DNA of 64,000 nt, taken from Oscillibacter sp. (GTDB lineage Bacteria; Bacillota; Clostridia; Oscillospirales; Oscillospiraceae). Shown one piece after another: positions 1 to 64,000 of the stretch; position 1 is the first letter of the stretch; each line of letters opens with the position of its first letter. The stretch covers positions 1 through 64,000 of the forward strand of contig JAAVYM010000072.1 in the NCBI GenBank assembly GCA_022791135.1, written 5' to 3'. The translations under genes were made by a program, and so were the position numbers. Below the pieces are notes generated by a model. That model was given only the letters and a program-made list of their open reading frames with translations, had not been told where the DNA came from and ran no database searches.

Positions 1-966
1 CTCCACGCCGTTGTACTCGGCGGCAAGCGCGGCCGCGCCGATCACCACGTCGCCCACGCCCACCTTGCACCCGCCGTAGCTCTGGCGGTGATAGCCCGCA
101 AAGCGCTCCACGATCATCCCGGCGAACTCATACTCGCCGTTGAGGAAAATGTACTCATTGGGGATGAACACGTGGTCCAGTACCACCAGGGCCTCCTGGC
201 CGCCAAACTTGGCGTTGCCCACGTCGATGGAGGCGTCCTCCTCCAGCTTCCGGGTGTCGCAGGACTGACGGCCGTAAATCATATACATGCCCTCGGCGTC
301 GGTGGGGCAGGCGAAGCTGACAGCCCAATCCTTATCCGCCTCGCCCATGGAGATGGTGGGCATGAAGATGTGCCAGTGAGAGTTGATGGAGCCGGTCTGG
401 TGGCACTTGGCGCCGCAGACCACGATGCCGTCGTCACGGCGCTCCACCACGTGGACGTACATGTCCGGGTCCGCCTGCTGGCTGGGGGCCTTGGAGCGGT
501 CGCCCTTGGGGTCCGTCATGGCCCCGTCCACGGTCAGGTCATTGTCCTGGACCATGGTGATGAACTTCTTAAAGTTCTCGTGATAGTGGGTGCCGTATTT
601 CTCGTCAATCTCATACGTAGAGGAAAACACGGCATTGAAAGCGTCCATACCCACGCAGCGCTGGAAGCAGCTGGCGGTCTTCTGGCCAAGCAAACGCTGC
701 ATCTTCACCTTGTTTACGAGGTCCTCCGTGGACTGGTGCAGATGGGTGAAGCGGTTGACGGTATGGCCCGTCAGGCTGGACTTCACGGTCATGAGGTCCG
801 CATACTGGGGGTCCTGGGCCAGGGCATAGGTCATGGCGACGCAGTTGATGCTGGGGCGGATCATGGGGTGGTCCACCCAGTTGTCAATTTTCTCGCCGAA
901 CATGTAAACCCGGGTCTTGAGCTTGCGCAGGCTCTCGATGTATTCTTGGGCGGTCATTAAGGCCAT
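1..966 (-). CDS. abfD: 4-hydroxybutyryl-CoA dehydratase / vinylacetyl-CoA delta-isomerase (C-terminus beyond window edge)
   Basis: Reverse-strand translation MALMTAQEYIESLRKLKTRVYMFGEKIDNWVDHPMIRPSINCVAMTYALAQDP...; AbfD/HpaB-family signature; ATG at 966 with upstream GGAGGA. Confidence 0.9.
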   Translation of the reverse strand, partial: MALMTAQEYIESLRKLKTRVYMFGEKIDNWVDHPMIRPSINCVAMTYALAQDPQYADLMTVKSSLTGHTVNRFTHLHQSTEDLVNKVKMQRLLGQKTASCFQRCVGMDAFNAVFSSTYEIDEKYGTHYHENFKKFITMVQDNDLTVDGAMTDPKGDRSKAPSQQADPDMYVHVVERRDDGIVVCGAKCHQTGSINSHWHIFMPTISMGEADKDWAVSFACPTDAEGMYMIYGRQSCDTRKLEEDASIDVGNAKFGGQEALVVLDHVFIPNEYIFLNGEYEFAGMIVERFAGYHRQSYGGCKVGVGDVVIGAAALAAEYNGVE

Positions 967-1157
967 TTTGGTTATCCTCCTGATTTTAGTGGGGCAGTCT
1001 GATATTTTTATTTGTTCCGGGCGGTTCTTGCCTGCCCGGAACCCCTCTGCCCGCGCCATGGGGCGCGTCACATTCGTGCGGCGAACGTGAGGGGGGTCAG
1101 CGGAGCCGCGTCAAGGGCGCGGCGGAGCGTCTAAGGGGGACACCGCCCCCCTTGGAC

Positions 1158-2714
1158 TTAATCGTTGGCGAGGCCCATCAGCTCGTCGCGGAAAATCCGC
1201 TCGTCCATGAGCTTCAGGTCCTCCGCAATCTTGGGCATGAACTCCATCTGATCCAGCACCTGGGTCTGGAGGTCGATACCGGGGGCAATCTCAATGAGCG
1301 TCACGCCCTCGGGCCGCAGCTCGAACACCGCCCGCTCCGTCACGTACAGCACCGGCTGGTGGACCTTGTTGGCATAGGTGCCGGAGAAAGTGATGTGCTC
1401 CACCTGGTTCACAAACTTTTTCTTCGCACCCTCCTGGGTAATGACCAGCTTGCCGTCCCGGCATTCAGCCTTCAATCCCTTGGCAGTGAAGGTGCCGCAA
1501 TAAACCACCTTCTTGGCGTTCTGGGTGATGTCGATAAAGCCGCCCGCGCCCGCCAGGCGTGTGCCGAACTTGGAGACGTTCAGATCGCCGTTGGGGGCCG
1601 TCTCCGCCAGGCCCAGGAACGCCACATCCAGGCCGCCGCCCTGGTAGAAGTCAAACTGGACGTTGTGGTCCAGAATCGCCATAGAGTTGGCCGCGCCACC
1701 GAACTGCGTCCCGCCGTAGGGCACACCGGCGATGGAACCGGCCTCCACGGTCAGGGTCATCTTGTCGGAGATGCCCTCCTCCGCCGCTACGTTGGCGATT
1801 TTCTCCGGCGCGCCGGTGCCCAGGTTCACAATAGCATCCTGAGGCAGCTCCATGGCCGCCCGGCGGGCCAGAATCTTCTTGGCGTCCAGGGGAATAGAGG
1901 GGATGTCGTTCACGGGGATGCGGAACTCGCCGCTGAGTGCCCCGTCATAGGGCATGCCGAGGCACTGGTTGTTGTCCTCCGGGGAACCCACCACGATGGC
2001 GTCCACGTAGATGCCGGGAATCTTCACAAGGCGGGGGTCCAGGGTGCCGCCCTGAACGATCTTCTCCACCTGGACGATGACAATGCCGCCGGAGTTCTTG
2101 GTGGCCTGGCACTGAGCCGTCACGTCCAGGGGGCCGATTTCTCTATGTACCGTGCAGTTGCCGTACTCATCGGCATAGCTGCCCCGGACCAGGCAGACGT
2201 TAATGGGAATCGGCTTGTAGAGCAGCCGCTCCTCCCCCTCAATGTTTACCAGCTTCACCAGGTCCTCCTTGGTGGCCTCGTTCAGCTTGCCGCCGCCGTT
2301 CCGGGGGTCCACGAAGGTGTACAGGCCCACGTGGGTAATGGTGCCGATGTTGTGGGCCGCGATGTCCCGATACATGTGAGTAATGACGCCCTGGGGCAGG
2401 TTGTACGCCTCCAGCTTGTTGGCAAGAGCCAGCTCGCCCAGCTTGGCGGCCCGGTCCCAGTGTCCGCCGACGACCCGCTTGCACATACCCTCGTGGCCAA
2501 AGTGGTCGCCGCCGGTGCCGTCCCGGTGGCCCTGGCCTGCCGCGAAGAACAGCGTCAGATCCCGGGGATGGCCGGTCTCCACGAAGCGCTGCTCCAGCGC
2601 CTTGGTCAGCGCCTCGGGGCAGGCGCAGCTGACAAATCCGCCGGTGGAGACGGTGTCGCCGTCCTTGACCATCAGCGCCGCTTCTTCAGCCGTGATTACG
2701 CGCACTTTTTTCAT
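1158..2714 (-). CDS. Acyl-CoA:acetate/propionate CoA-transferase (YdiF/Pct-like)
   Basis: 518-aa ORF MKKVRVITAEEAALMVKDGDTVSTGGFV...; class I CoA-transferase architecture, alpha and beta parts fused; GTGAPEKIA and EAGSIAGVPYGG motifs. Confidence 0.9.
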   Translation of the reverse strand: MKKVRVITAEEAALMVKDGDTVSTGGFVSCACPEALTKALEQRFVETGHPRDLTLFFAAGQGHRDGTGGDHFGHEGMCKRVVGGHWDRAAKLGELALANKLEAYNLPQGVITHMYRDIAAHNIGTITHVGLYTFVDPRNGGGKLNEATKEDLVKLVNIEGEERLLYKPIPINVCLVRGSYADEYGNCTVHREIGPLDVTAQCQATKNSGGIVIVQVEKIVQGGTLDPRLVKIPGIYVDAIVVGSPEDNNQCLGMPYDGALSGEFRIPVNDIPSIPLDAKKILARRAAMELPQDAIVNLGTGAPEKIANVAAEEGISDKMTLTVEAGSIAGVPYGGTQFGGAANSMAILDHNVQFDFYQGGGLDVAFLGLAETAPNGDLNVSKFGTRLAGAGGFIDITQNAKKVVYCGTFTAKGLKAECRDGKLVITQEGAKKKFVNQVEHITFSGTYANKVHQPVLYVTERAVFELRPEGVTLIEIAPGIDLQTQVLDQMEFMPKIAEDLKLMDERIFRDELMGLAND

Positions 2715-2844
2715 GCTTTCCGAACTCCTTTTTCTGTGATAAAATAATCTTACATTAGAACCTGGCTCTCGATTTTGGATTTCTCCGTTGCCGTCGCTCC
2801 GGCCCGTTTTATCACCAGGCTACAGAGCGCGCGAAAGTTCTTTT

Positions 2845-2871
2845 GCATACTTTTCTTCCAAGAAAAGTATG
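2845..2871. terminator. Hairpin catacttttcttccaagaaaagtatg just 3' of the crotonase stop
   Basis: Inverted repeat CATACTTTTCTT/AAGAAAAGTATG. Confidence 0.5.
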
Positions 2872-3672
2872 TTATTTGTTCTGGAAATGCTTCTCCTTGC
2901 GCTTTTCCAGGAAGGCGCTCATGCCCTCCTTCTGATCCTCGGTGGCAAAGCACATGGCAAACAGCTCGTTCTCCAGGGCGATGCCGTCGTCAATGTCCAT
3001 CTGCATGCCGCGGTCGATGCACGCCTTGGAGTACTTCACGGCGATGGGCGCGTTGACGGTAAAGGATTTCGCCATAGCGATGGCCGCATCCATCAGCTGC
3101 TCCAGGGGATAGACCTCGTTGGCCAATCCGATGGCCTTGGCCTCGTCCGCGCCGATGACCTTACCGGAGAAAATCAGCTCCTTGGCCTTGGCGATGCCCA
3201 CCCGGCGGGGAAGGCGCTGGGTGCCGGAGAAGCCGGGAGTGATGCCCAGGCCGACTTCCGGCTGGCCGAACTTGGCGCCGCCCTTACCCTCGGCGTTGGG
3301 ACCGGCCGCCAGGATGATGTCGCAGCTCATGGCAATCTCGCAGCCGCCGCCCAGGGCGAAGCCGTTCACCGCCGCGATGGTGGGGATCTCCAGCTTCTCA
3401 ATGCGGCGGAACAACGCGCTGCCCCGCTGGCCCCACTTGCGGCCCTGGGCCACGTCCATGGGCTTTTGTTCGCCGATGTCGGCCCCTGCCACGAAGGAGC
3501 GGCCCTCGCCGGTGAGGATGAAGGCCCGCAGCTCCGCGTCCCTCTCCACCTCGGAAATCAGCGCCTCCAGGTCGGAAACGACCTGGGAATTCAGCGCGTT
3601 CAGCGCTTCGGGACGGTTGATGGTTGCAATACCGATGTTGTCTTTCTTCTCATAGCGCACGGTCTGATACAT
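2872..3672 (-). CDS. Enoyl-CoA hydratase/isomerase (crotonase family)
   Basis: MYQTVRYEKKDNIGIATINRPEALNALN...AGADIGE...GGGCEIAMSCD; RBS GAAGGAGG upstream of ATG at 3672 favours this over the ORF-track start at 3690. Confidence 0.9.
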   Translation of the reverse strand: MYQTVRYEKKDNIGIATINRPEALNALNSQVVSDLEALISEVERDAELRAFILTGEGRSFVAGADIGEQKPMDVAQGRKWGQRGSALFRRIEKLEIPTIAAVNGFALGGGCEIAMSCDIILAAGPNAEGKGGAKFGQPEVGLGITPGFSGTQRLPRRVGIAKAKELIFSGKVIGADEAKAIGLANEVYPLEQLMDAAIAMAKSFTVNAPIAVKYSKACIDRGMQMDIDDGIALENELFAMCFATEDQKEGMSAFLEKRKEKHFQNK

Positions 3673-3791
3673 ATTGGGTTCCTCCTTCATTTTTCGGGTT
3701 ATGGCCCCGTATTTCCCGATAGGTATTGTAGCAAAAAATATGCCAGCTTTTCAAGCCGCAGTTTCTGCCTCACGAGACAGTTTCCTGTAGA

Positions 3792-3830
3792 AACTGCCAA
3801 AAAGCCGAAGGGTTTTTGGCAGTTTTGTTC
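3792..3830 (+). terminator. Intrinsic terminator-like hairpin AACTGCCAAAAA-gccgaaggg-TTTTTGGCAGTT
   Basis: Perfect 12-bp stem followed by ttgttc on the + strand. Confidence 0.5.
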
Positions 3831-4164
3831 AAGTCCATACCCAAAAATCAGCAGGGCTATTCAAAAATGAATAGCCCCCTACCAAGCCGCACGCAGAGAA
3901 TGCCAAGCCACCTTTGTGAAAAGCGTTAATTTGAGGCCGGGCTTTCTGTGAAAACCGCGCATGAAATTTTTCATTGCGCCAGATTATTCAATCTTGCATA
4001 ATTTCTATTCAAATTCGAATAAATGCTGTCGCCTGTCCCCGCCGGCCGCCCGGCACGGATAAAAAATATTTGCGAACTTTTTTGAAGAATTCCGCGCCGC
4101 TGATTCGTATCATATTTGTCGGACGACAAAGCACGGCATTTCGCGGAGGGGGTGGTGAGACGGC

Positions 4165-4686
4165 GTGGCTTCCATGACAAAAGAACAATTCTCGGCCCTG
4201 GTGCCCCAGTTCGAGCGGCTGGTCTATACCGTCTGCTTCCAGCTGGTCCGGGACGCCGCTGCCGCGGAGGATTTGACCCAGGATACGTTCCTCTCCGCCT
4301 ACATCCACCGCGACAGCATGCCCCAGGGCTACGAGCGGCAGTGGCTGGCGCGCATCGCCGCCAACAAGGCCAAGGACCACCTGCAAAGCGCCTGGAACCG
4401 CCGCACCGTCCTCCCGGGGGACCAGGAGCTGCCCCAGGGCCTGGCCCCGCCCGCCGAGGAGGTGGCCCTGCGCCGCAGCGGCGCTGCAGAGGCCCGGACC
4501 GCGATTGAACATATGAAGGAGCCTTACCGGCAGGTGTGCCGCATGTGCCTGCTGGACGAACGCTCCCCGGAGGAGGCCGCCCTGGCCCTGGGCCGGCCGG
4601 TCAAGACCGTATACACACAGCTCTCCCGGGCCAAACGGCTGCTGCGGGAGGAATTGGAAAGGGGTGGAAACCATGGTATTTCGTGA
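4165..4686 (+). CDS. ECF-type RNA polymerase sigma factor
   Basis: Sigma-70 region 2 (AAEDLTQDTFLSAY) and region 4 (PYRQVCRMCLLDERSPEEAALALGRPVKTVYTQLSRAKRLLREEL). Confidence 0.9.
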   Translation: MASMTKEQFSALVPQFERLVYTVCFQLVRDAAAAEDLTQDTFLSAYIHRDSMPQGYERQWLARIAANKAKDHLQSAWNRRTVLPGDQELPQGLAPPAEEVALRRSGAAEARTAIEHMKEPYRQVCRMCLLDERSPEEAALALGRPVKTVYTQLSRAKRLLREELERGGNHGIS

Positions 4687-5128
4687 CGACGGGCACCTGA
4701 GCGCGGAGGCCCTGACCGCCCTGGCGCGGAACGAGGACAATTTTGACGGGCTGGAGCGGCTGGAGATCGCGGAGCACCTGGCCTTTTGCGACGAGTGCCT
4801 TCAGCGTTACGCCATGGCCCTGGAGGGGGGCACTCTGCTGATTCCGGAGCGCTCCTGCCGGCAAACTCTTCCCGCCCGTATCCGGAGCCGGGCCTTCCAT
4901 CTGGCCGTCAGCCGTTACGCCACCGCCGCGGCCGCCGTGGCCCTGGCCCTGACCATTTTGTGGGGCGCGGAGCCGGCGAACTTCCCCCGCCCCATCCTGC
5001 CGGAGGACCGCCCCAGCGTCTCCCAGCAGCTCAGCGGCCTGACGGGGGAAATCAGCGATTCCCTGCGGGAGACCGTATCCGGCCTGTCCAACTTTTTTAA
5101 CGACTTCCGGCCCAGCCGGTTCATGTAA
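4664..5128 (+). CDS. Anti-sigma factor, zinc-finger type, one TM segment
   Basis: Overlaps the sigma gene; HxxxCxxC (EHLAFCDECLQ); hydrophobic segment AAAAVALALTILWG. Confidence 0.75.
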   Translation: METMVFRDDGHLSAEALTALARNEDNFDGLERLEIAEHLAFCDECLQRYAMALEGGTLLIPERSCRQTLPARIRSRAFHLAVSRYATAAAAVALALTILWGAEPANFPRPILPEDRPSVSQQLSGLTGEISDSLRETVSGLSNFFNDFRPSRFM

Positions 5129-5142
5129 GGAGGAAACAGCTT

Positions 5143-5901
5143 ATGAGGTTCATCCGGAAATCCCTTCGGGGACTGTGGCATCTGACCTGCGCCTGCGTTC
5201 CGGGCTGCGGGCAGATGTGCCAAGGGTATATGAAACGGGGCATTTCCCAGACCATTATTTTCTGCGTCATCATTTTTATCGCCGTGTTCCTGGAGATGGG
5301 GGCCTTGGCCGTGCTCATCGCGCCTTTGTGGGCCTACTCGTTTTTTGACAGCTTCAATCTCCGCCGCCAAATCCGGGAGGGCATGGCCCCGGAGGACGAG
5401 TTCATGTTCGGTCTGTCCGAAATGGACTCCCGGAAGCTGAGCCGCATTCTCAGACGCCGGGGAAGCCTGATCGGCTGGCTGCTGGTAGCGGTGGGACTGT
5501 ACAACGTGTATATGATCGCCGCCCGGAATATCCTCGGCGCCCTGCAGGACCTGTTCCCCTGGCTGACCTGGCTCTATCACCTGCTGGTTTGGGATATGCC
5601 CCGGATTTTGGGCACAGTGCTGATCATCGCCTTGGGCATCTGGTTCATCAAGGGACCCAAGGCTCCTGCGGAGGACGCCCCCTCCTACGCGCCCCCCAAG
5701 GCCCCGCCCACCCCGCCGAAAATGCCCGCCACGCCCTGGACCAAAGCGGAGGAGCAATTTCACCAGGCTCCGGACCCCCAGGCCCCGCCGGTGCCGGAGG
5801 AACCCGAGCCGGTGACGCTGACGTGGAAATCCGAATTCAACGTGGAGAAGTTCGAACGGGAGGCCCAGGAGAAGGAAGCGCGGGAGGCGGACCATGAGTG
5901 A
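5143..5901 (+). CDS. Membrane protein of the sigma operon
   Basis: 252-aa ORF with several hydrophobic segments and a proline-rich cytosolic tail; RBS aaggagg. Confidence 0.7.
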   Translation: MRFIRKSLRGLWHLTCACVPGCGQMCQGYMKRGISQTIIFCVIIFIAVFLEMGALAVLIAPLWAYSFFDSFNLRRQIREGMAPEDEFMFGLSEMDSRKLSRILRRRGSLIGWLLVAVGLYNVYMIAARNILGALQDLFPWLTWLYHLLVWDMPRILGTVLIIALGIWFIKGPKAPAEDAPSYAPPKAPPTPPKMPATPWTKAEEQFHQAPDPQAPPVPEEPEPVTLTWKSEFNVEKFEREAQEKEAREADHE

Positions 5902-6583
5902 CGCTGCCGCTTGCCCCCGCCGCCGGGTCGGGACTCTCACTCTGGGTGCCGTCCTGGTGGCAGCAGGAAGTGGGATGCTGGCCTCGTTGCTGTGGCCCGG
6001 GCTGGAACTAAGCTGGCTGCTGAAGCTGTCGCCTTTAATTCTTGTCGCCCTGGGCACGGAGGTCCTGCTGTCCGCCCGGAAGGGCGGGAAGATTCGCTAC
6101 GACTGGGCGGGAATGCTCCTCTGCCTCCTCCTGGTGGGGGCGGGGCTGACGATGTACGCCGCCGCCTGGTACGTGCAAAACGGGGAGTATTTCAATGCCT
6201 ACAACTGCTCCCGCTACGCCAATGAGGCCAGCTACCGCATGGAATACAGCTATTTTGACGGCTTTGACTCCCACACCCTCCCGCTGGAGGCCGGAGACCG
6301 GCTGGAGGGCCGGATTGATACCTACAGCGGCTGGCTGGAGGTGGAGGTCGCCGGCGAGGATGGGAACACCCTCCTGGAGGGGGTTCCGCTGAATGGGGAG
6401 CAGTCCGTGGAGGTTCCAAGGAGCGGCCTTTACACCGTTTTAGTCCACGGGCGGAGGGCCAGCGGCTGCTTTTTCTTCGAGGCGGTTAAGGCCCCGGAGG
6501 CCGGAGCGGAGCCGTCCGCTCCGGAGGAAGCCATCGCCCCAGAAGAAGCGGATGTCTCGCCAGACCAGGCAGAAAACACGTAA
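5894..6583 (+). CDS. Membrane protein of the sigma operon
   Basis: 229-aa ORF overlapping the previous gene by 8 nt; N-terminal TM helices. Confidence 0.7.
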   Translation: MSDAAACPRRRVGTLTLGAVLVAAGSGMLASLLWPGLELSWLLKLSPLILVALGTEVLLSARKGGKIRYDWAGMLLCLLLVGAGLTMYAAAWYVQNGEYFNAYNCSRYANEASYRMEYSYFDGFDSHTLPLEAGDRLEGRIDTYSGWLEVEVAGEDGNTLLEGVPLNGEQSVEVPRSGLYTVLVHGRRASGCFFFEAVKAPEAGAEPSAPEEAIAPEEADVSPDQAENT

Positions 6584-6588
6584 AAATG

Positions 6589-6642
6589 AAGAACCAGCCG
6601 GAGGGTACCCCCGCTCCCCGGCTGGTTCTTCTCTATTTTTTT
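6589..6642 (+). terminator. Rho-independent terminator of the sigma operon
   Basis: GAACCAGCCGG...CCGGCTGGTTC followed by ttctctattttttt. Confidence 0.85.
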
Positions 6643-6845
6643 AAGTACGAGAAACCTTTCGCATATCGCCTGATTTTATCCACACTTCCTTTCCTGCCGC
6701 AGAGCATGATAAAGCCCTTGCCCACCGTCTGCCTGGAGCATATTGCGGCCGGCCCCTTTTCGCGCGGGGTTCGAGGGCCACCGGCGCACTTCGGACGGAC
6801 GTCTAGTCAAAATCGGATACTCCGGCAGACATATTCCCTTCCATA

Positions 6846-7631
6846 TTATTTTTCCAGCAAGACTTGCTTCCCTTTGGACAGGCGTATGCATGCCAGGCAG
6901 TAGCTCACCATCATTGTCCCCCATACCAGCAGCAGAACAAACACCGGCAACAGACTCATCTCCATCACCATCCCCAGCAGCGTCAGAATCAGCCAAAGCC
7001 CCAGGCATAGCCGGTTTGTTACCATGTAGGCCCGGTGGCTGGCCTCGCCGATTTGCTGCCGCTCCGATTCGTCGCAACTGTCCAGCCACTTCTTCTGAAA
7101 TTTTGTGTCGTAGACGCTGCCGTGCTTCTCCGGGTTCATCCTCCGCTCCAGGTCCACTGTCTTCTGCTGGGCGAAAACCACTGCGCCGCAGGAGAGGATG
7201 AAAAGGCTCACAACCCACATCGCCCCGTCCCCGTCCAGACAGTAGGTCCCCAGGGCGCTCATGAAAAACAGGTTCACCAGGAGCTGCACGGCGCTGAGAA
7301 GCAGCACCCAGCTGAGAAGCAGCTCGATGGATTCAGAATCCTCATTTTCATCCCCGCCGTCCCAGGCTGCAAACTTCTTCGCCGCGGCGCGGTATAGAAA
7401 GAAGCAGGGCAGCAGGGTCAGCAGAGAGCTTACCGGAATGCCCCAGGGGATGGAAAACTCCAGGGCCGCGCGGACCTGGCCGGCCAAGGCGTTCAAACCC
7501 AGCCCGAATATCCGGCTGAACCCAATGACAAAACCAATCACGCCGCCCAGCAGCAGCGCCCCCAGCATGGTCAGGAAAAATTTTGGCAGGGCCTTCCGGT
7601 TTTCGCTTCTCTCTTTCGATTTTTTATTCAT
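6846..7631 (-). CDS. DUF3169-like membrane protein
   Basis: MNKKSKERSENRKALPKFFLTMLGALLLGGVIGFVIG...; several TM segments; start overlaps the XRE regulator stop. Confidence 0.65.
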   Translation of the reverse strand: MNKKSKERSENRKALPKFFLTMLGALLLGGVIGFVIGFSRIFGLGLNALAGQVRAALEFSIPWGIPVSSLLTLLPCFFLYRAAAKKFAAWDGGDENEDSESIELLLSWVLLLSAVQLLVNLFFMSALGTYCLDGDGAMWVVSLFILSCGAVVFAQQKTVDLERRMNPEKHGSVYDTKFQKKWLDSCDESERQQIGEASHRAYMVTNRLCLGLWLILTLLGMVMEMSLLPVFVLLLVWGTMMVSYCLACIRLSKGKQVLLEK

Positions 7632-7839
7632 GAGTTTCGTCCTCCTGATAGGTAAAAATTTCCTCAACCTGTACGCCGCAGATCTTCGCAAGCTTCAGCG
7701 CCAGCGTCACGGAGGGGGAATAATCCCCCCGTTCAATTTGGCTGATCGTCTGCCGGGAAACACCCGCCAGCCGCCCCAGCTCCTGCTGGTTGACCCCCAG
7801 CCTGGCCCTGTACTCCTTTAGCCGGTTATATAACGGCAT
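7624..7839 (-). CDS. XRE-family helix-turn-helix regulator (short, YozG/DUF3169-associated type)
   Basis: MPLYNRLKEYRARLGVNQQELGRLAGVSRQTISQIERGDYSPSVTLALKLAKICGVQVEEIF. Confidence 0.9.
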   Translation of the reverse strand: MPLYNRLKEYRARLGVNQQELGRLAGVSRQTISQIERGDYSPSVTLALKLAKICGVQVEEIFTYQEDETHE

Positions 7840-7878
7840 GTCATTACCTCCTCCCTTTTGACAAGCCAGACTGTCATA

Positions 7879-7932
7879 TTGACAACTATTCTTGTCAAAA
7901 TGCAGTATAGCACTGACAAGTATTCTTGTCAA
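7879..7932 (-). promoter_or_regulatory. Promoter plus two palindromic operators upstream of the XRE regulator
   Basis: TTGACAACTATTCTTGTCAA (7879-7898) and TGACAAGTATTCTTGTCA (7914-7931); minus-strand TTGACA (7927-7932)-17 bp-TATACT (7904-7909). Confidence 0.75.
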
Positions 7933-8193
7933 GCAGGATGCGAAATTTTTTTCTGGGGATTGCCGTCTTGCTCTGCCCTCCGCCTCACCGCCGCGCAGAG
8001 TCGGGCAGGACGGGCGGATGGAAATCTCTCCAAGTCGCCATTCATGAACGTTTTTTGAATCCGCGCCGCTTTTCCTTTACTTCCCCTTTAAAATGTTCTA
8101 TAATCGCACATAATATCACTTTCGAACCAAAAGGCCGAAAGCAACACTCCCATGCTGTCAAATTCCAGCCAGCAGAAAGGATGGATCCATTAT

Positions 8194-9429
8194 ATGGAAG
8201 AAAAACTGCGGGAATATGCCCGCCTCCTGGTCCGGGTCGGTCTCAACGTGGAGCAGGGGCAGCGTATGATCCTCTCCTCCCCGGTTGAGTGCGCCCACTT
8301 CGCCCGCCTCTGTGCCCAGGAGGCCTATGACGCCGGATGCAAGGAGGTCGTCATGAACTGGACTGACGACGCCATGACCCGGATGAAGTACCTCTGCGCG
8401 GATGAGGAGGTCTTTGACTCCGTGCCCCTTTGGCGGAGACACTTTTTCAACGATCAGGCTCTGGAAGGCGCGGCTTATCTCGCCATCTCCGCCACGGACC
8501 CCGAAAACCTGAAGGGCGTGGACTCCCAGAGAATTATCCGCGCCCAGCGCGCCAGCGGCAAGGCCCTGAAGGACTTCGACCGGCTCCAGATGTGCGGCGG
8601 TTTCCCTTGGTGCATCGCCTCCATTCCCATCCCCTCCTGGGCTGCGCGGGTCTTCCCCGATCTGGACGGCGAGAAGGCCACCGGCGCTTTGTGGGACGCC
8701 ATTTTCCGCGCCGTTCGCATCACCGGCGACGGCCACGCCGTCCAGCGCTGGCAGGAACACCTGGCTACCTTGGATAAACGGCTGGAGAAGCTCAACGCTT
8801 TGAAGTTTAAGTCCCTCCACTACCGAAACGCCCTGGGTACGGATCTTACTGTGGAGCTGCCTGAGGGCTGCATCTGGGAGAGCGGCGGAGACCGGACCCT
8901 GGCCGGCCGGAGCTATATCGCCAACATTCCAACGGAGGAGATTTTTACCGCCCCCCTGAAAACCGGCGCCAACGGCGTGGTCATGGGTTCCATGCCCTTG
9001 GTCCATGACGGCAACGTGATTGAAGGACTTCGCTTTGTGGTGAAGGACGGAAAAATCGTGGAGGCTACGGCTCAGGCGGGGGAGGAAACCCTGCGGGCCG
9101 CCATCTCGGTTGACGAGGGCGCCGCTTACTTTGGCGAGGTGGCCCTGGTGCCCTACGACAGCCCTATCGCAAACCAGGGACTGCTATTCTATAACACCCT
9201 CTTCGACGAAAACGCCGCCTGCCATATTGCATTTGGAGAGGCGTATCCCTGCCTGGAGGGCGGGCAAAACCTGTCGAAGGACGAACTCAAGGCCCGGGGG
9301 CTGAACGACTCCATTACTCATGTGGATTTCATGATCGGAACTTCGGACCTCTCCATCATGGGAACCGCCCAGGACGGGCGGGAGGTCCCGATTTTCATCG
9401 ACGGAAATTTCGCCCCCGCATTTTCCTGA
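8194..9429 (+). CDS. Aminopeptidase, M29 family
   Basis: MEEKLREYARLLVRVGLNVEQGQRMILSSPVECAHFARLCAQEAYDAG...; C-terminal HVDFMIGTSDLSIMGTAQDGREVPIFIDGNFA. Confidence 0.85.
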   Translation: MEEKLREYARLLVRVGLNVEQGQRMILSSPVECAHFARLCAQEAYDAGCKEVVMNWTDDAMTRMKYLCADEEVFDSVPLWRRHFFNDQALEGAAYLAISATDPENLKGVDSQRIIRAQRASGKALKDFDRLQMCGGFPWCIASIPIPSWAARVFPDLDGEKATGALWDAIFRAVRITGDGHAVQRWQEHLATLDKRLEKLNALKFKSLHYRNALGTDLTVELPEGCIWESGGDRTLAGRSYIANIPTEEIFTAPLKTGANGVVMGSMPLVHDGNVIEGLRFVVKDGKIVEATAQAGEETLRAAISVDEGAAYFGEVALVPYDSPIANQGLLFYNTLFDENAACHIAFGEAYPCLEGGQNLSKDELKARGLNDSITHVDFMIGTSDLSIMGTAQDGREVPIFIDGNFAPAFS

Positions 9430-9457
9430 CTCGCAGCGGCCGGGGCGGCCCCTTCTA

Positions 9458-9617
9458 GGACCTGTTCAAATTAAGACAAATGTACAGATTTCCCGGCAAA
9501 TTTCACCGGATGCGGGGTAAAAATTTGCAGGCGCATGGACGTACGTCAATATTTTTAAACGAGGTAAACGGAAAAATCTGCCGGAAAGGCGCACGTTTGA
9601 ACTGATGGAAACGGGTC
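9458..9617. repeat. Structured, repeat-like intergenic element
   Basis: Imperfect terminal inverted repeat GGACCtGTT.../...ggaAACgGGTCC; internal CAGATTT/AAATCTG and CGGCAAATTT/AAATTTGC inverted repeats; palindrome GACGTACGTC. Confidence 0.4.
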
Positions 9618-9946
9618 CTGGAGCAACGCCCAAAAACGGAGAAAATTCGGGTCCGGAATCGCATGGCTGCGTTGCCGCCGCAGGTGGGACGCAGCATCCG
9701 CAAGGCGGCGGAGCCGTCCTTGACGGGCGCCAGCCCGCCTACGCTCTCCGCCTTGCCCTGCAATTCCCGTCCTTGCTTCCCTCTTTCTCATGATCTCCGG
9801 AAATTGTTCCAAGGGCCGCTTTCCCGGCGGTTTACGTCAGAAAACGCCGCCTTCGCGCGGTAAAGCGGGGGAGACGGACTCCGGAGCGCTTCGCTCCGGG
9901 CGGTTTATCCCTACATCACAATACTAAACAGAAATGAGGAGATTTT

Positions 9947-10429
9947 ATGGACTACAAACTGCGGCAGACCGACGCGGAGGTCCTCATCTGCGACGGCGCA
10001 AAGGTCTGCGGAGACGTCTCCCTCGCCCCGGGCGTCAGCGTCTGGTATAACGCCGTTCTCCGGGGAGACGAGGGAGCTATTTCCGTCGGCGAGGGCACCA
10101 ATATCCAGGACTGCGCCGTGCTCCATGAGGAAACGCGGGTGGGCGCGGGCTGCACCATCGGCCACGGAGCCGTCGTTCACGGCTGCGCCATCGGCGACAA
10201 CGTGCTTATCGGCATGGGGGCCATCGTGCTCAACGGAGCCAGGATCGGAAACGACTCCGTCGTCGGCGCCGGGTCCCTCGTCACCGGCAAGCTGGATGCC
10301 CCAGCCGGGTCCATGATCCTCGGCAGCCCCGCCAAGGTGGTCCGGCCTCTCACGGAGGCTGAAATCGAGGCCAACCGGCAGTCTGCTCAGGGTTACCAGG
10401 AGCTGGCAAAGCGCTGCCGTCAGGGTTGA
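9947..10429 (+). CDS. Gamma-carbonic anhydrase-family hexapeptide-repeat protein
   Basis: Left-handed beta-helix repeats; VWYNAVLRGD...IGHGAVVHGC...LIGMGAIVLNGA. Confidence 0.85.
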   Translation: MDYKLRQTDAEVLICDGAKVCGDVSLAPGVSVWYNAVLRGDEGAISVGEGTNIQDCAVLHEETRVGAGCTIGHGAVVHGCAIGDNVLIGMGAIVLNGARIGNDSVVGAGSLVTGKLDAPAGSMILGSPAKVVRPLTEAEIEANRQSAQGYQELAKRCRQG

Positions 10430-10432
10430 TCC

Positions 10433-11581
10433 ATGGACTGGAACCGAAAGCAAATCAAGCAGCGGCTGGCGGTCGTCTGCGGCGGCGTAGCCTTTTACTG
10501 CGCCCTCCAAAACATTCCCGCCGTTTTTGCCGCTTTGCGGTGGGCGCTGGAGACCCTGTCCCCCTTTTTGCTGGGCGGGGCCATCGCCTTTGTCCTCAAC
10601 GTGCCGATGCGGGCCATCGAGGGCCTGCTCCCCACCGGAAGGCGGTGGAAGGGCCTCCGGAGGCCCCTAGCGCTGGTACTGACCCTGGCCGCCATGGCCG
10701 GGGTGGTGACCCTGGCCGCCTGTGTCATCAGCCCCGGCATCGGGGAGGCCGTCCACTCCATCACCAGGCAGATGCCCGCCGCCTTCCAGCGGCTCCAGGA
10801 ACAGCTGGCCAGGCTGGAGGCCTGGCTCCCGCAGCTGGAAACCTTGGCCGGAGGGCTGGAATTCGACTGGAAGGCCCTGACCGAAAAGGCCGTCTCCTTG
10901 GCCAGGGACTGGGGCGGCGGCCTGGTGTCCTCCGGCGGGGTGCTGATCGGCGGCGTCGTCAGCGGGGTGAGCACCTTCGTCATCGGGCTGATTTTTTCCT
11001 TTTATGTCCTGCTGCAAAAGGAACGGCTGGGACGGCAGGGACGCCAGGTCCTCTACGCCCTGCTTCCGGAGAGCTGGGCGGACCGGGCGCTGTCCGTGCT
11101 CCGGCTGGCAAGCCGCACCTTCTCCAGCTTCCTCTCCGGCCAGTGCGTGGAGGCCGTGATTCTGGGAACCCTTTTCGTCGCCGCCATGAGTATCTTCCGG
11201 ATGCCCTACGCCTTGCTGGTGGGCGTGCTGATCGCCCTGACGGCCCTGATTCCCGTGGTGGGGGCCTTCATCGGCTGCGTCGTGGGGGCGCTGCTCATCG
11301 CGGTCACAAACCCTTGGCAGGCTGTGGGCTTCGTGGTGATGTTCCTGGTCATTCAGCAGATTGAGGGGAACCTGATCTACCCCCATGTGGTGGGGTCCTC
11401 CGTGGGGCTGCCCTCTATCTGGGTGCTGGCCGCCGTGACCTTGGGCGGAAAACTTATGGGCGTGGTGGGAATGCTGTTCTTTATCCCGCTTTGCTCCGTG
11501 CTCTACGCCCTGTTCCGGGACTTTGTGCGCGCGCGGCTCCGGCAGCAGAAAATTCCGGCGGGAAAATGGCGGGACCCGTGA
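10433..11581 (+). CDS. AI-2E family transporter (PerM/YdiK-like)
   Basis: 382-aa multi-TM protein with YALLVGVLIALTALIPVVGAFIG and QQIEGNLIYPHVVG. Confidence 0.85.
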   Translation: MDWNRKQIKQRLAVVCGGVAFYCALQNIPAVFAALRWALETLSPFLLGGAIAFVLNVPMRAIEGLLPTGRRWKGLRRPLALVLTLAAMAGVVTLAACVISPGIGEAVHSITRQMPAAFQRLQEQLARLEAWLPQLETLAGGLEFDWKALTEKAVSLARDWGGGLVSSGGVLIGGVVSGVSTFVIGLIFSFYVLLQKERLGRQGRQVLYALLPESWADRALSVLRLASRTFSSFLSGQCVEAVILGTLFVAAMSIFRMPYALLVGVLIALTALIPVVGAFIGCVVGALLIAVTNPWQAVGFVVMFLVIQQIEGNLIYPHVVGSSVGLPSIWVLAAVTLGGKLMGVVGMLFFIPLCSVLYALFRDFVRARLRQQKIPAGKWRDP

Positions 11582-11606
11582 GGGCCGCTCTCATATGGAA
11601 CGGGTT

Positions 11607-11645
11607 CGAAAAGGCCCGGAGGGATTTCCCTCCGGGCCTTTTGGC
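11607..11645. terminator. Bidirectional terminator
   Basis: aaaaggcccggaggga-tt-tccctccgggcctttt. Confidence 0.85.
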
Positions 11646-11659
11646 TTGCTGAAATTGCA

Positions 11660-11872
11660 TCACGCCGCGCCGGGTGCCGTCTCCCGATCCAGGCGGAACA
11701 GCAGCGTCAGGCACCACAGCCCCGCCAGGCCCACCAGGGTGTAGATCACCCGGGAAAACACCGACAGCTGCCCGCCAAACAAAAACGCCACCGTATCAAA
11801 GCCAAACAGGCCGATGCCGCCCCAGTTCAGCGCGCCGATTACCGCCAGCAAAACCGCAATCTTATCAACCAT
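11660..11872 (-). CDS. DUF378 family small membrane protein
   Basis: MVDKIAVLLAVIGALNWGGIGLFGFDTVAFLFGG. Confidence 0.85.
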   Translation of the reverse strand: MVDKIAVLLAVIGALNWGGIGLFGFDTVAFLFGGQLSVFSRVIYTLVGLAGLWCLTLLFRLDRETAPGAA

Positions 11873-12147
11873 TATCCAATTTACCTCCTAACCGTCAAAA
11901 TTTGAGGGGAACTCGGAATTCCTCTCAGGGGAGATATCTCGTAGATTGTCCTTTTGGGGCGAATTTACTCCCGAAGCGGTGAATCAATTCTTTCCAGCCC
12001 TTTGTGCGCGGCTTTGAATGTGCGGAGGAAATTCTTGCATTGTTCCTGATTTTTTCGGTATTTTTTTACGAAATTTTGGGGACAAGCCGAAGGGCCTCCC
12101 GGCAAAGCCTGCCAGGAGGCCCTGTATTTTCCGCTTGAAAACAGGTC

Positions 12148-15100
12148 CTACAGCTCTACGGTCTTCCCTGCCGCCAGGAAGTAGAGAACCCGCCGGGCTA
12201 CCGGCTTTTCCAGCACCCGGCTCAGCGCCAAGCTGTACGCCTCCAGCTGGGGACGGTAGTGCTCCGCCCGGGCGCGGACCTCCTGCGCAGTATAAACGCG
12301 GTCGGTCTTGAAGTCAATCACCGTCAGGCCCGCCTCCGTCTCAAAGCAGCAGTCCGCTACGCCCTGGAGAAGGATGAAATCCTTCTCCGACGCCCGGGGG
12401 TCGTACTCCCGGGCGGAAACCAGAAGGGTAAACCGATACTCCCGCAGGGGTTTTCGTCCCGCGTCCTCCGCCGCCCGCAGCTCCGCCGCCAGGGGCGAAT
12501 CCAGCAGGCGGCGCAGGGCCGGGACATCTACCGCCCGGGCCTGTTCCGGCGTCAGCAGGTCCCGCTCCACCAGGGCCGCAATCTGCGAGGCAATGTCGGG
12601 GTTCTGGAAATCCAGGTACTGAAGGACCAAGTGCGTGGCCGAGCCGCGTTCCGCCGGGGTGAGGCCCTTTTGCTCCCGGCGGAATTTCGGCTGAGTCAGG
12701 GGACGAAGATAGGGGGTATGGGCGGCGTTTTCCGCAATCTCCTGGTCCAGGGGGCGGCCCTTGAGCTGGGTCGCCGTCAGCTTGGCCGGAAGGGCGCTCT
12801 CCCGTTGGTAGGGATAGACAAAGGAAAGCAGCGCCGGGTCAAACGGAACCTCCTCCGGACGCTCCTCCTCCGTTGCAGCCAGGCGGGAAGGGCGGTCGCG
12901 GAACTCCTCCGCGTCGTGGAGGAAAACCTCCCAGGGGCAATCGGAGGAGGAAGCCACCTCTACCTCGGCTCCCGCCAGATCCCGCAGGGCCTCCGCCTCC
13001 GGGCGGCAGAGAAGGGCCAGCAGAATCCATTCGCCAAAGGTCCGGCAGGATGAGACCGTCTCCGGCGGCACCGGAAGCGCCGCCGACGCCGCCAGGCGCT
13101 GAAGGCGGGTCTCGGCAAAGTACAGGGAGTCCACCAGGATGAGCTTCTCCTTGGGACGGGTCATGGCTACGTACAGCACCCGCTGCTCCTCCGCCAGATT
13201 CTCCCGGCGGAGCGTCTCCTCCACTGCCGTGCGGGCCAGGGTGGAATAACGGATCTTCCGCGCCAGGTCTACCCGGCGCGGCCCCAGGCCCATGCTGGGA
13301 TGCACCAGGACGGGCGTATCGAAGTCCTGGCGGGAAAAGGCGTGGTCCAGGTCCGCCAGAATGACAATGGGAAACTCCAGACCCTTCGATTTATGGATGC
13401 TCATCAGGCGGACTCCGCCCGACGCCGCAGCTCCGGACACGGCGGGGGCCTTCCCGGAATCCAGAAGGCGGCGCAGCTGGGTCACAAAGGCAAACAGGCC
13501 CCGGTAGCCCCCGGATTCAAATTTTTCCGCCTGACGGGCCAGGGCAATCAAATTCTCCCGACGCTCCAGACCGGAGTCCATCGCGCCAAAGAGGCCCAGG
13601 AGGTTCAGGCTGTTATAGATGTGCCAGAGGAGGCGGTGGACACTCATGTCCCGGGCAGCCAGGCGAAGGGCCTCCAGCGTCTCCAGAAAGGCCGCGCAGT
13701 CCGGACCCTCCGCGGCGCAGACCGCGTCGTAAAAATCCCCATCCGGAGCCGCTCCCCGCAGCTCCGCCAGACGGTCCGGCGTGAAGCCGAAAATCGGGGA
13801 GCGGAGCACCGAAATCAAAGGCACGTCCTGCCGGGGGTTATCGATCAGCTCCAGAAGGGCCACTGCGGTGGAGACCTCAATGGTTTCGAAAAAGCCGCTG
13901 TCTTCCTGGAACGAACAGGGTATATCCCGCTCCGCCAGGGCCGCCGCAAACACCGCCGTCCGGCTCCCCGGGGAGCGCATGAGAATCACAATGTCCTCCG
14001 GCTTGCAGGGGCGGAGCGTCCCGTCCGGGTCCGTCACCGGATAGCCCTCGTCCAAAAGGCGCCGGATGCGGCGGGCCACAAAACGGGCCTCCGCCGTCAG
14101 CTTTTTCACCGGGTGGGCATTCTTTGCCGACTTCTGCCGGGCAGAGAGAAGATGAAACTCCGTCCGGCAGTCCTCCCGGGGCGGGTAGTAGGCCGCGCCG
14201 AAGTGCAGGGCCGCATCCGCGTCGTAGGTCAGCTCCCCCATCTCCGGGGAGAGAATGTTTTCAAAGACAAAATTGGCCGCGTCCAATATCTCCCGGCGGG
14301 AACGGAAATTCTGCGAGAGGACGATTTTCCGGTCCTCCCCCGCCTCCGCTTCGTCCCGGGGCTTGAAGGCCGCGTACTTCGCCAGGAAAATCGTGGGGTC
14401 CGCCAGGCGGAAGCGGTAAATGCTCTGCTTGACGTCGCCAACGGTGAAGAGGTTCTTCCCCTCCTTGGAAACGGCCCGGAAGATGGCGTTTTGAACTTCG
14501 TTGGTGTCCTGATACTCGTCCACCAGGATCTCCACATACCGGGCGGAAACCTGCTCGCCCAACTCCGTGGGGGAGCCATCGGGCCGCGCCAGCAGCGCAA
14601 GAGCCAGGTGCTCCTGGTCCGAAAAGTCGGCGGCGTTCAGGCGGAGCTTCTCCGCCCGGAAAGCCCGGGAAAACTCTGCCGTCAGGTCCAGAAGAGCCAG
14701 CATCGCCGGGGCTATGGCCCGGAGATCTTCCACCGCCTCCTCCCCGGAGACGTTCAGCCAGGCAAGAAGCGGCTTCAGGGCGGACTTCCCGCCTTCCCAC
14801 GTCCGCTTCATGGACACCACCAGAGGGTCTTCTTTCCGGCCCTTGGGCGTGGTCAGGCGGGGAAAGGAGACCGCTCCCGCCAGGCGGCGGGCCGCCTCCC
14901 AATCCGGGGCCTGGCTCAGCTCCCAAAAGCCCTGGGCGGCTTCCAGAAATTTTGCGCCGTAGCCCGCCGTCAGGGCGGAATCGCCCTGTGTCCATCCGGC
15001 GGCCCGGCGGAGCTGCCCCGCCCAGTGCCCGGCCCGGCGGCGGACGGCGGACAGCAGCGCCTGGGCATAAGGGGTCGCGTCAAAGCTGGAAGCCGGAAAC

Positions 15101-15714
15101 TCCCAGGCCGCCCGGCTCTGCCGCAGCCAGCCCTCTGGGGAGGCGTGGCTTTGAAGCTTGTCATACAGCTCCAGGACCAGCTCCGCCAGGGCGCGGTCGT
15201 CCCGGCCCGCCCCCAGGGTGTCCGCCAGCTGCTCGCCGCCAGGCGTCAGGTCCTCATAAAATTCCGCCAGGGTCCGGTCCAGACAGCGGCGGCGAAGCAG
15301 CAGGGATTCGCTGTCATCCAAAACCCGGAAGTCCGGCGTGAGGGCGTGCTTGTCCCCGTCCTGGGCCAGAAGGTGGGTGTTTTCCCGGAGAAGGGCCGTG
15401 CAGAAGGCGTCCACCGTCTTGATGTCCGCTTGGTAAACCCGGAGGAGCTGGCGGCGAAGATGGCTGTCAGCGGGCGATTCTCCCAGGAGGCGGCTCAGCT
15501 CCGAGGCGATTTTGCCCCGCAGCTCTGCCGCCGCAGCCCGGGTGTAGGTGATGATGAGGAAGTCGTCTACGTTGCAGCGATCCTTCGTCACATAGCGGAA
15601 CAGGCGGTCTACCAGAACCCGGGTCTTGCCCGAGCCGGCAGCGGCGGAGACCAGCAGGCTTCCGCCCCGGTCCTCTACGGCGGCTTGCTGCTGGGGGGTG
15701 AGCGTCACGGGCAT
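12148..15714 (-). CDS. addA: ATP-dependent helicase/nuclease subunit A
   Basis: LTPQQQAAVEDRGGSLLVSAAAGSGKTRVLVDRL; UvrD motifs; C-terminal nuclease motif TVIDFKTDRV. Confidence 0.95.
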   Translation of the reverse strand: MPVTLTPQQQAAVEDRGGSLLVSAAAGSGKTRVLVDRLFRYVTKDRCNVDDFLIITYTRAAAAELRGKIASELSRLLGESPADSHLRRQLLRVYQADIKTVDAFCTALLRENTHLLAQDGDKHALTPDFRVLDDSESLLLRRRCLDRTLAEFYEDLTPGGEQLADTLGAGRDDRALAELVLELYDKLQSHASPEGWLRQSRAAWEFPASSFDATPYAQALLSAVRRRAGHWAGQLRRAAGWTQGDSALTAGYGAKFLEAAQGFWELSQAPDWEAARRLAGAVSFPRLTTPKGRKEDPLVVSMKRTWEGGKSALKPLLAWLNVSGEEAVEDLRAIAPAMLALLDLTAEFSRAFRAEKLRLNAADFSDQEHLALALLARPDGSPTELGEQVSARYVEILVDEYQDTNEVQNAIFRAVSKEGKNLFTVGDVKQSIYRFRLADPTIFLAKYAAFKPRDEAEAGEDRKIVLSQNFRSRREILDAANFVFENILSPEMGELTYDADAALHFGAAYYPPREDCRTEFHLLSARQKSAKNAHPVKKLTAEARFVARRIRRLLDEGYPVTDPDGTLRPCKPEDIVILMRSPGSRTAVFAAALAERDIPCSFQEDSGFFETIEVSTAVALLELIDNPRQDVPLISVLRSPIFGFTPDRLAELRGAAPDGDFYDAVCAAEGPDCAAFLETLEALRLAARDMSVHRLLWHIYNSLNLLGLFGAMDSGLERRENLIALARQAEKFESGGYRGLFAFVTQLRRLLDSGKAPAVSGAAASGGVRLMSIHKSKGLEFPIVILADLDHAFSRQDFDTPVLVHPSMGLGPRRVDLARKIRYSTLARTAVEETLRRENLAEEQRVLYVAMTRPKEKLILVDSLYFAETRLQRLAASAALPVPPETVSSCRTFGEWILLALLCRPEAEALRDLAGAEVEVASSSDCPWEVFLHDAEEFRDRPSRLAATEEERPEEVPFDPALLSFVYPYQRESALPAKLTATQLKGRPLDQEIAENAAHTPYLRPLTQPKFRREQKGLTPAERGSATHLVLQYLDFQNPDIASQIAALVERDLLTPEQARAVDVPALRRLLDSPLAAELRAAEDAGRKPLREYRFTLLVSAREYDPRASEKDFILLQGVADCCFETEAGLTVIDFKTDRVYTAQEVRARAEHYRPQLEAYSLALSRVLEKPVARRVLYFLAAGKTVEL

Positions 15715-18700
15715 GGGGGATCGCCTCCTTCCGTTTCAAGCAGGTTCCAAAATTCCTCCGATTTAATCGGGAGAATGTAGTTCAGGTGATCGCCGTCCCG
15801 GCCGTCCTGAAAATGACAGGCCGCGGACCAATCGCAGGTTTGGCACGGGCTGTCCTCCTCCGAATGGCAGCAGGGGTCCGCGTCTATGTTGCCCTGGCGA
15901 ATCTCCCGGGAGATGTCCCGGAGCAGGCCCTCTACGTACCGGCCCAGGCGGCCCAGCTGGGCCGCGGAGGCCAGGCTCCCGGAGAGATTCCCGTCCCGGC
16001 TTACCCGCACGGGGAGATAGCGGGGCTGGGTAAGGGATTCGTGCTCCATGGCCCGGAGCACCTCCGGCTCCGAGAGGAGCAGGCCGCTGCGGCGCAGCTC
16101 CTTTTCCCGCTCCGCCTGGAGCTTCTCCGGGGGAATGTTCCGCTGGGCGGAGAGAATGCCGTCCCGGGCCGGGAGATAGAGCACGCCGGCAGGTTCGATT
16201 TCCCCGCCGAAATGGGATGCGCCGGTCTTTTGAAGGGTGAAGAGATACAGGAGCATCTGGATGTCCAAACCCATGCGGACCGCCGCCAGGTCAAAGGCCT
16301 TTTTGCCGGATTTGTAGTCCACCACCCGGAGGTAAAGCTTGCCGCCGCTCAGCCAGCCGTCTACCCGGTCTACCTTGCCCCCTACCCGCAGCTCGCCGTC
16401 CGGCTCCGTCACCACTACGGCGGGGAGATCCTTGTCCCCGTCGCCAAAGGAGAGTTCAAAGGCCAGGGGAACAAAATCCGAATGGCGGAGCTCCTCCGCC
16501 GCCTGGTCTACCACGGCGTAGGCCGTGTTCCTGAGGCGGGCGAAGAGATAGCGGAAGCGGGCGCTGCGGTTTTGGAAATTGCGAAGCTCCCGTTGGACAT
16601 ATTCATCGATGTACTTGCGGACCAGGGCGTGAAGAGTCTCCTCCTCCACCTGGGCAAAGCCCCCCAGGGCCAGCACGTCCTTTGTGACGCGCTCCAGCAG
16701 GAAGTGCAAAAAGGTGCCGATTTGTGGCGCGTCAAAGGCGGCGGGGGTCCGGGGCTTCGCCCGGAGGCCGTATTCCATGAAATAGGAGAAGTGACACGAA
16801 CGGATGCGCTCCAGACGGGAGGCCGTCATGCTGATGCGGCGGCCATACAGGGCGCGGACCGCCTTGGGAGAGAGGGAACCACGGGTCTGGGACGCCGCCC
16901 GCTCCATAGACGACAGGCGGGGGCGAAGGGCCGGGTCCTGTGCAAAATGGCGCCAGAGGCCGCTTCCGGGAACGGCGGCCTCCAGAGCCGGCAGGGGGGC
17001 CGTCAGCCGGTAAGGGCGGCTGGCCGGTTCCCGCTCCACCCGGAGGGACGGGAACAGCGCCAGCAGCCGCTCCACCACAAAGGCCGGGCGCAGCTCCCCC
17101 CCGGAGACGTCGGAGACGGGGTAGCTGACTGTCAGGCCCTGGGTGGGCTGGGCCAGGGCGGCGTACAGGTTTTGCAGCTCGACCGCCATCTGCTCCATGC
17201 CTGTGGGGGCCAGCTCCAGGCCGCGGAGGGCCAGCTCATAGCGGTCGTCCTCATTCAGGATGCCGCCGCTCTCGCCGGGGGTGGGGAGGACGTGGTCGTT
17301 CGCCCCCAGAAGGAAGAGATATTTCGCCGTGTGGCGGTCGTTCCGGGCTATGCCGGTGACGCTGACCTGATCCAGGGAGACGGGGATGGTGCCCACGCTG
17401 TATTGGGTCAGCACCTGGCGGAACAGGCGGGTGAACTCCTCCAGCTCCATGGGTTCGTCTCCCAGAATCTCCACGAATTGGTCGAACACGCCGCAGAGGA
17501 TCTCCCAGAGCTGGGCCGTCTCCTCCGCGTCCTGGAGGCGGCCCGCCTCCGCCTGGGCGCGGAGCTGACGCTCCAGGGCGTCTTGAAGCGCCAAGTCCTC
17601 CATGAAACTATAGAGCGCGTCCACCTTCGCCGCGGCAGTCTCGCCGTCCTTCAGGCTCTGGGCCAGGCGGCTGAGGGGAATCTGCACCCGGCGGCGGAGG
17701 GCGTTCACCCGCTCCAGGCGGGTCTCCCGCTCCGGCGTCCAGGGTACGCCGTACCCATCCGGGTTCTCCGCCCAGTCCACTTCCCGAAGCCACATGCCCC
17801 CGTGAACCTCCCACTTGAGAACGTAATTCTCCAGCTCGTCGCACTCCGCCGGGGTCAGGCCCGCCAGGCCGGTTTTCAGCCAGCGGAACATATCATCATA
17901 TTCATACCCGCCGCCAATCGACGCCAGGACGCCGGTCAGCAGGCTGAGGACCGGCTTCTCCAATATGTCGCTGCGGCGGCTGAGATAGGCCGGGATTTGA
18001 TAGCGCTCGAACACCGTCTCGATGAGCGGCTCGTAATCCTCCATATTCCGCGCCGCGACCGTGATCTCCCGGCAGCGGCATTTCCCCTCCGCCAAGAGGC
18101 GGCGAATGGACGCGGCAGTCTGCTCTACCTCGGAAAAGAGCGTGTCGGCCTGGAGAATCCGGATGCAGGGGACTTCGCCGCCGTAGGGGGCGGCTTCGCC
18201 GAAAAAGCAGCGCTCCAGATGGCCCAGGGGCGACGGGTCTTCGCTTTTGAGAACCTCCTCCTCCACCGGGCAGCCCTCCCGCGCCGCCAGGCGCCGGAGG
18301 CGCTCCAGCGTGCGCAGCGACGCCTCGAAAATCTCCTCCTTGCTGTCCGGCTCCCCCAGAAGCGTGACGGTGAGGGAGTGGGCCTGGCGGAGAAGAATTG
18401 AGAGGACCCGGCGCTCCTGGGCGGTGAAATACGTGAAGCCGTCAATGTATATGTCTTTGTCCCGGGCGTAATTCGACCGCTCCAGGCTGTCGCAGAGTTT
18501 CGTCATGCGGTCCCGGGCGTCCAGGCCCGGGCGGAGCAGGCGGGATTCGTAGGCCGCGTAGATCAGGCTCAGGTCCCGGAGCTTGTCCCGGGTGGCTCCG
18601 GCAATGTCCTGGGACTGCTGAAAGAGGGCCTCGGGCGTGACCTCGTAGCAGCGCAGCTCGTCAAACAGGTCCAGAAGCTGACGGAGAAAGGCCGACTTCC

Positions 18701-19028
18701 GGGACGGGCGGCGGTATACCGTCAGCTCCGGGGAAACCTCCAGCAGCGCCTTTTCCAGGGTGAGCAGCTTCCCGCCGGAATCCAGCGTCACCTGGGCCGC
18801 GCCGCCGGTGACACTCAAAACCCGATCCGAAAGGCGGCGGAAGCTCAGCACCTCTGCCCGGCGGCTGGCAGCATCGCCGCAGGCCCGGCAGAGGTCTATC
18901 TCCGCTTGATGCGAGGCGTGCTCCGGAACCAGGAGTATCTGCCCCCGCTGTACAGGGGCGGAGGCGATGCGGTCCAGCACCGCCTGGGATTTGCCGGTCT
19001 TCGCCCGGCCGGTCAGCAGTTTCAGCAT
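15705..19028 (-). CDS. addB: ATP-dependent helicase/nuclease subunit B
   Basis: MLKLLTGRAKTGKSQAVLDRIA; nuclease motif RVVDYKSGKKAF; Cys cluster CCHSEEDSPCQTCDWSAAC; overlaps addA by 10 nt. Confidence 0.95.
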   Translation of the reverse strand: MLKLLTGRAKTGKSQAVLDRIASAPVQRGQILLVPEHASHQAEIDLCRACGDAASRRAEVLSFRRLSDRVLSVTGGAAQVTLDSGGKLLTLEKALLEVSPELTVYRRPSRKSAFLRQLLDLFDELRCYEVTPEALFQQSQDIAGATRDKLRDLSLIYAAYESRLLRPGLDARDRMTKLCDSLERSNYARDKDIYIDGFTYFTAQERRVLSILLRQAHSLTVTLLGEPDSKEEIFEASLRTLERLRRLAAREGCPVEEEVLKSEDPSPLGHLERCFFGEAAPYGGEVPCIRILQADTLFSEVEQTAASIRRLLAEGKCRCREITVAARNMEDYEPLIETVFERYQIPAYLSRRSDILEKPVLSLLTGVLASIGGGYEYDDMFRWLKTGLAGLTPAECDELENYVLKWEVHGGMWLREVDWAENPDGYGVPWTPERETRLERVNALRRRVQIPLSRLAQSLKDGETAAAKVDALYSFMEDLALQDALERQLRAQAEAGRLQDAEETAQLWEILCGVFDQFVEILGDEPMELEEFTRLFRQVLTQYSVGTIPVSLDQVSVTGIARNDRHTAKYLFLLGANDHVLPTPGESGGILNEDDRYELALRGLELAPTGMEQMAVELQNLYAALAQPTQGLTVSYPVSDVSGGELRPAFVVERLLALFPSLRVEREPASRPYRLTAPLPALEAAVPGSGLWRHFAQDPALRPRLSSMERAASQTRGSLSPKAVRALYGRRISMTASRLERIRSCHFSYFMEYGLRAKPRTPAAFDAPQIGTFLHFLLERVTKDVLALGGFAQVEEETLHALVRKYIDEYVQRELRNFQNRSARFRYLFARLRNTAYAVVDQAAEELRHSDFVPLAFELSFGDGDKDLPAVVVTEPDGELRVGGKVDRVDGWLSGGKLYLRVVDYKSGKKAFDLAAVRMGLDIQMLLYLFTLQKTGASHFGGEIEPAGVLYLPARDGILSAQRNIPPEKLQAEREKELRRSGLLLSEPEVLRAMEHESLTQPRYLPVRVSRDGNLSGSLASAAQLGRLGRYVEGLLRDISREIRQGNIDADPCCHSEEDSPCQTCDWSAACHFQDGRDGDHLNYILPIKSEEFWNLLETEGGDPPCP

Positions 19029-19460
19029 GGGTTCCTCCTTGCGGTGCGTTTTTGTGCTGGGGCAGGCCTTGTTTGAAATTGGCAGGGGACGGACCCGGCG
19101 GGTTTTTCCCCTTTTTCCGGCAAGGTGATTTGCTCCAAGGGTCCCGGTCCAGCTTCAGCCATGTCTGCACCGCCCCGGCGCTTTTTGCCGGGGCTTCGTT
19201 TTGGCATCGTTCCGGCATGGTCCCGTCTCCGGGAAGACCAGGGGGAGCGCCTGGGCGGGGATGCAGGGTGAGGCGGGTCATCAACGGCCGGATCGCCGTC
19301 ATGCGCCGCCACGCCGCGGAACTCTTCTCCTTATTTCTTGAGCATGGGTTTGCTTTAGTATAGCACGGTTCTCCCCGGCTTGGAAAAAAATTTTTTCCGG
19401 CGTGCACGGCGGCGTGCAACTTTTCCAGGGCTGACAGGATGTGTGAAAGGAGATGAGCGG

Positions 19461-19919
19461 ATGCAATGGACCAGGCAGGAGCGGGAATTCTGCGCGGCCT
19501 ATTTGAAAACTATGGACGCAGAGCGGGCGGCCAGGCTCTGCGGCTGCGAGGATGGCTATGCAATGCTGGCCAGGAAGCCGGTCCGGCGGCGTCTGGAGAT
19601 GATGCGCGGCGCCGAGGAGGGCGCCAGAAGAGAGGACGCCCTCCGGCGGCTGGCCCAGCTGGCCTTCGGCCAGGCCAACGACGCAGTCAAACTGGCCCTG
19701 GCCCCCAGAGAGGCCAGGCCGGAGGAGCTGGATTTGTCCGCCGTGGCGGAGCTGAAAATCACCGACAAGGGCGGCGTGGAGGTGAAGCTGGTGGACCGGG
19801 TGCGGGCACTGGGAACGCTGTGCGAGCTGCTGGGGGAGGGAGGCACAGACGCCGAGTCCCTTTACCGGGCGCTGGAGGACGCCGCCGGTCAGCTGGGGGA
19901 GGCGGCTTATGGCGAGTAA
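19461..19919 (+). CDS. Phage terminase small subunit (XtmA-like)
   Basis: MQWTRQEREFCAAYLKTMDAERAARLCGCEDG...; RBS gaaaggag; immediately precedes the large subunit. Confidence 0.75.
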   Translation: MQWTRQEREFCAAYLKTMDAERAARLCGCEDGYAMLARKPVRRRLEMMRGAEEGARREDALRRLAQLAFGQANDAVKLALAPREARPEELDLSAVAELKITDKGGVEVKLVDRVRALGTLCELLGEGGTDAESLYRALEDAAGQLGEAAYGE

Positions 19920-21150
19920 GGATCTGTCCTTCTCCCCCAAACAGCTGCGGGTTCTGACCTGGTGGCAGAACCCGCGCTGGGAGGCCGTCATCTGTGACGG
20001 GGCCGTGCGGAGCGGAAAAACCTTCGCCATGGGGCTGTCCTTTTTCCTGTGGGCACAGGCGCGGTTTGACAAAAAACAGTTCGGGCTTTGCGGAAAGACC
20101 ATCGTGTCGCTGCGGCGCAACCTGCTGGCGGAGCTGGCCCCCTATCTCCGGCGGCTGGGCATGTCCCTGCGGGAGCGGAGAGGGGAAAACCTGCTGGAGG
20201 TCCGCTTCCGGGGACACACAAACCGCTTTTTGCTCTTCGGCGGGCGGGATGAGTCCAGCGCGGCCTTGATTCAAGGAAGCACCCTGGCGGGGGTGCTCCT
20301 GGACGAGGCCGCGCTGATGCCCCGGTCCTTCGTCGAGCAGGCTGTGGCCCGGTGCAGCGTGGAGGGAAGCAAGCTCTGGTTTAACTGTAATCCGGATGGG
20401 CCGGGTCACTGGTTCTATCAGGAATGGATTCTACAGGCCTGGAAGCGGCGGGCGCTGCGGCTTCACTTCATCATGGAGGACAATCCCGTTCTCACCGGCA
20501 AAATCCGGGAGCGTTACCGGCGGAACTACTCCGGCGTGTTCTACCGGCGGTTCGTATTGGGGGAATGGGTGGGAGCCGAGGGGCTGATCTACGACTTCTT
20601 CGACGCCGGGAGGGACGCCGCCGGGGTCCCCGAGGGGCCTTGGGAGGCCTGGAGAATCTCGGCGGACTATGGAACGGTGAATCCCGCGTCTTTCGGGCTG
20701 TGGGGAATGCAGGGCGGGGTCTGGTACCGGGTGGAGGAATTCTACTACGACTCGAAAAGGGCCGGGCGGCAAAGAACCGACGCGGAGTACGCTGGGGACC
20801 TGGAACAGCTGGCCGGAGGGAGGGACATCCAGCGGGTAATCGTCGACCCGTCGGCCGCCAGCTTCATCGAAACGCTGCGGCGCAGAGGCTTCCCGGTGGT
20901 CAAGGCCAACAACCATGTAAACGACGGCATCCGCGTGACCGCCGACCTGCTCCGGGAGGGCAGCATCATAATCTGCAAAACCTGCCAGGACTGTTTGCGG
21001 GAAATTTCCCAATACCGCTGGGAGCCGGGGCGGGACACCCCCCGGAAACGGGATGACCACGCTATGGACGACATGCGGTATTTCGCCATGGACTTGGCCG
21101 GGGACCGGGGCGACGGGTTCAGCGTTTTGTCTGTGGAACGGGCAATTTGA
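19909..21150 (+). CDS. Phage terminase large subunit (XtmB-like)
   Basis: Walker A GAVRSGKT; Walker B GVLLDEAA; nuclease residues ISADYGT and DDHAMDDMRYF. Confidence 0.95.
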   Translation: MASKDLSFSPKQLRVLTWWQNPRWEAVICDGAVRSGKTFAMGLSFFLWAQARFDKKQFGLCGKTIVSLRRNLLAELAPYLRRLGMSLRERRGENLLEVRFRGHTNRFLLFGGRDESSAALIQGSTLAGVLLDEAALMPRSFVEQAVARCSVEGSKLWFNCNPDGPGHWFYQEWILQAWKRRALRLHFIMEDNPVLTGKIRERYRRNYSGVFYRRFVLGEWVGAEGLIYDFFDAGRDAAGVPEGPWEAWRISADYGTVNPASFGLWGMQGGVWYRVEEFYYDSKRAGRQRTDAEYAGDLEQLAGGRDIQRVIVDPSAASFIETLRRRGFPVVKANNHVNDGIRVTADLLREGSIIICKTCQDCLREISQYRWEPGRDTPRKRDDHAMDDMRYFAMDLAGDRGDGFSVLSVERAI

Positions 21151-21172
21151 TTTATGAGGGGGAAATGACGTT

Positions 21173-22351
21173 TTGAAATGGCTGAAAAAACGGGAGGCAG
21201 AGACGGCGGAACCGGCGGCTGTGCAGCTGCGCAGCTGGGAAAGGCACCCGTTCGGGCCGCTGGGGGAATACGTGCCGCTGCGCGGCGGCGAGGCGCGGCT
21301 CTACCGGGCCGTTCGGGAAGCCGTGCCTGTGGTGGACGCGGCGGTTTACAAGCTGATCCGTATGTGCGGCGGCCTGTCTGTCCGCTGCGACGACCCCGGG
21401 GCGGAACGGGCGCTGTCTGAATTTTTGCGGACAGTGCCGGCGGGGCGGGGACAGGTGGGGCTGAACGCCTTTTTGGACTGCTATCTCGACTCCCTGCTGA
21501 CCTGCGGAAGGGCCGTGGGCGAAATCGTGCCGGGTATCCGGTTCCGGGAGATCGCCGCTTTGCTCTGCGGCAGGGTGGAGGACATCGAAATCCGGGAGGG
21601 CGCCAGCCCCCTGGACTTCACCATCTGGGGTCCCGGCGAGGGCGGGCAGATGGAGGCTCTGCCTTATCAGGATCTGCTCCTCTTCACGCCCCTGAACCCC
21701 GAGGCGGAAAACCCCTACGGCGTGTCCTTGCTGCGCTCCCTACCCTTTATGGCGGATATTCTGATGAAAATTTACCACACTGTGGGGGTTAACTGGGAGC
21801 GCTGCGGCAATGTGCGCTTCGCCGTCACCTGCCAGGGCGGCGAGGGTGCCGCTCAAAGAGGTCAGGCCCTGGCCGGGGAATGGTCCCGGGCTATGCGGGA
21901 AACCCGGGGCGGCTCTGTCCGGGACTTCGTCGCCGCGGGGGACGTGAACATCCGGGTCATCGGCGCGGACGCGCCCATTATGGACAGCCAGGTCCCGGTA
22001 CGGCAGATCCTGGAGCAGATCGTCTCCAAGACCGGCATCCCACCCTTTATGCTGGGGCTGAGCTGGAGTTCTACGGAGAGGATGAGTTCCCAGCAGGCGG
22101 ATATGCTCACCACCGAAATTACCGCCCTGCGGCGGACCCTTACGCCGGTGGTGGAACGGATTTGCCGGCTGTGGCTGCGGATGCAGGGGGCCGCCTGCGG
22201 ATTCGAGGTGGTCTGGGACGACATCAACCTCCAAGACGAGGTGGAGGAGGCCAAGGCCGGCCTCTATCGGGAACAGACCAGAAAGCTGCGGATTGAAAAC
22301 GACGCCGAAGAGGCAAAAAGCGCCCTCCCTGCGGGGGACAAAAAACATTAG
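21173..22351 (+). CDS. Phage portal protein (TTG start)
   Basis: Position after terminase; GIPPFMLGLSWSSTERMSSQQADML; only in-frame start is TTG at 21173. Confidence 0.85.
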   Translation: MKWLKKREAETAEPAAVQLRSWERHPFGPLGEYVPLRGGEARLYRAVREAVPVVDAAVYKLIRMCGGLSVRCDDPGAERALSEFLRTVPAGRGQVGLNAFLDCYLDSLLTCGRAVGEIVPGIRFREIAALLCGRVEDIEIREGASPLDFTIWGPGEGGQMEALPYQDLLLFTPLNPEAENPYGVSLLRSLPFMADILMKIYHTVGVNWERCGNVRFAVTCQGGEGAAQRGQALAGEWSRAMRETRGGSVRDFVAAGDVNIRVIGADAPIMDSQVPVRQILEQIVSKTGIPPFMLGLSWSSTERMSSQQADMLTTEITALRRTLTPVVERICRLWLRMQGAACGFEVVWDDINLQDEVEEAKAGLYREQTRKLRIENDAEEAKSALPAGDKKH

Positions 22352-22360
22352 GGGGTTTAT

Positions 22361-23224
22361 ATGGAGGATTGGAAGGGTCTGGAGATCACGGAGGCCGACC
22401 TGGCGCTGATCAACCGGTTTTCAAAAACCGAACTGCAGGCTGAACAGGTTTACGTGTTTGCCCTGCGGCTGTGTGACAACGAGGTGGACCGGGACTTCGA
22501 GCGCTTCGACGCTCAGGCGCTGGAACGGCTGGGGGAGCTGTTGGTGGGCAAGAGCGGCATCTTTGACCACCAGTGGAGCGCCCTGGGCCAGACGGCCAGA
22601 ATCTATCGGACCGAAATCGTGGAGGAACCCGCCGTGCGCACCGAGGCCGGCGACAGCTACCGGTGGCTCAAGGGCTGGGCTTACTTGCTGCGGACCGAGA
22701 AGAACGGCGATTTGATCGCCGAAATCGAGGGCGGCATCAAAAAAGAGGTCAGCGTCGGTTGCAGCGCGGCGCGGAGCGTATGCTCCATCTGCGGCGCGGA
22801 AAACGGCGGCTGCGCCCATGTGCGGGGACAGGTCTATGACGGGAGGCTGTGCTTCGCGGAGCTGAAGGATGTGACGGACGCTTATGAGTGGTCCTTCGTG
22901 GCCGTGCCGGCCCAGAGGCGGGCGGGTATTCTTAAGCACTTCGCCCAGGAACGGAACGGTGATGACGGCCTGCGCAAGGAGGCCGCCCTGGGGCGGAAGT
23001 ACCTTCGGGAACTGCGACAGGAGGTGGCCCGGCTGGCAATGCTGGCCGATGACGCCCTGGACGGGGCTATCTTCGCCCAGGCCGCGCAGCGGCTGGAGGA
23101 GCCGGAGCTGCTGGAGCTGAAAAAGGCTTACGAAATCAGGGCGGCCAGGCGGTTCCCTGCGGCGGTGCAGCTGAGGCGGCAGAACACGGGGCCGGCGGAG
23201 GATGCGTCTGCATTTTTGGTTTGA
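22361..23224 (+). CDS. Prohead protease/scaffold-like protein with Cys-rich insertion (XkdF position)
   Basis: DNEVDRDFERF, GIFDHQWS (His), KKEVSVGCS (Ser), YEWSFVAVPAQR; CSICGAENGGCAH insertion. Confidence 0.75.
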   Translation: MEDWKGLEITEADLALINRFSKTELQAEQVYVFALRLCDNEVDRDFERFDAQALERLGELLVGKSGIFDHQWSALGQTARIYRTEIVEEPAVRTEAGDSYRWLKGWAYLLRTEKNGDLIAEIEGGIKKEVSVGCSAARSVCSICGAENGGCAHVRGQVYDGRLCFAELKDVTDAYEWSFVAVPAQRRAGILKHFAQERNGDDGLRKEAALGRKYLRELRQEVARLAMLADDALDGAIFAQAAQRLEEPELLELKKAYEIRAARRFPAAVQLRRQNTGPAEDASAFLV

Positions 23225-23249
23225 GCGGAATTATAAGGAGGAAAGACTT

Positions 23250-24287
23250 ATGAGCTATCATTTTGAGAACGTGCGGCTGGAAAAGGGCATGTACGGCCAG
23301 AGCGGGAAGAGCTTCACCCGGACGCTGGAGGAGCTGGACCCCAGCGAGCGCTATCGCGGGACTCCCTTGGAGGGACTGGATGCTTTTCAGCGGCAGCTGA
23401 AGCGCTTCGACATCCACGTCAAGGGCGCGGACAGCGACCAGGTGGAGAAGTTCTTCCACACCACCGAGTCCTCGGTGCTGTTTCCCGAGTTTGTGTCCCG
23501 GGTGGTGCGCCAGGGTCTGGAGGAGGAGGGCATCCTGCCCCATATCACCGCCACTGTCACCAAGTTCGATGGGATGGATTACCGCTCCATCGCCGCCAAT
23601 CCCACCGAGGACGACAAGAAGCTTTTGCCGGTGGAGGAGGGCAAGGCCATCCCGGAAACCGTGCTGAAAACCCAAGAGAACCTGGTCAAGCTCCACAAGC
23701 GGGGCAGAATGCTGGTGGCCTCCTATGAGGCCGTCCGCTTCCAGCGGCTGGACCTCTTTTCCGTCACGCTGCGCCAGATCGGCGCGTACATCGGCAAAAT
23801 GCACTTGCAGGACGCGGTCAAGGTGCTGCTGGAAGGCGACGGCAACCAGAATCCCGCCGAAGCCGCCAGCGTCAGCGGCGAGCTGACCTATGACGCGCTG
23901 CTGGAGTTCTGGAGCGGGTTTGACCCCTATACCATGAACACACTTCTCGTGGGCGGCGACACCATGCTGAAGCTGCTGCGGCTCAAGGAACTTCAAAACC
24001 CCCTGACCGGGCTGAACTTCCAGGGCACCGGCACGCTGTCCACGCCTCTGGGCGCCAAGCTGCTGCGCACCAGCGCCATGCCTGCGGGCACCCTCATCGG
24101 CCTCGACCGGAACTACGCCCTGGAACAGGTCCTCAGCGGCGACGTGCTGGTGGAATACGACAAGCTCATCGACCGGCAGCTGGAACGGGCGGCTATCACG
24201 TCCATTTCCGGCTTTGCCAAGCTCTTCACCGGCGCGTCCCGGGCTTTGAAGCTCACCTCTGCCAGCGGCGGGACGGACGAGACCTGA
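23250..24287 (+). CDS. Major capsid protein (XkdG position)
   Basis: 345-aa protein after protease; RBS aaggagg; DGMDYRSIAANPTEDDKKLLPVEEGKAIPE. Confidence 0.8.
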   Translation: MSYHFENVRLEKGMYGQSGKSFTRTLEELDPSERYRGTPLEGLDAFQRQLKRFDIHVKGADSDQVEKFFHTTESSVLFPEFVSRVVRQGLEEEGILPHITATVTKFDGMDYRSIAANPTEDDKKLLPVEEGKAIPETVLKTQENLVKLHKRGRMLVASYEAVRFQRLDLFSVTLRQIGAYIGKMHLQDAVKVLLEGDGNQNPAEAASVSGELTYDALLEFWSGFDPYTMNTLLVGGDTMLKLLRLKELQNPLTGLNFQGTGTLSTPLGAKLLRTSAMPAGTLIGLDRNYALEQVLSGDVLVEYDKLIDRQLERAAITSISGFAKLFTGASRALKLTSASGGTDET

Positions 24288-24300
24288 GAGGAGCGGCGGC

Positions 24301-24660
24301 GTGAGGGAGCGGATTTTGGAGCTGGCCCTGGCTGCGGCAGGGGGCGGGGAGGCGGAGCGGGTTTTGCTGGAACCCCTCTGCGCCGCCGCAGAGCTGGCCT
24401 GGCAGGGCCGTCTGCGCAGGGGCGTTTCCCTGGGGGATTGCGGCGAGGCACTGGCCTGCGCCGCCGCCTTCACGGCGGCAGCAGATCTGGCGGCAGGCGA
24501 GGGCGGAAGCGTCTCCTTCTCCGCCGGGGATATCTCCGTCAAGGCCCCCGGCGGCCAGGAGCGGGCCGCTGCTGCGGCGGAACTCCGCCGGGCCGCAGAG
24601 CGGCTGATGGAACCCTATGTGCGCGCCACGGACCTCTGGGCAAAGGGGGTCCGGGGATGA
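24301..24660 (+). CDS. Head-tail connector-like protein (GTG start; XkdH position)
   Basis: Small Ala-rich helical ORF; positional. Confidence 0.5.
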   Translation: MRERILELALAAAGGGEAERVLLEPLCAAAELAWQGRLRRGVSLGDCGEALACAAAFTAAADLAAGEGGSVSFSAGDISVKAPGGQERAAAAAELRRAAERLMEPYVRATDLWAKGVRG

Positions 24661-24974
24661 CGCGCTGGGTGGAGGAAATCCTGCGCCGCTATGGCCAGGA
24701 GGCCGAGGTGGTGCGCCGGGAGGGGGAGACGGAGCGCGTCCGGGCCTTTTTGCAGCCTATCCGGGAGCGGGACGAGGCCGTGCCCGAAACCGCCGCCATC
24801 GGCTGGCTGGACGGACGGCTGTGGCTCTATCTGGGGCGGGCCGCCGTGAAGAGCGGGGATACGGTACTTTGGAATGGGCGGCGCTTCCGGGTGCGGAGCG
24901 GGCGGCCCCACTACATCGGGCAGGCGCTCTGCCACTGGCGGGCCGTGCTGGAACGGGCAAGGGAGACGGAATGA
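24657..24974 (+). CDS. Head closure/stopper-like protein (XkdI position)
   Basis: ATGA overlap with previous gene; KSGDTVLWNGRRFRVRSGRPHYIG. Confidence 0.55.
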   Translation: MTRWVEEILRRYGQEAEVVRREGETERVRAFLQPIRERDEAVPETAAIGWLDGRLWLYLGRAAVKSGDTVLWNGRRFRVRSGRPHYIGQALCHWRAVLERARETE

Positions 24975-25474
24975 AGGAACTGAGGCAGATTCGCGACGCG
25001 GTCATCGGCGCGCTCCGGGACGGGGGATTGGAGGCCGAGGCCGCCTTCCCCGCCAAGTGGGCCGACGAGCGGAAAATCCCGCTGGCCACGGTGGCCGTGG
25101 GCGCTATGGAGGGAAAGCATATCGGCTTTTGCGGCTATCTGGGCCAGCGGCAGGAGGAATCCGGACAGGTCCGGGAGGTCTACGGCAAGCGCCTGGAGGG
25201 CGTGATCACGGTGGATATCCGGGCCGGGCGGGCCGCTGTCTGCGAGGGCGGCGGCGAAACCGCCTCGGCAGTGCTGCTGGGCGGACTGCCGGAGGGCATC
25301 CGGCCTGGAGAACTGAGCTGGGAGGCCCTGACCTGGGAGAAGGAGACCGGGCTGTTCCTTCGGAGGGGAAAGCTGCGGTGTGAGGCACTGTTCCTGGCGG
25401 AGGCCGGGGAGGAAGGCGAAACCTTCCTGGATTTTATTTTGAAAGGGGTCATGCAACATGAGCGAAATCCATGA
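24971..25474 (+). CDS. Tail terminator/completion-like protein (XkdJ position)
   Basis: MKELRQIRDAVIGALRDGGLEAEAAFPAKWADERKIPLATVAVG; positional. Confidence 0.5.
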   Translation: MKELRQIRDAVIGALRDGGLEAEAAFPAKWADERKIPLATVAVGAMEGKHIGFCGYLGQRQEESGQVREVYGKRLEGVITVDIRAGRAAVCEGGGETASAVLLGGLPEGIRPGELSWEALTWEKETGLFLRRGKLRCEALFLAEAGEEGETFLDFILKGVMQHERNP

Positions 25475-26513
25475 GCGGCCGGGGGTATACTCGGTCTATG
25501 ACACGTCCTCGGTGGTGTCCGGCGGACGGGCGGCCCGGGCAATCGGGGTGGCTGCCAAGGCGGCAAAGGGCAGCGTTGGCACTCCGGTGACGGTGACCGG
25601 CTACGCCGCCGGGGCAGCGGCCTTTGGCGAGGACGCCGCCTCCGGCATGGCCGCAATCCTGCGGCTGTTGTTCGCCAACGGCGCATCCAAGGTGACGGCG
25701 GTGCGCGTGGCGGACACGGGCGGCGTGGAGGACTATCAAAACGCCTTCGCCGCCCTGGGAAAGGAGGATGTGCAGGTGCTGGTCTGCGACAGCGGCGAGG
25801 CCGATGTGCAAAAGGCCCTGCGGACTGCCGTGGAGGACGCCTCCGCCCTCCGGCATGAGCGGATCGCCGTTGTGGGATGCAGCGGCGCGGACGTGGAGGA
25901 TCTGGTGGCCCGGGCGGCGGAACTGAACAGCGAACGCATAGTGCTGGTGGGCCCCGACGCCCTGGACAGCGGCGGGAAGACCCTCTCCGGCGTCTTTGCC
26001 GCCGCAGCGGTGGCGGCCCTGGCCGCAGGCGGGGACCCGGCGATCCCCCTGAACGGCGGCGAGGTGAGGGGCCTGGGCGGCTTGGCTCAGAACTATGACG
26101 ACGGCGACATCGACCGGCTCGTCCGGGGCGGCGTCACCCCCTTGGAGTGCGTGGGCGGCGTGGTGTCCCCCGTGCGGGGCATCACAACCCGGACCACCAC
26201 CGGCGGCACCGCCGACGCTACCTGGCGGGAACTGACCACCATTTTAATCGTGGACGACGTGATCCCAGCTGTGCGCAACGCAATCCGGAGCAAATTCGCC
26301 CGGAGCAAAAACAATGCCAGAAGCCGCGCCGCAATCCGCTCTCAGGTTATCGTGGAGCTGGAGAAGAAGCGGGCGGCAGAGGTCATCGACGGCTATGACG
26401 GCGTGAGCGTGGCTCCCTCTGAGGAGGACCCCACCGTGTGCCTGGTGGAGTTCGGCTTCTCCGTGGCCCATGGGCTGAACCAGGTGCGGCTGACCGTACA
26501 CATTGAAATTTGA
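25458..26513 (+). CDS. Contractile tail sheath protein (XkdK-like)
   Basis: MSEIHERPGVYSVYDTSSVVSGG...RTTTGGTADATWRELTTILIVDDVIPAVRNAIRSKF. Confidence 0.85.
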   Translation: MSEIHERPGVYSVYDTSSVVSGGRAARAIGVAAKAAKGSVGTPVTVTGYAAGAAAFGEDAASGMAAILRLLFANGASKVTAVRVADTGGVEDYQNAFAALGKEDVQVLVCDSGEADVQKALRTAVEDASALRHERIAVVGCSGADVEDLVARAAELNSERIVLVGPDALDSGGKTLSGVFAAAAVAALAAGGDPAIPLNGGEVRGLGGLAQNYDDGDIDRLVRGGVTPLECVGGVVSPVRGITTRTTTGGTADATWRELTTILIVDDVIPAVRNAIRSKFARSKNNARSRAAIRSQVIVELEKKRAAEVIDGYDGVSVAPSEEDPTVCLVEFGFSVAHGLNQVRLTVHIEI

Positions 26514-26533
26514 GAAAGGGACGGTGAGATGCA

Positions 26534-26917
26534 ATGAACGGTTTTCCCACCAGCTCGGACATCTATCTGGAGATGGACGGCAAAAAGGTGGCGGTGGTGC
26601 AGAGCTACACCGCCAAAGCCTCTAAGACCTCCCAGAGCGTGGAAGCCTTCGGCGAGAGCGAGCCGGTGGCCACGATCGAGGGGCAAAAACGCTATACCCT
26701 GGAACTGACCAGGCTCTATGCCACGGACAGCGCCGTATCCGATGGGATCAACTTTTACGACCTGGCCGACTTTTCCCTGGTCATCTGCAAGCCGGACCGG
26801 CGAATCATCTACAGCGGCTGCCAGTGGAGCGGCATCCAGGAGGATGGACAGCTCAACGCTATGGTGGCGGAAAAGGTCACTGTGGTGGCGGCTAAGCGAA
26901 TCGAAACCTCCGTATGA
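26534..26917 (+). CDS. Tail tube protein (XkdM-like)
   Basis: FPTSSDIYLEMDGKKVAVVQSYTAKASKTSQSVEAFGESEPVATIEGQKRYTLELTRLY. Confidence 0.85.
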   Translation: MNGFPTSSDIYLEMDGKKVAVVQSYTAKASKTSQSVEAFGESEPVATIEGQKRYTLELTRLYATDSAVSDGINFYDLADFSLVICKPDRRIIYSGCQWSGIQEDGQLNAMVAEKVTVVAAKRIETSV

Positions 26918-27222
26918 GAACCATGGATGAGCTGCGGCCCCTGAGCGCAGGGCGGCTGCTGGAGCTGTGGCGGGCCTGCCGGGAAATCGAGGACCCGCTG
27001 GAGCGGGTCTTGCAGTGCAACGGCGAAATTTTGGCGGAGTGCTGCCACTTCCAGGGAGAGCCGGTCTACGCCGGCAGCAGCGAAGCCTTGAGCGATCTCA
27101 CTGGGCGCGAGATGGAGGAGCTTCTGCGGCGGCTGGCGGAGGGCCAGCCGCCCCGGGGCGGCGAGCCGGAGGAAAATCCGGTATTTGATTTGGCGCGCTT
27201 CGCGGCGCTGCGGGGGGAGTGA
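26914..27222 (+). CDS. Tail assembly chaperone-like protein (XkdN position)
   Basis: ATGA overlap with tube gene; positional. Confidence 0.45.
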   Translation: MRTMDELRPLSAGRLLELWRACREIEDPLERVLQCNGEILAECCHFQGEPVYAGSSEALSDLTGREMEELLRRLAEGQPPRGGEPEENPVFDLARFAALRGE

Positions 27223-27227
27223 CAGGC

Positions 27228-28106
27228 ATGGACTATCCGGGATGGGAGCTGAAGCGGCAGCGGGCCGCGCTGGCGGCGCTGCTGCTGGGCGGCGGGGCGG
27301 CAGAGGGGGACACGGGTCCCCAGGGTCCGGTACAGCGGAGTCCGGCAGAGGACTCTGCCCAGGCGGTGCGGAAAACCGGCATGGGACAGGCTGCCGTTTG
27401 GGACCAAGAGAGGGTCCCAGAGGAGGGGACGGGTCCCCGGATGGTGGCCCACCGCGCCGGGGGGGATTCTAGCCACCGTAGAGATACAAGGCTGCCGCCG
27501 AGCGCCTGGGAGGAAATTCTGGGCGCGGAGGCTGCGGCGGAGGTCCTGGAGCGCAAGAGCTGGGGCGCGGAGTTCCCTGAACCAGCAGGAGGCGGCAGGG
27601 ACGGGCAAGGTGCGGCAGGTAAATTCCCCGGCAGAGGGAGCCGTGCGCCGGAGGCGGGCCGGAGCGGCTCCGGCAGGGGCGGCGGACAGGCCGCAGGCGA
27701 CGCTGCGGCGGGACGGCGGGCGGAAAGAGAACTGGATGACGTTCTTCTTGCGCGAGCGGCCGGAGAGGCAATGGCCGGGGAAACCATTGCCGGAGCATCT
27801 GTGGGCGGGGAGGCGGCCTTCGCCCGGGCTTTCCACGGCGGGGAGGCCGCCGGGAAAAACAATAACGCCGCCGCCAGGGACCCGCTGCGGGCGGCGCAGT
27901 TTCGCAGCAGCAGCGGGAAAGCGGTACAAGCGCCGGGGCAGGACGGGCTGCCGGTCTTCCAGAGTCTGGAACTGACCGGAGGGACTGGACCCTGGAGTGC
28001 AGGCCGCTACGCCGGGGAAGCAAAGACCGAGGACGGCGCAAGAGCGCTGTCCAGAGCGGTCCAGCGGGATGCCAGGCGTTATGACGGCGGCTTTACGATA
28101 TATTGA
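27228..28106 (+). CDS. Gly/Ala/Arg-rich protein in the tape-measure slot
   Basis: 292-aa MDYPGWELKRQRAALAALLLGGGAAEG...ALSRAVQRDARRYDGGFTIY; lies between XkdN and XkdP positions. Confidence 0.6.
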   Translation: MDYPGWELKRQRAALAALLLGGGAAEGDTGPQGPVQRSPAEDSAQAVRKTGMGQAAVWDQERVPEEGTGPRMVAHRAGGDSSHRRDTRLPPSAWEEILGAEAAAEVLERKSWGAEFPEPAGGGRDGQGAAGKFPGRGSRAPEAGRSGSGRGGGQAAGDAAAGRRAERELDDVLLARAAGEAMAGETIAGASVGGEAAFARAFHGGEAAGKNNNAAARDPLRAAQFRSSSGKAVQAPGQDGLPVFQSLELTGGTGPWSAGRYAGEAKTEDGARALSRAVQRDARRYDGGFTIY

Positions 28107-28163
28107 TGGATTCGCCCGCCGGAGCGGCGCTCCGGCGGGCGGGTCAAGAAGGGGGGATCGGGC

Positions 28164-28742
28164 GTGCGGCTGACGCCTATGCGGTTTAAGGATTTTACGT
28201 GGCCTCACAACCCGGAGGTTTATACGGTGGAGCACCGGCGGCGGATCGCCGTTCACCAGGTGCCCTTTGGGCGGTGCGTTATGCAGGAGCTGGGCGGCTC
28301 CTACCGGGTGCTGAAGGGGGAGGGCACTTTCGTGGGGGCGGACGCCTATACGCAGTTCCGGCGGCTGGCCGGGGTCTTTCAGGAGGATGGGGCGGGATTA
28401 CTGGTTCACCCGGTCTGGCCGGCTGAACGGGCCTATTTCGCCTCGCTGGAGATGGTGGAGGAGCCGCTGCCGGATTTCGTGCGCTACCGCTTTGAGTTCT
28501 GGGAGGACTGGAGCGGCTATAACGACGGATGGGCGGAGATTCCGGCGGAGAACGGCGACGGCTCCGGCGGGACTGCCGCCGGAGCCGGGCAGACGGAACG
28601 GGCGCACACCGTCCGGAAAGGGGACACCCTCTGGGGAATTGCCAAGCAGTACGGCGTGGAGCTGGCCGAGCTGCTCCGGGCGAACCCCGGAATCAAAAAT
28701 CCAAATCTCATTTATCCCGGAGAGGCGGTGCGGATTCCATGA
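28164..28742 (+). CDS. LysM-domain tail protein (XkdP/gpX-like; GTG start)
   Basis: C-terminal LysM: HTVRKGDTLWGIAKQYGVELAELLRANPGIKNPNLIYPGEAVRIP. Confidence 0.85.
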   Translation: MRLTPMRFKDFTWPHNPEVYTVEHRRRIAVHQVPFGRCVMQELGGSYRVLKGEGTFVGADAYTQFRRLAGVFQEDGAGLLVHPVWPAERAYFASLEMVEEPLPDFVRYRFEFWEDWSGYNDGWAEIPAENGDGSGGTAAGAGQTERAHTVRKGDTLWGIAKQYGVELAELLRANPGIKNPNLIYPGEAVRIP

Positions 28743-29680
28743 CGGGCCGGATTTACACAGCGGACCATCAGGTCTATGAGCTGCCGGCGCTGCTGAGCTG
28801 GCAGATTACGCACACGGGCACCGTGCCCTGCGACAGCTTCTCCGTCTCCTTCCTCTACCGGAGGGAAATGGCCCCGGCGCTGCGCATGGCTGCGGGCTTC
28901 ACCGCGGCGGAAAACGGGGCGGTGATGCTCCGGGGCATCGTGGACGAATACACCGTGGAGCTGGACGGCGGCGGTCTGACCGCCTCCATCACCGGGCGGG
29001 GCTACGCCGCCCGGCTGCTGGACAACGAGTCCCGGCCCGTCACCTATCAGGCCGCCACGCTGACGGAAATCTTAAGCAACCACGCCGAACCTTATGGCCT
29101 AACCTGCCGGGCGGCGTCCGAAATCCGGGCCAGCTCCGCCTACACCGTGGCGGCGGGCGCCAGCCAGTGGAAGGCCGTGGAGGGTTTTTGCCGGACCTAT
29201 GGGGGCTTCTCTCCCCGGTTCAGCCGGGAGGGGGAGCTGCTGGCCAGGCCGGAAACCCCCGGGCGAACCCTCTCCCTGGGCGAGAAGGACCCGGTGCTGC
29301 GCTGCGTCCTGCGGGAGGACTACTATGGCGTGGTGACGGAGGCCCTGGTCATCGACAAGACCCGCAACCGCTCCTTCTCCGTGAAAAACCAGGACAGGAT
29401 CCGCCGGGGCGGTCAGTGCCGCCGGGTGGTCTACACGCCGGGCCAGAGCACCTGGGCCGCTATGCGTTACACGGGGGAATACCAAATTCAGCGCTCCCAG
29501 GAGGACGCCTGGACTGTGGAAATCACACTGCCCGGGAGCTTTCTGGCCTTTCCGGGGGACCGCGCGGCCCTCCGGCTGGATCGGATGGGACTGGACGGTA
29601 CCTTTCGGGTGGCGGAGGCTGAGAACCGATTTGACGGACAAAACGGAGCCACGGCGGCTCTGACGCTGAAGCCCCTTTGA
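28739..29680 (+). CDS. Baseplate hub protein (XkdQ/gpD-like)
   Basis: 313-aa; MTGRIYTADHQVYELPALLSWQITHTGTVPCDSFSVSF; ATGA overlap with LysM gene. Confidence 0.75.
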   Translation: MTGRIYTADHQVYELPALLSWQITHTGTVPCDSFSVSFLYRREMAPALRMAAGFTAAENGAVMLRGIVDEYTVELDGGGLTASITGRGYAARLLDNESRPVTYQAATLTEILSNHAEPYGLTCRAASEIRASSAYTVAAGASQWKAVEGFCRTYGGFSPRFSREGELLARPETPGRTLSLGEKDPVLRCVLREDYYGVVTEALVIDKTRNRSFSVKNQDRIRRGGQCRRVVYTPGQSTWAAMRYTGEYQIQRSQEDAWTVEITLPGSFLAFPGDRAALRLDRMGLDGTFRVAEAENRFDGQNGATAALTLKPL

Positions 29681-29705
29681 ATGCGGGGAAATGGAGGAAA
29701 TATCA

Positions 29706-30101
29706 ATGTGGCTTTCAAAACAGATGAAGCCCGCCGGTGCAACGGCGGACGCGGATTTGGGCGTAACCACCATTGCCGGGGAACGGGTGGGCGTGATTAC
29801 CCGGGGGGAGGTCCGGGACCTGCCGGTATACGGACCCGGGGGATATTTATGGACGCCGGACAGCGGAACGGCGGTACTGGTCATCAAGGGCGGACCCGGC
29901 GGCGAGGAGCAGTGCGTGGCCGGGGCGCGGCCCGCCAAGGCGCCGGTGAGCCTCCGGCCCGGAGAAGTCTATCTCTATGGCCCCGGCGGAAATTCCATCT
30001 ACCTCCGGCAGGACGGCAGCGTGGAAATCCAGGGCGGGAAGGTGTCCATCTCCGGCGAGCTGGCTGTGAATGGGAAGCCCTACCAGCCCTGTGAATGCTG
30101 A
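29706..30101 (+). CDS. Baseplate/spike-like protein (XkdR position)
   Basis: Gly-rich beta repeats ...VYLYGPGGNSIYLRQDGSVEIQGGKVSISGELAVNGKPYQPCEC. Confidence 0.55.
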   Translation: MWLSKQMKPAGATADADLGVTTIAGERVGVITRGEVRDLPVYGPGGYLWTPDSGTAVLVIKGGPGGEEQCVAGARPAKAPVSLRPGEVYLYGPGGNSIYLRQDGSVEIQGGKVSISGELAVNGKPYQPCEC

Positions 30102-30117
30102 CAAAGGAGGATGCTCA

Positions 30118-30468
30118 GTGGAACTGGAGCTGAGAGAGGGAGACTATGTGGCCGACAGCGCAGGCGGGCTGAAGCGCGTCCGCGGACGGGAGGCTCTGCT
30201 GCAGCGGGTTCTCTTCCGCCTGACCGCCCGGCGGGGGGCCTTCCCCTTCTGGGAGAGCCTGGGGAGCCGGCTGTGGGAGCTGGGCAGCGTCCCCGCGGCG
30301 GGGCGCAGGGCCGCCGCCCGGCAATACGTGGCCGAGGCCCTGGCGGAGGAGCCGGTGACGGTGGAGGACGTGACGCTGGAACCGGGCCGGGATAACACGG
30401 CGGCGGTAAGTGCTTTCCTCCGCTATGAGGGGGAGCCACTGCCGGTGACGGTAGAGGTTTTGCTATAG
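30118..30468 (+). CDS. Baseplate wedge protein (gp25/DUF2634-like, XkdS position; GTG start)
   Basis: ALLQRVLFRLTARRGAFPFWESLGSRLWELG. Confidence 0.7.
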   Translation: MELELREGDYVADSAGGLKRVRGREALLQRVLFRLTARRGAFPFWESLGSRLWELGSVPAAGRRAAARQYVAEALAEEPVTVEDVTLEPGRDNTAAVSAFLRYEGEPLPVTVEVLL

Positions 30469-30480
30469 GGGGAGAGAAGA

Positions 30481-31542
30481 TTGCGGAGTATTGAAACCAT
30501 TTACGAGGAAATGCTGGCCCGCTTCGCGGAGCGGGCCGGTTTTGCGCCGGAGGCGGGCTGCGATCTGGCCGTCCGGCTGTGGGCGGCCGCAGCGGAGCTT
30601 CAGGCCCTGGAGGCCCAGGCCGAGTGGGTGCTGGACCAGAGCTTCCCTCAGACAGCCCAGGGAATTTACCTGGACCGCCACGGGACTATGCGGGGCCTGA
30701 AGCGCCTGCCCGCCACCCGGGCTGCAGGGACGCTGCGCTTTTCTATCGAATCCGCGGCGGCAATGGACCTCGTCATCCAGGCCGGAACCGTGTGCATGAC
30801 GGCGGGGGAGGTCCGGGTTCGGACCACCGGGGAGACCGTGATTGCCGCCGGGGAGCTGTACGCCGACGCCCCCGCCGAGGCGGTGGAGCCTGGGGCGGCG
30901 GGAAACCTGCCACCGGGGGCCGTAGCGTTTTTGACAGCCTGCCCTGTGGCCGTGACGGCGGTGACAAACCCGGGGGCCTTCACCGGCGGCAGCGACAGCG
31001 AGGACGACTCGTCCTTCCGCGCCCGCATCCTGGAGAGCTACCAGCGCCTGCCCAACGGTGCCAACACGGCTTGGTATGAGACCACCGCCATGAGCTATCC
31101 CGGCGTAACCGCCGCCAAGGCCGTGGGCCGGGCCGAGGGGCCAGGCACGGTGCACGTATACGTCACCGGCGAGAAGGGCCTGCCGGACACGGCGCTGCTG
31201 GAGGGGCTGGAGGCCGAGTTCCAGGAAAAGCGAGAAATCGCCGTGACGGTGACAGTGCTGGCTCCCACCACCAAAACAGTGAATGTGGCCGTGGCCGTGG
31301 CTCCCAAGGAGGGGGCTGACAAGGACGCCGTGCTGGAATCCGCCAGGCAGGCTATCGCCGGGTTCTTCGGCGGGCGATTGCTGGGCCGGGCCGTGCTTCT
31401 GGCGGAGCTGGGAAACCGGCTCTACGATCTGGAGGGCGTGGCAAATTACCGCTTCGCCTCCCCAGCGGCGGATCTCCCCGCCGACAGCACCGTGCTGCCG
31501 GTGTTGGGCACGCTGGAGGTCACGGAGCTGGCGGAGGTGTAG
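30481..31542 (+). CDS. Baseplate J-like protein (XkdT; TTG start)
   Basis: FPQTAQGIYLDRHGTMRGLKRLPATRAAGTLRF...GGSDSEDDSSFRARILESYQ. Confidence 0.9.
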   Translation: MRSIETIYEEMLARFAERAGFAPEAGCDLAVRLWAAAAELQALEAQAEWVLDQSFPQTAQGIYLDRHGTMRGLKRLPATRAAGTLRFSIESAAAMDLVIQAGTVCMTAGEVRVRTTGETVIAAGELYADAPAEAVEPGAAGNLPPGAVAFLTACPVAVTAVTNPGAFTGGSDSEDDSSFRARILESYQRLPNGANTAWYETTAMSYPGVTAAKAVGRAEGPGTVHVYVTGEKGLPDTALLEGLEAEFQEKREIAVTVTVLAPTTKTVNVAVAVAPKEGADKDAVLESARQAIAGFFGGRLLGRAVLLAELGNRLYDLEGVANYRFASPAADLPADSTVLPVLGTLEVTELAEV

Positions 31543-31543
31543 C

Positions 31544-32125
31544 GTGTACGAGGAATATTTAAAGGCGCTGCTGGCCCCGCTGGGGGTCTACCGCCTGGAC
31601 AAAGACTCCCTCAGCGGCGCGGAGCTTTACGCCCTGGGCGGGGAGATGGACCTCGCCGCAGAGCGCCTGGAGGACGTGGAACGGGAGTCTGTCACCGCCA
31701 CGGCGGAGGGCGAGGGCCTGCGCCGCCGGGAGGCGCTGTTCCTCCGCCGTCCCGCCTCCACCACGCTGCAAGAGCGCAGGGACGCCATTGCGGCCCTCCT
31801 GCAAATCGACGGCGACAGCCTGACACCCGAGGCCATCAACCGCACCATCAGCGGCTGCGGCATTCGGGCCAGGGCCATTGAGACGGGAACAAACCAGGTC
31901 CGGGTCGAATTCCCCGGAACGGCGGGCGTGCCCCGGGACTTTGACCAGATTCAGCGCATCATCCTGGACATCCTCCCCTGCCACCTGGGCGTGGAGTTCC
32001 ACCTGCGCTACCTCACCTGGGAGGCGTGCCACCGGGCGGAATACACCTGGGCCTTTGTGGAGGAACAATCCTACACCTGGGAGACGCTTCCCCTGGCAAT
32101 CCCGCCGGAAGAGGAGTCTTTATAA
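31544..32125 (+). CDS. DUF2313/YmfQ-like tail protein (XkdU position; GTG start)
   Basis: MYEEYLKALLAPLGVYRLDKDSLSGAELYALGGEMD...; follows baseplate J. Confidence 0.75.
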   Translation: MYEEYLKALLAPLGVYRLDKDSLSGAELYALGGEMDLAAERLEDVERESVTATAEGEGLRRREALFLRRPASTTLQERRDAIAALLQIDGDSLTPEAINRTISGCGIRARAIETGTNQVRVEFPGTAGVPRDFDQIQRIILDILPCHLGVEFHLRYLTWEACHRAEYTWAFVEEQSYTWETLPLAIPPEEESL

Positions 32126-32130
32126 TAATC

Positions 32131-32168
32131 AAGGAGGCTGGCCAATATGGCCAGCCTCCTAATGCTTT
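32131..32168 (+). terminator. Terminator-like hairpin ending the particle operon
   Basis: AGGAGGCTGGCC-aata-TGGCCAGCCTCCT followed by aatgcttttcc. Confidence 0.7.
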
Positions 32169-32380
32169 TCCTCCACCGAGCCACGCTCCAGCTCGGCTTC
32201 GATAAGATGGTTCGCGATTTCAAGGGCCTTTATCCGCCGGACGGCCAGGGTAATCTGGGATCGATATTTTTCCGGGTCCGGCTTCGCCCGAAGCGTCTCA
32301 ACAGCCCTTTGCAGCTTATGCAAGGTGGAGCCGATCTGCCGCCTCGCCTCCGTCAGTTCCTCCGCCGAATATTCCATCAT
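32159..32380 (-). CDS. Small helical protein of unknown function
   Basis: MMEYSAEELTEARRQIGSTLHKLQRAVETLRAKPDPEKYRSQITLAVRRIKALEIANHLIEAELERGSVEEKH. Confidence 0.6.
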   Translation of the reverse strand: MMEYSAEELTEARRQIGSTLHKLQRAVETLRAKPDPEKYRSQITLAVRRIKALEIANHLIEAELERGSVEEKH

Positions 32381-32456
32381 GCCTCCTGTCTTCCCGGGCC
32401 GCCGCGTCGCATCCCCCGTCCTCTCGGCCCCGAGTTCAGCGAAGCGAGTCGGGGCC

Positions 32457-32531
32457 GAAAGCGAAGAAATTCCCACTGGAGTGCAGTTTTCGGCAAAGCC
32501 GGAAACGGAACGGTAGTGGAAATTTCTGAGC
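32457..32531 (-). repeat. Structured repeat, copy A (3' of tRNA-Leu)
   Basis: Minus strand GAAATTTCCACTACCG...GTGGGAATTTCTTCGCTTTC, homologous to copies B and C. Confidence 0.65.
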
Positions 32532-32619
32532 TGGTGCGCGAGGCGGGACTTGAACCCGCACGTCCGTAAAGGACACTAGAACCTGAATCTAGCGAGTCTG
32601 CCAATTCCACCACTCGCGC
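32532..32619 (-). tRNA. tRNA-Leu(CAG), CCA encoded
   Basis: Revcomp GCGCGAGTGGTGGAATTGGCAGACTCGCTAGATTCAGGTTCTAG...GGTTCAAGTCCCGCCTCGCGCACCA. Confidence 0.95.
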
Positions 32620-32692
32620 GCATCCATATGAACTTTTGCCTTCCAGACGGATGAATCCGGGTCCCGCCCCGTGGGAGACGGGACCCTCATCC

Positions 32693-32780
32693 TGGTGCGC
32701 GAGGCGGGACTTGAACCCGCACGTCCGTAAAGGACACTAGAACCTGAATCTAGCGAGTCTGCCAATTCCACCACTCGCGC
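32693..32780 (-). tRNA. tRNA-Leu(CAG), second identical copy
   Basis: Same 88-nt sequence as 32532-32619. Confidence 0.95.
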
Positions 32781-32811
32781 ATGGTGTTGAACATCCTCTC
32801 TGGAAGGACGG

Positions 32812-32897
32812 TGGTGCGGCTGACGGGACTTGAACCCACACGTCGATTTGACACCAGCACCTCAAGCTGGCCTGTCTACCAGTTCCAGCACAGCCGC
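32812..32897 (-). tRNA. tRNA-Leu(GAG)
   Basis: Revcomp GCGGCTGTGCTGGAACTGGTAGACAGGCCAGCTTGAGGTGCTGG...GTTCAAGTCCCGTCAGCCGCACCA. Confidence 0.95.
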
Positions 32898-32930
32898 GTA
32901 AAAACATCCCCCAGAAAAGACTGCGTGCTT

Positions 32931-32959
32931 ATTATAGCCAGAACCGCCCCCGTTGTCAA
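32931..32959 (-). promoter_or_regulatory. Promoter of the tRNA-Leu cluster
   Basis: Minus-strand TTGACA-17 bp-TATAAT. Confidence 0.85.
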
Positions 32960-33042
32960 CACCCATTTTCGCTTTTTCCCGAAATTTTTCCTCCCGGGCG
33001 CCTGTGTCCCCCTCTCCGCCTGGCGGAGAGGGGGACGTCTCA

Positions 33043-33759
33043 TTACAACTGTGCCATCACCTCGCCGATGGGTTCCGTGATTACCAGCCCGGCGTCCAGA
33101 TCCCGGGCCACCGCGGATCGATTGATGAGGACCAGCCGCTCTCCCCGGTAGTAGTTGATCAGCCCAGCGGCAGGGTAGACGTTCAGAGAGGTTCCGCCAA
33201 TGACGAGCAAGTCCGCCTGACCAATGGCACGCACAGCGTCGGACATGGTGCCCTGGTCCAGCCCCTCTTCATAGAGCACCACGTCCGGCTTGATAATCCC
33301 GCCGCAGCTGCACCGGGGAATCCCGGAGGAGTGGAGAATGGCGTCCAGCCCGTAGAACTTTCTGCACCTCTCGCAATAGTTGCGGTGGACGCTACCGTGG
33401 AGTTCGCAGACGTGCTTGCTGCCGGCGGCCTGGTGGAGGCCGTCGATATTCTGGGTGACGACGGCGGTCAGCTTCCCCGCCGCCTCCCACTGCGCCAGCT
33501 TTCTGTGGGCGGCGTTGGGCTTGGCCTCCGGAGCCAGCATCTTTGCCCGGTAAAAGCGGAAAAACTCTTCGGGGTTGCTTTTGTAAAAAGTATGGCTTAA
33601 AATGACCTCGGGCGGATACTGCCACTCCTGGTGGTAAAGCCCACCGGTGGATCGGAAATCCGGGATGCCGGACTCCGTGCTGACCCCCGCTCCGCCGAAG
33701 AACACGATGCGGCTGGACGCCTCTACCCACTCCTTCAGCGTTCCGACTGCTTCCGTCAT
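33043..33759 (-). CDS. NAD-dependent protein deacylase (sirtuin)
   Basis: FFGGAGVSTESGIPDFRS; TQNIDGLHQAAG; ELHGS; Zn ligands CERC...CSCG. Confidence 0.92.
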   Translation of the reverse strand: MTEAVGTLKEWVEASSRIVFFGGAGVSTESGIPDFRSTGGLYHQEWQYPPEVILSHTFYKSNPEEFFRFYRAKMLAPEAKPNAAHRKLAQWEAAGKLTAVVTQNIDGLHQAAGSKHVCELHGSVHRNYCERCRKFYGLDAILHSSGIPRCSCGGIIKPDVVLYEEGLDQGTMSDAVRAIGQADLLVIGGTSLNVYPAAGLINYYRGERLVLINRSAVARDLDAGLVITEPIGEVMAQL

Positions 33760-33807
33760 AAAAAATCCCTCCCTGCGGTTTATAATAAAATGAAAGGAGA
33801 ATGCGGC

Positions 33808-34143
33808 GTGAATATTCAGATTTTCGGCTCCTCCAAGTGCTTTGACACCAAGAAGGCCCAGCGCTGGTTTAAAGAGCGCCGGATTAAGTTTCAGTACATC
33901 GATCTCCCCTCAAAAGGATTATCCCCCAAAGAGTACCAATCCGTCAAGCAGAAAGTTGGCTTCGAGGCCCTGGTAAACGCAAAATGCCGGGCCTATGAGG
34001 AGCTGTTCATGGCCTATGTCACCCCCGCCGCCCAGGAGGAGAAGCTGCTGGAAAATCCCGTCCTCTTCCAGACCCCCATCGTCCGCAACGGCCGGGAGGC
34101 CACCGTGGGCTACCACCCCGAGGTGTGGGAAACCTGGGAATGA
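33808..34143 (+). CDS. ArsC/Spx-family protein (GTG start)
   Basis: NIQIFGSSKCFDTKKAQRWFKERRIKFQYIDLPSKGLSPKEY. Confidence 0.85.
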   Translation: MNIQIFGSSKCFDTKKAQRWFKERRIKFQYIDLPSKGLSPKEYQSVKQKVGFEALVNAKCRAYEELFMAYVTPAAQEEKLLENPVLFQTPIVRNGREATVGYHPEVWETWE

Positions 34144-34237
34144 GCTTTCCCGGAAGGAGCGGGAAGAGGGGACCGGGTCCTTCCGCTTCCGCGCCAAAAA
34201 TCTCCGCTCTTTACTCTCTTGGAAAGGTGGTGCGGGC

Positions 34238-35068
34238 ATGACCCGACGGCTCTCACGGGGCATATACCTGCTGGCTCAGCGCTATTTCCGCCACGGGGTG
34301 GGGGTCCAAAGCGCTGCTCTGGCCTTCTACCTGCTGTTTATGATCTTCCCCTTCCTCATTTTCATCAGCGCCCTGTTGGGATTGCTGGACCTGAACGTCA
34401 CGGCCATCCTTCTGGCCCTGGGGGAGTTCCTGCCCCGGGACGTGGTGGACATCATCCGGGCCTATCTCCTTCACGTAGGGGCGAATCCCAGCCCCCAGCT
34501 GCTGTTTTTCGGGCTGTTCTTCTCCATCTGGTTCCCCATGCGGGCCACAAACGCCCTGATGGTCTCCGTTCGGACGGCCTATCACCTGGGTCCTCCCAAG
34601 CGGGCGGTGGTCCACCGGCTGAAGACGCTGCTCTACACCGTGGTCCTGATCTCCGCCATCGCCCTGACGCTGACGCTGATGACCGTGGGGGACCGGCTGC
34701 TGAGCTACGCCGTGGGAAACTTCCGTTTGCCGTTGTTCCTGGCAGAGCTGTGGGCCAGGATGCGCTTTCCGGCGGCGGCGGTGGTGGGCTATTTCGCCCT
34801 GTTCTTCCTCTACGCCCTGGCACAGGACACCCGCCAGCCCTGGCGGAACCTGTGGCCCGGAACCCTGGCGGCCCTGGCGGTCTGGATGGCCCTGAGCTGG
34901 CTGTACGCCATGTACGTAGACAATTTCGCCAACTACTCCCTGCTTTACGGCTCCATCGGCACCGTCGTGGTGCTGATGATCTGGCTGTATATGTCCGCGA
35001 CTGTCCTGATTTTGGGGGCAGAACTGAACGGGACCCTGGTGGCCCTTTGGAAGGAGCGGGAGGGCTGA
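34238..35068 (+). CDS. YihY/BrkB family inner-membrane protein
   Basis: AALAFYLLFMIFPFLIFISALLGLL...FANYSLLYGSIGTVVVLMIWLYMSATVLILGAELN. Confidence 0.9.
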   Translation: MTRRLSRGIYLLAQRYFRHGVGVQSAALAFYLLFMIFPFLIFISALLGLLDLNVTAILLALGEFLPRDVVDIIRAYLLHVGANPSPQLLFFGLFFSIWFPMRATNALMVSVRTAYHLGPPKRAVVHRLKTLLYTVVLISAIALTLTLMTVGDRLLSYAVGNFRLPLFLAELWARMRFPAAAVVGYFALFFLYALAQDTRQPWRNLWPGTLAALAVWMALSWLYAMYVDNFANYSLLYGSIGTVVVLMIWLYMSATVLILGAELNGTLVALWKEREG

Positions 35069-35084
35069 ACGCCCTGGAAGGGAC

Positions 35085-35275
35085 TTGCATTGCCGGGAAA
35101 ATCCTGCTATAATCGACTTGAAAAACAAAAATGCGGCAGCCTGCGGGCGCGTCCAACACCCGCAGGCCTGCACAGGTGCTGAGACCACCTACACAATGGC
35201 CAAAAGGCCGCACCGCATAGGATATTATACGGCAACCCGGCCATTCACGCAAGGGGCGGGTTTTGTTGTTGTATT
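35085..35275 (+). ncRNA. Putative structured small RNA / RNA element, family not identified
   Basis: + promoter TTGCAT (35085-35090)-17 bp-TATAAT (35108-35113); P1 ATGCGG/CCGCAT enclosing three hairpins (35131-35219); ACCCG...CGGGTTTTGTTGTT terminator-like end. Confidence 0.45.
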
Positions 35276-35473
35276 CTTTATGTTTGTGTTTGCATGAAAG
35301 GCGTTTGCGTCTTGCGCTGTGTAGGGTTCAAAATCCTGCGCGGCGTTTTTGTTTTTCACCCGGCGGAGCAAAGGGGGCCGCCCGCCCCCCGCGCCCGCTG
35401 TGGTGAAAACAAACAGGAAGGAGCGGAAGTTCAGCAGCGTATTTCCCACCAATACAAACAAGGAGTGAATCGG

Positions 35474-35962
35474 ATGTTTAACGCAATCATGTTCGTCTTG
35501 ATCATCGTCTTCCTCATCTGGATGGTCACCGCCATCGTGCGGGTCTGGAACAAAGGCCAATCCCAACGTCTCTCCGGGGCCGAGGCCCAGGCGGCGCGCC
35601 ACGGCGGGCAATACGTCCTGGAGTGGGACGGCCCAGGGGCCTCCGGCTCCCCGGACGGGGAGTTCGGCCCGCTGCTGGTGGAAATCCCCAAGAAGATCGG
35701 AGGGGACGCCGCGCGCTTTTACGAGCGGGGAGCGGTCATTGGCAGCAAGCGGGTATCCTACAGCAACCTGAAGGACGTCATTTTCATCCCCGGAAGCGGT
35801 CAGGGCTTTACCGCCAAGCAGCGGGTCCGAAATTCTGCCGTGCTGTGGCTGTACCGGAAAAAGGGTTCCACCATCGGTATTCGGGATTTGACCTACCGCT
35901 TCGACGGCGAAACCATGGAGCGCATCCAAAAGGGCCTGGGCTTTGTGCCGGGAGAGCTGTAA
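35474..35962 (+). CDS. Membrane-anchored protein of unknown function
   Basis: MFNAIMFVLIIVFLIWMVTAIVRVWNKGQSQRLSG; one N-terminal TM. Confidence 0.6.
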   Translation: MFNAIMFVLIIVFLIWMVTAIVRVWNKGQSQRLSGAEAQAARHGGQYVLEWDGPGASGSPDGEFGPLLVEIPKKIGGDAARFYERGAVIGSKRVSYSNLKDVIFIPGSGQGFTAKQRVRNSAVLWLYRKKGSTIGIRDLTYRFDGETMERIQKGLGFVPGEL

Positions 35963-36106
35963 GCGGAACACATTCCCTCCCGCACAGCGTGCAAGCCATC
36001 CGGAAGCCGCCGCCTGACAAAGCGGCGGCTTCCGCTTTTCGCGGCGCCCGCCGCGGATAATCCCCGCCTTTCCGGCACATACTACCCCCATTCTTGGAGG
36101 TGGCGC

Positions 36107-37525
36107 ATGGAAAAGCTATCAGACAATTACATGGAAAATGTCCGCCTGCTCGACCAGGCCCTGGGGGTTGGCCGCAGCGTGGACATGGTGAGCCGGGACT
36201 ACGTCATCGGCGGCCGCCGGGCGCGGATCTGGGTGGTGGACGGCTACGGCAAGGACGAAACCCTGGAGCGCATGGGGGCCTTCTGGCTCTCCCAGCCCCC
36301 GGACGCCCTGGAGGGTCTCCGGGAAATGCAGGACTTTGCCGACCGCTTTATCACCTTTTCCGAGGTGGACGTGGGCTTTGACGTAAGCGAGATACTCACC
36401 TCCGTTTTCATGGGCAAGACCCTCCTCCTGGTGGAGGGTCTTGCCGGCGGGGCGCAGATCGACGCCAAAGACTACCCCAGCCGGGGGGTGGACGAGCCGC
36501 CGGACGGCAAGGTCCTCCGGGGTTCCCACGACGGTTTCGTGGAGGCGGTGGTGCCGAACATGGCCCTGCTCCGCCGCCGCATCCGGGACCCCCACCTGAC
36601 CATGGAGGGCGTGAAGGTGGGCCGGCGCTCCCATACCGACGCGGTGTTGTGCTATCTGGACGACAAGGCGGACCCCGAGCTGCTGGAGCAGATCCGATCC
36701 AAGCTCCATGCCATTGACGTGAACTCCCTCTCCATGGCCCAGGAGAGCGTGGCGGAGGCCATCCGCCCCAAGCAATGGTACAACCCCTTCCCCAAGGTCC
36801 GCTATACGGAGCGGCCCGACAGCGCCGCCGCCAGCGTCATGGAGGGCAGCGTGGTGCTGATGGTGGACAACTCCCCATCCGTGATGATCCTGCCCACGAC
36901 GTTCTTTGACTTCACCCAGGAGGCCAACGAATTCTATTTCCCGCCCTTGGTGGGGACCTACCTGCGGCTTCTGCGCATTATCGTGTTCCTGATCTCCCTG
37001 CTCATTACGCCCACCTGGTATCTGATTGTGAAGGAATCCGGGCGGCTTCCCCAGTGGCTGGAGTTTTTGTCCTCGCCGGAGCCGGCATCCCTGGACCTTT
37101 TGTGGCAGCTGTTGGTAGTGGAGTTTTTGATCGACGTTTTGAAGCTGGCGTCCCTGAACACGCCGGATTCCCTGTCCAACTCCTTCTCCATGCTGGGCGC
37201 GCTGATCCTGGGCGATTTCGCCGTCCAGGCGGGCTGGCTGGGGCCGGAGGTGCTGGTGTATATGGCCTTTGTATCCGTGGCCAGCTTCGCCCAGCCCAGC
37301 TACGAAATGGGCTATGCGTTCAAGCTGCTGCGGGTGGTGCTGCTGCTGCTGACGGCCCTTTTCGACGTCTGGGGCTACAGCCTGGGCATCCTGGGCATCC
37401 TGGTCCTGCTGTCCACTACGAAGCCCCTGGTGGGCAGGGGCTATCTCTATCCCCTGATCCCCTTCCACGGCCAGGCCCTGCGGCGGCTCATCCTGCGCGA
37501 ACCCATCCGACGGGACAACACCTGA
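36107..37525 (+). CDS. GerA-family spore germination protein (SpoVAF-like)
   Basis: GerA-family features: VMEGSVVLMVDNSPSVMILPTTFFDF and LKLASLNTPDSLSNSFSMLGALILGDFAVQAG. Confidence 0.85.
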   Translation: MEKLSDNYMENVRLLDQALGVGRSVDMVSRDYVIGGRRARIWVVDGYGKDETLERMGAFWLSQPPDALEGLREMQDFADRFITFSEVDVGFDVSEILTSVFMGKTLLLVEGLAGGAQIDAKDYPSRGVDEPPDGKVLRGSHDGFVEAVVPNMALLRRRIRDPHLTMEGVKVGRRSHTDAVLCYLDDKADPELLEQIRSKLHAIDVNSLSMAQESVAEAIRPKQWYNPFPKVRYTERPDSAAASVMEGSVVLMVDNSPSVMILPTTFFDFTQEANEFYFPPLVGTYLRLLRIIVFLISLLITPTWYLIVKESGRLPQWLEFLSSPEPASLDLLWQLLVVEFLIDVLKLASLNTPDSLSNSFSMLGALILGDFAVQAGWLGPEVLVYMAFVSVASFAQPSYEMGYAFKLLRVVLLLLTALFDVWGYSLGILGILVLLSTTKPLVGRGYLYPLIPFHGQALRRLILREPIRRDNT

Positions 37526-37534
37526 TTCCCTGAA

Positions 37535-37574
37535 GCAAGGCCCGCGCCCGGATTTCCGGGACGCGGGCCTTGCC
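37535..37574. terminator. Terminator-like hairpin between convergent genes
   Basis: aaggcccgcgcccgga-tt-tccgggacgcgggcctt. Confidence 0.7.
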
Positions 37575-37576
37575 GT

Positions 37577-37756
37577 TTATCCGATGCTGATTGCGCTGAC
37601 CGGGCACTCGTCCCTGGCGGACTGGGCCGCGTCCATGGCGCTGTCGGGGATCTCTCCGCCGTGGGCGAACCCGTCGTCCCCCATGTTGAAGACCTCCGGG
37701 CAGTTCCCGGCGCACAGGCCGCAGCCGATGCAGCTTTCATTGACCGTCGCGTTCAT
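37577..37756 (-). CDS. 4Fe-4S ferredoxin
   Basis: 59-aa MNATVNESCIGCGLCAGNCPEVFNMGDDGFAHGGEIPDSAMDAAQSARDECPVSAISIG; below ORF-track length cutoff. Confidence 0.92.
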   Translation of the reverse strand: MNATVNESCIGCGLCAGNCPEVFNMGDDGFAHGGEIPDSAMDAAQSARDECPVSAISIG

Positions 37757-37842
37757 AAAGCATTCTCCTATTCAATCCAAAAATTTGCCCCGCTCCCGGG
37801 GGAACGGGGCGGCACTGCCTAGTGTGCCTCATTTTTCGATTT

Positions 37843-39183
37843 TCAGTCCTTTAAAACGTCCACAGCCTCCACGCCGTAATATTGAAACAGCCTCACGGCC
37901 TCCGCGCCGATCCGCTCCCCGGACACCGCAACGGGCACCGCCGGGGGACAGCTCACCGTGGGCGCACCGCAGATTCGCCCCAGGCTTTTCTCCGCCGGAA
38001 CCGTCTCCTGCGGGGCGAACAGGGCCTGCCGCACAGTTAGGACCCGCTCTCCCTTCGCCGGGGGCAGGGCGGGACGGGGAACCGGCCGCCCCGGGACGGC
38101 GCTTTGAAGGACGTCCGCCACGCGAAGAAACGCCTTCTCGTCCGTAGAGCCGGAGGCCATCAGCACCGCGAAGTCCCGGTCCGCGTATTCCAGCTCAACG
38201 CCCCCCGCCCGAAGACGCTCCGCCGTGAAAAACCCCGTCCACCCAAAGGCGGCCGCGTCCAAGGCGAGCTTCAGCGGCTCCGTCCCCGCGAAAGTCCAGC
38301 CCCCTCCGGCCAGATCCCGCTTCAGCGCGGCCATTCTCCCGGCGGCAGCGCGGATGCCATCCGCCCCCTCTCCGGCGAGATAGGCGTTGCACAAATCCAG
38401 GGACGATAGCGTCAAGTAAGACGGGCTGGTGGAGCCAAAGAGGGCCAGGGCCGCCCTGGCCCGGTCCCGCAGCACCGCCGGCGCAGTTTTGGCGACGTGC
38501 AGGTACGCCCCGCCGGTGAGAACCGGAAGGGTTTTGTGGGCAGAGTCGCAGACCAGGTCCGCCCCCAGGTCCAGAGGATGGAGGGAGGGGCTGAGAAAGC
38601 GAAGATACGCCCCATGGGCGTTGTCCGCCAGAAGCAGGGTTCCATAGCGGCGGCAGACCTCCGCCAGGGCGGGCAGGTCCGCCATATTCCCCAGATAGTC
38701 GGGGCTGGTTACGTAAACGGCGGCAGGCGGGGCGCTCAGGGCGGCTAAGGCCCGCTCCAGCCCCACCGCCGTGACAGGGCAGGCACAGAGGGGGGCGTCC
38801 CCCTCCGGCCACAGCCATGCAATCTCGAAATCCAGCAGGGCCGCGGCGTAGACAAAGGCCTTGTGCGCATTCCGGGCGGCCAGCACCACCGGCGGCGTCC
38901 CGGCAGGGCGGGCTTGCAGGGCCAGGCACAGCATGGCCCGGATGCACTGGCTGGAGCCTTCCGTGGAGTAGAAGGTAGCCCCCGAGCCGAAGAGGGCGGC
39001 GGCATTGCGCTCACTCTGCGCAAGAATGCCGGACGCTTCATAGAGGGAGTCCGCCCCGGGGATCTCCGTGATGTCCCACGCCTCGCAGCCGAGCGCCCCG
39101 GCCCCCTTGTGCCCCGGCATGTGGAAGCGGCATTTATCCGCCTTCTGATAGCGCCGGAGAAAGTCCGCGACCGGAGTGGTCAT
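37843..39183 (-). CDS. Orn/Lys/Arg decarboxylase family PLP enzyme
   Basis: MTTPVADFLRRYQKADKCRFHMPGHKG...DSAHKTLPVLTGGAYLHV (PLP Lys); ATGA overlap with scfB. Confidence 0.88.
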   Translation of the reverse strand: MTTPVADFLRRYQKADKCRFHMPGHKGAGALGCEAWDITEIPGADSLYEASGILAQSERNAAALFGSGATFYSTEGSSQCIRAMLCLALQARPAGTPPVVLAARNAHKAFVYAAALLDFEIAWLWPEGDAPLCACPVTAVGLERALAALSAPPAAVYVTSPDYLGNMADLPALAEVCRRYGTLLLADNAHGAYLRFLSPSLHPLDLGADLVCDSAHKTLPVLTGGAYLHVAKTAPAVLRDRARAALALFGSTSPSYLTLSSLDLCNAYLAGEGADGIRAAAGRMAALKRDLAGGGWTFAGTEPLKLALDAAAFGWTGFFTAERLRAGGVELEYADRDFAVLMASGSTDEKAFLRVADVLQSAVPGRPVPRPALPPAKGERVLTVRQALFAPQETVPAEKSLGRICGAPTVSCPPAVPVAVSGERIGAEAVRLFQYYGVEAVDVLKD

Positions 39184-40565
39184 GCCTCCGCCTCTTCCGC
39201 CAGGGCGGCCTGGAGCATGATGGCGCACTCCATCCGCTTGCGGAACAACTCGCAGCCCGCTGCGTACACGCCTCGGATGGAACCGGAGGCATGATAGGCG
39301 TTGGCGGCACAGCCGCCGGAACAATAGAGCTTGGCCCAGCAACCGGCGCACTCCGGCCGGGCATAGGCATTGCAGGAGCGGAACTCCTCCCGCAGGGCCG
39401 TGTTTACGACGCCCTGCCACACGTCTCCCAGCTTGTATGCCTCCTCCCCCACGAACTGGTGGCAGGGATAGAGGTCCCCCTGGGGGGTGACGGCCATATA
39501 CTCCGTTCCGGAGCCGCAGCCGGAGATGCGCTTATAGACGCAGGGACCCCCGGTCAAATCCAGCATGTAATGGTAGAAGGTAATGGGCCGGCCCTCCCGG
39601 CGGCGCTTCAGCATCTCCTTCGCCAGAAGCTCGTACTGTCCTTTCACAATCTCCAAATCCTCCGCCGTCAGCGCCGCCGGGTCCCCCGGCGCGCAGACCA
39701 CCGGCTCCATGCTCAGCTCTGTGAAGCCCAGGTCCGCCATATGGAAGAGGTCCTTCGTAAAGTCTGGATTGGCGTGGGTAAAGGTGCCCCGCATGTAATA
39801 CCTTGTCCCCCCCCGGGCCTTGACCAGCTTTTGAAACTTGGGGACAATGCGGTCATAGCTGCCGTTCCCGGCGCAATCCACCCGGAGGGCGTCGTGGATC
39901 TCCTTCCGCCCGTCCAGGGAGAGGACCACGTTGTCCATCTCCCGGTTGGCAAAGTCGGTCACCTCGTCGTCAAGGAGCATGCCGTTGGTGGTCAGGGTGA
40001 AGCGGAATTTTTTATGGCAGGACTCCTCCCGGGTACGGGCGTAGGCCACCAGATCCTTCACCACCTGCCAGTTCATCAGCGGCTCGCCGCCAAAGAAATC
40101 CACCTCCAGGTTCGTGCGGCTCCCGGAATGCGCGATGAGGAAGTCCAGGGCCTGCCGGCCCACCTCGAAGCTCATCAAGGCCCTCTCGCCGTGGTACTTC
40201 CCCTGGCTGGCGAAGCAGTAGGCGCAGTTGAGGTTGCAGGTATGGGCCACATGGAGGCACAGGGCCTTCACCACGTCGCCGGAGCGCTGCTTAAACGTCC
40301 CGGCCATGCCGGCGAAGCGGTCGGGGGTGTAGAGCTGCCCGGACCGCTCCAGGGCCTTCACGTCGGAAAAGCACTCCCGGATCTCCTCCTCCGTAACGTC
40401 GGGGCGCCCTGCATATTTGTCCAGCAGCACCTTCACGATCTCCTCCACGCTGTGGTCCGGGCAGAGGGCAATGACGTCATAGGCCACCTCGTCCACCACA
40501 TGGATCCCGCCGGAGCAGGTGTCCAGCACGATGTGATAGCCGTTTAATTCATATTGATGTACCAT
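39180..40565 (-). CDS. scfB: SCIFF peptide maturase (radical SAM/SPASM)
   Basis: HVAHTCNLNCAYCFASQGKYHGERALM; C-terminal SPASM Cys cluster CNAYARPECAGCWAKLYCSGGC. Confidence 0.93.
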   Translation of the reverse strand: MVHQYELNGYHIVLDTCSGGIHVVDEVAYDVIALCPDHSVEEIVKVLLDKYAGRPDVTEEEIRECFSDVKALERSGQLYTPDRFAGMAGTFKQRSGDVVKALCLHVAHTCNLNCAYCFASQGKYHGERALMSFEVGRQALDFLIAHSGSRTNLEVDFFGGEPLMNWQVVKDLVAYARTREESCHKKFRFTLTTNGMLLDDEVTDFANREMDNVVLSLDGRKEIHDALRVDCAGNGSYDRIVPKFQKLVKARGGTRYYMRGTFTHANPDFTKDLFHMADLGFTELSMEPVVCAPGDPAALTAEDLEIVKGQYELLAKEMLKRRREGRPITFYHYMLDLTGGPCVYKRISGCGSGTEYMAVTPQGDLYPCHQFVGEEAYKLGDVWQGVVNTALREEFRSCNAYARPECAGCWAKLYCSGGCAANAYHASGSIRGVYAAGCELFRKRMECAIMLQAALAEEAEA

Positions 40566-40722
40566 AGAACCTCCTGGGATTCAATAAAATCGTTCCGGCG
40601 CGGCTTCCCGCCGGGCGTCCGCTCCCACTTGCGGCTGGAGCCTCCGCCCGCAAGTGGGAAATCCGGCATGCCGGGCAGGAAAGAAACGCGCCGCCCGGAC
40701 CGGGCGGCGCATTGGAAACGGC

Positions 40723-40863
40723 TCACTTCTGCTCGCACTTCTGATTGGCGACGCCGCAGCTGGTCTTGCAGGCGGACTGGCAGGAGGTCTGGCACTCGCC
40801 GCAGCCGCCCTTCTTGGCGCTCTCGCAGAGGCTGCGGGTCTCCAGGGTTTTGATTCTCTTCAT
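40723..40863 (-). CDS. scfA: SCIFF ribosomal peptide precursor
   Basis: 46-aa MKRIKTLETRSLCESAKKGGCGECQTSCQSACKTSCGVANQKCEQK directly upstream of the maturase; below ORF-track cutoff. Confidence 0.93.
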   Translation of the reverse strand: MKRIKTLETRSLCESAKKGGCGECQTSCQSACKTSCGVANQKCEQK

Positions 40864-40929
40864 AATATCTTCTCCGTTCTAAATGGATTTTAAAGCCGCC
40901 GGCAGACACACCGGCCCATGATTGTGGAA

Positions 40930-40958
40930 AGTGTAACATAGAACCGCCGGAAAGTCAA
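40930..40958 (-). promoter_or_regulatory. Promoter of the SCIFF operon
   Basis: Minus-strand TTGACT-17 bp-TACACT. Confidence 0.7.
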
Positions 40959-40993
40959 GAGGCCCCGGTACGGCATTCCACGCCGCGTCCGCC

Positions 40994-41743
40994 TCACTGA
41001 CCCGGCAGGGGAGGAGACCGAAGAATTACCCGGCCAAAGCAAACCAACGTCCGTCCGCCGGCGGCAGTGAGCACCACGTCCGCATCTGCCCTGGCCCGGT
41101 TCAGGGAAAACAGATACACGATCCCTGCCGGATCCCGGTAATACTGCTTGCAAAAGATGTCCCCATCCACGCAGAAAATCCCCACATCCCCCGCCTTCAG
41201 CGGGTCCCGGTTTACATACACAACAGCGCCATCGGCAATGTAGGGAACCATCGAGTCCCCCTGAATCCGCACGGCAAACTCCGCCGCCGGGGGCACGTCG
41301 CCGGTAACGGCAATGTAGTCAAAATCCTCCCCAAAAGCCGGAGCAGCGTACCCGGCAGCGGCCGGACTGCGGTAAAGGGGAATCATCCGCGGCTCCTCCA
41401 TCCCCTGGGCAGTCTGCGTCTCATCCCGATAGGCGCAAAGCGCCTCCACCATCGTCTGCACCGTCTCCCGTCCCAGTGGCGACAACCCCCGGTAGTTCTC
41501 CAGCAGCAGTTGTTCTTTCCGGCTCAAAGGCTGCTTTTGAAAGCGGAAGCTGTCCTGAAAAAGCGTATTCGGATCTATTTCCAGGCAGTCAAACAGCCGG
41601 AGCATGATCTCTTCTTTTGGAAAGCTGACCCCAGTCTCATAATTTCCCACAGCAGAGGGAGAAATCCCCAACAGCGCCGCCAATTCCGCCCGCGTCATAT
41701 CCAATTCTCCCCGGCGGGCGCGAAGCCGGTCCCCAAAGGTCAT
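40994..41743 (-). CDS. XRE-S24 (CI/LexA-like) self-cleaving-type repressor
   Basis: HTH MTRAELAALLGISPSAVGNYETGVSFPKEEI; AAAGYAAPA linker; Ser IQGDSMVPYIADG; Lys DGDIFCKQYYRD. Confidence 0.88.
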   Translation of the reverse strand: MTFGDRLRARRGELDMTRAELAALLGISPSAVGNYETGVSFPKEEIMLRLFDCLEIDPNTLFQDSFRFQKQPLSRKEQLLLENYRGLSPLGRETVQTMVEALCAYRDETQTAQGMEEPRMIPLYRSPAAAGYAAPAFGEDFDYIAVTGDVPPAAEFAVRIQGDSMVPYIADGAVVYVNRDPLKAGDVGIFCVDGDIFCKQYYRDPAGIVYLFSLNRARADADVVLTAAGGRTLVCFGRVILRSPPLPGQ

Positions 41744-41769
41744 AAACGTCCCTCCTTTTTCCTTTTTCT

Positions 41770-41882
41770 ATCTTACCAGCTATTCAAAGCCCTGTCAATT
41801 AATTTATACAAGTTTCTTGTAAAACCCTCTTGACTTACCAGAACGTTTGTGCTATTATCGAACATGCAGACAAGATTCTTGT
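41770..41882. promoter_or_regulatory. Divergent promoter region with two palindromic operators
   Basis: Minus promoter TTGACA (41793-41798)-17-TAAGAT (41770-41775); plus promoter TTGACT (41830-41835)-17-TATTAT (41853-41858); palindromes TACAAGTTTCTTGTA (41807-41821) and ACAAGATTCTTGT (41870-41882). Confidence 0.75.
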
Positions 41883-42002
41883 TCTATATTCCATTCCAAA
41901 ACAAATTTTCAGGTTCGAGTTTTTCACACCAGTGACCACCGAAAAGCACACAGCCGCCAACAAAACGGCGCGTCCCGCCCCATCCCTCGTCCTTCGTTCC
42001 CG

Positions 42003-42044
42003 GCAAAAAAATCAACTGCGAACCCAACACAGTGGTTCGCAGTT
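42003..42044 (-). terminator. Terminator of the tRNA-Thr/Tyr transcript
   Basis: AACTGCGAACC/GGTTCGCAGTT 11-bp stem followed on the minus strand by GATTTTTTTG. Confidence 0.8.
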
Positions 42045-42122
42045 GAAAGCGAAGAAATTCCCCGCCCGGCGGAGCTTTCCGTCCCAAAAGGGCGGGAAGC
42101 ACAGCGGTAAGGGGAATTTCCA
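42045..42122 (-). repeat. Structured repeat, copy B (3' of tRNA-Tyr)
   Basis: Minus strand GAAATTCCCCTTACCG...GGAAAGCTCCGCCGGGCGGGGAATTTCTTCGCTTTC. Confidence 0.7.
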
Positions 42123-42125
42123 AGC

Positions 42126-42210
42126 TGGTGGGGGAAGGTGGATTCGAACCACCGAAGTCAGTGACAACAGATTTACAGTCTGCCCCATTTGACCGCTCTG
42201 GAATTCCCCC
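42126..42210 (-). tRNA. tRNA-Tyr(GTA)
   Basis: Revcomp GGGGGAATTCCAGAGCGGTCAAATGGGGCAGACTGTAAATCTG...GGTTCGAATCCACCTTCCCCCACCA. Confidence 0.95.
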
Positions 42211-42229
42211 ATATACAGATATGAACTTG

Positions 42230-42305
42230 TGGAGCTGGTGGACGGACTCGAACCCCCGGCCTGCTGATTACAAATCAGCTGCTCTACCAACTGAGCTACA
42301 CCAGC
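42230..42305 (-). tRNA. tRNA-Thr(TGT)
   Basis: Revcomp GCTGGTGTAGCTCAGTTGGTAGAGCAGCTGATTTGTAATCAGC...GGTTCGAGTCCGTCCACCAGCTCCA. Confidence 0.95.
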
Positions 42306-42324
42306 AGTTCCAACAGCAGTGTTT

Positions 42325-42353
42325 ATTTTAACAGACGGTTTCTTGTTTGTCAA
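42325..42353 (-). promoter_or_regulatory. Promoter of tRNA-Thr/Tyr
   Basis: Minus-strand TTGACA-17 bp-TAAAAT. Confidence 0.8.
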
Positions 42354-42399
42354 CAAAAATTTTTCTGAATTTCAACTTTTTTCAAAGGAGCGCATCCAA

Positions 42400-42588
42400 A
42401 TGATTTCCATTAGACTCCAAAATCGCCGCAGGCTGCTGCGCTGCACGCTGTGCGGGCGGGAAATTCTTTCCGGAGAGGAATACTGGGCCTGCAGCGGCTG
42501 CCTAGCCTGCGGCGAATGCCTGCCGGTGCTGGCCAGGCGGGAGCTGGCCCCCTGCCGGGAGGTCTGCGGAGAGGAGCGAAGCATATGA
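42400..42588 (+). CDS. Small Cys-rich (zinc-ribbon-like) protein
   Basis: RCTLCGREILSGEEYWACSGCLACGECLPVL; RBS aaaggag. Confidence 0.65.
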   Translation: MISIRLQNRRRLLRCTLCGREILSGEEYWACSGCLACGECLPVLARRELAPCREVCGEERSI

Positions 42589-42818
42589 CCCTCTCGGAAA
42601 TGTCCCGAAACTACCAGGAAAGCGCCGCGGCCATCCATGGGCGGATCGTGGAGCTGCGAATCCAGGAACAGGCACAGGCGGACCCAGAAGAGTCGTTCCG
42701 CCTCCGCCGGCGGATCGACGAGCTAATGCCCCTATGGCGGGAGGCCAGGGAACTGGCGGTGCTGACCGCCCATTACTATGACAGGAGCTATCATAAAAAT
42801 GAACACTACACGCTTTGA
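42585..42818 (+). CDS. Small helical protein of unknown function
   Basis: MTLSEMSRNYQESAAAIHGRIVELRIQEQAQADPEESFRLRRRIDELMPLWREARELAVLTAHYYDRSY; ATGA overlap with previous gene. Confidence 0.65.
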   Translation: MTLSEMSRNYQESAAAIHGRIVELRIQEQAQADPEESFRLRRRIDELMPLWREARELAVLTAHYYDRSYHKNEHYTL

Positions 42819-43095
42819 CACCCGGGCCAGCGAGTGGATCGGAGATCTGGCCGTCTGGACCCGGCAGAACGCCCCAGACAACGGCGAGCAGCTGGACCGG
42901 CTTCGCCGCGGTCTCCGCCGGGCGCGGGAACAGGAGCTGACCCCCCGCCAGCGGCAGATGCTGGAACTCTACTTTGACCGTGGAATGAACATCCCCCAAA
43001 TCGCCGGAGAGCTGGGGGTCAACCCCTCCACCGTCTCCCGGACCCTTCGCCGGGCCAAGGACCGGCTTTACCGCTGCCTTCGGTATGCTTTGTAG
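42799..43095 (+). CDS. Small sigma-70 region 4-like HTH protein
   Basis: ELTPRQRQMLELYFDRGMNIPQIAGELGVNPSTVSRTLRRAKDRLYRCL. Confidence 0.75.
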   Translation: MNTTRFDTRASEWIGDLAVWTRQNAPDNGEQLDRLRRGLRRAREQELTPRQRQMLELYFDRGMNIPQIAGELGVNPSTVSRTLRRAKDRLYRCLRYAL

Positions 43096-43265
43096 CTTTT
43101 GGGCGGAACCGGTCAAAAACCAAGTAAGAATTGGGTGATTTTGCCACAGAATTCTTCTTGCGGTTTCCTCTGGAAGCGGATATAATCGTAAACAGTATAC
43201 AAAATTCCGGCGCCGCGGAAAAACCTGAGCACTGCCGGCGGACTTTTCGGATCGGGAGGAGCATT

Positions 43266-44159
43266 ATGAAGGACGTGGTTTACAATTCCCTGCACAACCG
43301 CTGGCTGCGGCTGCTGGCCGCCGTGGTGGGAGAATTTGTCGCCGCCCTGGCGCTCAACCTCTTCATTGTTCCGCTGAACCTGTATTCCGGCGGCTTAATG
43401 GGCCTGTGCCAGCTGATCCGGACACTGCTGCAAACTAAGCTGGGCCTGAATTTCGGCAGCACCGACGTCGCCGGTATTCTGTATTTCCTCAGCAACGTCC
43501 CTATCCTCCTTCTGGCCTATAAGACCCTGGGAAAGGCCATGACCTTTAAAACGGTTATCTGCACCATCTCCTTCTCCTTTTTCTACAGCATTATTCCCAT
43601 CCCCCAGACGCCCATCGTAGACGACTATCTCACCGCCTGCCTGCTGGGCGGCATCCTGGTGGGAGTGTCCAGCGGCATCGTGCTGACTTGCGGGGGCAGC
43701 GGCGGCGGGCTGGACATCGTGGGCCTGTGCCTGAGCAAACGGGGAAGCCAGTTCACGGTGGGAAAATTCTCTCTAACCTTCAACTTCTTCCTCTATGCCG
43801 CCTGCCTGATCCTGTTTGTGCCGGAGGTGGCCATCTACTCCGTGATCTACAACTTCTTTACCTCCATGGTCCTGGACCGGATGCATCAGCAAAATGTCAG
43901 CGTCCAGGCCCTGATTTTCACCAAGGAGGACGAGAAGGCCCTGGGCCGCTTCATCATCGAAAAGCTGGGGCGGGGCGTCACGTATTGGGAGGGCACCGGC
44001 GCTTACAGCGGAAAGGGCATCCATGTGCTGATGGTCTGCCTGTCCAAGTTTGAAATCGAAGAGCTGCTGCACGCCGTCCACGAAATCGACCCCCACGCCT
44101 TTACCTCCGTTCAGGAGCGGGTCCGGGTTTACGGCAACTTCCAGCGCAAGCTGGAGTGA
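43266..44159 (+). CDS. YitT family membrane protein (DUF2179 C-terminus)
   Basis: ALNLFIVPLNLYSGGLMGLCQLI...TCGGSGGGLDIVGLCLSKR. Confidence 0.9.
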   Translation: MKDVVYNSLHNRWLRLLAAVVGEFVAALALNLFIVPLNLYSGGLMGLCQLIRTLLQTKLGLNFGSTDVAGILYFLSNVPILLLAYKTLGKAMTFKTVICTISFSFFYSIIPIPQTPIVDDYLTACLLGGILVGVSSGIVLTCGGSGGGLDIVGLCLSKRGSQFTVGKFSLTFNFFLYAACLILFVPEVAIYSVIYNFFTSMVLDRMHQQNVSVQALIFTKEDEKALGRFIIEKLGRGVTYWEGTGAYSGKGIHVLMVCLSKFEIEELLHAVHEIDPHAFTSVQERVRVYGNFQRKLE

Positions 44160-44186
44160 GCGCTCGTACCTTCCTTATCAAAAAAA

Positions 44187-44222
44187 CCAAGGGGACCCGC
44201 CAGACGCGGGTCCCCTCTTTTA
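44187..44222 (+). terminator. Terminator
   Basis: aggggacccgc-cagac-gcgggtcccct followed by cttttac. Confidence 0.8.
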
Positions 44223-44903
44223 CAAAACCTCCCGGACCCGAAGTGTTTTTCCCTCCACGGTGAAGCGGACCTCCAGTCCGGCAAAAACAAAGCCATAGAC
44301 CCGCTGGGGGTCCTCCTGATAGCGGGGGCGGGGGTCCAGGGCTAGCACGGCCCGGAGCGCCTCCCTCCGGTCGGGGGGCACCCTCTCCAGCAGCTCCGGC
44401 GGAATCTCCACGGCCAGCTCCTCTCCAGCCGCAGCGGCAGCAAAGCCTCCTTCGGCTTTCGGGAGGCAGTCTGCATAGGGGAGGTAGGGCTTGATATCCA
44501 AAACCGGCGTACCGTCCGCCAAATCCGCCCCCCGGACCCGAAGGGCCATCCCCCACTCCCGAGTCTCCTCCACCCCCGCCAGGGCCACAGCCGACAGGGC
44601 CAGGGGATTGGGACGGAAGGGGGAGCGGGTGGCAAACACCCCTAGCCGGACGTTTCCCCCCAGGCGGGGCGGGCGGACCGTCGGCGACCAGCCGTCCCGG
44701 ACCGCCCGGTCAAAGACCCAGAGCAGCCACACATGAGAAAAGCCCTCCAGCCCTCTAAGGGCATCGGCGCTGCGATACTCCGGCTCAAAGACCACCAGGG
44801 CCTCCAGGGAGTCCACCAGGCCGCTCTGCCGGGGAACGCCGAATTTACCGGCAAAATCGCTGTGGATGCGGGCAATGGTTTTCATGGTAAATTCCTGGGA
44901 CAT
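44220..44903 (-). CDS. trmO: TrmO family tRNA (N6-threonylcarbamoyladenosine37-N6)-methyltransferase
   Basis: IARIHSDFAGKFGVPRQSGLVDSLEALVVFEPEYR; RSPFRPNPLALSAVAL; PYLPYAD. Confidence 0.9.
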   Translation of the reverse strand: MSQEFTMKTIARIHSDFAGKFGVPRQSGLVDSLEALVVFEPEYRSADALRGLEGFSHVWLLWVFDRAVRDGWSPTVRPPRLGGNVRLGVFATRSPFRPNPLALSAVALAGVEETREWGMALRVRGADLADGTPVLDIKPYLPYADCLPKAEGGFAAAAAGEELAVEIPPELLERVPPDRREALRAVLALDPRPRYQEDPQRVYGFVFAGLEVRFTVEGKTLRVREVL

Positions 44904-45013
44904 GGGTGCGCCTCCTTTTCACGCCTTCATTATACACCCTCAGGGCGGAAAAGAAAATACCGGATGTAAGCCAGACCGCCGGGCAAATGCGGCAGTCTGA
45001 CGGGGCGGCGTTT

Positions 45014-45340
45014 TTAGAAGCCGTCCATTGCCCGGCCGGCGGCGTTGCCGGCGTCATCCAGGGCGTCCCTGGCGTCGTCCACCAGAGAATCCTCCGGCAT
45101 AACGCCGGCGGGGTTGTTGTTCCCGGCGGCGTCATTGTAGCCGTTTCCGGTAGAGCCGCTGTTGCCGTTGACGGAGCCGTTGGTGGAACCGCTGCCGTTG
45201 ACGCCGTTTTGCATCCCTGCGGAATCGCCGGCCATGATGCCGTCATTCCCGGTGGAACTGTTCCGGCTGTCGCCGCCGCAGGCCGTCAGGCCCAGAGCCA
45301 GCAGCAGGGAAACCAGCAGGAGCATCTGCATGTGTTTCAT
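45014..45340 (-). CDS. Small lipoprotein, Asn/Gly/Ser-rich
   Basis: Lipobox LTAC; low-complexity NGSGSTNGSVNGNSGSTGNGYN. Confidence 0.7.
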   Translation of the reverse strand: MKHMQMLLLVSLLLALGLTACGGDSRNSSTGNDGIMAGDSAGMQNGVNGSGSTNGSVNGNSGSTGNGYNDAAGNNNPAGVMPEDSLVDDARDALDDAGNAAGRAMDGF

Positions 45341-45817
45341 GGGATTTCTCCTTTCACCTTGTTCCGATGGGGTCCGCCTTCCAAAACCGGCGGGAGGACC
45401 CCGTCTTTCCCGTCAAAAGAGTGCAAGCTCTTGCGCTTCTTTGACGGTGCGCGGAGCCAAATGCGCCCCGCGGCTGCACGATACCCGAGTCCTATTCTCC
45501 CCGGTCTTTCGCCGGTGAACCCTGGGACTTTTCGGAGAATCAGGTTTTTTTTGAAAACCAGGCATGAAGGCATCCCCGGGGCCATATGCATAAACCATGG
45601 GAGGCGCATCGGGCCGCGGCGGCGGGCAGCTTTCCGGCCCTTACGGAAAAAATCGCCCTTTCTGCCGCCCCCAAAAAAACAAATAGATGCGCCGTTTTGG
45701 CGAAGAACTTAAAAAAATCAGCAAAATGACGTATATTTAAAGGCAGAACTGGTATAAACTAACAAAAAGAGTCGGACAGTCACGGAAAAATTTTAAAAAT
45801 GTTTGTGCAATTGTCCA

Positions 45818-45846
45818 TTGACGGGAAACAAAAAAGCGGTTATGAT
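45818..45846 (+). promoter_or_regulatory. Promoter upstream of HPr gene
   Basis: TTGACG-17 bp-TATGAT. Confidence 0.65.
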
Positions 45847-45919
45847 AGGTGTGTATAGTAAAGTACTGACTCGTGGGCACTACATTTCCATGATTTGATA
45901 CAAAAAGGAGAGCTGCAAC

Positions 45920-46183
45920 ATGTATACGCAGGAGATCACGGTCAACAATGAAGTTGGTTTGCACGCCCGCCCCGCCACGTTCTTTATCCAGAAAGCCAAC
46001 GAGTTCAAAAGCGGTATCTGGGTCGAGAAGGAGGACCGCCGCGTCAACGCCAAGAGCTTGCTGGGTGTGCTGTCCCTGGGCATTGTGAAGGGGACGCCCA
46101 TTACCCTGATTGCCGACGGCAGCGATGAGAAAGAGGCGGTCACCGCGCTGGTGGACCTTGTGAAAGACAACTTCGGAGAGTAA
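45920..46183 (+). CDS. ptsH: HPr family phosphocarrier protein
   Basis: MYTQEITVNNEVGLHARPATFFIQKANEF (HARPA) and RRVNAKSLLGVLSLGI. Confidence 0.92.
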   Translation: MYTQEITVNNEVGLHARPATFFIQKANEFKSGIWVEKEDRRVNAKSLLGVLSLGIVKGTPITLIADGSDEKEAVTALVDLVKDNFGE

Positions 46184-46250
46184 CAAACCGTCCCCGTGCT
46201 GCCTGTCAGCGCGGGGTGGTTTTTTCATTTTATAAGAAAGGCGGCCCGGC

Positions 46251-48098
46251 ATGACCAAGGATGAACTGAAGGAGAAGGCCAACGACCTGCCCCTCGCCCC
46301 CGGCGTCTATCTGATGATGGACAAGAGCGGCAAGGTCATCTACGTCGGCAAGGCCAAAAAGCTGAAAAACCGGGTCAGCCAATATTTTCAAGACAGCGCT
46401 TCCCACACCGCCAAGACCCGGCAGATGGTCTCCCAGATCGACCACTTCGACACCATCTTCGTCACCAGCGAGTTCGAGGCTCTGGTGCTGGAAAACTCCC
46501 TGATCAAGCGCCATATGCCCCGCTACAACATCCTGCTCAAAGACGACAAGGGCTATCCCTTCGTGCGCCTGTCTAGGGAGACCTACCCCCGGTTCTCCAT
46601 GGTTCACAAATGGGCGAACGACGGGGCGCGGTACTTCGGCCCCTTTGGCGGGCGCTTTGAGACCCGGCAGGCCCTGGACGCGGTCTGCGCCGCCCTCCGC
46701 CTGCCCACGTGCAGCCGGAAGTTCCCCCGGGACATCGGGGCGGAGCGGCCCTGCCTGAACTTCCACATGGGCCGGTGCGACGGCTTCTGCCGCCCGGATA
46801 TGACGGCGGAGGAGTACAACCGCCGCATTCGCCAGGCCTGCCAGATGCTGGAGGGTAAGGCGAAGGAACTGCTGCGGAACATGAGCGGCGAGATGGAGGC
46901 GGAGGCGGAGGCCCTGCGCTTTGAACAGGCGGCGGCCCTCCGGGACCGCATCAACGCCATCAGCGCCCTGAGCAAAAAGCAAACCGTCATCGCCGGACTC
47001 TGCGCCGACACGGACATCTGGGGGCTGTACCGGGGAGCGGGAAAGTGCTGTTACGCCATTTTGCACATGGAGGAGGGGAACCTCGCCGGGCGGGAGACGG
47101 AGCTGTTCACCGCCCCCATGGAGGAGGGGCAGGAGGAGATGCTCTCCGCCCTGACGGCCCAGTACTACCTGCCCCGGGCCATCCTGCCCCATGAAATCCT
47201 TCTCCCCTTCGAGACGGAGGGCTACTGTGAAAACCTCTCGGCAGTCCTGACAAAGCGGGCGGGGCACAAGGTCTGGGTCCACGTCCCTCAGCGGGGGGAG
47301 AAGGAGGAGCTGCGCCGCCTGGCCCAGCGCAACGCCGCCGAGGAGGCCGAGCGGGCCACCACGGCGGAGGAGCGGGTCGCCCACACCCTGGAACTGCTGG
47401 CAAAGATGCTGGACCTGTCCGCCCCGCCCAAGCGGCTGGAGTCCTTCGACATCTCCAACACCGGCGCCAGCGACATTGTGGCCTCAATGGTGGTCTACAG
47501 CGGAACCCGCCCCCTGAAAAGCGCCTACCGCCGCTTCCGCATCAAGGAGCTTCAGGGCCACCCCGACGACTATGCCTCCATGCGGGAGGTCATCCGCCGG
47601 CGGCTCCAGCGAGCGGCGGACGGCGACGAAAAATTTCTCCCCCTGCCGGACGTATTCCTGATCGACGGCGGCGTCACCCACGCCCAGACCGCCCTGTCCG
47701 CCGCCCAGGAGTTCGGGGTAGGCGTGCCCATTTTCGGCATGGTAAAGGATGACCGCCACCGGACCCGCGCCCTGGTGACGCCGGAGGGACGGGAAATCGG
47801 CATCGTGGGAAACCAGGCGGTGTTCTCCCTCATCGGACAGATTCAGGAGGAGACCCATCGCTTCGCCATCACCTATCACCACGAGAGCCACACCAAAACC
47901 GCCACACGCTCCGCCCTGGATGGCATCCCCGGCGTGGGGCCGAAGCGGCGGGAGGAGCTGCGCAAGCGCTTCGGGACCATCAAGGCCATCCGGGAGGCGG
48001 AGGTGGAGACCCTGGCGGAGGTCCTACCTCTCCCTGCAGCCCAGGCGGTCTGGCGGCATTTTCACCCGCCGGAGACGCCTCCTTCGGACCATTCTTGA
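46251..48098 (+). CDS. uvrC: Excinuclease ABC subunit C
   Basis: LPLAPGVYLMMDKSGKVIYVGKAKKLKNRVSQYF; FDISNTGASDIVASMVV; C-terminal HhH. Confidence 0.97.
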   Translation: MTKDELKEKANDLPLAPGVYLMMDKSGKVIYVGKAKKLKNRVSQYFQDSASHTAKTRQMVSQIDHFDTIFVTSEFEALVLENSLIKRHMPRYNILLKDDKGYPFVRLSRETYPRFSMVHKWANDGARYFGPFGGRFETRQALDAVCAALRLPTCSRKFPRDIGAERPCLNFHMGRCDGFCRPDMTAEEYNRRIRQACQMLEGKAKELLRNMSGEMEAEAEALRFEQAAALRDRINAISALSKKQTVIAGLCADTDIWGLYRGAGKCCYAILHMEEGNLAGRETELFTAPMEEGQEEMLSALTAQYYLPRAILPHEILLPFETEGYCENLSAVLTKRAGHKVWVHVPQRGEKEELRRLAQRNAAEEAERATTAEERVAHTLELLAKMLDLSAPPKRLESFDISNTGASDIVASMVVYSGTRPLKSAYRRFRIKELQGHPDDYASMREVIRRRLQRAADGDEKFLPLPDVFLIDGGVTHAQTALSAAQEFGVGVPIFGMVKDDRHRTRALVTPEGREIGIVGNQAVFSLIGQIQEETHRFAITYHHESHTKTATRSALDGIPGVGPKRREELRKRFGTIKAIREAEVETLAEVLPLPAAQAVWRHFHPPETPPSDHS

Positions 48099-48157
48099 AC
48101 AAACGCACCCGGAAGCCATGCTTCCGAGTGCGTTGTCCTGTTTGCCGGGGCGGCGGC

Positions 48158-48796
48158 TCAGGCCCTGCGGCCCTTGTTCTCCAGCATGGCGGCATAGGCC
48201 TCGGAAATTCCCGGCCAGTCCACCTTCCGCCACCAAGCGTCAAAATAGTCCCCCCGTCGGTTCTGGTAATCCAGGTAATAGGCATGCTCCCACACGTCGC
48301 ACAGCAGCAGCGGCGTCAGGGGCAGGGGCGTATCCTGGTTGGGGGTTTTCACCACGGACAGCCGCCCGTCGCCATCGCTGACCAGCCAGGACCAGCCGGA
48401 GCCAAACTGCCCCAGCGCCGCGTTTTTCATGGCGGCCTTCAGGCCGTCCAGGTCTCCAAAGCCCCGGTTTATGGCGGACTCCAGCGCCCCGGAGGGGGAG
48501 GCCGCCGGCCCGGGAGCCATGGTTTTGAAATAGAGGTCGTGGTTATAGACGCCCCCGGCATTGTTTCGCACGCCCTGGCGGATGTCCTCCGGAAGGGAGG
48601 GCCACTCCTGAATCAGCCGCTCCAGAGGCCAGTCCTGGGCGGCGGGGTGCTTTTCGAGAAGCTTGTTCAAATTGTCGATATACGTGGAAAAATGCTTGTC
48701 GTGGTGAAAGTGCAGCGTCCGCTCCCCGATCTCCGGCAGGAGGGCGTCATAACCGTAGGGCAAGGGCGGCAGCGTAAAGGGGTACTGACTTTCCAT
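48158..48796 (-). CDS. Fe/Mn superoxide dismutase
   Basis: HFHHDKHFSTYIDNLNKLL; GQFGSGWSWLV; CDVWEHAYYLDYQNRRGDYF. Confidence 0.95.
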   Translation of the reverse strand: MESQYPFTLPPLPYGYDALLPEIGERTLHFHHDKHFSTYIDNLNKLLEKHPAAQDWPLERLIQEWPSLPEDIRQGVRNNAGGVYNHDLYFKTMAPGPAASPSGALESAINRGFGDLDGLKAAMKNAALGQFGSGWSWLVSDGDGRLSVVKTPNQDTPLPLTPLLLCDVWEHAYYLDYQNRRGDYFDAWWRKVDWPGISEAYAAMLENKGRRA

Positions 48797-48959
48797 AAAG
48801 GACTCCTTTCTTGTTCATGGCTACCTATAGTATATGTTGACAGCGGGAATCCCATACAGGAAGAAAATTTTGTCGAAATTTTTCGTAATTTGGAAACAAT
48901 TGCACCCCTCCGAGCGTCTATAATGGAAAGAGACTGATACTAGGAGAAAAAAGAACGCC

Positions 48960-49856
48960 ATGAAGCAATTTGTCTGGATGCTCTGCGGCATTTTTCTCTC
49001 CGGGCTGCTGCTGGGAACCCTCAGCGCTTGCGGGACGAATCAAGTCAGCACGTGCATCATCACCACGACAAACCCTTTCGCCGCCAGAGCGGCCCCCGGG
49101 CCAGAGGAAGCGGAAACTCCGGCGGAGGCCCTTTCGGAGGATACGGCCCGGCGGCTGGCCTACGGCAAGGCGCTGTGGGACCTGTACCAGCTGTGCCTTC
49201 TCCCCAGCGGGGAAGAGCTGGAGCGCGCCACGGACCTAGGCCCCGCCGGGGGAAATCAATTCGCCATTGCCGACGTGAACGGAGACGGGGAGGAGGAGCT
49301 TATCGTCCTTTGGACCAGGGCTTGCATGGCCGGGATGCAGGGGTTGGTTTATGGCTATGACAGTGGAGAACTGCGGCTGGAACTCTCCGAATTTCCCGAC
49401 CTGACTTTCTATGCCAGCGGGGCCGTTCAAGCGGGCTGGTCCCACAACCAGGGGTGGGCCGGGCGCTTCTGGCCCTATGCCCTCTATCAATACAGCCCGG
49501 AGCGCGGCGTCTATGAGCAGATTGGCGACGTAGATGCCTGGGACCTCTCCTGCACCGAGGGGGATGAGGTTTTGACCGCCGCCTTCCCCAGGGAGGCGGA
49601 CGCCGACGGGGATGGGCTGGTCTACTACCTCCTCTCCGGCGAGTGGTACAACAACCCCCACTTCTCCGAGGATGGAAGCTTCTCCCAAATTTGGGGGGCC
49701 GATCCCGTCGACGGGGCAGCCCTGGAGGACTGGCTGAACCGCTACACCGGCGGGGCGGAGCCGCTGGACATCCCCTTCCAGGATCTGACGGAAGAAACCA
49801 TTGCCGTTCTGGGCTGCCCCAAGCCGGAGGTGGAATACCCGGAGCCACTGGGATAG
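48960..49856 (+). CDS. Putative lipoprotein of unknown function
   Basis: Signal peptide with lipobox LSAC; EF-like ADVNGDGEEELIVLW. Confidence 0.65.
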   Translation: MKQFVWMLCGIFLSGLLLGTLSACGTNQVSTCIITTTNPFAARAAPGPEEAETPAEALSEDTARRLAYGKALWDLYQLCLLPSGEELERATDLGPAGGNQFAIADVNGDGEEELIVLWTRACMAGMQGLVYGYDSGELRLELSEFPDLTFYASGAVQAGWSHNQGWAGRFWPYALYQYSPERGVYEQIGDVDAWDLSCTEGDEVLTAAFPREADADGDGLVYYLLSGEWYNNPHFSEDGSFSQIWGADPVDGAALEDWLNRYTGGAEPLDIPFQDLTEETIAVLGCPKPEVEYPEPLG

Positions 49857-49938
49857 GGGCTGTCTGCTTTGGAAAACAGTGGCTATAGGTTTTATCACAA
49901 AACAATGAATCATGAATAATAAATATGGAGGAACATTT

Positions 49939-50895
49939 ATGAAGCGGCTCTTTATTGCACTTTTGACCCTGGCGGTCCTGTCCGCCGCTTTGTGCCTTAA
50001 CGCCTCTGCGGTCCAGACAAATCAGCCCGCTCCCACCCGGGTTTGGGGAAAAGTCACCCCCTGGGACGGGGAGGGCCTGTTCCTGAAAAACAGCAACCCG
50101 GACGACCCCATGAACGAAGTGGTGGTCCATGTGGGGGATGCGCCGGTGGTGGACGCTGCCACGGGGCTGCCCCTGGACCTGGCAAAGGTAAAGGAGGGGG
50201 ACACCCTCTACGCCTGGATCGGCCCTGCCGCCACTATGAGCCTGCCGCCCCATGTCTTTGCCGAGGTCGTGGTGGGGAATCTTCCCGCGGACATGGCCGC
50301 GCCGGAGTACTACGTGCTGCACAGCGCCGGATGGACCGACCCGGCGGGCGGCGATGAGATCGTCTTCAGCGTGCAAAACGAGACTGCCCTGGACCTGGCC
50401 ATCTCCCTGGACGCGGAGGTCACGCCCTGGCTGACCCGGCAGATTATTCGGCTCCAGGACATCCAGCCCGGCTCTCAAATCCTGGTCTGGCAGAACGGGG
50501 AGGGCGTGGTGACCAAAGTCCTGGTGTTTCCCTACGCCTACCAGGGCTTTGCCTCCTGGAGCACCACTGCCATGGGTGTGGTGAACGGCGAGACGGTCCA
50601 GACCCCCGGTAAAGTCCTTCCGGGCGAGGGAGATGAGAAGACCAACCTTCTCCCCCTTCGGGCCATGGCGGAGGCCGCCGGGTATGACGTCCGCTGGGAC
50701 AAGGACCTGGGGGCTGTGGTCAGCCTGAGCGGCCAGACGGTCTTCTCCGTAAAGCCCGGGAGCGAGATCCTTCAAACGCCGGAGGGCGAGATGAGCATTG
50801 CCGCGCCCTGCCTGCTGGAGGGCGGCGTAACCTACCTTCGGGCGCAGGATCTCTGCCGCGCCCTGAATCTCTTCTTTGTCAGCGATTTTGCGTAA
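49939..50895 (+). CDS. Secreted protein with copper amine oxidase-like N-terminal domain
   Basis: Signal peptide; NLLPLRAMAEAAGYDVRWDKDLGAVVSLSGQTVFSVKPGS. Confidence 0.7.
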   Translation: MKRLFIALLTLAVLSAALCLNASAVQTNQPAPTRVWGKVTPWDGEGLFLKNSNPDDPMNEVVVHVGDAPVVDAATGLPLDLAKVKEGDTLYAWIGPAATMSLPPHVFAEVVVGNLPADMAAPEYYVLHSAGWTDPAGGDEIVFSVQNETALDLAISLDAEVTPWLTRQIIRLQDIQPGSQILVWQNGEGVVTKVLVFPYAYQGFASWSTTAMGVVNGETVQTPGKVLPGEGDEKTNLLPLRAMAEAAGYDVRWDKDLGAVVSLSGQTVFSVKPGSEILQTPEGEMSIAAPCLLEGGVTYLRAQDLCRALNLFFVSDFA

Positions 50896-50937
50896 TTTGT
50901 CGAAGCTTGGGGAATCCTATCCCTGAGGTGAGGAAAA

Positions 50938-51120
50938 ATGTTGCGAATGCCCCTGGGTATGGACCTGCCCCTGGGATTGGGCCTAGCCATGGCCCGTAGG
51001 CCCGAGGCCATGGCACGCTTCGCCGCCTTGCCGGAGGCGGAGCGGAAGGCCATGGCGGACCGGGCCAGGAATGCCCGCACAAAGCAGGAAATACAAGAAT
51101 GCGTGGATTCCCTTTTTTGA
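50938..51120 (+). CDS. Small protein of unknown function
   Basis: 60-aa MLRMPLGMDLPLGLGLAMARRPEAMARFAALPEAERKAMADRARNARTKQEIQECVDSLF; upstream gaggtgagg. Confidence 0.5.
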   Translation: MLRMPLGMDLPLGLGLAMARRPEAMARFAALPEAERKAMADRARNARTKQEIQECVDSLF

Positions 51121-51245
51121 AAAGCCATGGAAAGGCCCCCTTGTTTCCACCCTGGCGGACAGCCGGGAAAAGCGCCGGCAGCGGAAAGCACATCCGCTGC
51201 CGGCGCTTCTTATGGACCCTGTCAGAACTGTCCAGGCGATAGCGT

Positions 51246-53348
51246 TCAGGAGAATAGAAGATGGAATTTCGCCCCTGGATTCCCGGCAAAGGCAATCAGG
51301 TCCCCCGCCTCCAGCTTGACGGAGGTATCTTTCCCCAGCACGGAGGAAGCCGAGACCACGCCGGTGCTGCGGAAAACCCAGAAGCCCGCCTCCTCCGGAA
51401 GCCGGACTGTCATAATTTTCCCCGCGTCTTGCTCTCCCACGCGGTACCAGCGGGCATAGCCGTCGGGCTGGATGGTACACAATGCAGCGTTCTCTTTCCC
51501 CGTGGAGAGGGTGGGCACGCCCCGGACATCCATACTCACACTGCCGTTGGACTGGTACATCCACAAAACGCCCCTCTCATCCCGCTTAAACTCCAGGTCG
51601 TAGCCGTCCCGGCCCATGCTGCCGGGAACCTGGATGATGTAGCGGGCGTGGTTTTCATCCACAATCTCCAAAGAGGCGGTGTAGCCCGGGGCGCTCTCCA
51701 GGCCGGTGGCCTGTAGCAGCACTTCAGCGGCGAAGGACGCCGCCAGGGTGGGGTAAACCTGGGAACTGTAGCGCTCGTTCATGGGCACGAGCACCGTTTC
51801 GCTCATCCGTTTATACCAAAGCTCCGCAAGCTCCTGGGAGATTTCCCGCTCCGGCAGCCTCTGGGCAACATAGCTGCATCCGGGGAGTCCCCCCAGTCCA
51901 GGAACGTCCGTAAAGGTCCGCTGCTTGAGGTACACCCGCCCGTTGTCCTCCTCCACCAGGTACAGCGCTATGGTGTTCTGCTCATCCCGGAACGACCCGT
52001 CGCTGTAGTACGTGAAGGTCTGATCCGCCGCGCCGGGCATGTTCAGGTAGTGCATGGTCAGCTTGCCGTCTTCCGTCACGCGGATCTGGTAGGTGTAGAG
52101 GGAGCCGTAGTAGCCCGAGAGGGCGGTCAGCTCCCCGGGCATGGCGGCAGGTTGGGCCTCCGGGAGCTGCAGGGGGCTTTGATCCACCGTCACCCCCTTG
52201 GCCTCCAGCGCCGCAATAAGCAACTGAGACGCGGCCATCTCGTTGTAGGTGGACACGCCGCCGGAGCTGACCACCGCCGCCGCCATCTGATGCTCCGGCA
52301 GGACCACCAGTCCGGCGTGGTAAAACAGAGTGTCGCCGCCCTTGACCAGGGCAGTGATGCCGCTTTGGGAGAAGGGATACCACTCCACGCTGTCCCAGCC
52401 CAGGCCGTAGGCCAATGCGTCCGGCCCGCCCTCCGGCCAGAGGCCCTTGGCGTATTCCGGCGCGGCCATGGCATCCAGAGATGCCTTTTTGAGCAGGGTC
52501 TCACCGGTCAGCGTCCCACCGAAACGGGCCAAATCCTCCGCCGTGGCGAACATGCCTCCCGTACCCACGATTCCCAGACACTCCACCGGCGTGGGCGTTG
52601 AGTCCTCCCCCTGGTAGGTCGGGACAACTCCCTCTGCCGCCGCGGCTCCGCTGACGATTTCCTCCGGGAAGTAGGTCTTCTCCAGCCCGGCGGGCTTCAG
52701 GACACGGGCGCGGAGGTAATCCGGAAAGTCCATGCCGGACACCGCCTCCACCACCAGCTGGGCCAGGGTGAAGCCGTCGTTGCAGTAGACGCTGTACGCG
52801 CCGGGGTCCGCCTTGAGCCGCTGCGGGGCCAGGCGCTCCAGCAGGCTGTCCACAGCAACCGTGCTGGCGTCGTCAAAAAGCAGGGCGCTGCCCATGCTGG
52901 ACCCCATCAGGCCCGAGGAGTGGTTCAGCAGCATGCGGACGGTGATGTCCCGATACCGGGGATCCGCCATTTTGAACGCCGGAAGGTACGCGGTAACCGG
53001 CTTGTCAAGCTCCAGCTTTCCCTGCTCCGCCAGCTGCATCACCGCTACGGTGGTGTAAATCTTGCTGACGGAGCCAATGCCGTAGATGGTATGGTCTCCG
53101 GCGGCGCTCCTCTCCAACCCGGCCAAATGCCCGGCATCCGGGTCCTCCCGGGGGCCGCCCCGCCGGCCGCTCTCCACGATCGTTCCATCCTGCCACACCG
53201 CCCAGGCCAGCTGGCTTGCCTGGCCGTAGCTAAGGGCCGCGTCCGCCGGAGGCAGAGCCGCCTCCGCCGCCAGGGCCGGGACCGTCAAGGTCAGGCTCAG
53301 TGCCAGCGCCAGCAACAACGCACTCAATTTTTTCAACGGATACATCAT
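51246..53348 (-). CDS. Secreted serine beta-lactamase-fold hydrolase
   Basis: Signal peptide MMYPLKKLSALLLALALSLTLTVPALA; SVSK motif in GIGSVSKIYTTVAVMQLAEQGKL; YCNDG. Confidence 0.88.
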   Translation of the reverse strand: MMYPLKKLSALLLALALSLTLTVPALAAEAALPPADAALSYGQASQLAWAVWQDGTIVESGRRGGPREDPDAGHLAGLERSAAGDHTIYGIGSVSKIYTTVAVMQLAEQGKLELDKPVTAYLPAFKMADPRYRDITVRMLLNHSSGLMGSSMGSALLFDDASTVAVDSLLERLAPQRLKADPGAYSVYCNDGFTLAQLVVEAVSGMDFPDYLRARVLKPAGLEKTYFPEEIVSGAAAAEGVVPTYQGEDSTPTPVECLGIVGTGGMFATAEDLARFGGTLTGETLLKKASLDAMAAPEYAKGLWPEGGPDALAYGLGWDSVEWYPFSQSGITALVKGGDTLFYHAGLVVLPEHQMAAAVVSSGGVSTYNEMAASQLLIAALEAKGVTVDQSPLQLPEAQPAAMPGELTALSGYYGSLYTYQIRVTEDGKLTMHYLNMPGAADQTFTYYSDGSFRDEQNTIALYLVEEDNGRVYLKQRTFTDVPGLGGLPGCSYVAQRLPEREISQELAELWYKRMSETVLVPMNERYSSQVYPTLAASFAAEVLLQATGLESAPGYTASLEIVDENHARYIIQVPGSMGRDGYDLEFKRDERGVLWMYQSNGSVSMDVRGVPTLSTGKENAALCTIQPDGYARWYRVGEQDAGKIMTVRLPEEAGFWVFRSTGVVSASSVLGKDTSVKLEAGDLIAFAGNPGAKFHLLFS

Positions 53349-53828
53349 TTTTCCATTCCTTTCCTGCCTCAATGCAGCTCCCGCCGGGACGCCTTTACAT
53401 AGTCAAGGTATTTGAAAATCGGGCGTCGGTTTTCAAGGCGGGCAAGCCCGCCAGCCCACAAAATGAGCTGTGCTGTGCCTATGAAGTCCGCCGCGGGCCG
53501 CTTTGTAGCCCCTGCGGCAATCGCCGGGGCTTCCTCCCCAACAGGCGTCCGGACTCCGCTCCATCCAACTGGTTTTCTGCCGCCGGCAGCCTTCCCCTTT
53601 GCCGCGCTGACTCCCGAAGGCAATGATAGAGTATACCTTCCACCTGATGGAAGGTCAAGAGAAAATATGTAAATTTTTCAACTCTTCGCCTATGAATTCA
53701 ATTCAACGAAACATGCAGCTTTTGCCGCTCCACGCATCTTGAAGGGCAACTTTGCAAAATTCCCCTTGTAAAAAGGCAAGAGATGGTGTATGATAATGAC
53801 AATTTCGGAAAATTAGGAGGAAGCCGTT

Positions 53829-54014
53829 ATGAGCAAAACCGCAAGCATGGTCATGAAGATCATCGGCGCCAGTTTGGCCTTCGCCGCATTTGTCTGTTTG
53901 CTGATCGGCGGGTGGCACGATCTCAGCGTCGGCTGCTGCGGCATAAAAAACCGTCTGAAGCAGAGATTCAGCTCCGAATATGACGACTACGCCGACGAAG
54001 AACTCTACGAATAA
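53829..54014 (+). CDS. Small single-TM protein of unknown function
   Basis: 61-aa MSKTASMVMKIIGASLAFAAFVCLLIGGWHDLSVGCCGIKNRLKQRFSSEYDDYADEELYE; RBS taggagg. Confidence 0.65.
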   Translation: MSKTASMVMKIIGASLAFAAFVCLLIGGWHDLSVGCCGIKNRLKQRFSSEYDDYADEELYE

Positions 54015-54021
54015 ACCGCTT

Positions 54022-54100
54022 AGAAATTCCCCTGGCCGTCGCGCTTTCCGTCCCTCTCCCGGGTGGAAAGCTCCGCCGGACGGGGAATTTTCTTTCCCTC
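54022..54100 (+). repeat. Structured repeat, copy C
   Basis: GAAATTCCCCTGGCCG...GGAAAGCTCCGCCGGACGGGGAATTTTCTTTCCC, homologous to copies A and B. Confidence 0.65.
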
Positions 54101-54157
54101 TGTGCCCCGCAGATAGGATGGCGCTCCAGAAACTTTTCCCGAAAGCGCAAAATTTGG

Positions 54158-54186
54158 TTGACAACGGGCAGGTTTTCCGGTAAGAT
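54158..54186 (+). promoter_or_regulatory. Promoter of the pyr operon
   Basis: TTGACA-17 bp-TAAGAT about 33 bp upstream of the pyrC ATG. Confidence 0.8.
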
Positions 54187-54219
54187 AGCTCTTTGAGAAA
54201 ATCGGAGAGGAGAACGTCT

Positions 54220-55494
54220 ATGCGTCTGCTGCTGACCGGCGGGTCCGTCTTTCGCGACGGGGGCTTCCAGCCTCTGGATATCGCCATTTCCCAGGGTCGT
54301 ATTGTTTCCGTTTCCCCCAGCCTTCCCCGCGACGGCGCCCGCGTCCTTGAATTGAATCATTTGACCATTGTTCCAGGCTTCGTAGATGTGCACGTCCATC
54401 TTCGCCAGCCTGGTTTTTCTTATAAGGAGACCGTTGCCTCCGGCAGCGCCGCCGCCGCCGCGGGGGGATATACCGCAGTCTGCGCCATGCCCAACCTGGA
54501 CCCCGTGCCGGACAGCCCGGAGCACCTGCAAATCGAGCTGGACGCCATCCGCCGGGACGCCGCCGTCCATGTCTACCCCTACGGGGCCATTACCCGGGGC
54601 GAGCGGGGCGTCGAGCTGGCAGACCTGGAGGGGCTGGCCCCCCATGTTCCCGGCTTTTCCGATGACGGCAGGGGCGTACAGTCCCGGGAGCAGATGCGCC
54701 GGGCCATGGAACGGGCCAGGGCGCTGGACAAGCCCATTGTGGCCCACTGCGAGGACGAACTCCTGCTGGCCAAGGGCTGGTGCGTCCACGGCGGGACCTA
54801 CGCTCAGGCTCACGGCCTGACGGGCAACGACCCCGCCAGCGAGTGGCGGCAGGTGGAGCGGGACATCGCGCTGGTGCGGGAAACCGGATGCCGCTATCAC
54901 GTCTGCCACGTCTCCACCAAGGAGAGCGTGTCCCTTATCCGCGCCGCCAAGGCGGAGGGTCTTCCCGTCACCTGCGAGACCGCCCCCCATTACCTGGTCC
55001 TGTGCGACACGGACCTCCAGGATGACGGGCGCTTTAAAATGAATCCCCCTATCCGCTCCGCCGGGGACCGGGACGCGCTGGTGGAGGGGCTGCTGGACGG
55101 AACGGTAGAGTGTATCGCCACCGACCACGCCCCCCATTCGGCGGAGGAAAAGGCCCAGGGCCTTCGGGGAAGCCTCAACGGCGTGGTGGGCCTGGAGTGC
55201 GCCTTTCCGGTGCTGTACACGGAGCTGGTGAAAATGGGGATGGTCCCGCTGAACACGCTGCTGCGCGCCTTGTGCGTAAATCCTCGCCGGATATTCGGCC
55301 TGCCAGGAGGGACCATCGCCCCGGGCCAGCCCGCCGATTTGACGGTGCTGGACCTGAACCGCCCCGGCGTGGTGGATCCGGAGCGCTTCCGCTCCCTGGG
55401 CCGGGCCACGCCATTCGCCGGATGGAAGGTGGACGCCGCCGTCGCCATGACTCTGTGCGAAGGCAATCTTGTGTATCGGGAGGACCAGGCATGA
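54220..55494 (+). CDS. pyrC: Dihydroorotase
   Basis: VDVHVHLRQPGFSYKE; CETAPHYL; ATDHAPHSAEEK. Confidence 0.95.
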   Translation: MRLLLTGGSVFRDGGFQPLDIAISQGRIVSVSPSLPRDGARVLELNHLTIVPGFVDVHVHLRQPGFSYKETVASGSAAAAAGGYTAVCAMPNLDPVPDSPEHLQIELDAIRRDAAVHVYPYGAITRGERGVELADLEGLAPHVPGFSDDGRGVQSREQMRRAMERARALDKPIVAHCEDELLLAKGWCVHGGTYAQAHGLTGNDPASEWRQVERDIALVRETGCRYHVCHVSTKESVSLIRAAKAEGLPVTCETAPHYLVLCDTDLQDDGRFKMNPPIRSAGDRDALVEGLLDGTVECIATDHAPHSAEEKAQGLRGSLNGVVGLECAFPVLYTELVKMGMVPLNTLLRALCVNPRRIFGLPGGTIAPGQPADLTVLDLNRPGVVDPERFRSLGRATPFAGWKVDAAVAMTLCEGNLVYREDQA

Positions 55495-56228
55495 ACAAAG
55501 GCATCATGACGCTGGCGAAGGCCCGGCAATTGACCGGGGACGTATGGGAGCTGCTCCTCACCGGGGACACTTCCGCCATCACCGCTCCGGGCCAGTTCGT
55601 GAATCTCCAGCTGCCGGAAAAATTTCTCCGCCGCCCCATCTCCGTGTGCGACTGGACGGAGGGCAGCCTGACCCTGCTGGTGAAGGAGGCGGGGCCGGGC
55701 ACAAGGGAGCTGGTCCGCCTCCCCGCCGGGACGGAGCTGGACGTGCTCTCAGGCCTTGGAAACGGCTTTGACCCCGCCCAGGCAGGGGGGGGCGCGGTGC
55801 TGGTGGGCGGCGGCATCGGCGCCGCCCCCCTCTACGGCCTGGCCAAGCGCATGGCCGAGCAGGGCCGCTGCCCCACGGCGGTCCTGGGCTTTCGCACAAG
55901 GGCGGACGCCTTTTACCTGGAGGAGTTTGCCGCCCTGGGCGCAAAGGTCCTCCCCGCCACCGAGGACGGAAGCCTGGGCGTCCGGGGCTTTGTCACCGAT
56001 GTACTGAAGGAACTCTCCGAATGCCGCTGCGTCCTGGCCTGCGGCCCCACGCCCATGCTGCGGGCCGTCCACGCCCTGCCCCAGCTTTGCGGCGGGCAGT
56101 TCAGCTTCGAGGCCCGGATGGCCTGCGGCTTCGGGGCCTGCGTGGGCTGCACCATCCAGACAAAGAACGGCCCACGCCGGGTCTGCAAGGACGGCCCCGT
56201 GTTCCAAAAGGAGGAGATCGTATGGTAG
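55491..56228 (+). CDS. pyrK: Dihydroorotate dehydrogenase electron-transfer subunit
   Basis: VLVGGGIGAAPLYGLAKRM; CGFGACVGCTIQT...RVCKDGPVF. Confidence 0.93.
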   Translation: MNKGIMTLAKARQLTGDVWELLLTGDTSAITAPGQFVNLQLPEKFLRRPISVCDWTEGSLTLLVKEAGPGTRELVRLPAGTELDVLSGLGNGFDPAQAGGGAVLVGGGIGAAPLYGLAKRMAEQGRCPTAVLGFRTRADAFYLEEFAALGAKVLPATEDGSLGVRGFVTDVLKELSECRCVLACGPTPMLRAVHALPQLCGGQFSFEARMACGFGACVGCTIQTKNGPRRVCKDGPVFQKEEIVW

Positions 56229-57139
56229 ACCTGTCAGTCAATCTGGCCGGAGTCACCCTGAAAAACCCCGTCATCCCCGCCTCCGGGACCTTTGGCTACG
56301 GCCGGGAATTCGCGGAGCTTTACGACCTCAATCTGCTGGGTTCCTTCTCCTGGAAGGGCACCACCGCCCAGCCCCGCCCCGGCAACCCGCAGCCCCGCAT
56401 CGCGGAGTCCGCCGCCGGGATGCTGAACGCCGTGGGCCTGCAAAATCCCGGCATGGACGCGGTCCTCCGGGCCGAGGTCCCCAACATTGCCAGGCTGTTC
56501 CATGGCCCCGTCATTGCCAACGTCTGCGGTTTCTCCCTGGAGGAGTACACCGAGAACTGCCGGAGGCTGGACGGCGTGGACCAGGTCCAAATTCTGGAGA
56601 TCAACATCTCCTGCCCCAACGTCCACGCCGGGGGAAAGAACTTCGGCTCGGACCCCCGAAGCGCCGCCGCCGTGACCCGAGCCGTCCGGGAGGCGACGAA
56701 AAAGCCCGTCTTTTTGAAGCTCAGCCCCAATGTGACAGACATCGCCGAAATCGCGCGGGCCTGCGCCGATGAGGGGGCCGACGGCCTGTGCCTGATCAAC
56801 ACCTTGCTTGGCATGCGCATCGACCTAAACACCAAACGCCCCCTCCTGGCCAACCGCACCGGGGGCCTTTCCGGCCCGGCGGTGTTCCCAGTGGCGCTGC
56901 GGATGGTGTGGGACGTGTACGAGGCGGTCCGGCTGCCCATCATCGGCTGCGGCGGCGTGGACAGCGCCGAGGCGGTTGCGGAAATGCTGCTGGCCGGGGC
57001 CAGCGCCGTGGAGGTAGGGGCCGCAAACCTCCGGGACCCCTATGCCTGCAAGACCATTGTCGAGAACCTGCCCGGCGTGTGCCAGCGCCTGGGCGTAAAC
57101 AAACTTTCCGATTTGACAGGAGGAGCGCACCATGGCTAA
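56222..57139 (+). CDS. pyrD: Dihydroorotate dehydrogenase catalytic subunit
   Basis: [47 protein letters not shown]. Confidence 0.95.
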
Positions 57140-57857
57140 AGACGTGATCATCGCACTGGATTTCCCCACCCGGGAGGAAACCCTGCGCTTTTTGGACCGC
57201 TTTCCCGCCGGGGAGAAGCCCTTTATCAAAATCGGCATGGAGCTTTTCTATGCGGAGGGTCCCTCCATCGTCCGGGAGATCAAGGCCCTGGGCCACCGGA
57301 TCTTCCTGGACCTGAAGCTCCATGACATCCCCAACACCGTCAAGCGGGCCATGTCTGTCCTCTCCGGCCTGGACGTGGACATGGTGAATCTCCACGCCGC
57401 TGGCGGTTCCGCCATGATGAAGGCGGCGCTGGAGGGCCTGACCCGCCCGGATGGCACGCGCCCCCTGCTTATCGCCGTCACCCAGCTCACCAGCACCGAC
57501 GCCGAAACGCTGAGGCGGGAGCTGCTCATCGAAACCCCCATGGCGGACACCGTCCTCACCTACGCCCGGAACGCCGCCGCCAGCGGCCTGGACGGCGTGG
57601 TCTGCTCCCCCCTGGAGGCGGCGCTGGTCAAGGGGCGCTGCGGGGAGTCCTTCTGCACCGTCACCCCGGGCGTGCGCTTTGCCGGCGGGGACGCAGGCGA
57701 CCAAAAACGAGTGATGACCCCCCGGCAGGCAGGGGTCAGCGGCTGCGATTACATTGTCATGGGCCGTCCCATCACCCAGGCGGAAGACCCGGTGGCCGCC
57801 TATCGCCGGGCGGTCCGGGAGTTTGTGGGCGAGGCCGGAACAAACATCGGCATTTAA
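57132..57857 (+). CDS. pyrF: Orotidine 5'-phosphate decarboxylase
   Basis: [45 protein letters not shown]. Confidence 0.95.
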
Positions 57858-57917
57858 AAAGCTGCGCCGGCGGATTTCCCGGCGGTCTGGGAGTTTTACG
57901 GCCGGCTGACCGACGGC

Positions 57918-58367
57918 ATGGAGGGCGCCGAATTTCACCCCGGGTGGAAGAAGTCCGTTTACCCCTCGGAAGAATTTATCCGCACTTCTCTGGAAAACGG
58001 CGAGCTGTACGCCGCCCGGCTGGAGGGAACTATGGCGGCGGCCATGGTTTTGAACCACACCTGCACGCCGGGGTATGAAACGATTGCCTGGACCGTTCAG
58101 GCGGAGCCGGAGGACGTCTCCGCCATCCATGCCCTGGGAGTCCTTCCGGCTTGTCAGGGCAAGGGCGTGGCCGGAGCCATGTTCCGGGAAGCTGTCCGGC
58201 TGGCCCGGGAGGCAGGGCAAAAAGCCCTCCGTCTGGATGTGCTGAGCGGAAACCTCCCGGCTCAAAAGCTCTATACCGCCGCCGGGTTCCAGTACCGGGG
58301 GACCATCCAGCTTTTTTACGAGGACACCGGCCCTGCCGATTTTCTGCTTTACGAACTGCCCCTCTAA
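57918..58367 (+). CDS. GNAT-family acetyltransferase, apparently lacking a normal N-terminus
   Basis: IHALGVLPACQGKGVAGAMFREAVRLARE acetyl-CoA motif; upstream codons in frame with pyrF after its TAA. Confidence 0.7.
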   Translation: MEGAEFHPGWKKSVYPSEEFIRTSLENGELYAARLEGTMAAAMVLNHTCTPGYETIAWTVQAEPEDVSAIHALGVLPACQGKGVAGAMFREAVRLAREAGQKALRLDVLSGNLPAQKLYTAAGFQYRGTIQLFYEDTGPADFLLYELPL

Positions 58368-58478
58368 GAATTTGTTTCCACAGCCGCTGAACGCTGCTTG
58401 CGCGGGCCTTTTCCCGTCCATGCGGCTTCCCCGGCTTTGATACCGATTCAAAATCCCATCTTGGAAAGGAGTTTGCAC

Positions 58479-59123
58479 ATGACCCGTGAACAAACCATCG
58501 CCCACGACCTTTTATCCATCGGCGCGGTCTTCCTTCGCCCGGACGAACCCTTCACCTGGGCCAGCGGCATCAAAAGCCCCATCTACTGCGACAACCGCCT
58601 GACCCTCACCGCTCCGGAGGTCCGCACCCACGTGGAAGAGGGCCTGGTGGACCTGATCTGCAAGCACTATCCCAGCGTGGAGGTCCTCATGGGCACCTCC
58701 ACCGCCGGTATCGCCCACGCCGCCATCGTGGGCCACCTCATGGGACTGCCCATGGGCTACGTCCGCTCCAGCGGCAAAGACCACGGCCGCCAAAACCGCA
58801 TCGAGGGGAAACTGAACCCCGGTGCGCGGGTTGTAGTGGTGGAGGACCTGATCTCTACAGCGGGAAGCTGCATCGACGTGGTGGAGGCCCTGCGGGAAGC
58901 CGGGGCGGAGGTGCTGGGCATCGCGTCCATCTTCACCTACGGCCTGCAAAAAGGCCTGGAGCGCCTGGCTGCAGCCAAGGTGCCCAACCACAGCCTGTCC
59001 AATTTCGACGCCGTGTGCGAAATAGCCGCAGCAGAGGGGACCATCCGGCCTGAGGACATCGAGCGGCTGAAAAAGTTCCGGGCAAATCCCTCCGACGAGA
59101 GCTGGATACAGGGGGCATCCTGA
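58479..59123 (+). CDS. pyrE: Orotate phosphoribosyltransferase
   Basis: [29 protein letters not shown]. Confidence 0.95.
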
Positions 59124-59181
59124 CGGATTGCCGGTCAAAACAGGCTCCAACGCAGCTGTTTATCTCAGAAAGGAGTTTTTC

Positions 59182-60102
59182 ATGCCCAGAAATATCATCG
59201 ACGTCACGGATCTCACCGTAGAGGAAATCAACGAACTCATCGCCACAGCCGAAGACATCCTTGCCAACCCCGCCAAGTATCAAAATGCCTGCTCCCACAA
59301 GCAGTTGGCCACCTTGTTCTTTGAACCCTCCACCCGCACCCGCCTTTCCTTTGAGTCTGCGATGCTGGCCCTGGGCGGAAGCGTCCTGGGATTTTCCGAG
59401 GCGGCCTCCAGCTCCACCGCCAAGGGCGAGACCGTGGGAGATACCGTCCACACCGTCAGCTGCTATGCCGACATCATCGCTATGCGTCATCCCAAGGAGG
59501 GCGCGCCCTATGCCGCTGCTCAGTTCAGCGAGGTCCCCATCATCAATGCCGGGGACGGCGGCCACAACCACCCTACCCAGACCCTGACGGACCTTTTGAC
59601 TATCCACCGGGAAAAGGGGCGGCTGGACCACTTCACCATCGGTTTTTGCGGGGACCTGAAATTCGGCCGGACGGTCCACTCCCTGGTCAACGCCCTCAGC
59701 CGCTATGCGGGCATCCGCTTCGTGCTCATCTCCCCCCAGGAGCTGAAGCTTCCCCGCTACGTGAAGGAGGAGGCCCTGAAAAAACACGGCATCCCCTATG
59801 AGCAGACGGACAGTCTGGATGCAGTAATTCCGGAACTGGATATTCTCTATATGACCCGGGTGCAGAAGGAGCGCTTTTTCAACGAGGAGGACTACCTCCG
59901 CCTGAAAGACAGCTATATCCTCACCCCGGAAAAGCTGGAACCGGCCAAGGCGGACCTGTCCATCCTCCACCCCCTGCCCCGGGTGAACGAAATCGCCGTG
60001 GCCGTGGACAAGGACCCTCGGGCCGCCTACTGGAAGCAGGTGAAAAACGGCAAATTCATCCGCATGGCGCTGATTTTAAAGCTGCTGGACATCCGCGTCT
60101 GA
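59182..60102 (+). CDS. pyrB: Aspartate carbamoyltransferase catalytic subunit
   Basis: [38 protein letters not shown]. Confidence 0.96.
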
Positions 60103-60117
60103 GAAAGGGGAGCATTC

Positions 60118-60549
60118 ATGAACATTGACAGCATTCAAAACGGCGTCGTCCTGGACCACATCCAGGCGGGCAAGAGCATGGACATCTATAAATACCTCCA
60201 CTTAGATCAGCTTGACTGCTCCGTGGCCATCATCAAAAACGTCCGCAGCGGGCGCCTGGGGAAAAAGGACATCATCAAAATCGACTCTCCCCTGGACGTG
60301 GACGTGGATGTGCTGGGCTATATCGACGACAAAATCACCGTCAACATCATCCGGAACGGGGTACGGGTGGAAAAGCGCCGTCTGGAACCACCCAAGAAGC
60401 TGGTGAACATCATCCGCTGCAAAAACCCCCGGTGCATCACAGTGGCGGAGTCCCAGCTGGACGCCATCTTTCTCCTCAGCGACTCGGAGCGCCACATTTA
60501 CCGCTGCGCCTACTGCGACACCGCCAAAGGGAAGAAGAAAAACCTGTGA
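60118..60549 (+). CDS. pyrI: Aspartate carbamoyltransferase regulatory subunit
   Basis: Zn-binding CKNPRCITVAE...YRCAYCDT. Confidence 0.94.
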   Translation: MNIDSIQNGVVLDHIQAGKSMDIYKYLHLDQLDCSVAIIKNVRSGRLGKKDIIKIDSPLDVDVDVLGYIDDKITVNIIRNGVRVEKRRLEPPKKLVNIIRCKNPRCITVAESQLDAIFLLSDSERHIYRCAYCDTAKGKKKNL

Positions 60550-60594
60550 GGGGCCTTTCTTGCACCCGGCCGGATTTTGTGCTATTATTCAGAC

Positions 60595-61116
60595 ATGGAA
60601 CGTTATGAATTGATACACTCCCGCCGGAAAACCCTGGCGCTGGAGATCACCGGGGAGGGCCGCCTGCTGGTTCGCGCGCCCCTGCGCTGCTCCCAGGCGC
60701 GGATTGACGCCTTCGTCGCCGCGCATGCCGCCTGGATCGAAACCCACCTGGCCCGCCAGCGCCAGCGGGCCGCCCAGCGCCCTCCCGCCCCCACGGCGGC
60801 GGAGATCGCCGCCCTGAAGGCCCGCGCCCAGGTGGAACTGCCGCCTAAAATTGCCGGCTGGAGCAAAAAAATGGGCGTAACTCCCACTGGCTTCAAAGTC
60901 ACCACAGCCCGGAAGCGGTACGGAAGTTGCAGCGGGAAAAACAGCCTGTGCTTTTCCTGCTTCCTGATGAATTGCCCGGAGGAGGCTGTGGAGCTGGTGG
61001 TGGTCCATGAGCTGTGCCATATTCTGGAGAAAAATCATGGACCCGGGTTCTACGCGCTGCTGGAGCGATACCTGCCGGACTGGCGGGAGCGGAAGCGAAA
61101 GCTTGCCATGATTTAG
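60595..61116 (+). CDS. M48-type/YgjP-like metallopeptidase
   Basis: KRYGSCSGKNSLCFSCFLMNCPEEAVELVVVHELCHILEKNHGPGFYALL (HELCH). Confidence 0.9.
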   Translation: MERYELIHSRRKTLALEITGEGRLLVRAPLRCSQARIDAFVAAHAAWIETHLARQRQRAAQRPPAPTAAEIAALKARAQVELPPKIAGWSKKMGVTPTGFKVTTARKRYGSCSGKNSLCFSCFLMNCPEEAVELVVVHELCHILEKNHGPGFYALLERYLPDWRERKRKLAMI

Positions 61117-61191
61117 GAGGACTCCCTGCAAGCCAATGTCTGCCACAAAAAAGCCTATGGGCTAAACATGTTTTAATAATGGAGGTCGCGC

Positions 61192-61896
61192 ATGAAAACA
61201 CGCAATCTTGCGGAGCTGCTGAAAGGCAATCCCTACCCCGGGCGGGGCATCGTTTTGGGGCGGAGCGCCGGCGGGTCCTCCGCCGTCGTGGTTTACTTCA
61301 TCATGGGCCGGAGCGAAAACTCCCGAAACCGGGTCTTCGTCCCCACGGAGGACGGCATCCGTACCCAGGCCCACGACCCCGCCAAAATGACGGACCCCAG
61401 CCTCATCATCTACCATCCCGTCCGTCAGGCAGGCCGGGAGCTGATTGTCACCAACGGTGACCAGACCGACACCATTCGGGACTATATCCTGCAGGGCCGG
61501 ACCTTTGCCGAGGCCCTGAAAACCCGGACCTTTGAGCCGGATGAACCCAACTACACCCCCCGCATCTCCGGCCTGCTCAGCCCCGACGGCAGCTTCCATC
61601 TCTCCATCCTCAAAAGCGCCGAGGGGAACCCGGCCTGCTGCTGCCGGCACTTCTACCACTACGACGCTCCTATCCCCGGCGAGGGCCGGTTTATCCACAC
61701 CTACATGGGCGACGGGAATCCCCTGCCCTCCTTCGAGGGAGACCCGGAACGGGTGGCCCTGGACGCCGAAACCCCGGAGGCCCTGGCCGGTCAGGTCTGG
61801 GAGGCTCTGAACGCGGAAAACAAAGTATCCCTGTTCGTCCGCTTCGTAAACCTGGCGGATGGCAGCTGCCAGGACGTGATCCGCAACCGGTACTGA
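61192..61896 (+). CDS. IMP cyclohydrolase (PurO-like)
   Basis: NPYPGRGIVLGRSAGGSSAVVVYFIMGRSENSRNRVF; TNGDQTDTI; YTPRISGL. Confidence 0.88.
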   Translation: MKTRNLAELLKGNPYPGRGIVLGRSAGGSSAVVVYFIMGRSENSRNRVFVPTEDGIRTQAHDPAKMTDPSLIIYHPVRQAGRELIVTNGDQTDTIRDYILQGRTFAEALKTRTFEPDEPNYTPRISGLLSPDGSFHLSILKSAEGNPACCCRHFYHYDAPIPGEGRFIHTYMGDGNPLPSFEGDPERVALDAETPEALAGQVWEALNAENKVSLFVRFVNLADGSCQDVIRNRY

Positions 61897-61988
61897 GAGC
61901 TTGCTCTGGCAACGGAAGTCCGGATTTTAAAATTGGCGAGGCGCCGGCGGAAAACCAGTTTTTCTCCGGATTCTCCGCCTTACATGCA

Positions 61989-62021
61989 GCCGCCGCCCCT
62001 TTTTAAGGGGCGGCGGTTTTT
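61989..62021. terminator. Terminator between convergent genes
   Basis: ccgccgccccttt-ttaaggggcggcgg followed by tttttgc. Confidence 0.85.
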
Positions 62022-62031
62022 GCGCTCAGAT

Positions 62032-62541
62032 TCAGATTTTCCGGTAAACCATCTCGGCAAACTGGCCGTACCGCCGCACTTCCTCCAGGCAAAAGCGGCA
62101 ACGGGACTCCCGCCGGGGGAACAACGGAATGCCATCGCCCAGCAGCACGGGGGCTATCTGCACCACCATGTGGTCCACCAGCTCCCGGTCCAGCAAGGAC
62201 GCCAGAATCGCCCCTCCCCCCAGTACCCAGATGTTCTTTTCCCGCTCCAGGCCCTCCACAAACACCGCCGGATCCCCGCTGACGGCCGTGAAGCCCTTTT
62301 GACTCAGCGGACGGTGGGTAAAGACGTAATTCTCCGTGGTGGGGTAGATCGCCGCCGGGTCCCCCGCCGCCGCCACCGCCTCGAAGGTGCGCCGCCCCAT
62401 GAGGGCTATGTCCATCTGCGCATAGAATCCGGCGTAACCGGTCTCCTCCGCCGCGCCGGTTTCCTCCAGCCAATCCAGCTCATGGCCCCTTCCGGACAGG
62501 TATCCGTCCAGGGTGACGCAGCCGTAAAAAAAGACGCTCAC
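62032..62541 (-). CDS. Dihydrofolate reductase/RibD C-terminal-like protein (GTG start)
   Basis: FFYGCVTLDGYLSGRGHELDWLEE...DIALMGRRTFEA...IWVLGGGAILASLLD. Confidence 0.85.
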   Translation of the reverse strand: MSVFFYGCVTLDGYLSGRGHELDWLEETGAAEETGYAGFYAQMDIALMGRRTFEAVAAAGDPAAIYPTTENYVFTHRPLSQKGFTAVSGDPAVFVEGLEREKNIWVLGGGAILASLLDRELVDHMVVQIAPVLLGDGIPLFPRRESRCRFCLEEVRRYGQFAEMVYRKI

Positions 62542-62569
62542 CAAGACACCTCCTGTCGTTTTCCAAAGG

Positions 62570-62987
62570 TTAAACTTCCAGGCAGCCGCCGTGATAGCAA
62601 AGCCAGCGGCGGCTGCCAAGCCGTTTTAGCCGTTCCAGGGATTTTGACGCCTCCTCTATGTCCATGCAATACTCTGGGTTCGCCACCGCCAGCGCCCCTT
62701 CTTCCACAACCGCCGCATCTCCGGCAACCAGGAATCCGCCGTCCAGCGCCCGGATGGAAATGTGCCCCGGCGTGGTCATCGTCCTGGTGGGTCAGGACCA
62801 GTTTTGTCAGGCGCTCCGGCAGGATGCTGCGGGAACGAAGCTCCGCTTCCAGCTGCTCCAAGGAGCCAGGGTAGCCACAGTCAACCAAAACCGTGTCCCC
62901 CTCCCCGAACAGGAGAACCGGATGCACGCATTGCTCCATCCCATCCCAGGCGTAGCGCAGGCTTAAAAGAAGATACGGCTGATCCAT
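62570..62987 (-). pseudogene. Metallo-beta-lactamase-fold hydrolase with internal out-of-frame deletion
   Basis: N-terminal frame ends at LTHQDDDHAG, C-terminal part TPGHISIRALDGGFLVAGDAAVVEEG... lies in another frame; middle of the domain is absent. Confidence 0.75.
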
Positions 62988-63182
62988 CGTCCAGCCCTCC
63001 CAAATCCATAGTGGTTTTTCGATTTTACCACAGCTCCCCCTGGGATGCAAGACTCCTGGAGAGACCGGCAGGGCTTCCCAGAAAAAAGGGGAGATTTTCC
63101 GTTTTACCCTTCCCTCCGGCGGGCGGGTGCGGTATACTGAAGAAGGATACCAAAGCGCCCTTGAGGCGGAACGGAGGAAGTC

Positions 63183-64000
63183 ATGGAACAGCTCTATCAG
63201 GCGATGTCAGACGCCTTCCAAGAGGAGGCCTTCTTGCACAAGCTGGCCCGGAACCCAGCCGATGCCGCCGCGCTCTTTGATGGCGTGGACTGGGCGGAGC
63301 GCCTGGCCCCGCTGCTGCCTATGACGGCGCGCATCCGCTGCCGGGAGGCCCTGAAGTGCCTCCGGCCCCTGCTTCAGGCCGTCGCCCCCGAGCCGGAGGA
63401 GGGCTGGGCGCGTTATGCCTATCAGGTGGCATCCTCCCTTCTCTACCCCAGGGACGATTCCACCCACTCCCCCGCCCAGCGGGACGGGGCGCTGTGCTGC
63501 CTGCAATTTCTCCGAACGCTGCTGGACGCGGAGCGGGAAGCGTTGCCCTTTGATTTCTGGTTGGACTTCGATTTTTGCTCCGAGGAGGAGATCCGGAGCA
63601 GCGCCGCCGGCGAGGAGTACCGCCAGTTCCTCCGCCGCTGGAGGGAGGAGTACGTCTACGAGCTACTGCGCCTGGGGCGGGAAGAGACCCCCTTCCGCAC
63701 CATGGAGCACATCGCCGGGGTCCACCATGTGTCCATGATGGTCTCCCGGGCCTTTAAGGCCGGGGGCGGAAAAATTGACCTGTGCCTGATCTCCGGCGCC
63801 GCAGCCGGGCACGACATCGGCAAATTCGGGTGCAGGCCCGGGGAGCGGGTCCCTTACCTTCACTATTATTATACAGACCAGTGGTTTTCCTGGCGGGGAC
63901 TGGGCGCCCTGGGGCGCATCGCCGCCAACCACTCTGTCTGGGATTTGGAGTTGGAGAACCTCTCCTCCGAGTCGTTGGTGCTGGTGTACGCCGACTTCCG
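63183..64000 (+). CDS. HD-domain protein (truncated by window end)
   Basis: IAGVHHVSMMVSRAFKAGGGKIDLCLISGAAAGHDIGKFG. Confidence 0.75.
   Translation, partial: MEQLYQAMSDAFQEEAFLHKLARNPADAAALFDGVDWAERLAPLLPMTARIRCREALKCLRPLLQAVAPEPEEGWARYAYQVASSLLYPRDDSTHSPAQRDGALCCLQFLRTLLDAEREALPFDFWLDFDFCSEEEIRSSAAGEEYRQFLRRWREEYVYELLRLGREETPFRTMEHIAGVHHVSMMVSRAFKAGGGKIDLCLISGAAAGHDIGKFGCRPGERVPYLHYYYTDQWFSWRGLGALGRIAANHSVWDLELENLSSESLVLVYADF

Follow-up and report, generated by a model that had tools for sequence, protein, structure and literature searches.

The window (the whole 64,000-nucleotide stretch of Oscillibacter DNA analysed here) carries an ancient, mostly vertically inherited, GTA-like gene cluster, which a sequence-only reading of the same DNA had missed. 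The tape-measure slot of this cluster is filled by an ORF of 292 aa. Its product is probably functional, the minimal protein that takes up the tape-measure position in an Oscillospirales element that is domesticated, contractile-tailed and GTA-like. The wider element, known here from its genes alone, is a strong candidate for an Oscillospirales GTA.

The cluster spans positions 19461-32125. As shown in Table 1, its genes run in the order terS, terL, portal, head gene, major capsid, three neck genes, sheath, tube, chaperone, slot, LysM, hub, spike, gp25, J and gp48. With the large terminase (413 aa) as its largest protein, the cluster encodes no long tape-measure protein. This agrees with the sequence-only reading, which had placed a 292-aa ORF in the slot and no long tape measure. 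By ORF list and family scans, the cluster is free of integrase, replication and lysis genes. As for attachment-site repeats, the cluster flanks share no repeat of at least 12 bases. Three tRNA-Leu genes lie on the minus strand at 32532-32897, about 400 bases past the last gene of the cluster, with no matching repeat at the other end. Elsewhere in the window (39180-40939), a radical-SAM-like protein is encoded beside a short Cys-rich ORF; by eye, the two resemble a ribosomal peptide maturation pair.

Table 1. Genes of the cluster and segments of the slot protein, in window coordinates.
Feature	Position	Strand	Evidence
terS, small terminase (Terminase_2)	19461..19919	+	Pfam PF03592 E=3e-8; N-terminal segment kept
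terL, large terminase	19909..21150	+	Pfam PF03237 E=5e-13
Portal protein	21173..22351	+	Pfam PF04860 E=2.5e-6, below curated cut-off; conserved in relatives
Head gene, probable capsid maturation protease/scaffold (by position)	22361..23224	+	62-80% identity in same-genus loci; no Pfam match
Major capsid protein	23250..24287	+	Pfam PF25209 E=9e-13
Probable head-tail adaptor (by position)	24301..24660	+	Conserved; no Pfam match
Probable stopper/head-closure protein (by position)	24657..24974	+	ORF; no Pfam match
Probable tail terminator (by position)	24971..25474	+	ORF; no Pfam match
Contractile tail sheath	25458..26513	+	Pfam PF04984/PF17482; PHROG tail sheath E=6e-46
Tail tube protein (XkdM-like by position)	26534..26917	+	phrog_27038 E=1e-65, no PHROGs function; 79-96% identity across genus
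Tail assembly chaperone, reduced, 102 aa	26914..27222	+	AlphaFold pLDDT 90; fold matches 2OB9, 3KLU
Tape-measure-slot ORF	27228..28106	+	292 aa, ATG start; minimal tape-measure-slot protein
Slot protein N-terminal helix, residues 3-19	27234..27284	+	pLDDT ~94
Slot protein middle helix, residues 93-111	27504..27560	+	pLDDT ~85
Slot protein C-terminal motif	28044..28103	+	ALSRAVQRDARRYDGGFTIY; invariant residues; dN/dS 0.06-0.5, valid pairs
XkdP-like LysM tail protein	28164..28742	+	LysM E=2e-16, DNA_circ_N E=1e-7
Baseplate hub (XkdQ-like)	28739..29680	+	PHROG baseplate hub E=6e-41
Spike-like protein (by position)	29691..30101	+	phrog_25991 E=3e-42, no PHROGs function
gp25-like sheath initiator/baseplate wedge	30118..30468	+	PHROG baseplate wedge E=2.5e-5; Pfam Sheath_initiator E=9e-4, below cut-off
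Baseplate J-like protein	30481..31542	+	Pfam PF04865 E=4e-55
Mu gp48-like (XkdU-like) baseplate protein, last gene	31544..32125	+	Pfam PF10076 E=1e-9

Judged by its sequence features and its orthologues, the slot ORF is a real gene. It has a good ribosome-binding site (GGGGGGAG), its own start codon and the C-terminal end ALSRAVQRDARRYDGGFTIY, and it is flanked by the 102-aa chaperone-like ORF and the LysM gene. Orthologues with the same two ends were found in the same slot of essentially every sheath-bearing copy of the cluster, and their reading frame relative to the gene upstream differs from copy to copy. A near-perfect GC-rich palindrome without a T run, GCCCGCCGGAGCGGCGCTCCGGCGGGC, is located at 28110-28145, between the slot and LysM genes.

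In the AlphaFold model, the slot protein has three short helices (residues 3-19, 93-111 and 267-284) and is otherwise disordered, with 156 of the 292 residues at pLDDT <50. The highest 19-residue hydropathy is 0.92, which indicates that there is no transmembrane segment; the earlier statement that no TM-rich protein is present holds for the slot ORF. The low-complexity middle and distinctive C-terminal end described earlier were also confirmed. Across slot proteins, both ends are conserved, and the middle is fast-evolving, low in complexity and predicted to be disordered. The N-terminal helix has the consensus MDYIxEELLRQRxALAxLLxG and the common C-terminal motif is RD[AS]RRYDGGF. Five residues are invariant across 43 members, four of which (D281, R283, R284 and G287) belong to the C-terminal motif. 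In close pairs, dN/dS was about 0.06-0.5 over the last 25 codons, 0.1-0.96 over the first 25 codons and mostly about 0.5-0.8 in the middle, where a single pair reached 1.29. The L073 rows, which held a wrong ORF, were left out of the slot-end comparison and of dN/dS. The middle of the L159 protein is partly made of 39-nt tandem repeats (x6.4). Slot proteins are 118-301 aa long in Oscillibacter-type species. Elsewhere the shortest have about 90 aa, and those fused to a chaperone remnant reach 424 aa (open frame).

No known domain was found in any of the 43 members, and the slot protein is therefore assigned to no known family. A search with HMMs and structures, which the sequence-only reading had proposed for tape-measure families, gave no match in PHROGs or Pfam at E<=0.01 for any member and none among PDB chains.

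The neighbouring 102-aa protein gave its best PDB fold match to 2OB9, the HK97 tail assembly chaperone (probability 0.87, TM 0.50, with a weak E-value of 0.39). YqbN (3KLU), which we take to be of the XkdN type, was also among its fold matches, and some of its matches in viruses are annotated as tail assembly chaperones. Flavonifractor-type relatives have a T-like ORF after the chaperone, in the -1 frame (G/T pair). The in-frame slippery sequence A_AAA_AAN was present in 24 of the 30 loci with a T-like ORF, nearly always 33 nt before the T motif, and in four of the six loci without it the T ORF is open straight from the tube gene. Since the neighbour folds like tail assembly chaperones and the relatives keep a -1 frameshift signal, the slot corresponds to the tape-measure position. 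The arrangement of the relatives, with the 2OB9 fold and a slippery-sequence G/T pair just before the slot, resembles that of HK97 and lambda-type chaperone pairs. In contrast to those pairs, the window's clade has neither frameshift nor T extension, its slot frame varies, and no long tape measure lies downstream.

The T extension and the frameshift were lost in the Oscillibacter clade, where the frame from chaperone to slot varies within the genus; the slot is thus translated on its own. A programmed frameshift fusing chaperone to slot was rejected because of the same variation. Of the chaperone pair, L242 and L245 keep only the T-like part; their slot protein has about 101 aa. In another clade (L139, L140, L142, L152, L153, L157, L159, L161 and L167), chaperone and slot form a single ORF. 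This ORF consists of a different N-terminal helix, the motif NPxFDxxRF, which is the last motif of the chaperone, a long low-complexity part and RDxRRYDNGFPLY.

By placement, directly after the chaperone and ahead of the XkdP/hub genes, the slot gene is where a tape-measure gene would be. In sequence, its product matches no known tape-measure family. In shape, it has 292 aa with three short helices and no long coiled coil in the AlphaFold model. On account of sequence and shape, we regard it as a minimal tape measure at best and withhold family membership.

The tube protein was used as the tag for locating the cluster in genomes. Between the tube and LysM genes, the open frames of 218 related loci reach at most 406 aa. 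A long XkdO-type protein was absent from all 218, although the order XkdM-N-O-P-Q-S-T-U is kept. Every sheath-bearing copy but one (L246) holds short ORFs only in this stretch. The sequence-only reading had suggested looking for the short protein and its C-terminal motif in related loci, and both are kept: a simple pattern found the ORF with this motif in 190 of the 212 sheath-bearing loci, and several of the others carry diverged versions. It had also allowed for a non-functional particle, and for a deletion remnant should homologous loci carry a full-length tape measure. Neither was borne out. None of the 218 loci has such a gene, so a remnant of a long tape measure was rejected; the short protein occurs in 48 genera, and the neighbouring structural genes are intact and conserved.

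A tape measure encoded elsewhere was also considered and rejected, as PF10145 had no match in the window genome (84.5% complete). PF10145, which covers only part of the tape-measure families, matched nothing in 9 of 13 genomes, and in the other 4 it matched proteins of 746-1207 aa at other genome positions. In a phage collection, only two unannotated faecal contigs matched the tube; both also encode the short slot protein.

The presence of the slot gene is linked to that of the sheath gene. Of 218 judgeable loci, 211 have both, 6 have neither, 1 has the sheath only and none has the slot only. The single exception, L246, has a diverged sheath and no slot gene. The Fisher test gave P = 5e-11, which overstates the evidence: the loci are relatives of one another, and some represent one genome taken from two collections; roughly four sheathless lineages back the co-occurrence. 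The sheathless loci belong to genera g134, g45 and g85 and to family f23. Sheathed congeners in g134 and g45 keep both genes, which suggests that the losses were repeated. Neither a sheath nor a slot gene is present in L232, L236, L249, L250 and L390 (Oscillospiraceae) or in L385 and L386 (another family), and their tube is strongly diverged. Several of these also lack gp25, J and gp48, leaving a head-plus-short-tail cluster of 8-9 kb beside ordinary host genes. In the sheathless forms, the genes for head and packaging are still conserved. Such relatives offer a natural series of tail loss.

Among genomes of the same genus, the cluster was found in 45 of 61, as a single copy with a tube 79-96% identical. 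It is carried by 131 of the 401 Oscillospiraceae genomes, spread over 48 of 106 genera. A sample of the order added a few members in other families, and in a sample of the class (n=341) the window's own genome was the sole match. From these samples, the element is essentially one of the Oscillospirales. A scan of named genomes gave 231 relatives, and the best 80 of the 231 were mostly Oscillibacter, Dysosmobacter, Flavonifractor and Pseudoflavonifractor; Oscillibacter valericigenes Sjm18-20 is a named strain that carries the cluster. Nearly all carriers have a single copy.

Inheritance is mostly vertical and tracks the host phylogeny. Distances for AddA and for TerL, major capsid and hub combined were correlated with a Mantel r=0.93 (0/2000 permutations), and 9 supported splits were shared, with 4 in conflict. 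The addAB and sir2 flanks are common to the clusters of close relatives. The distant copies L358 and L361 have the same upstream neighbours, a DegV-like gene and an RNA methyltransferase-like gene, which suggests one ancient insertion site. Literature searches returned nothing on this Oscillospirales element. We know of no earlier contractile-tailed GTA family in Gram-positive gut bacteria, and the present one would be the first.

The cluster has several of the features by which GTAs are recognized. Its head, packaging and tail genes derive from phages, it lacks integrase, replication and lysis genes, and it is mainly inherited vertically in the host lineage. Like RcGTA, it is a domesticated phage structural cluster with a similarly small protein at the tape-measure position (PMC7296036). 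The RcGTA tape-measure protein g11 has ~216 residues, comprising a 113-residue helix, 83 residues of strands and loops and a 20-residue helix, and works with five tube rings (PMC7296036). RcGTA is siphovirus-like, with a non-contractile tail and a trimeric tape measure, whereas the present element has contractile tail genes and a mostly disordered protein. The slot protein has no sequence match to the RcGTA tape measure. A domain truncation census showed that, outside the Oscillibacter clade, the TerS of most genera has about 91-130 aa and is missing the N-terminal region seen in the window's clade. This resembles, by sequence only, the TerS of RcGTA, which is described as having no specific DNA-binding domain (PMC7947584). 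The window's own TerS keeps the N-terminal segment, which is partly retained in its clade, and this counts against the GTA reading.

The order and types of the tail genes (sheath, tube, chaperone, slot, LysM, hub, gp25, J and gp48) are like those of PBSX, and the chaperone fold resembles YqbN (3KLU). PBSX XkdO is about 1,330 aa, compared with 292 aa in the present slot. PBSX also has fibre and lysis genes, which are absent from the present cluster.

The family of Faecalibacterium belongs to the same GTDB order as that of the present element. FpGTA of Faecalibacterium is podovirus-like with no visible tail (PMC12946183). It is likewise a GTA-like operon, in a related gut family, without replication genes, and its TerS has no obvious DNA-binding domain (PMC12946183). 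The present element differs, in a comparison by description only, by having sheath, tube and baseplate in most members. GTA-like packaging was reported in 2026 in Ruminococcaceae, Oscillospiraceae (Onthomonas) and Christensenellaceae; Onthomonas was searched for an operon, and an operon was reported only for Faecalibacterium (PMC12946183). The packaging in Onthomonas may be tied to the present cluster, which is a concrete, family-wide candidate for GTA-like packaging in Oscillospiraceae. It is a tentative, rather doubtful proposal that a contractile GTA family across the Oscillospirales, with a stubby tail controlled by a disordered protein (about 90-424 aa) that is no ruler, and with sheath and slot protein repeatedly shed together towards simpler tails, is the missing operon behind GTA-like packaging in human faecal Oscillospiraceae.

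Tape-measure length sets tail length at roughly 0.15 nm per residue. At this value, and fully helical, a protein of 292 aa would reach about 44 nm at most, and one of 118 aa about 18 nm. By analogy with RcGTA, the tail is most likely contractile and very short, and the conservation of the slot protein in a small, mostly disordered form suggests the same; the particle probably moves bacterial DNA between cells and does not infect. The sequence-only reading is partly supported; its options were a very short contractile tail, length control by a new mechanism, and a particle non-functional for delivery. During assembly, the chaperone would deliver the slot protein, whose C-terminal helix would dock on the hub/LysM initiator and whose N-terminal helix would meet the tube end or terminator. 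The strand between the helices would fill and plug a tube of only a few rings, and the protein would exit before DNA passage. The particle would package host-DNA fragments and deliver them. The slot protein is an unusually simple system for asking what the minimum length of a tape measure is and whether a disordered protein can set tail length.

The slot protein may not measure anything, as its length varies from 118 to 301 aa among Oscillibacter-type species and its middle evolves almost freely. A disordered, repeat-prone, weakly constrained middle is odd for a ruler and argues against a strict one. A non-measuring tether or plug is thus a serious rival. In that case the slot protein would be an assembly adaptor in a contractile tail without a tape measure, either tethering chaperone, hub and tube or plugging the lumen, and length would be set by nucleation limits, a terminator or subunit stoichiometry. 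That only the ends are conserved, that length differs more than two-fold among close species, that chaperone remnant and slot are one ORF in one clade, and that about 101 aa suffice in L242 and L245 would all fit an adaptor. However, the protein occupies the exact tape-measure position after the chaperone, and conserved ends around a variable middle are likewise kept by tape-measure proteins. RcGTA also shows that a tape measure of such size exists (PMC7296036). On balance we consider the adaptor rather unlikely. A role as disordered cargo or effector, in which the protein would ride in the tube lumen and be injected into target cells, is very improbable: a fast-evolving middle between conserved terminal tags would suit this role, but no member has a known domain, and the position and loss pattern of the gene fit a structural one.

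For the function of the particle, the main rival is a PBSX-type killing device, which would package host DNA without delivering it and whose short slot protein would reflect a tail for membrane damage. The tail genes have the same order and types as in PBSX, which is described as GTA-like, without injection of its DNA (PMC12946183). Against this, several lineages lost sheath and slot yet keep terminase, portal and capsid at high scores. Selection thus seems to act on DNA packaging and not on the contractile tail. The Oscillospiraceae clusters checked have no fibre gene either, and we judge a killing device unlikely. Decaying prophage debris is strongly disfavoured. The weakly constrained middle and the gene loss in some lineages would be expected of debris, but the structural genes are intact and conserved in many genera, the C-terminus is under strong purifying selection, and frames are open in nearly all copies. 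Our preferred reading remains a working minimal protein at the tape-measure position of a GTA-like element.

In other families (L357, L358, L360-L362, L385, L387 and L388), a small tail-fibre-like ORF with the motif MPSSxKTxxLxLNxWxGxDKPKMxDFNxDN lies directly after gp48. Stand-alone ORFs with a similar motif, QQTxNYQLNQWxxxDRIxxxDFNxDN, were found elsewhere in six carrier genomes (L403-L408). Most of these adjoin genes for large secreted proteins that resemble S-layer-domain proteins, together with glycan-type genes. A separate fibre locus is possible for these ORFs.
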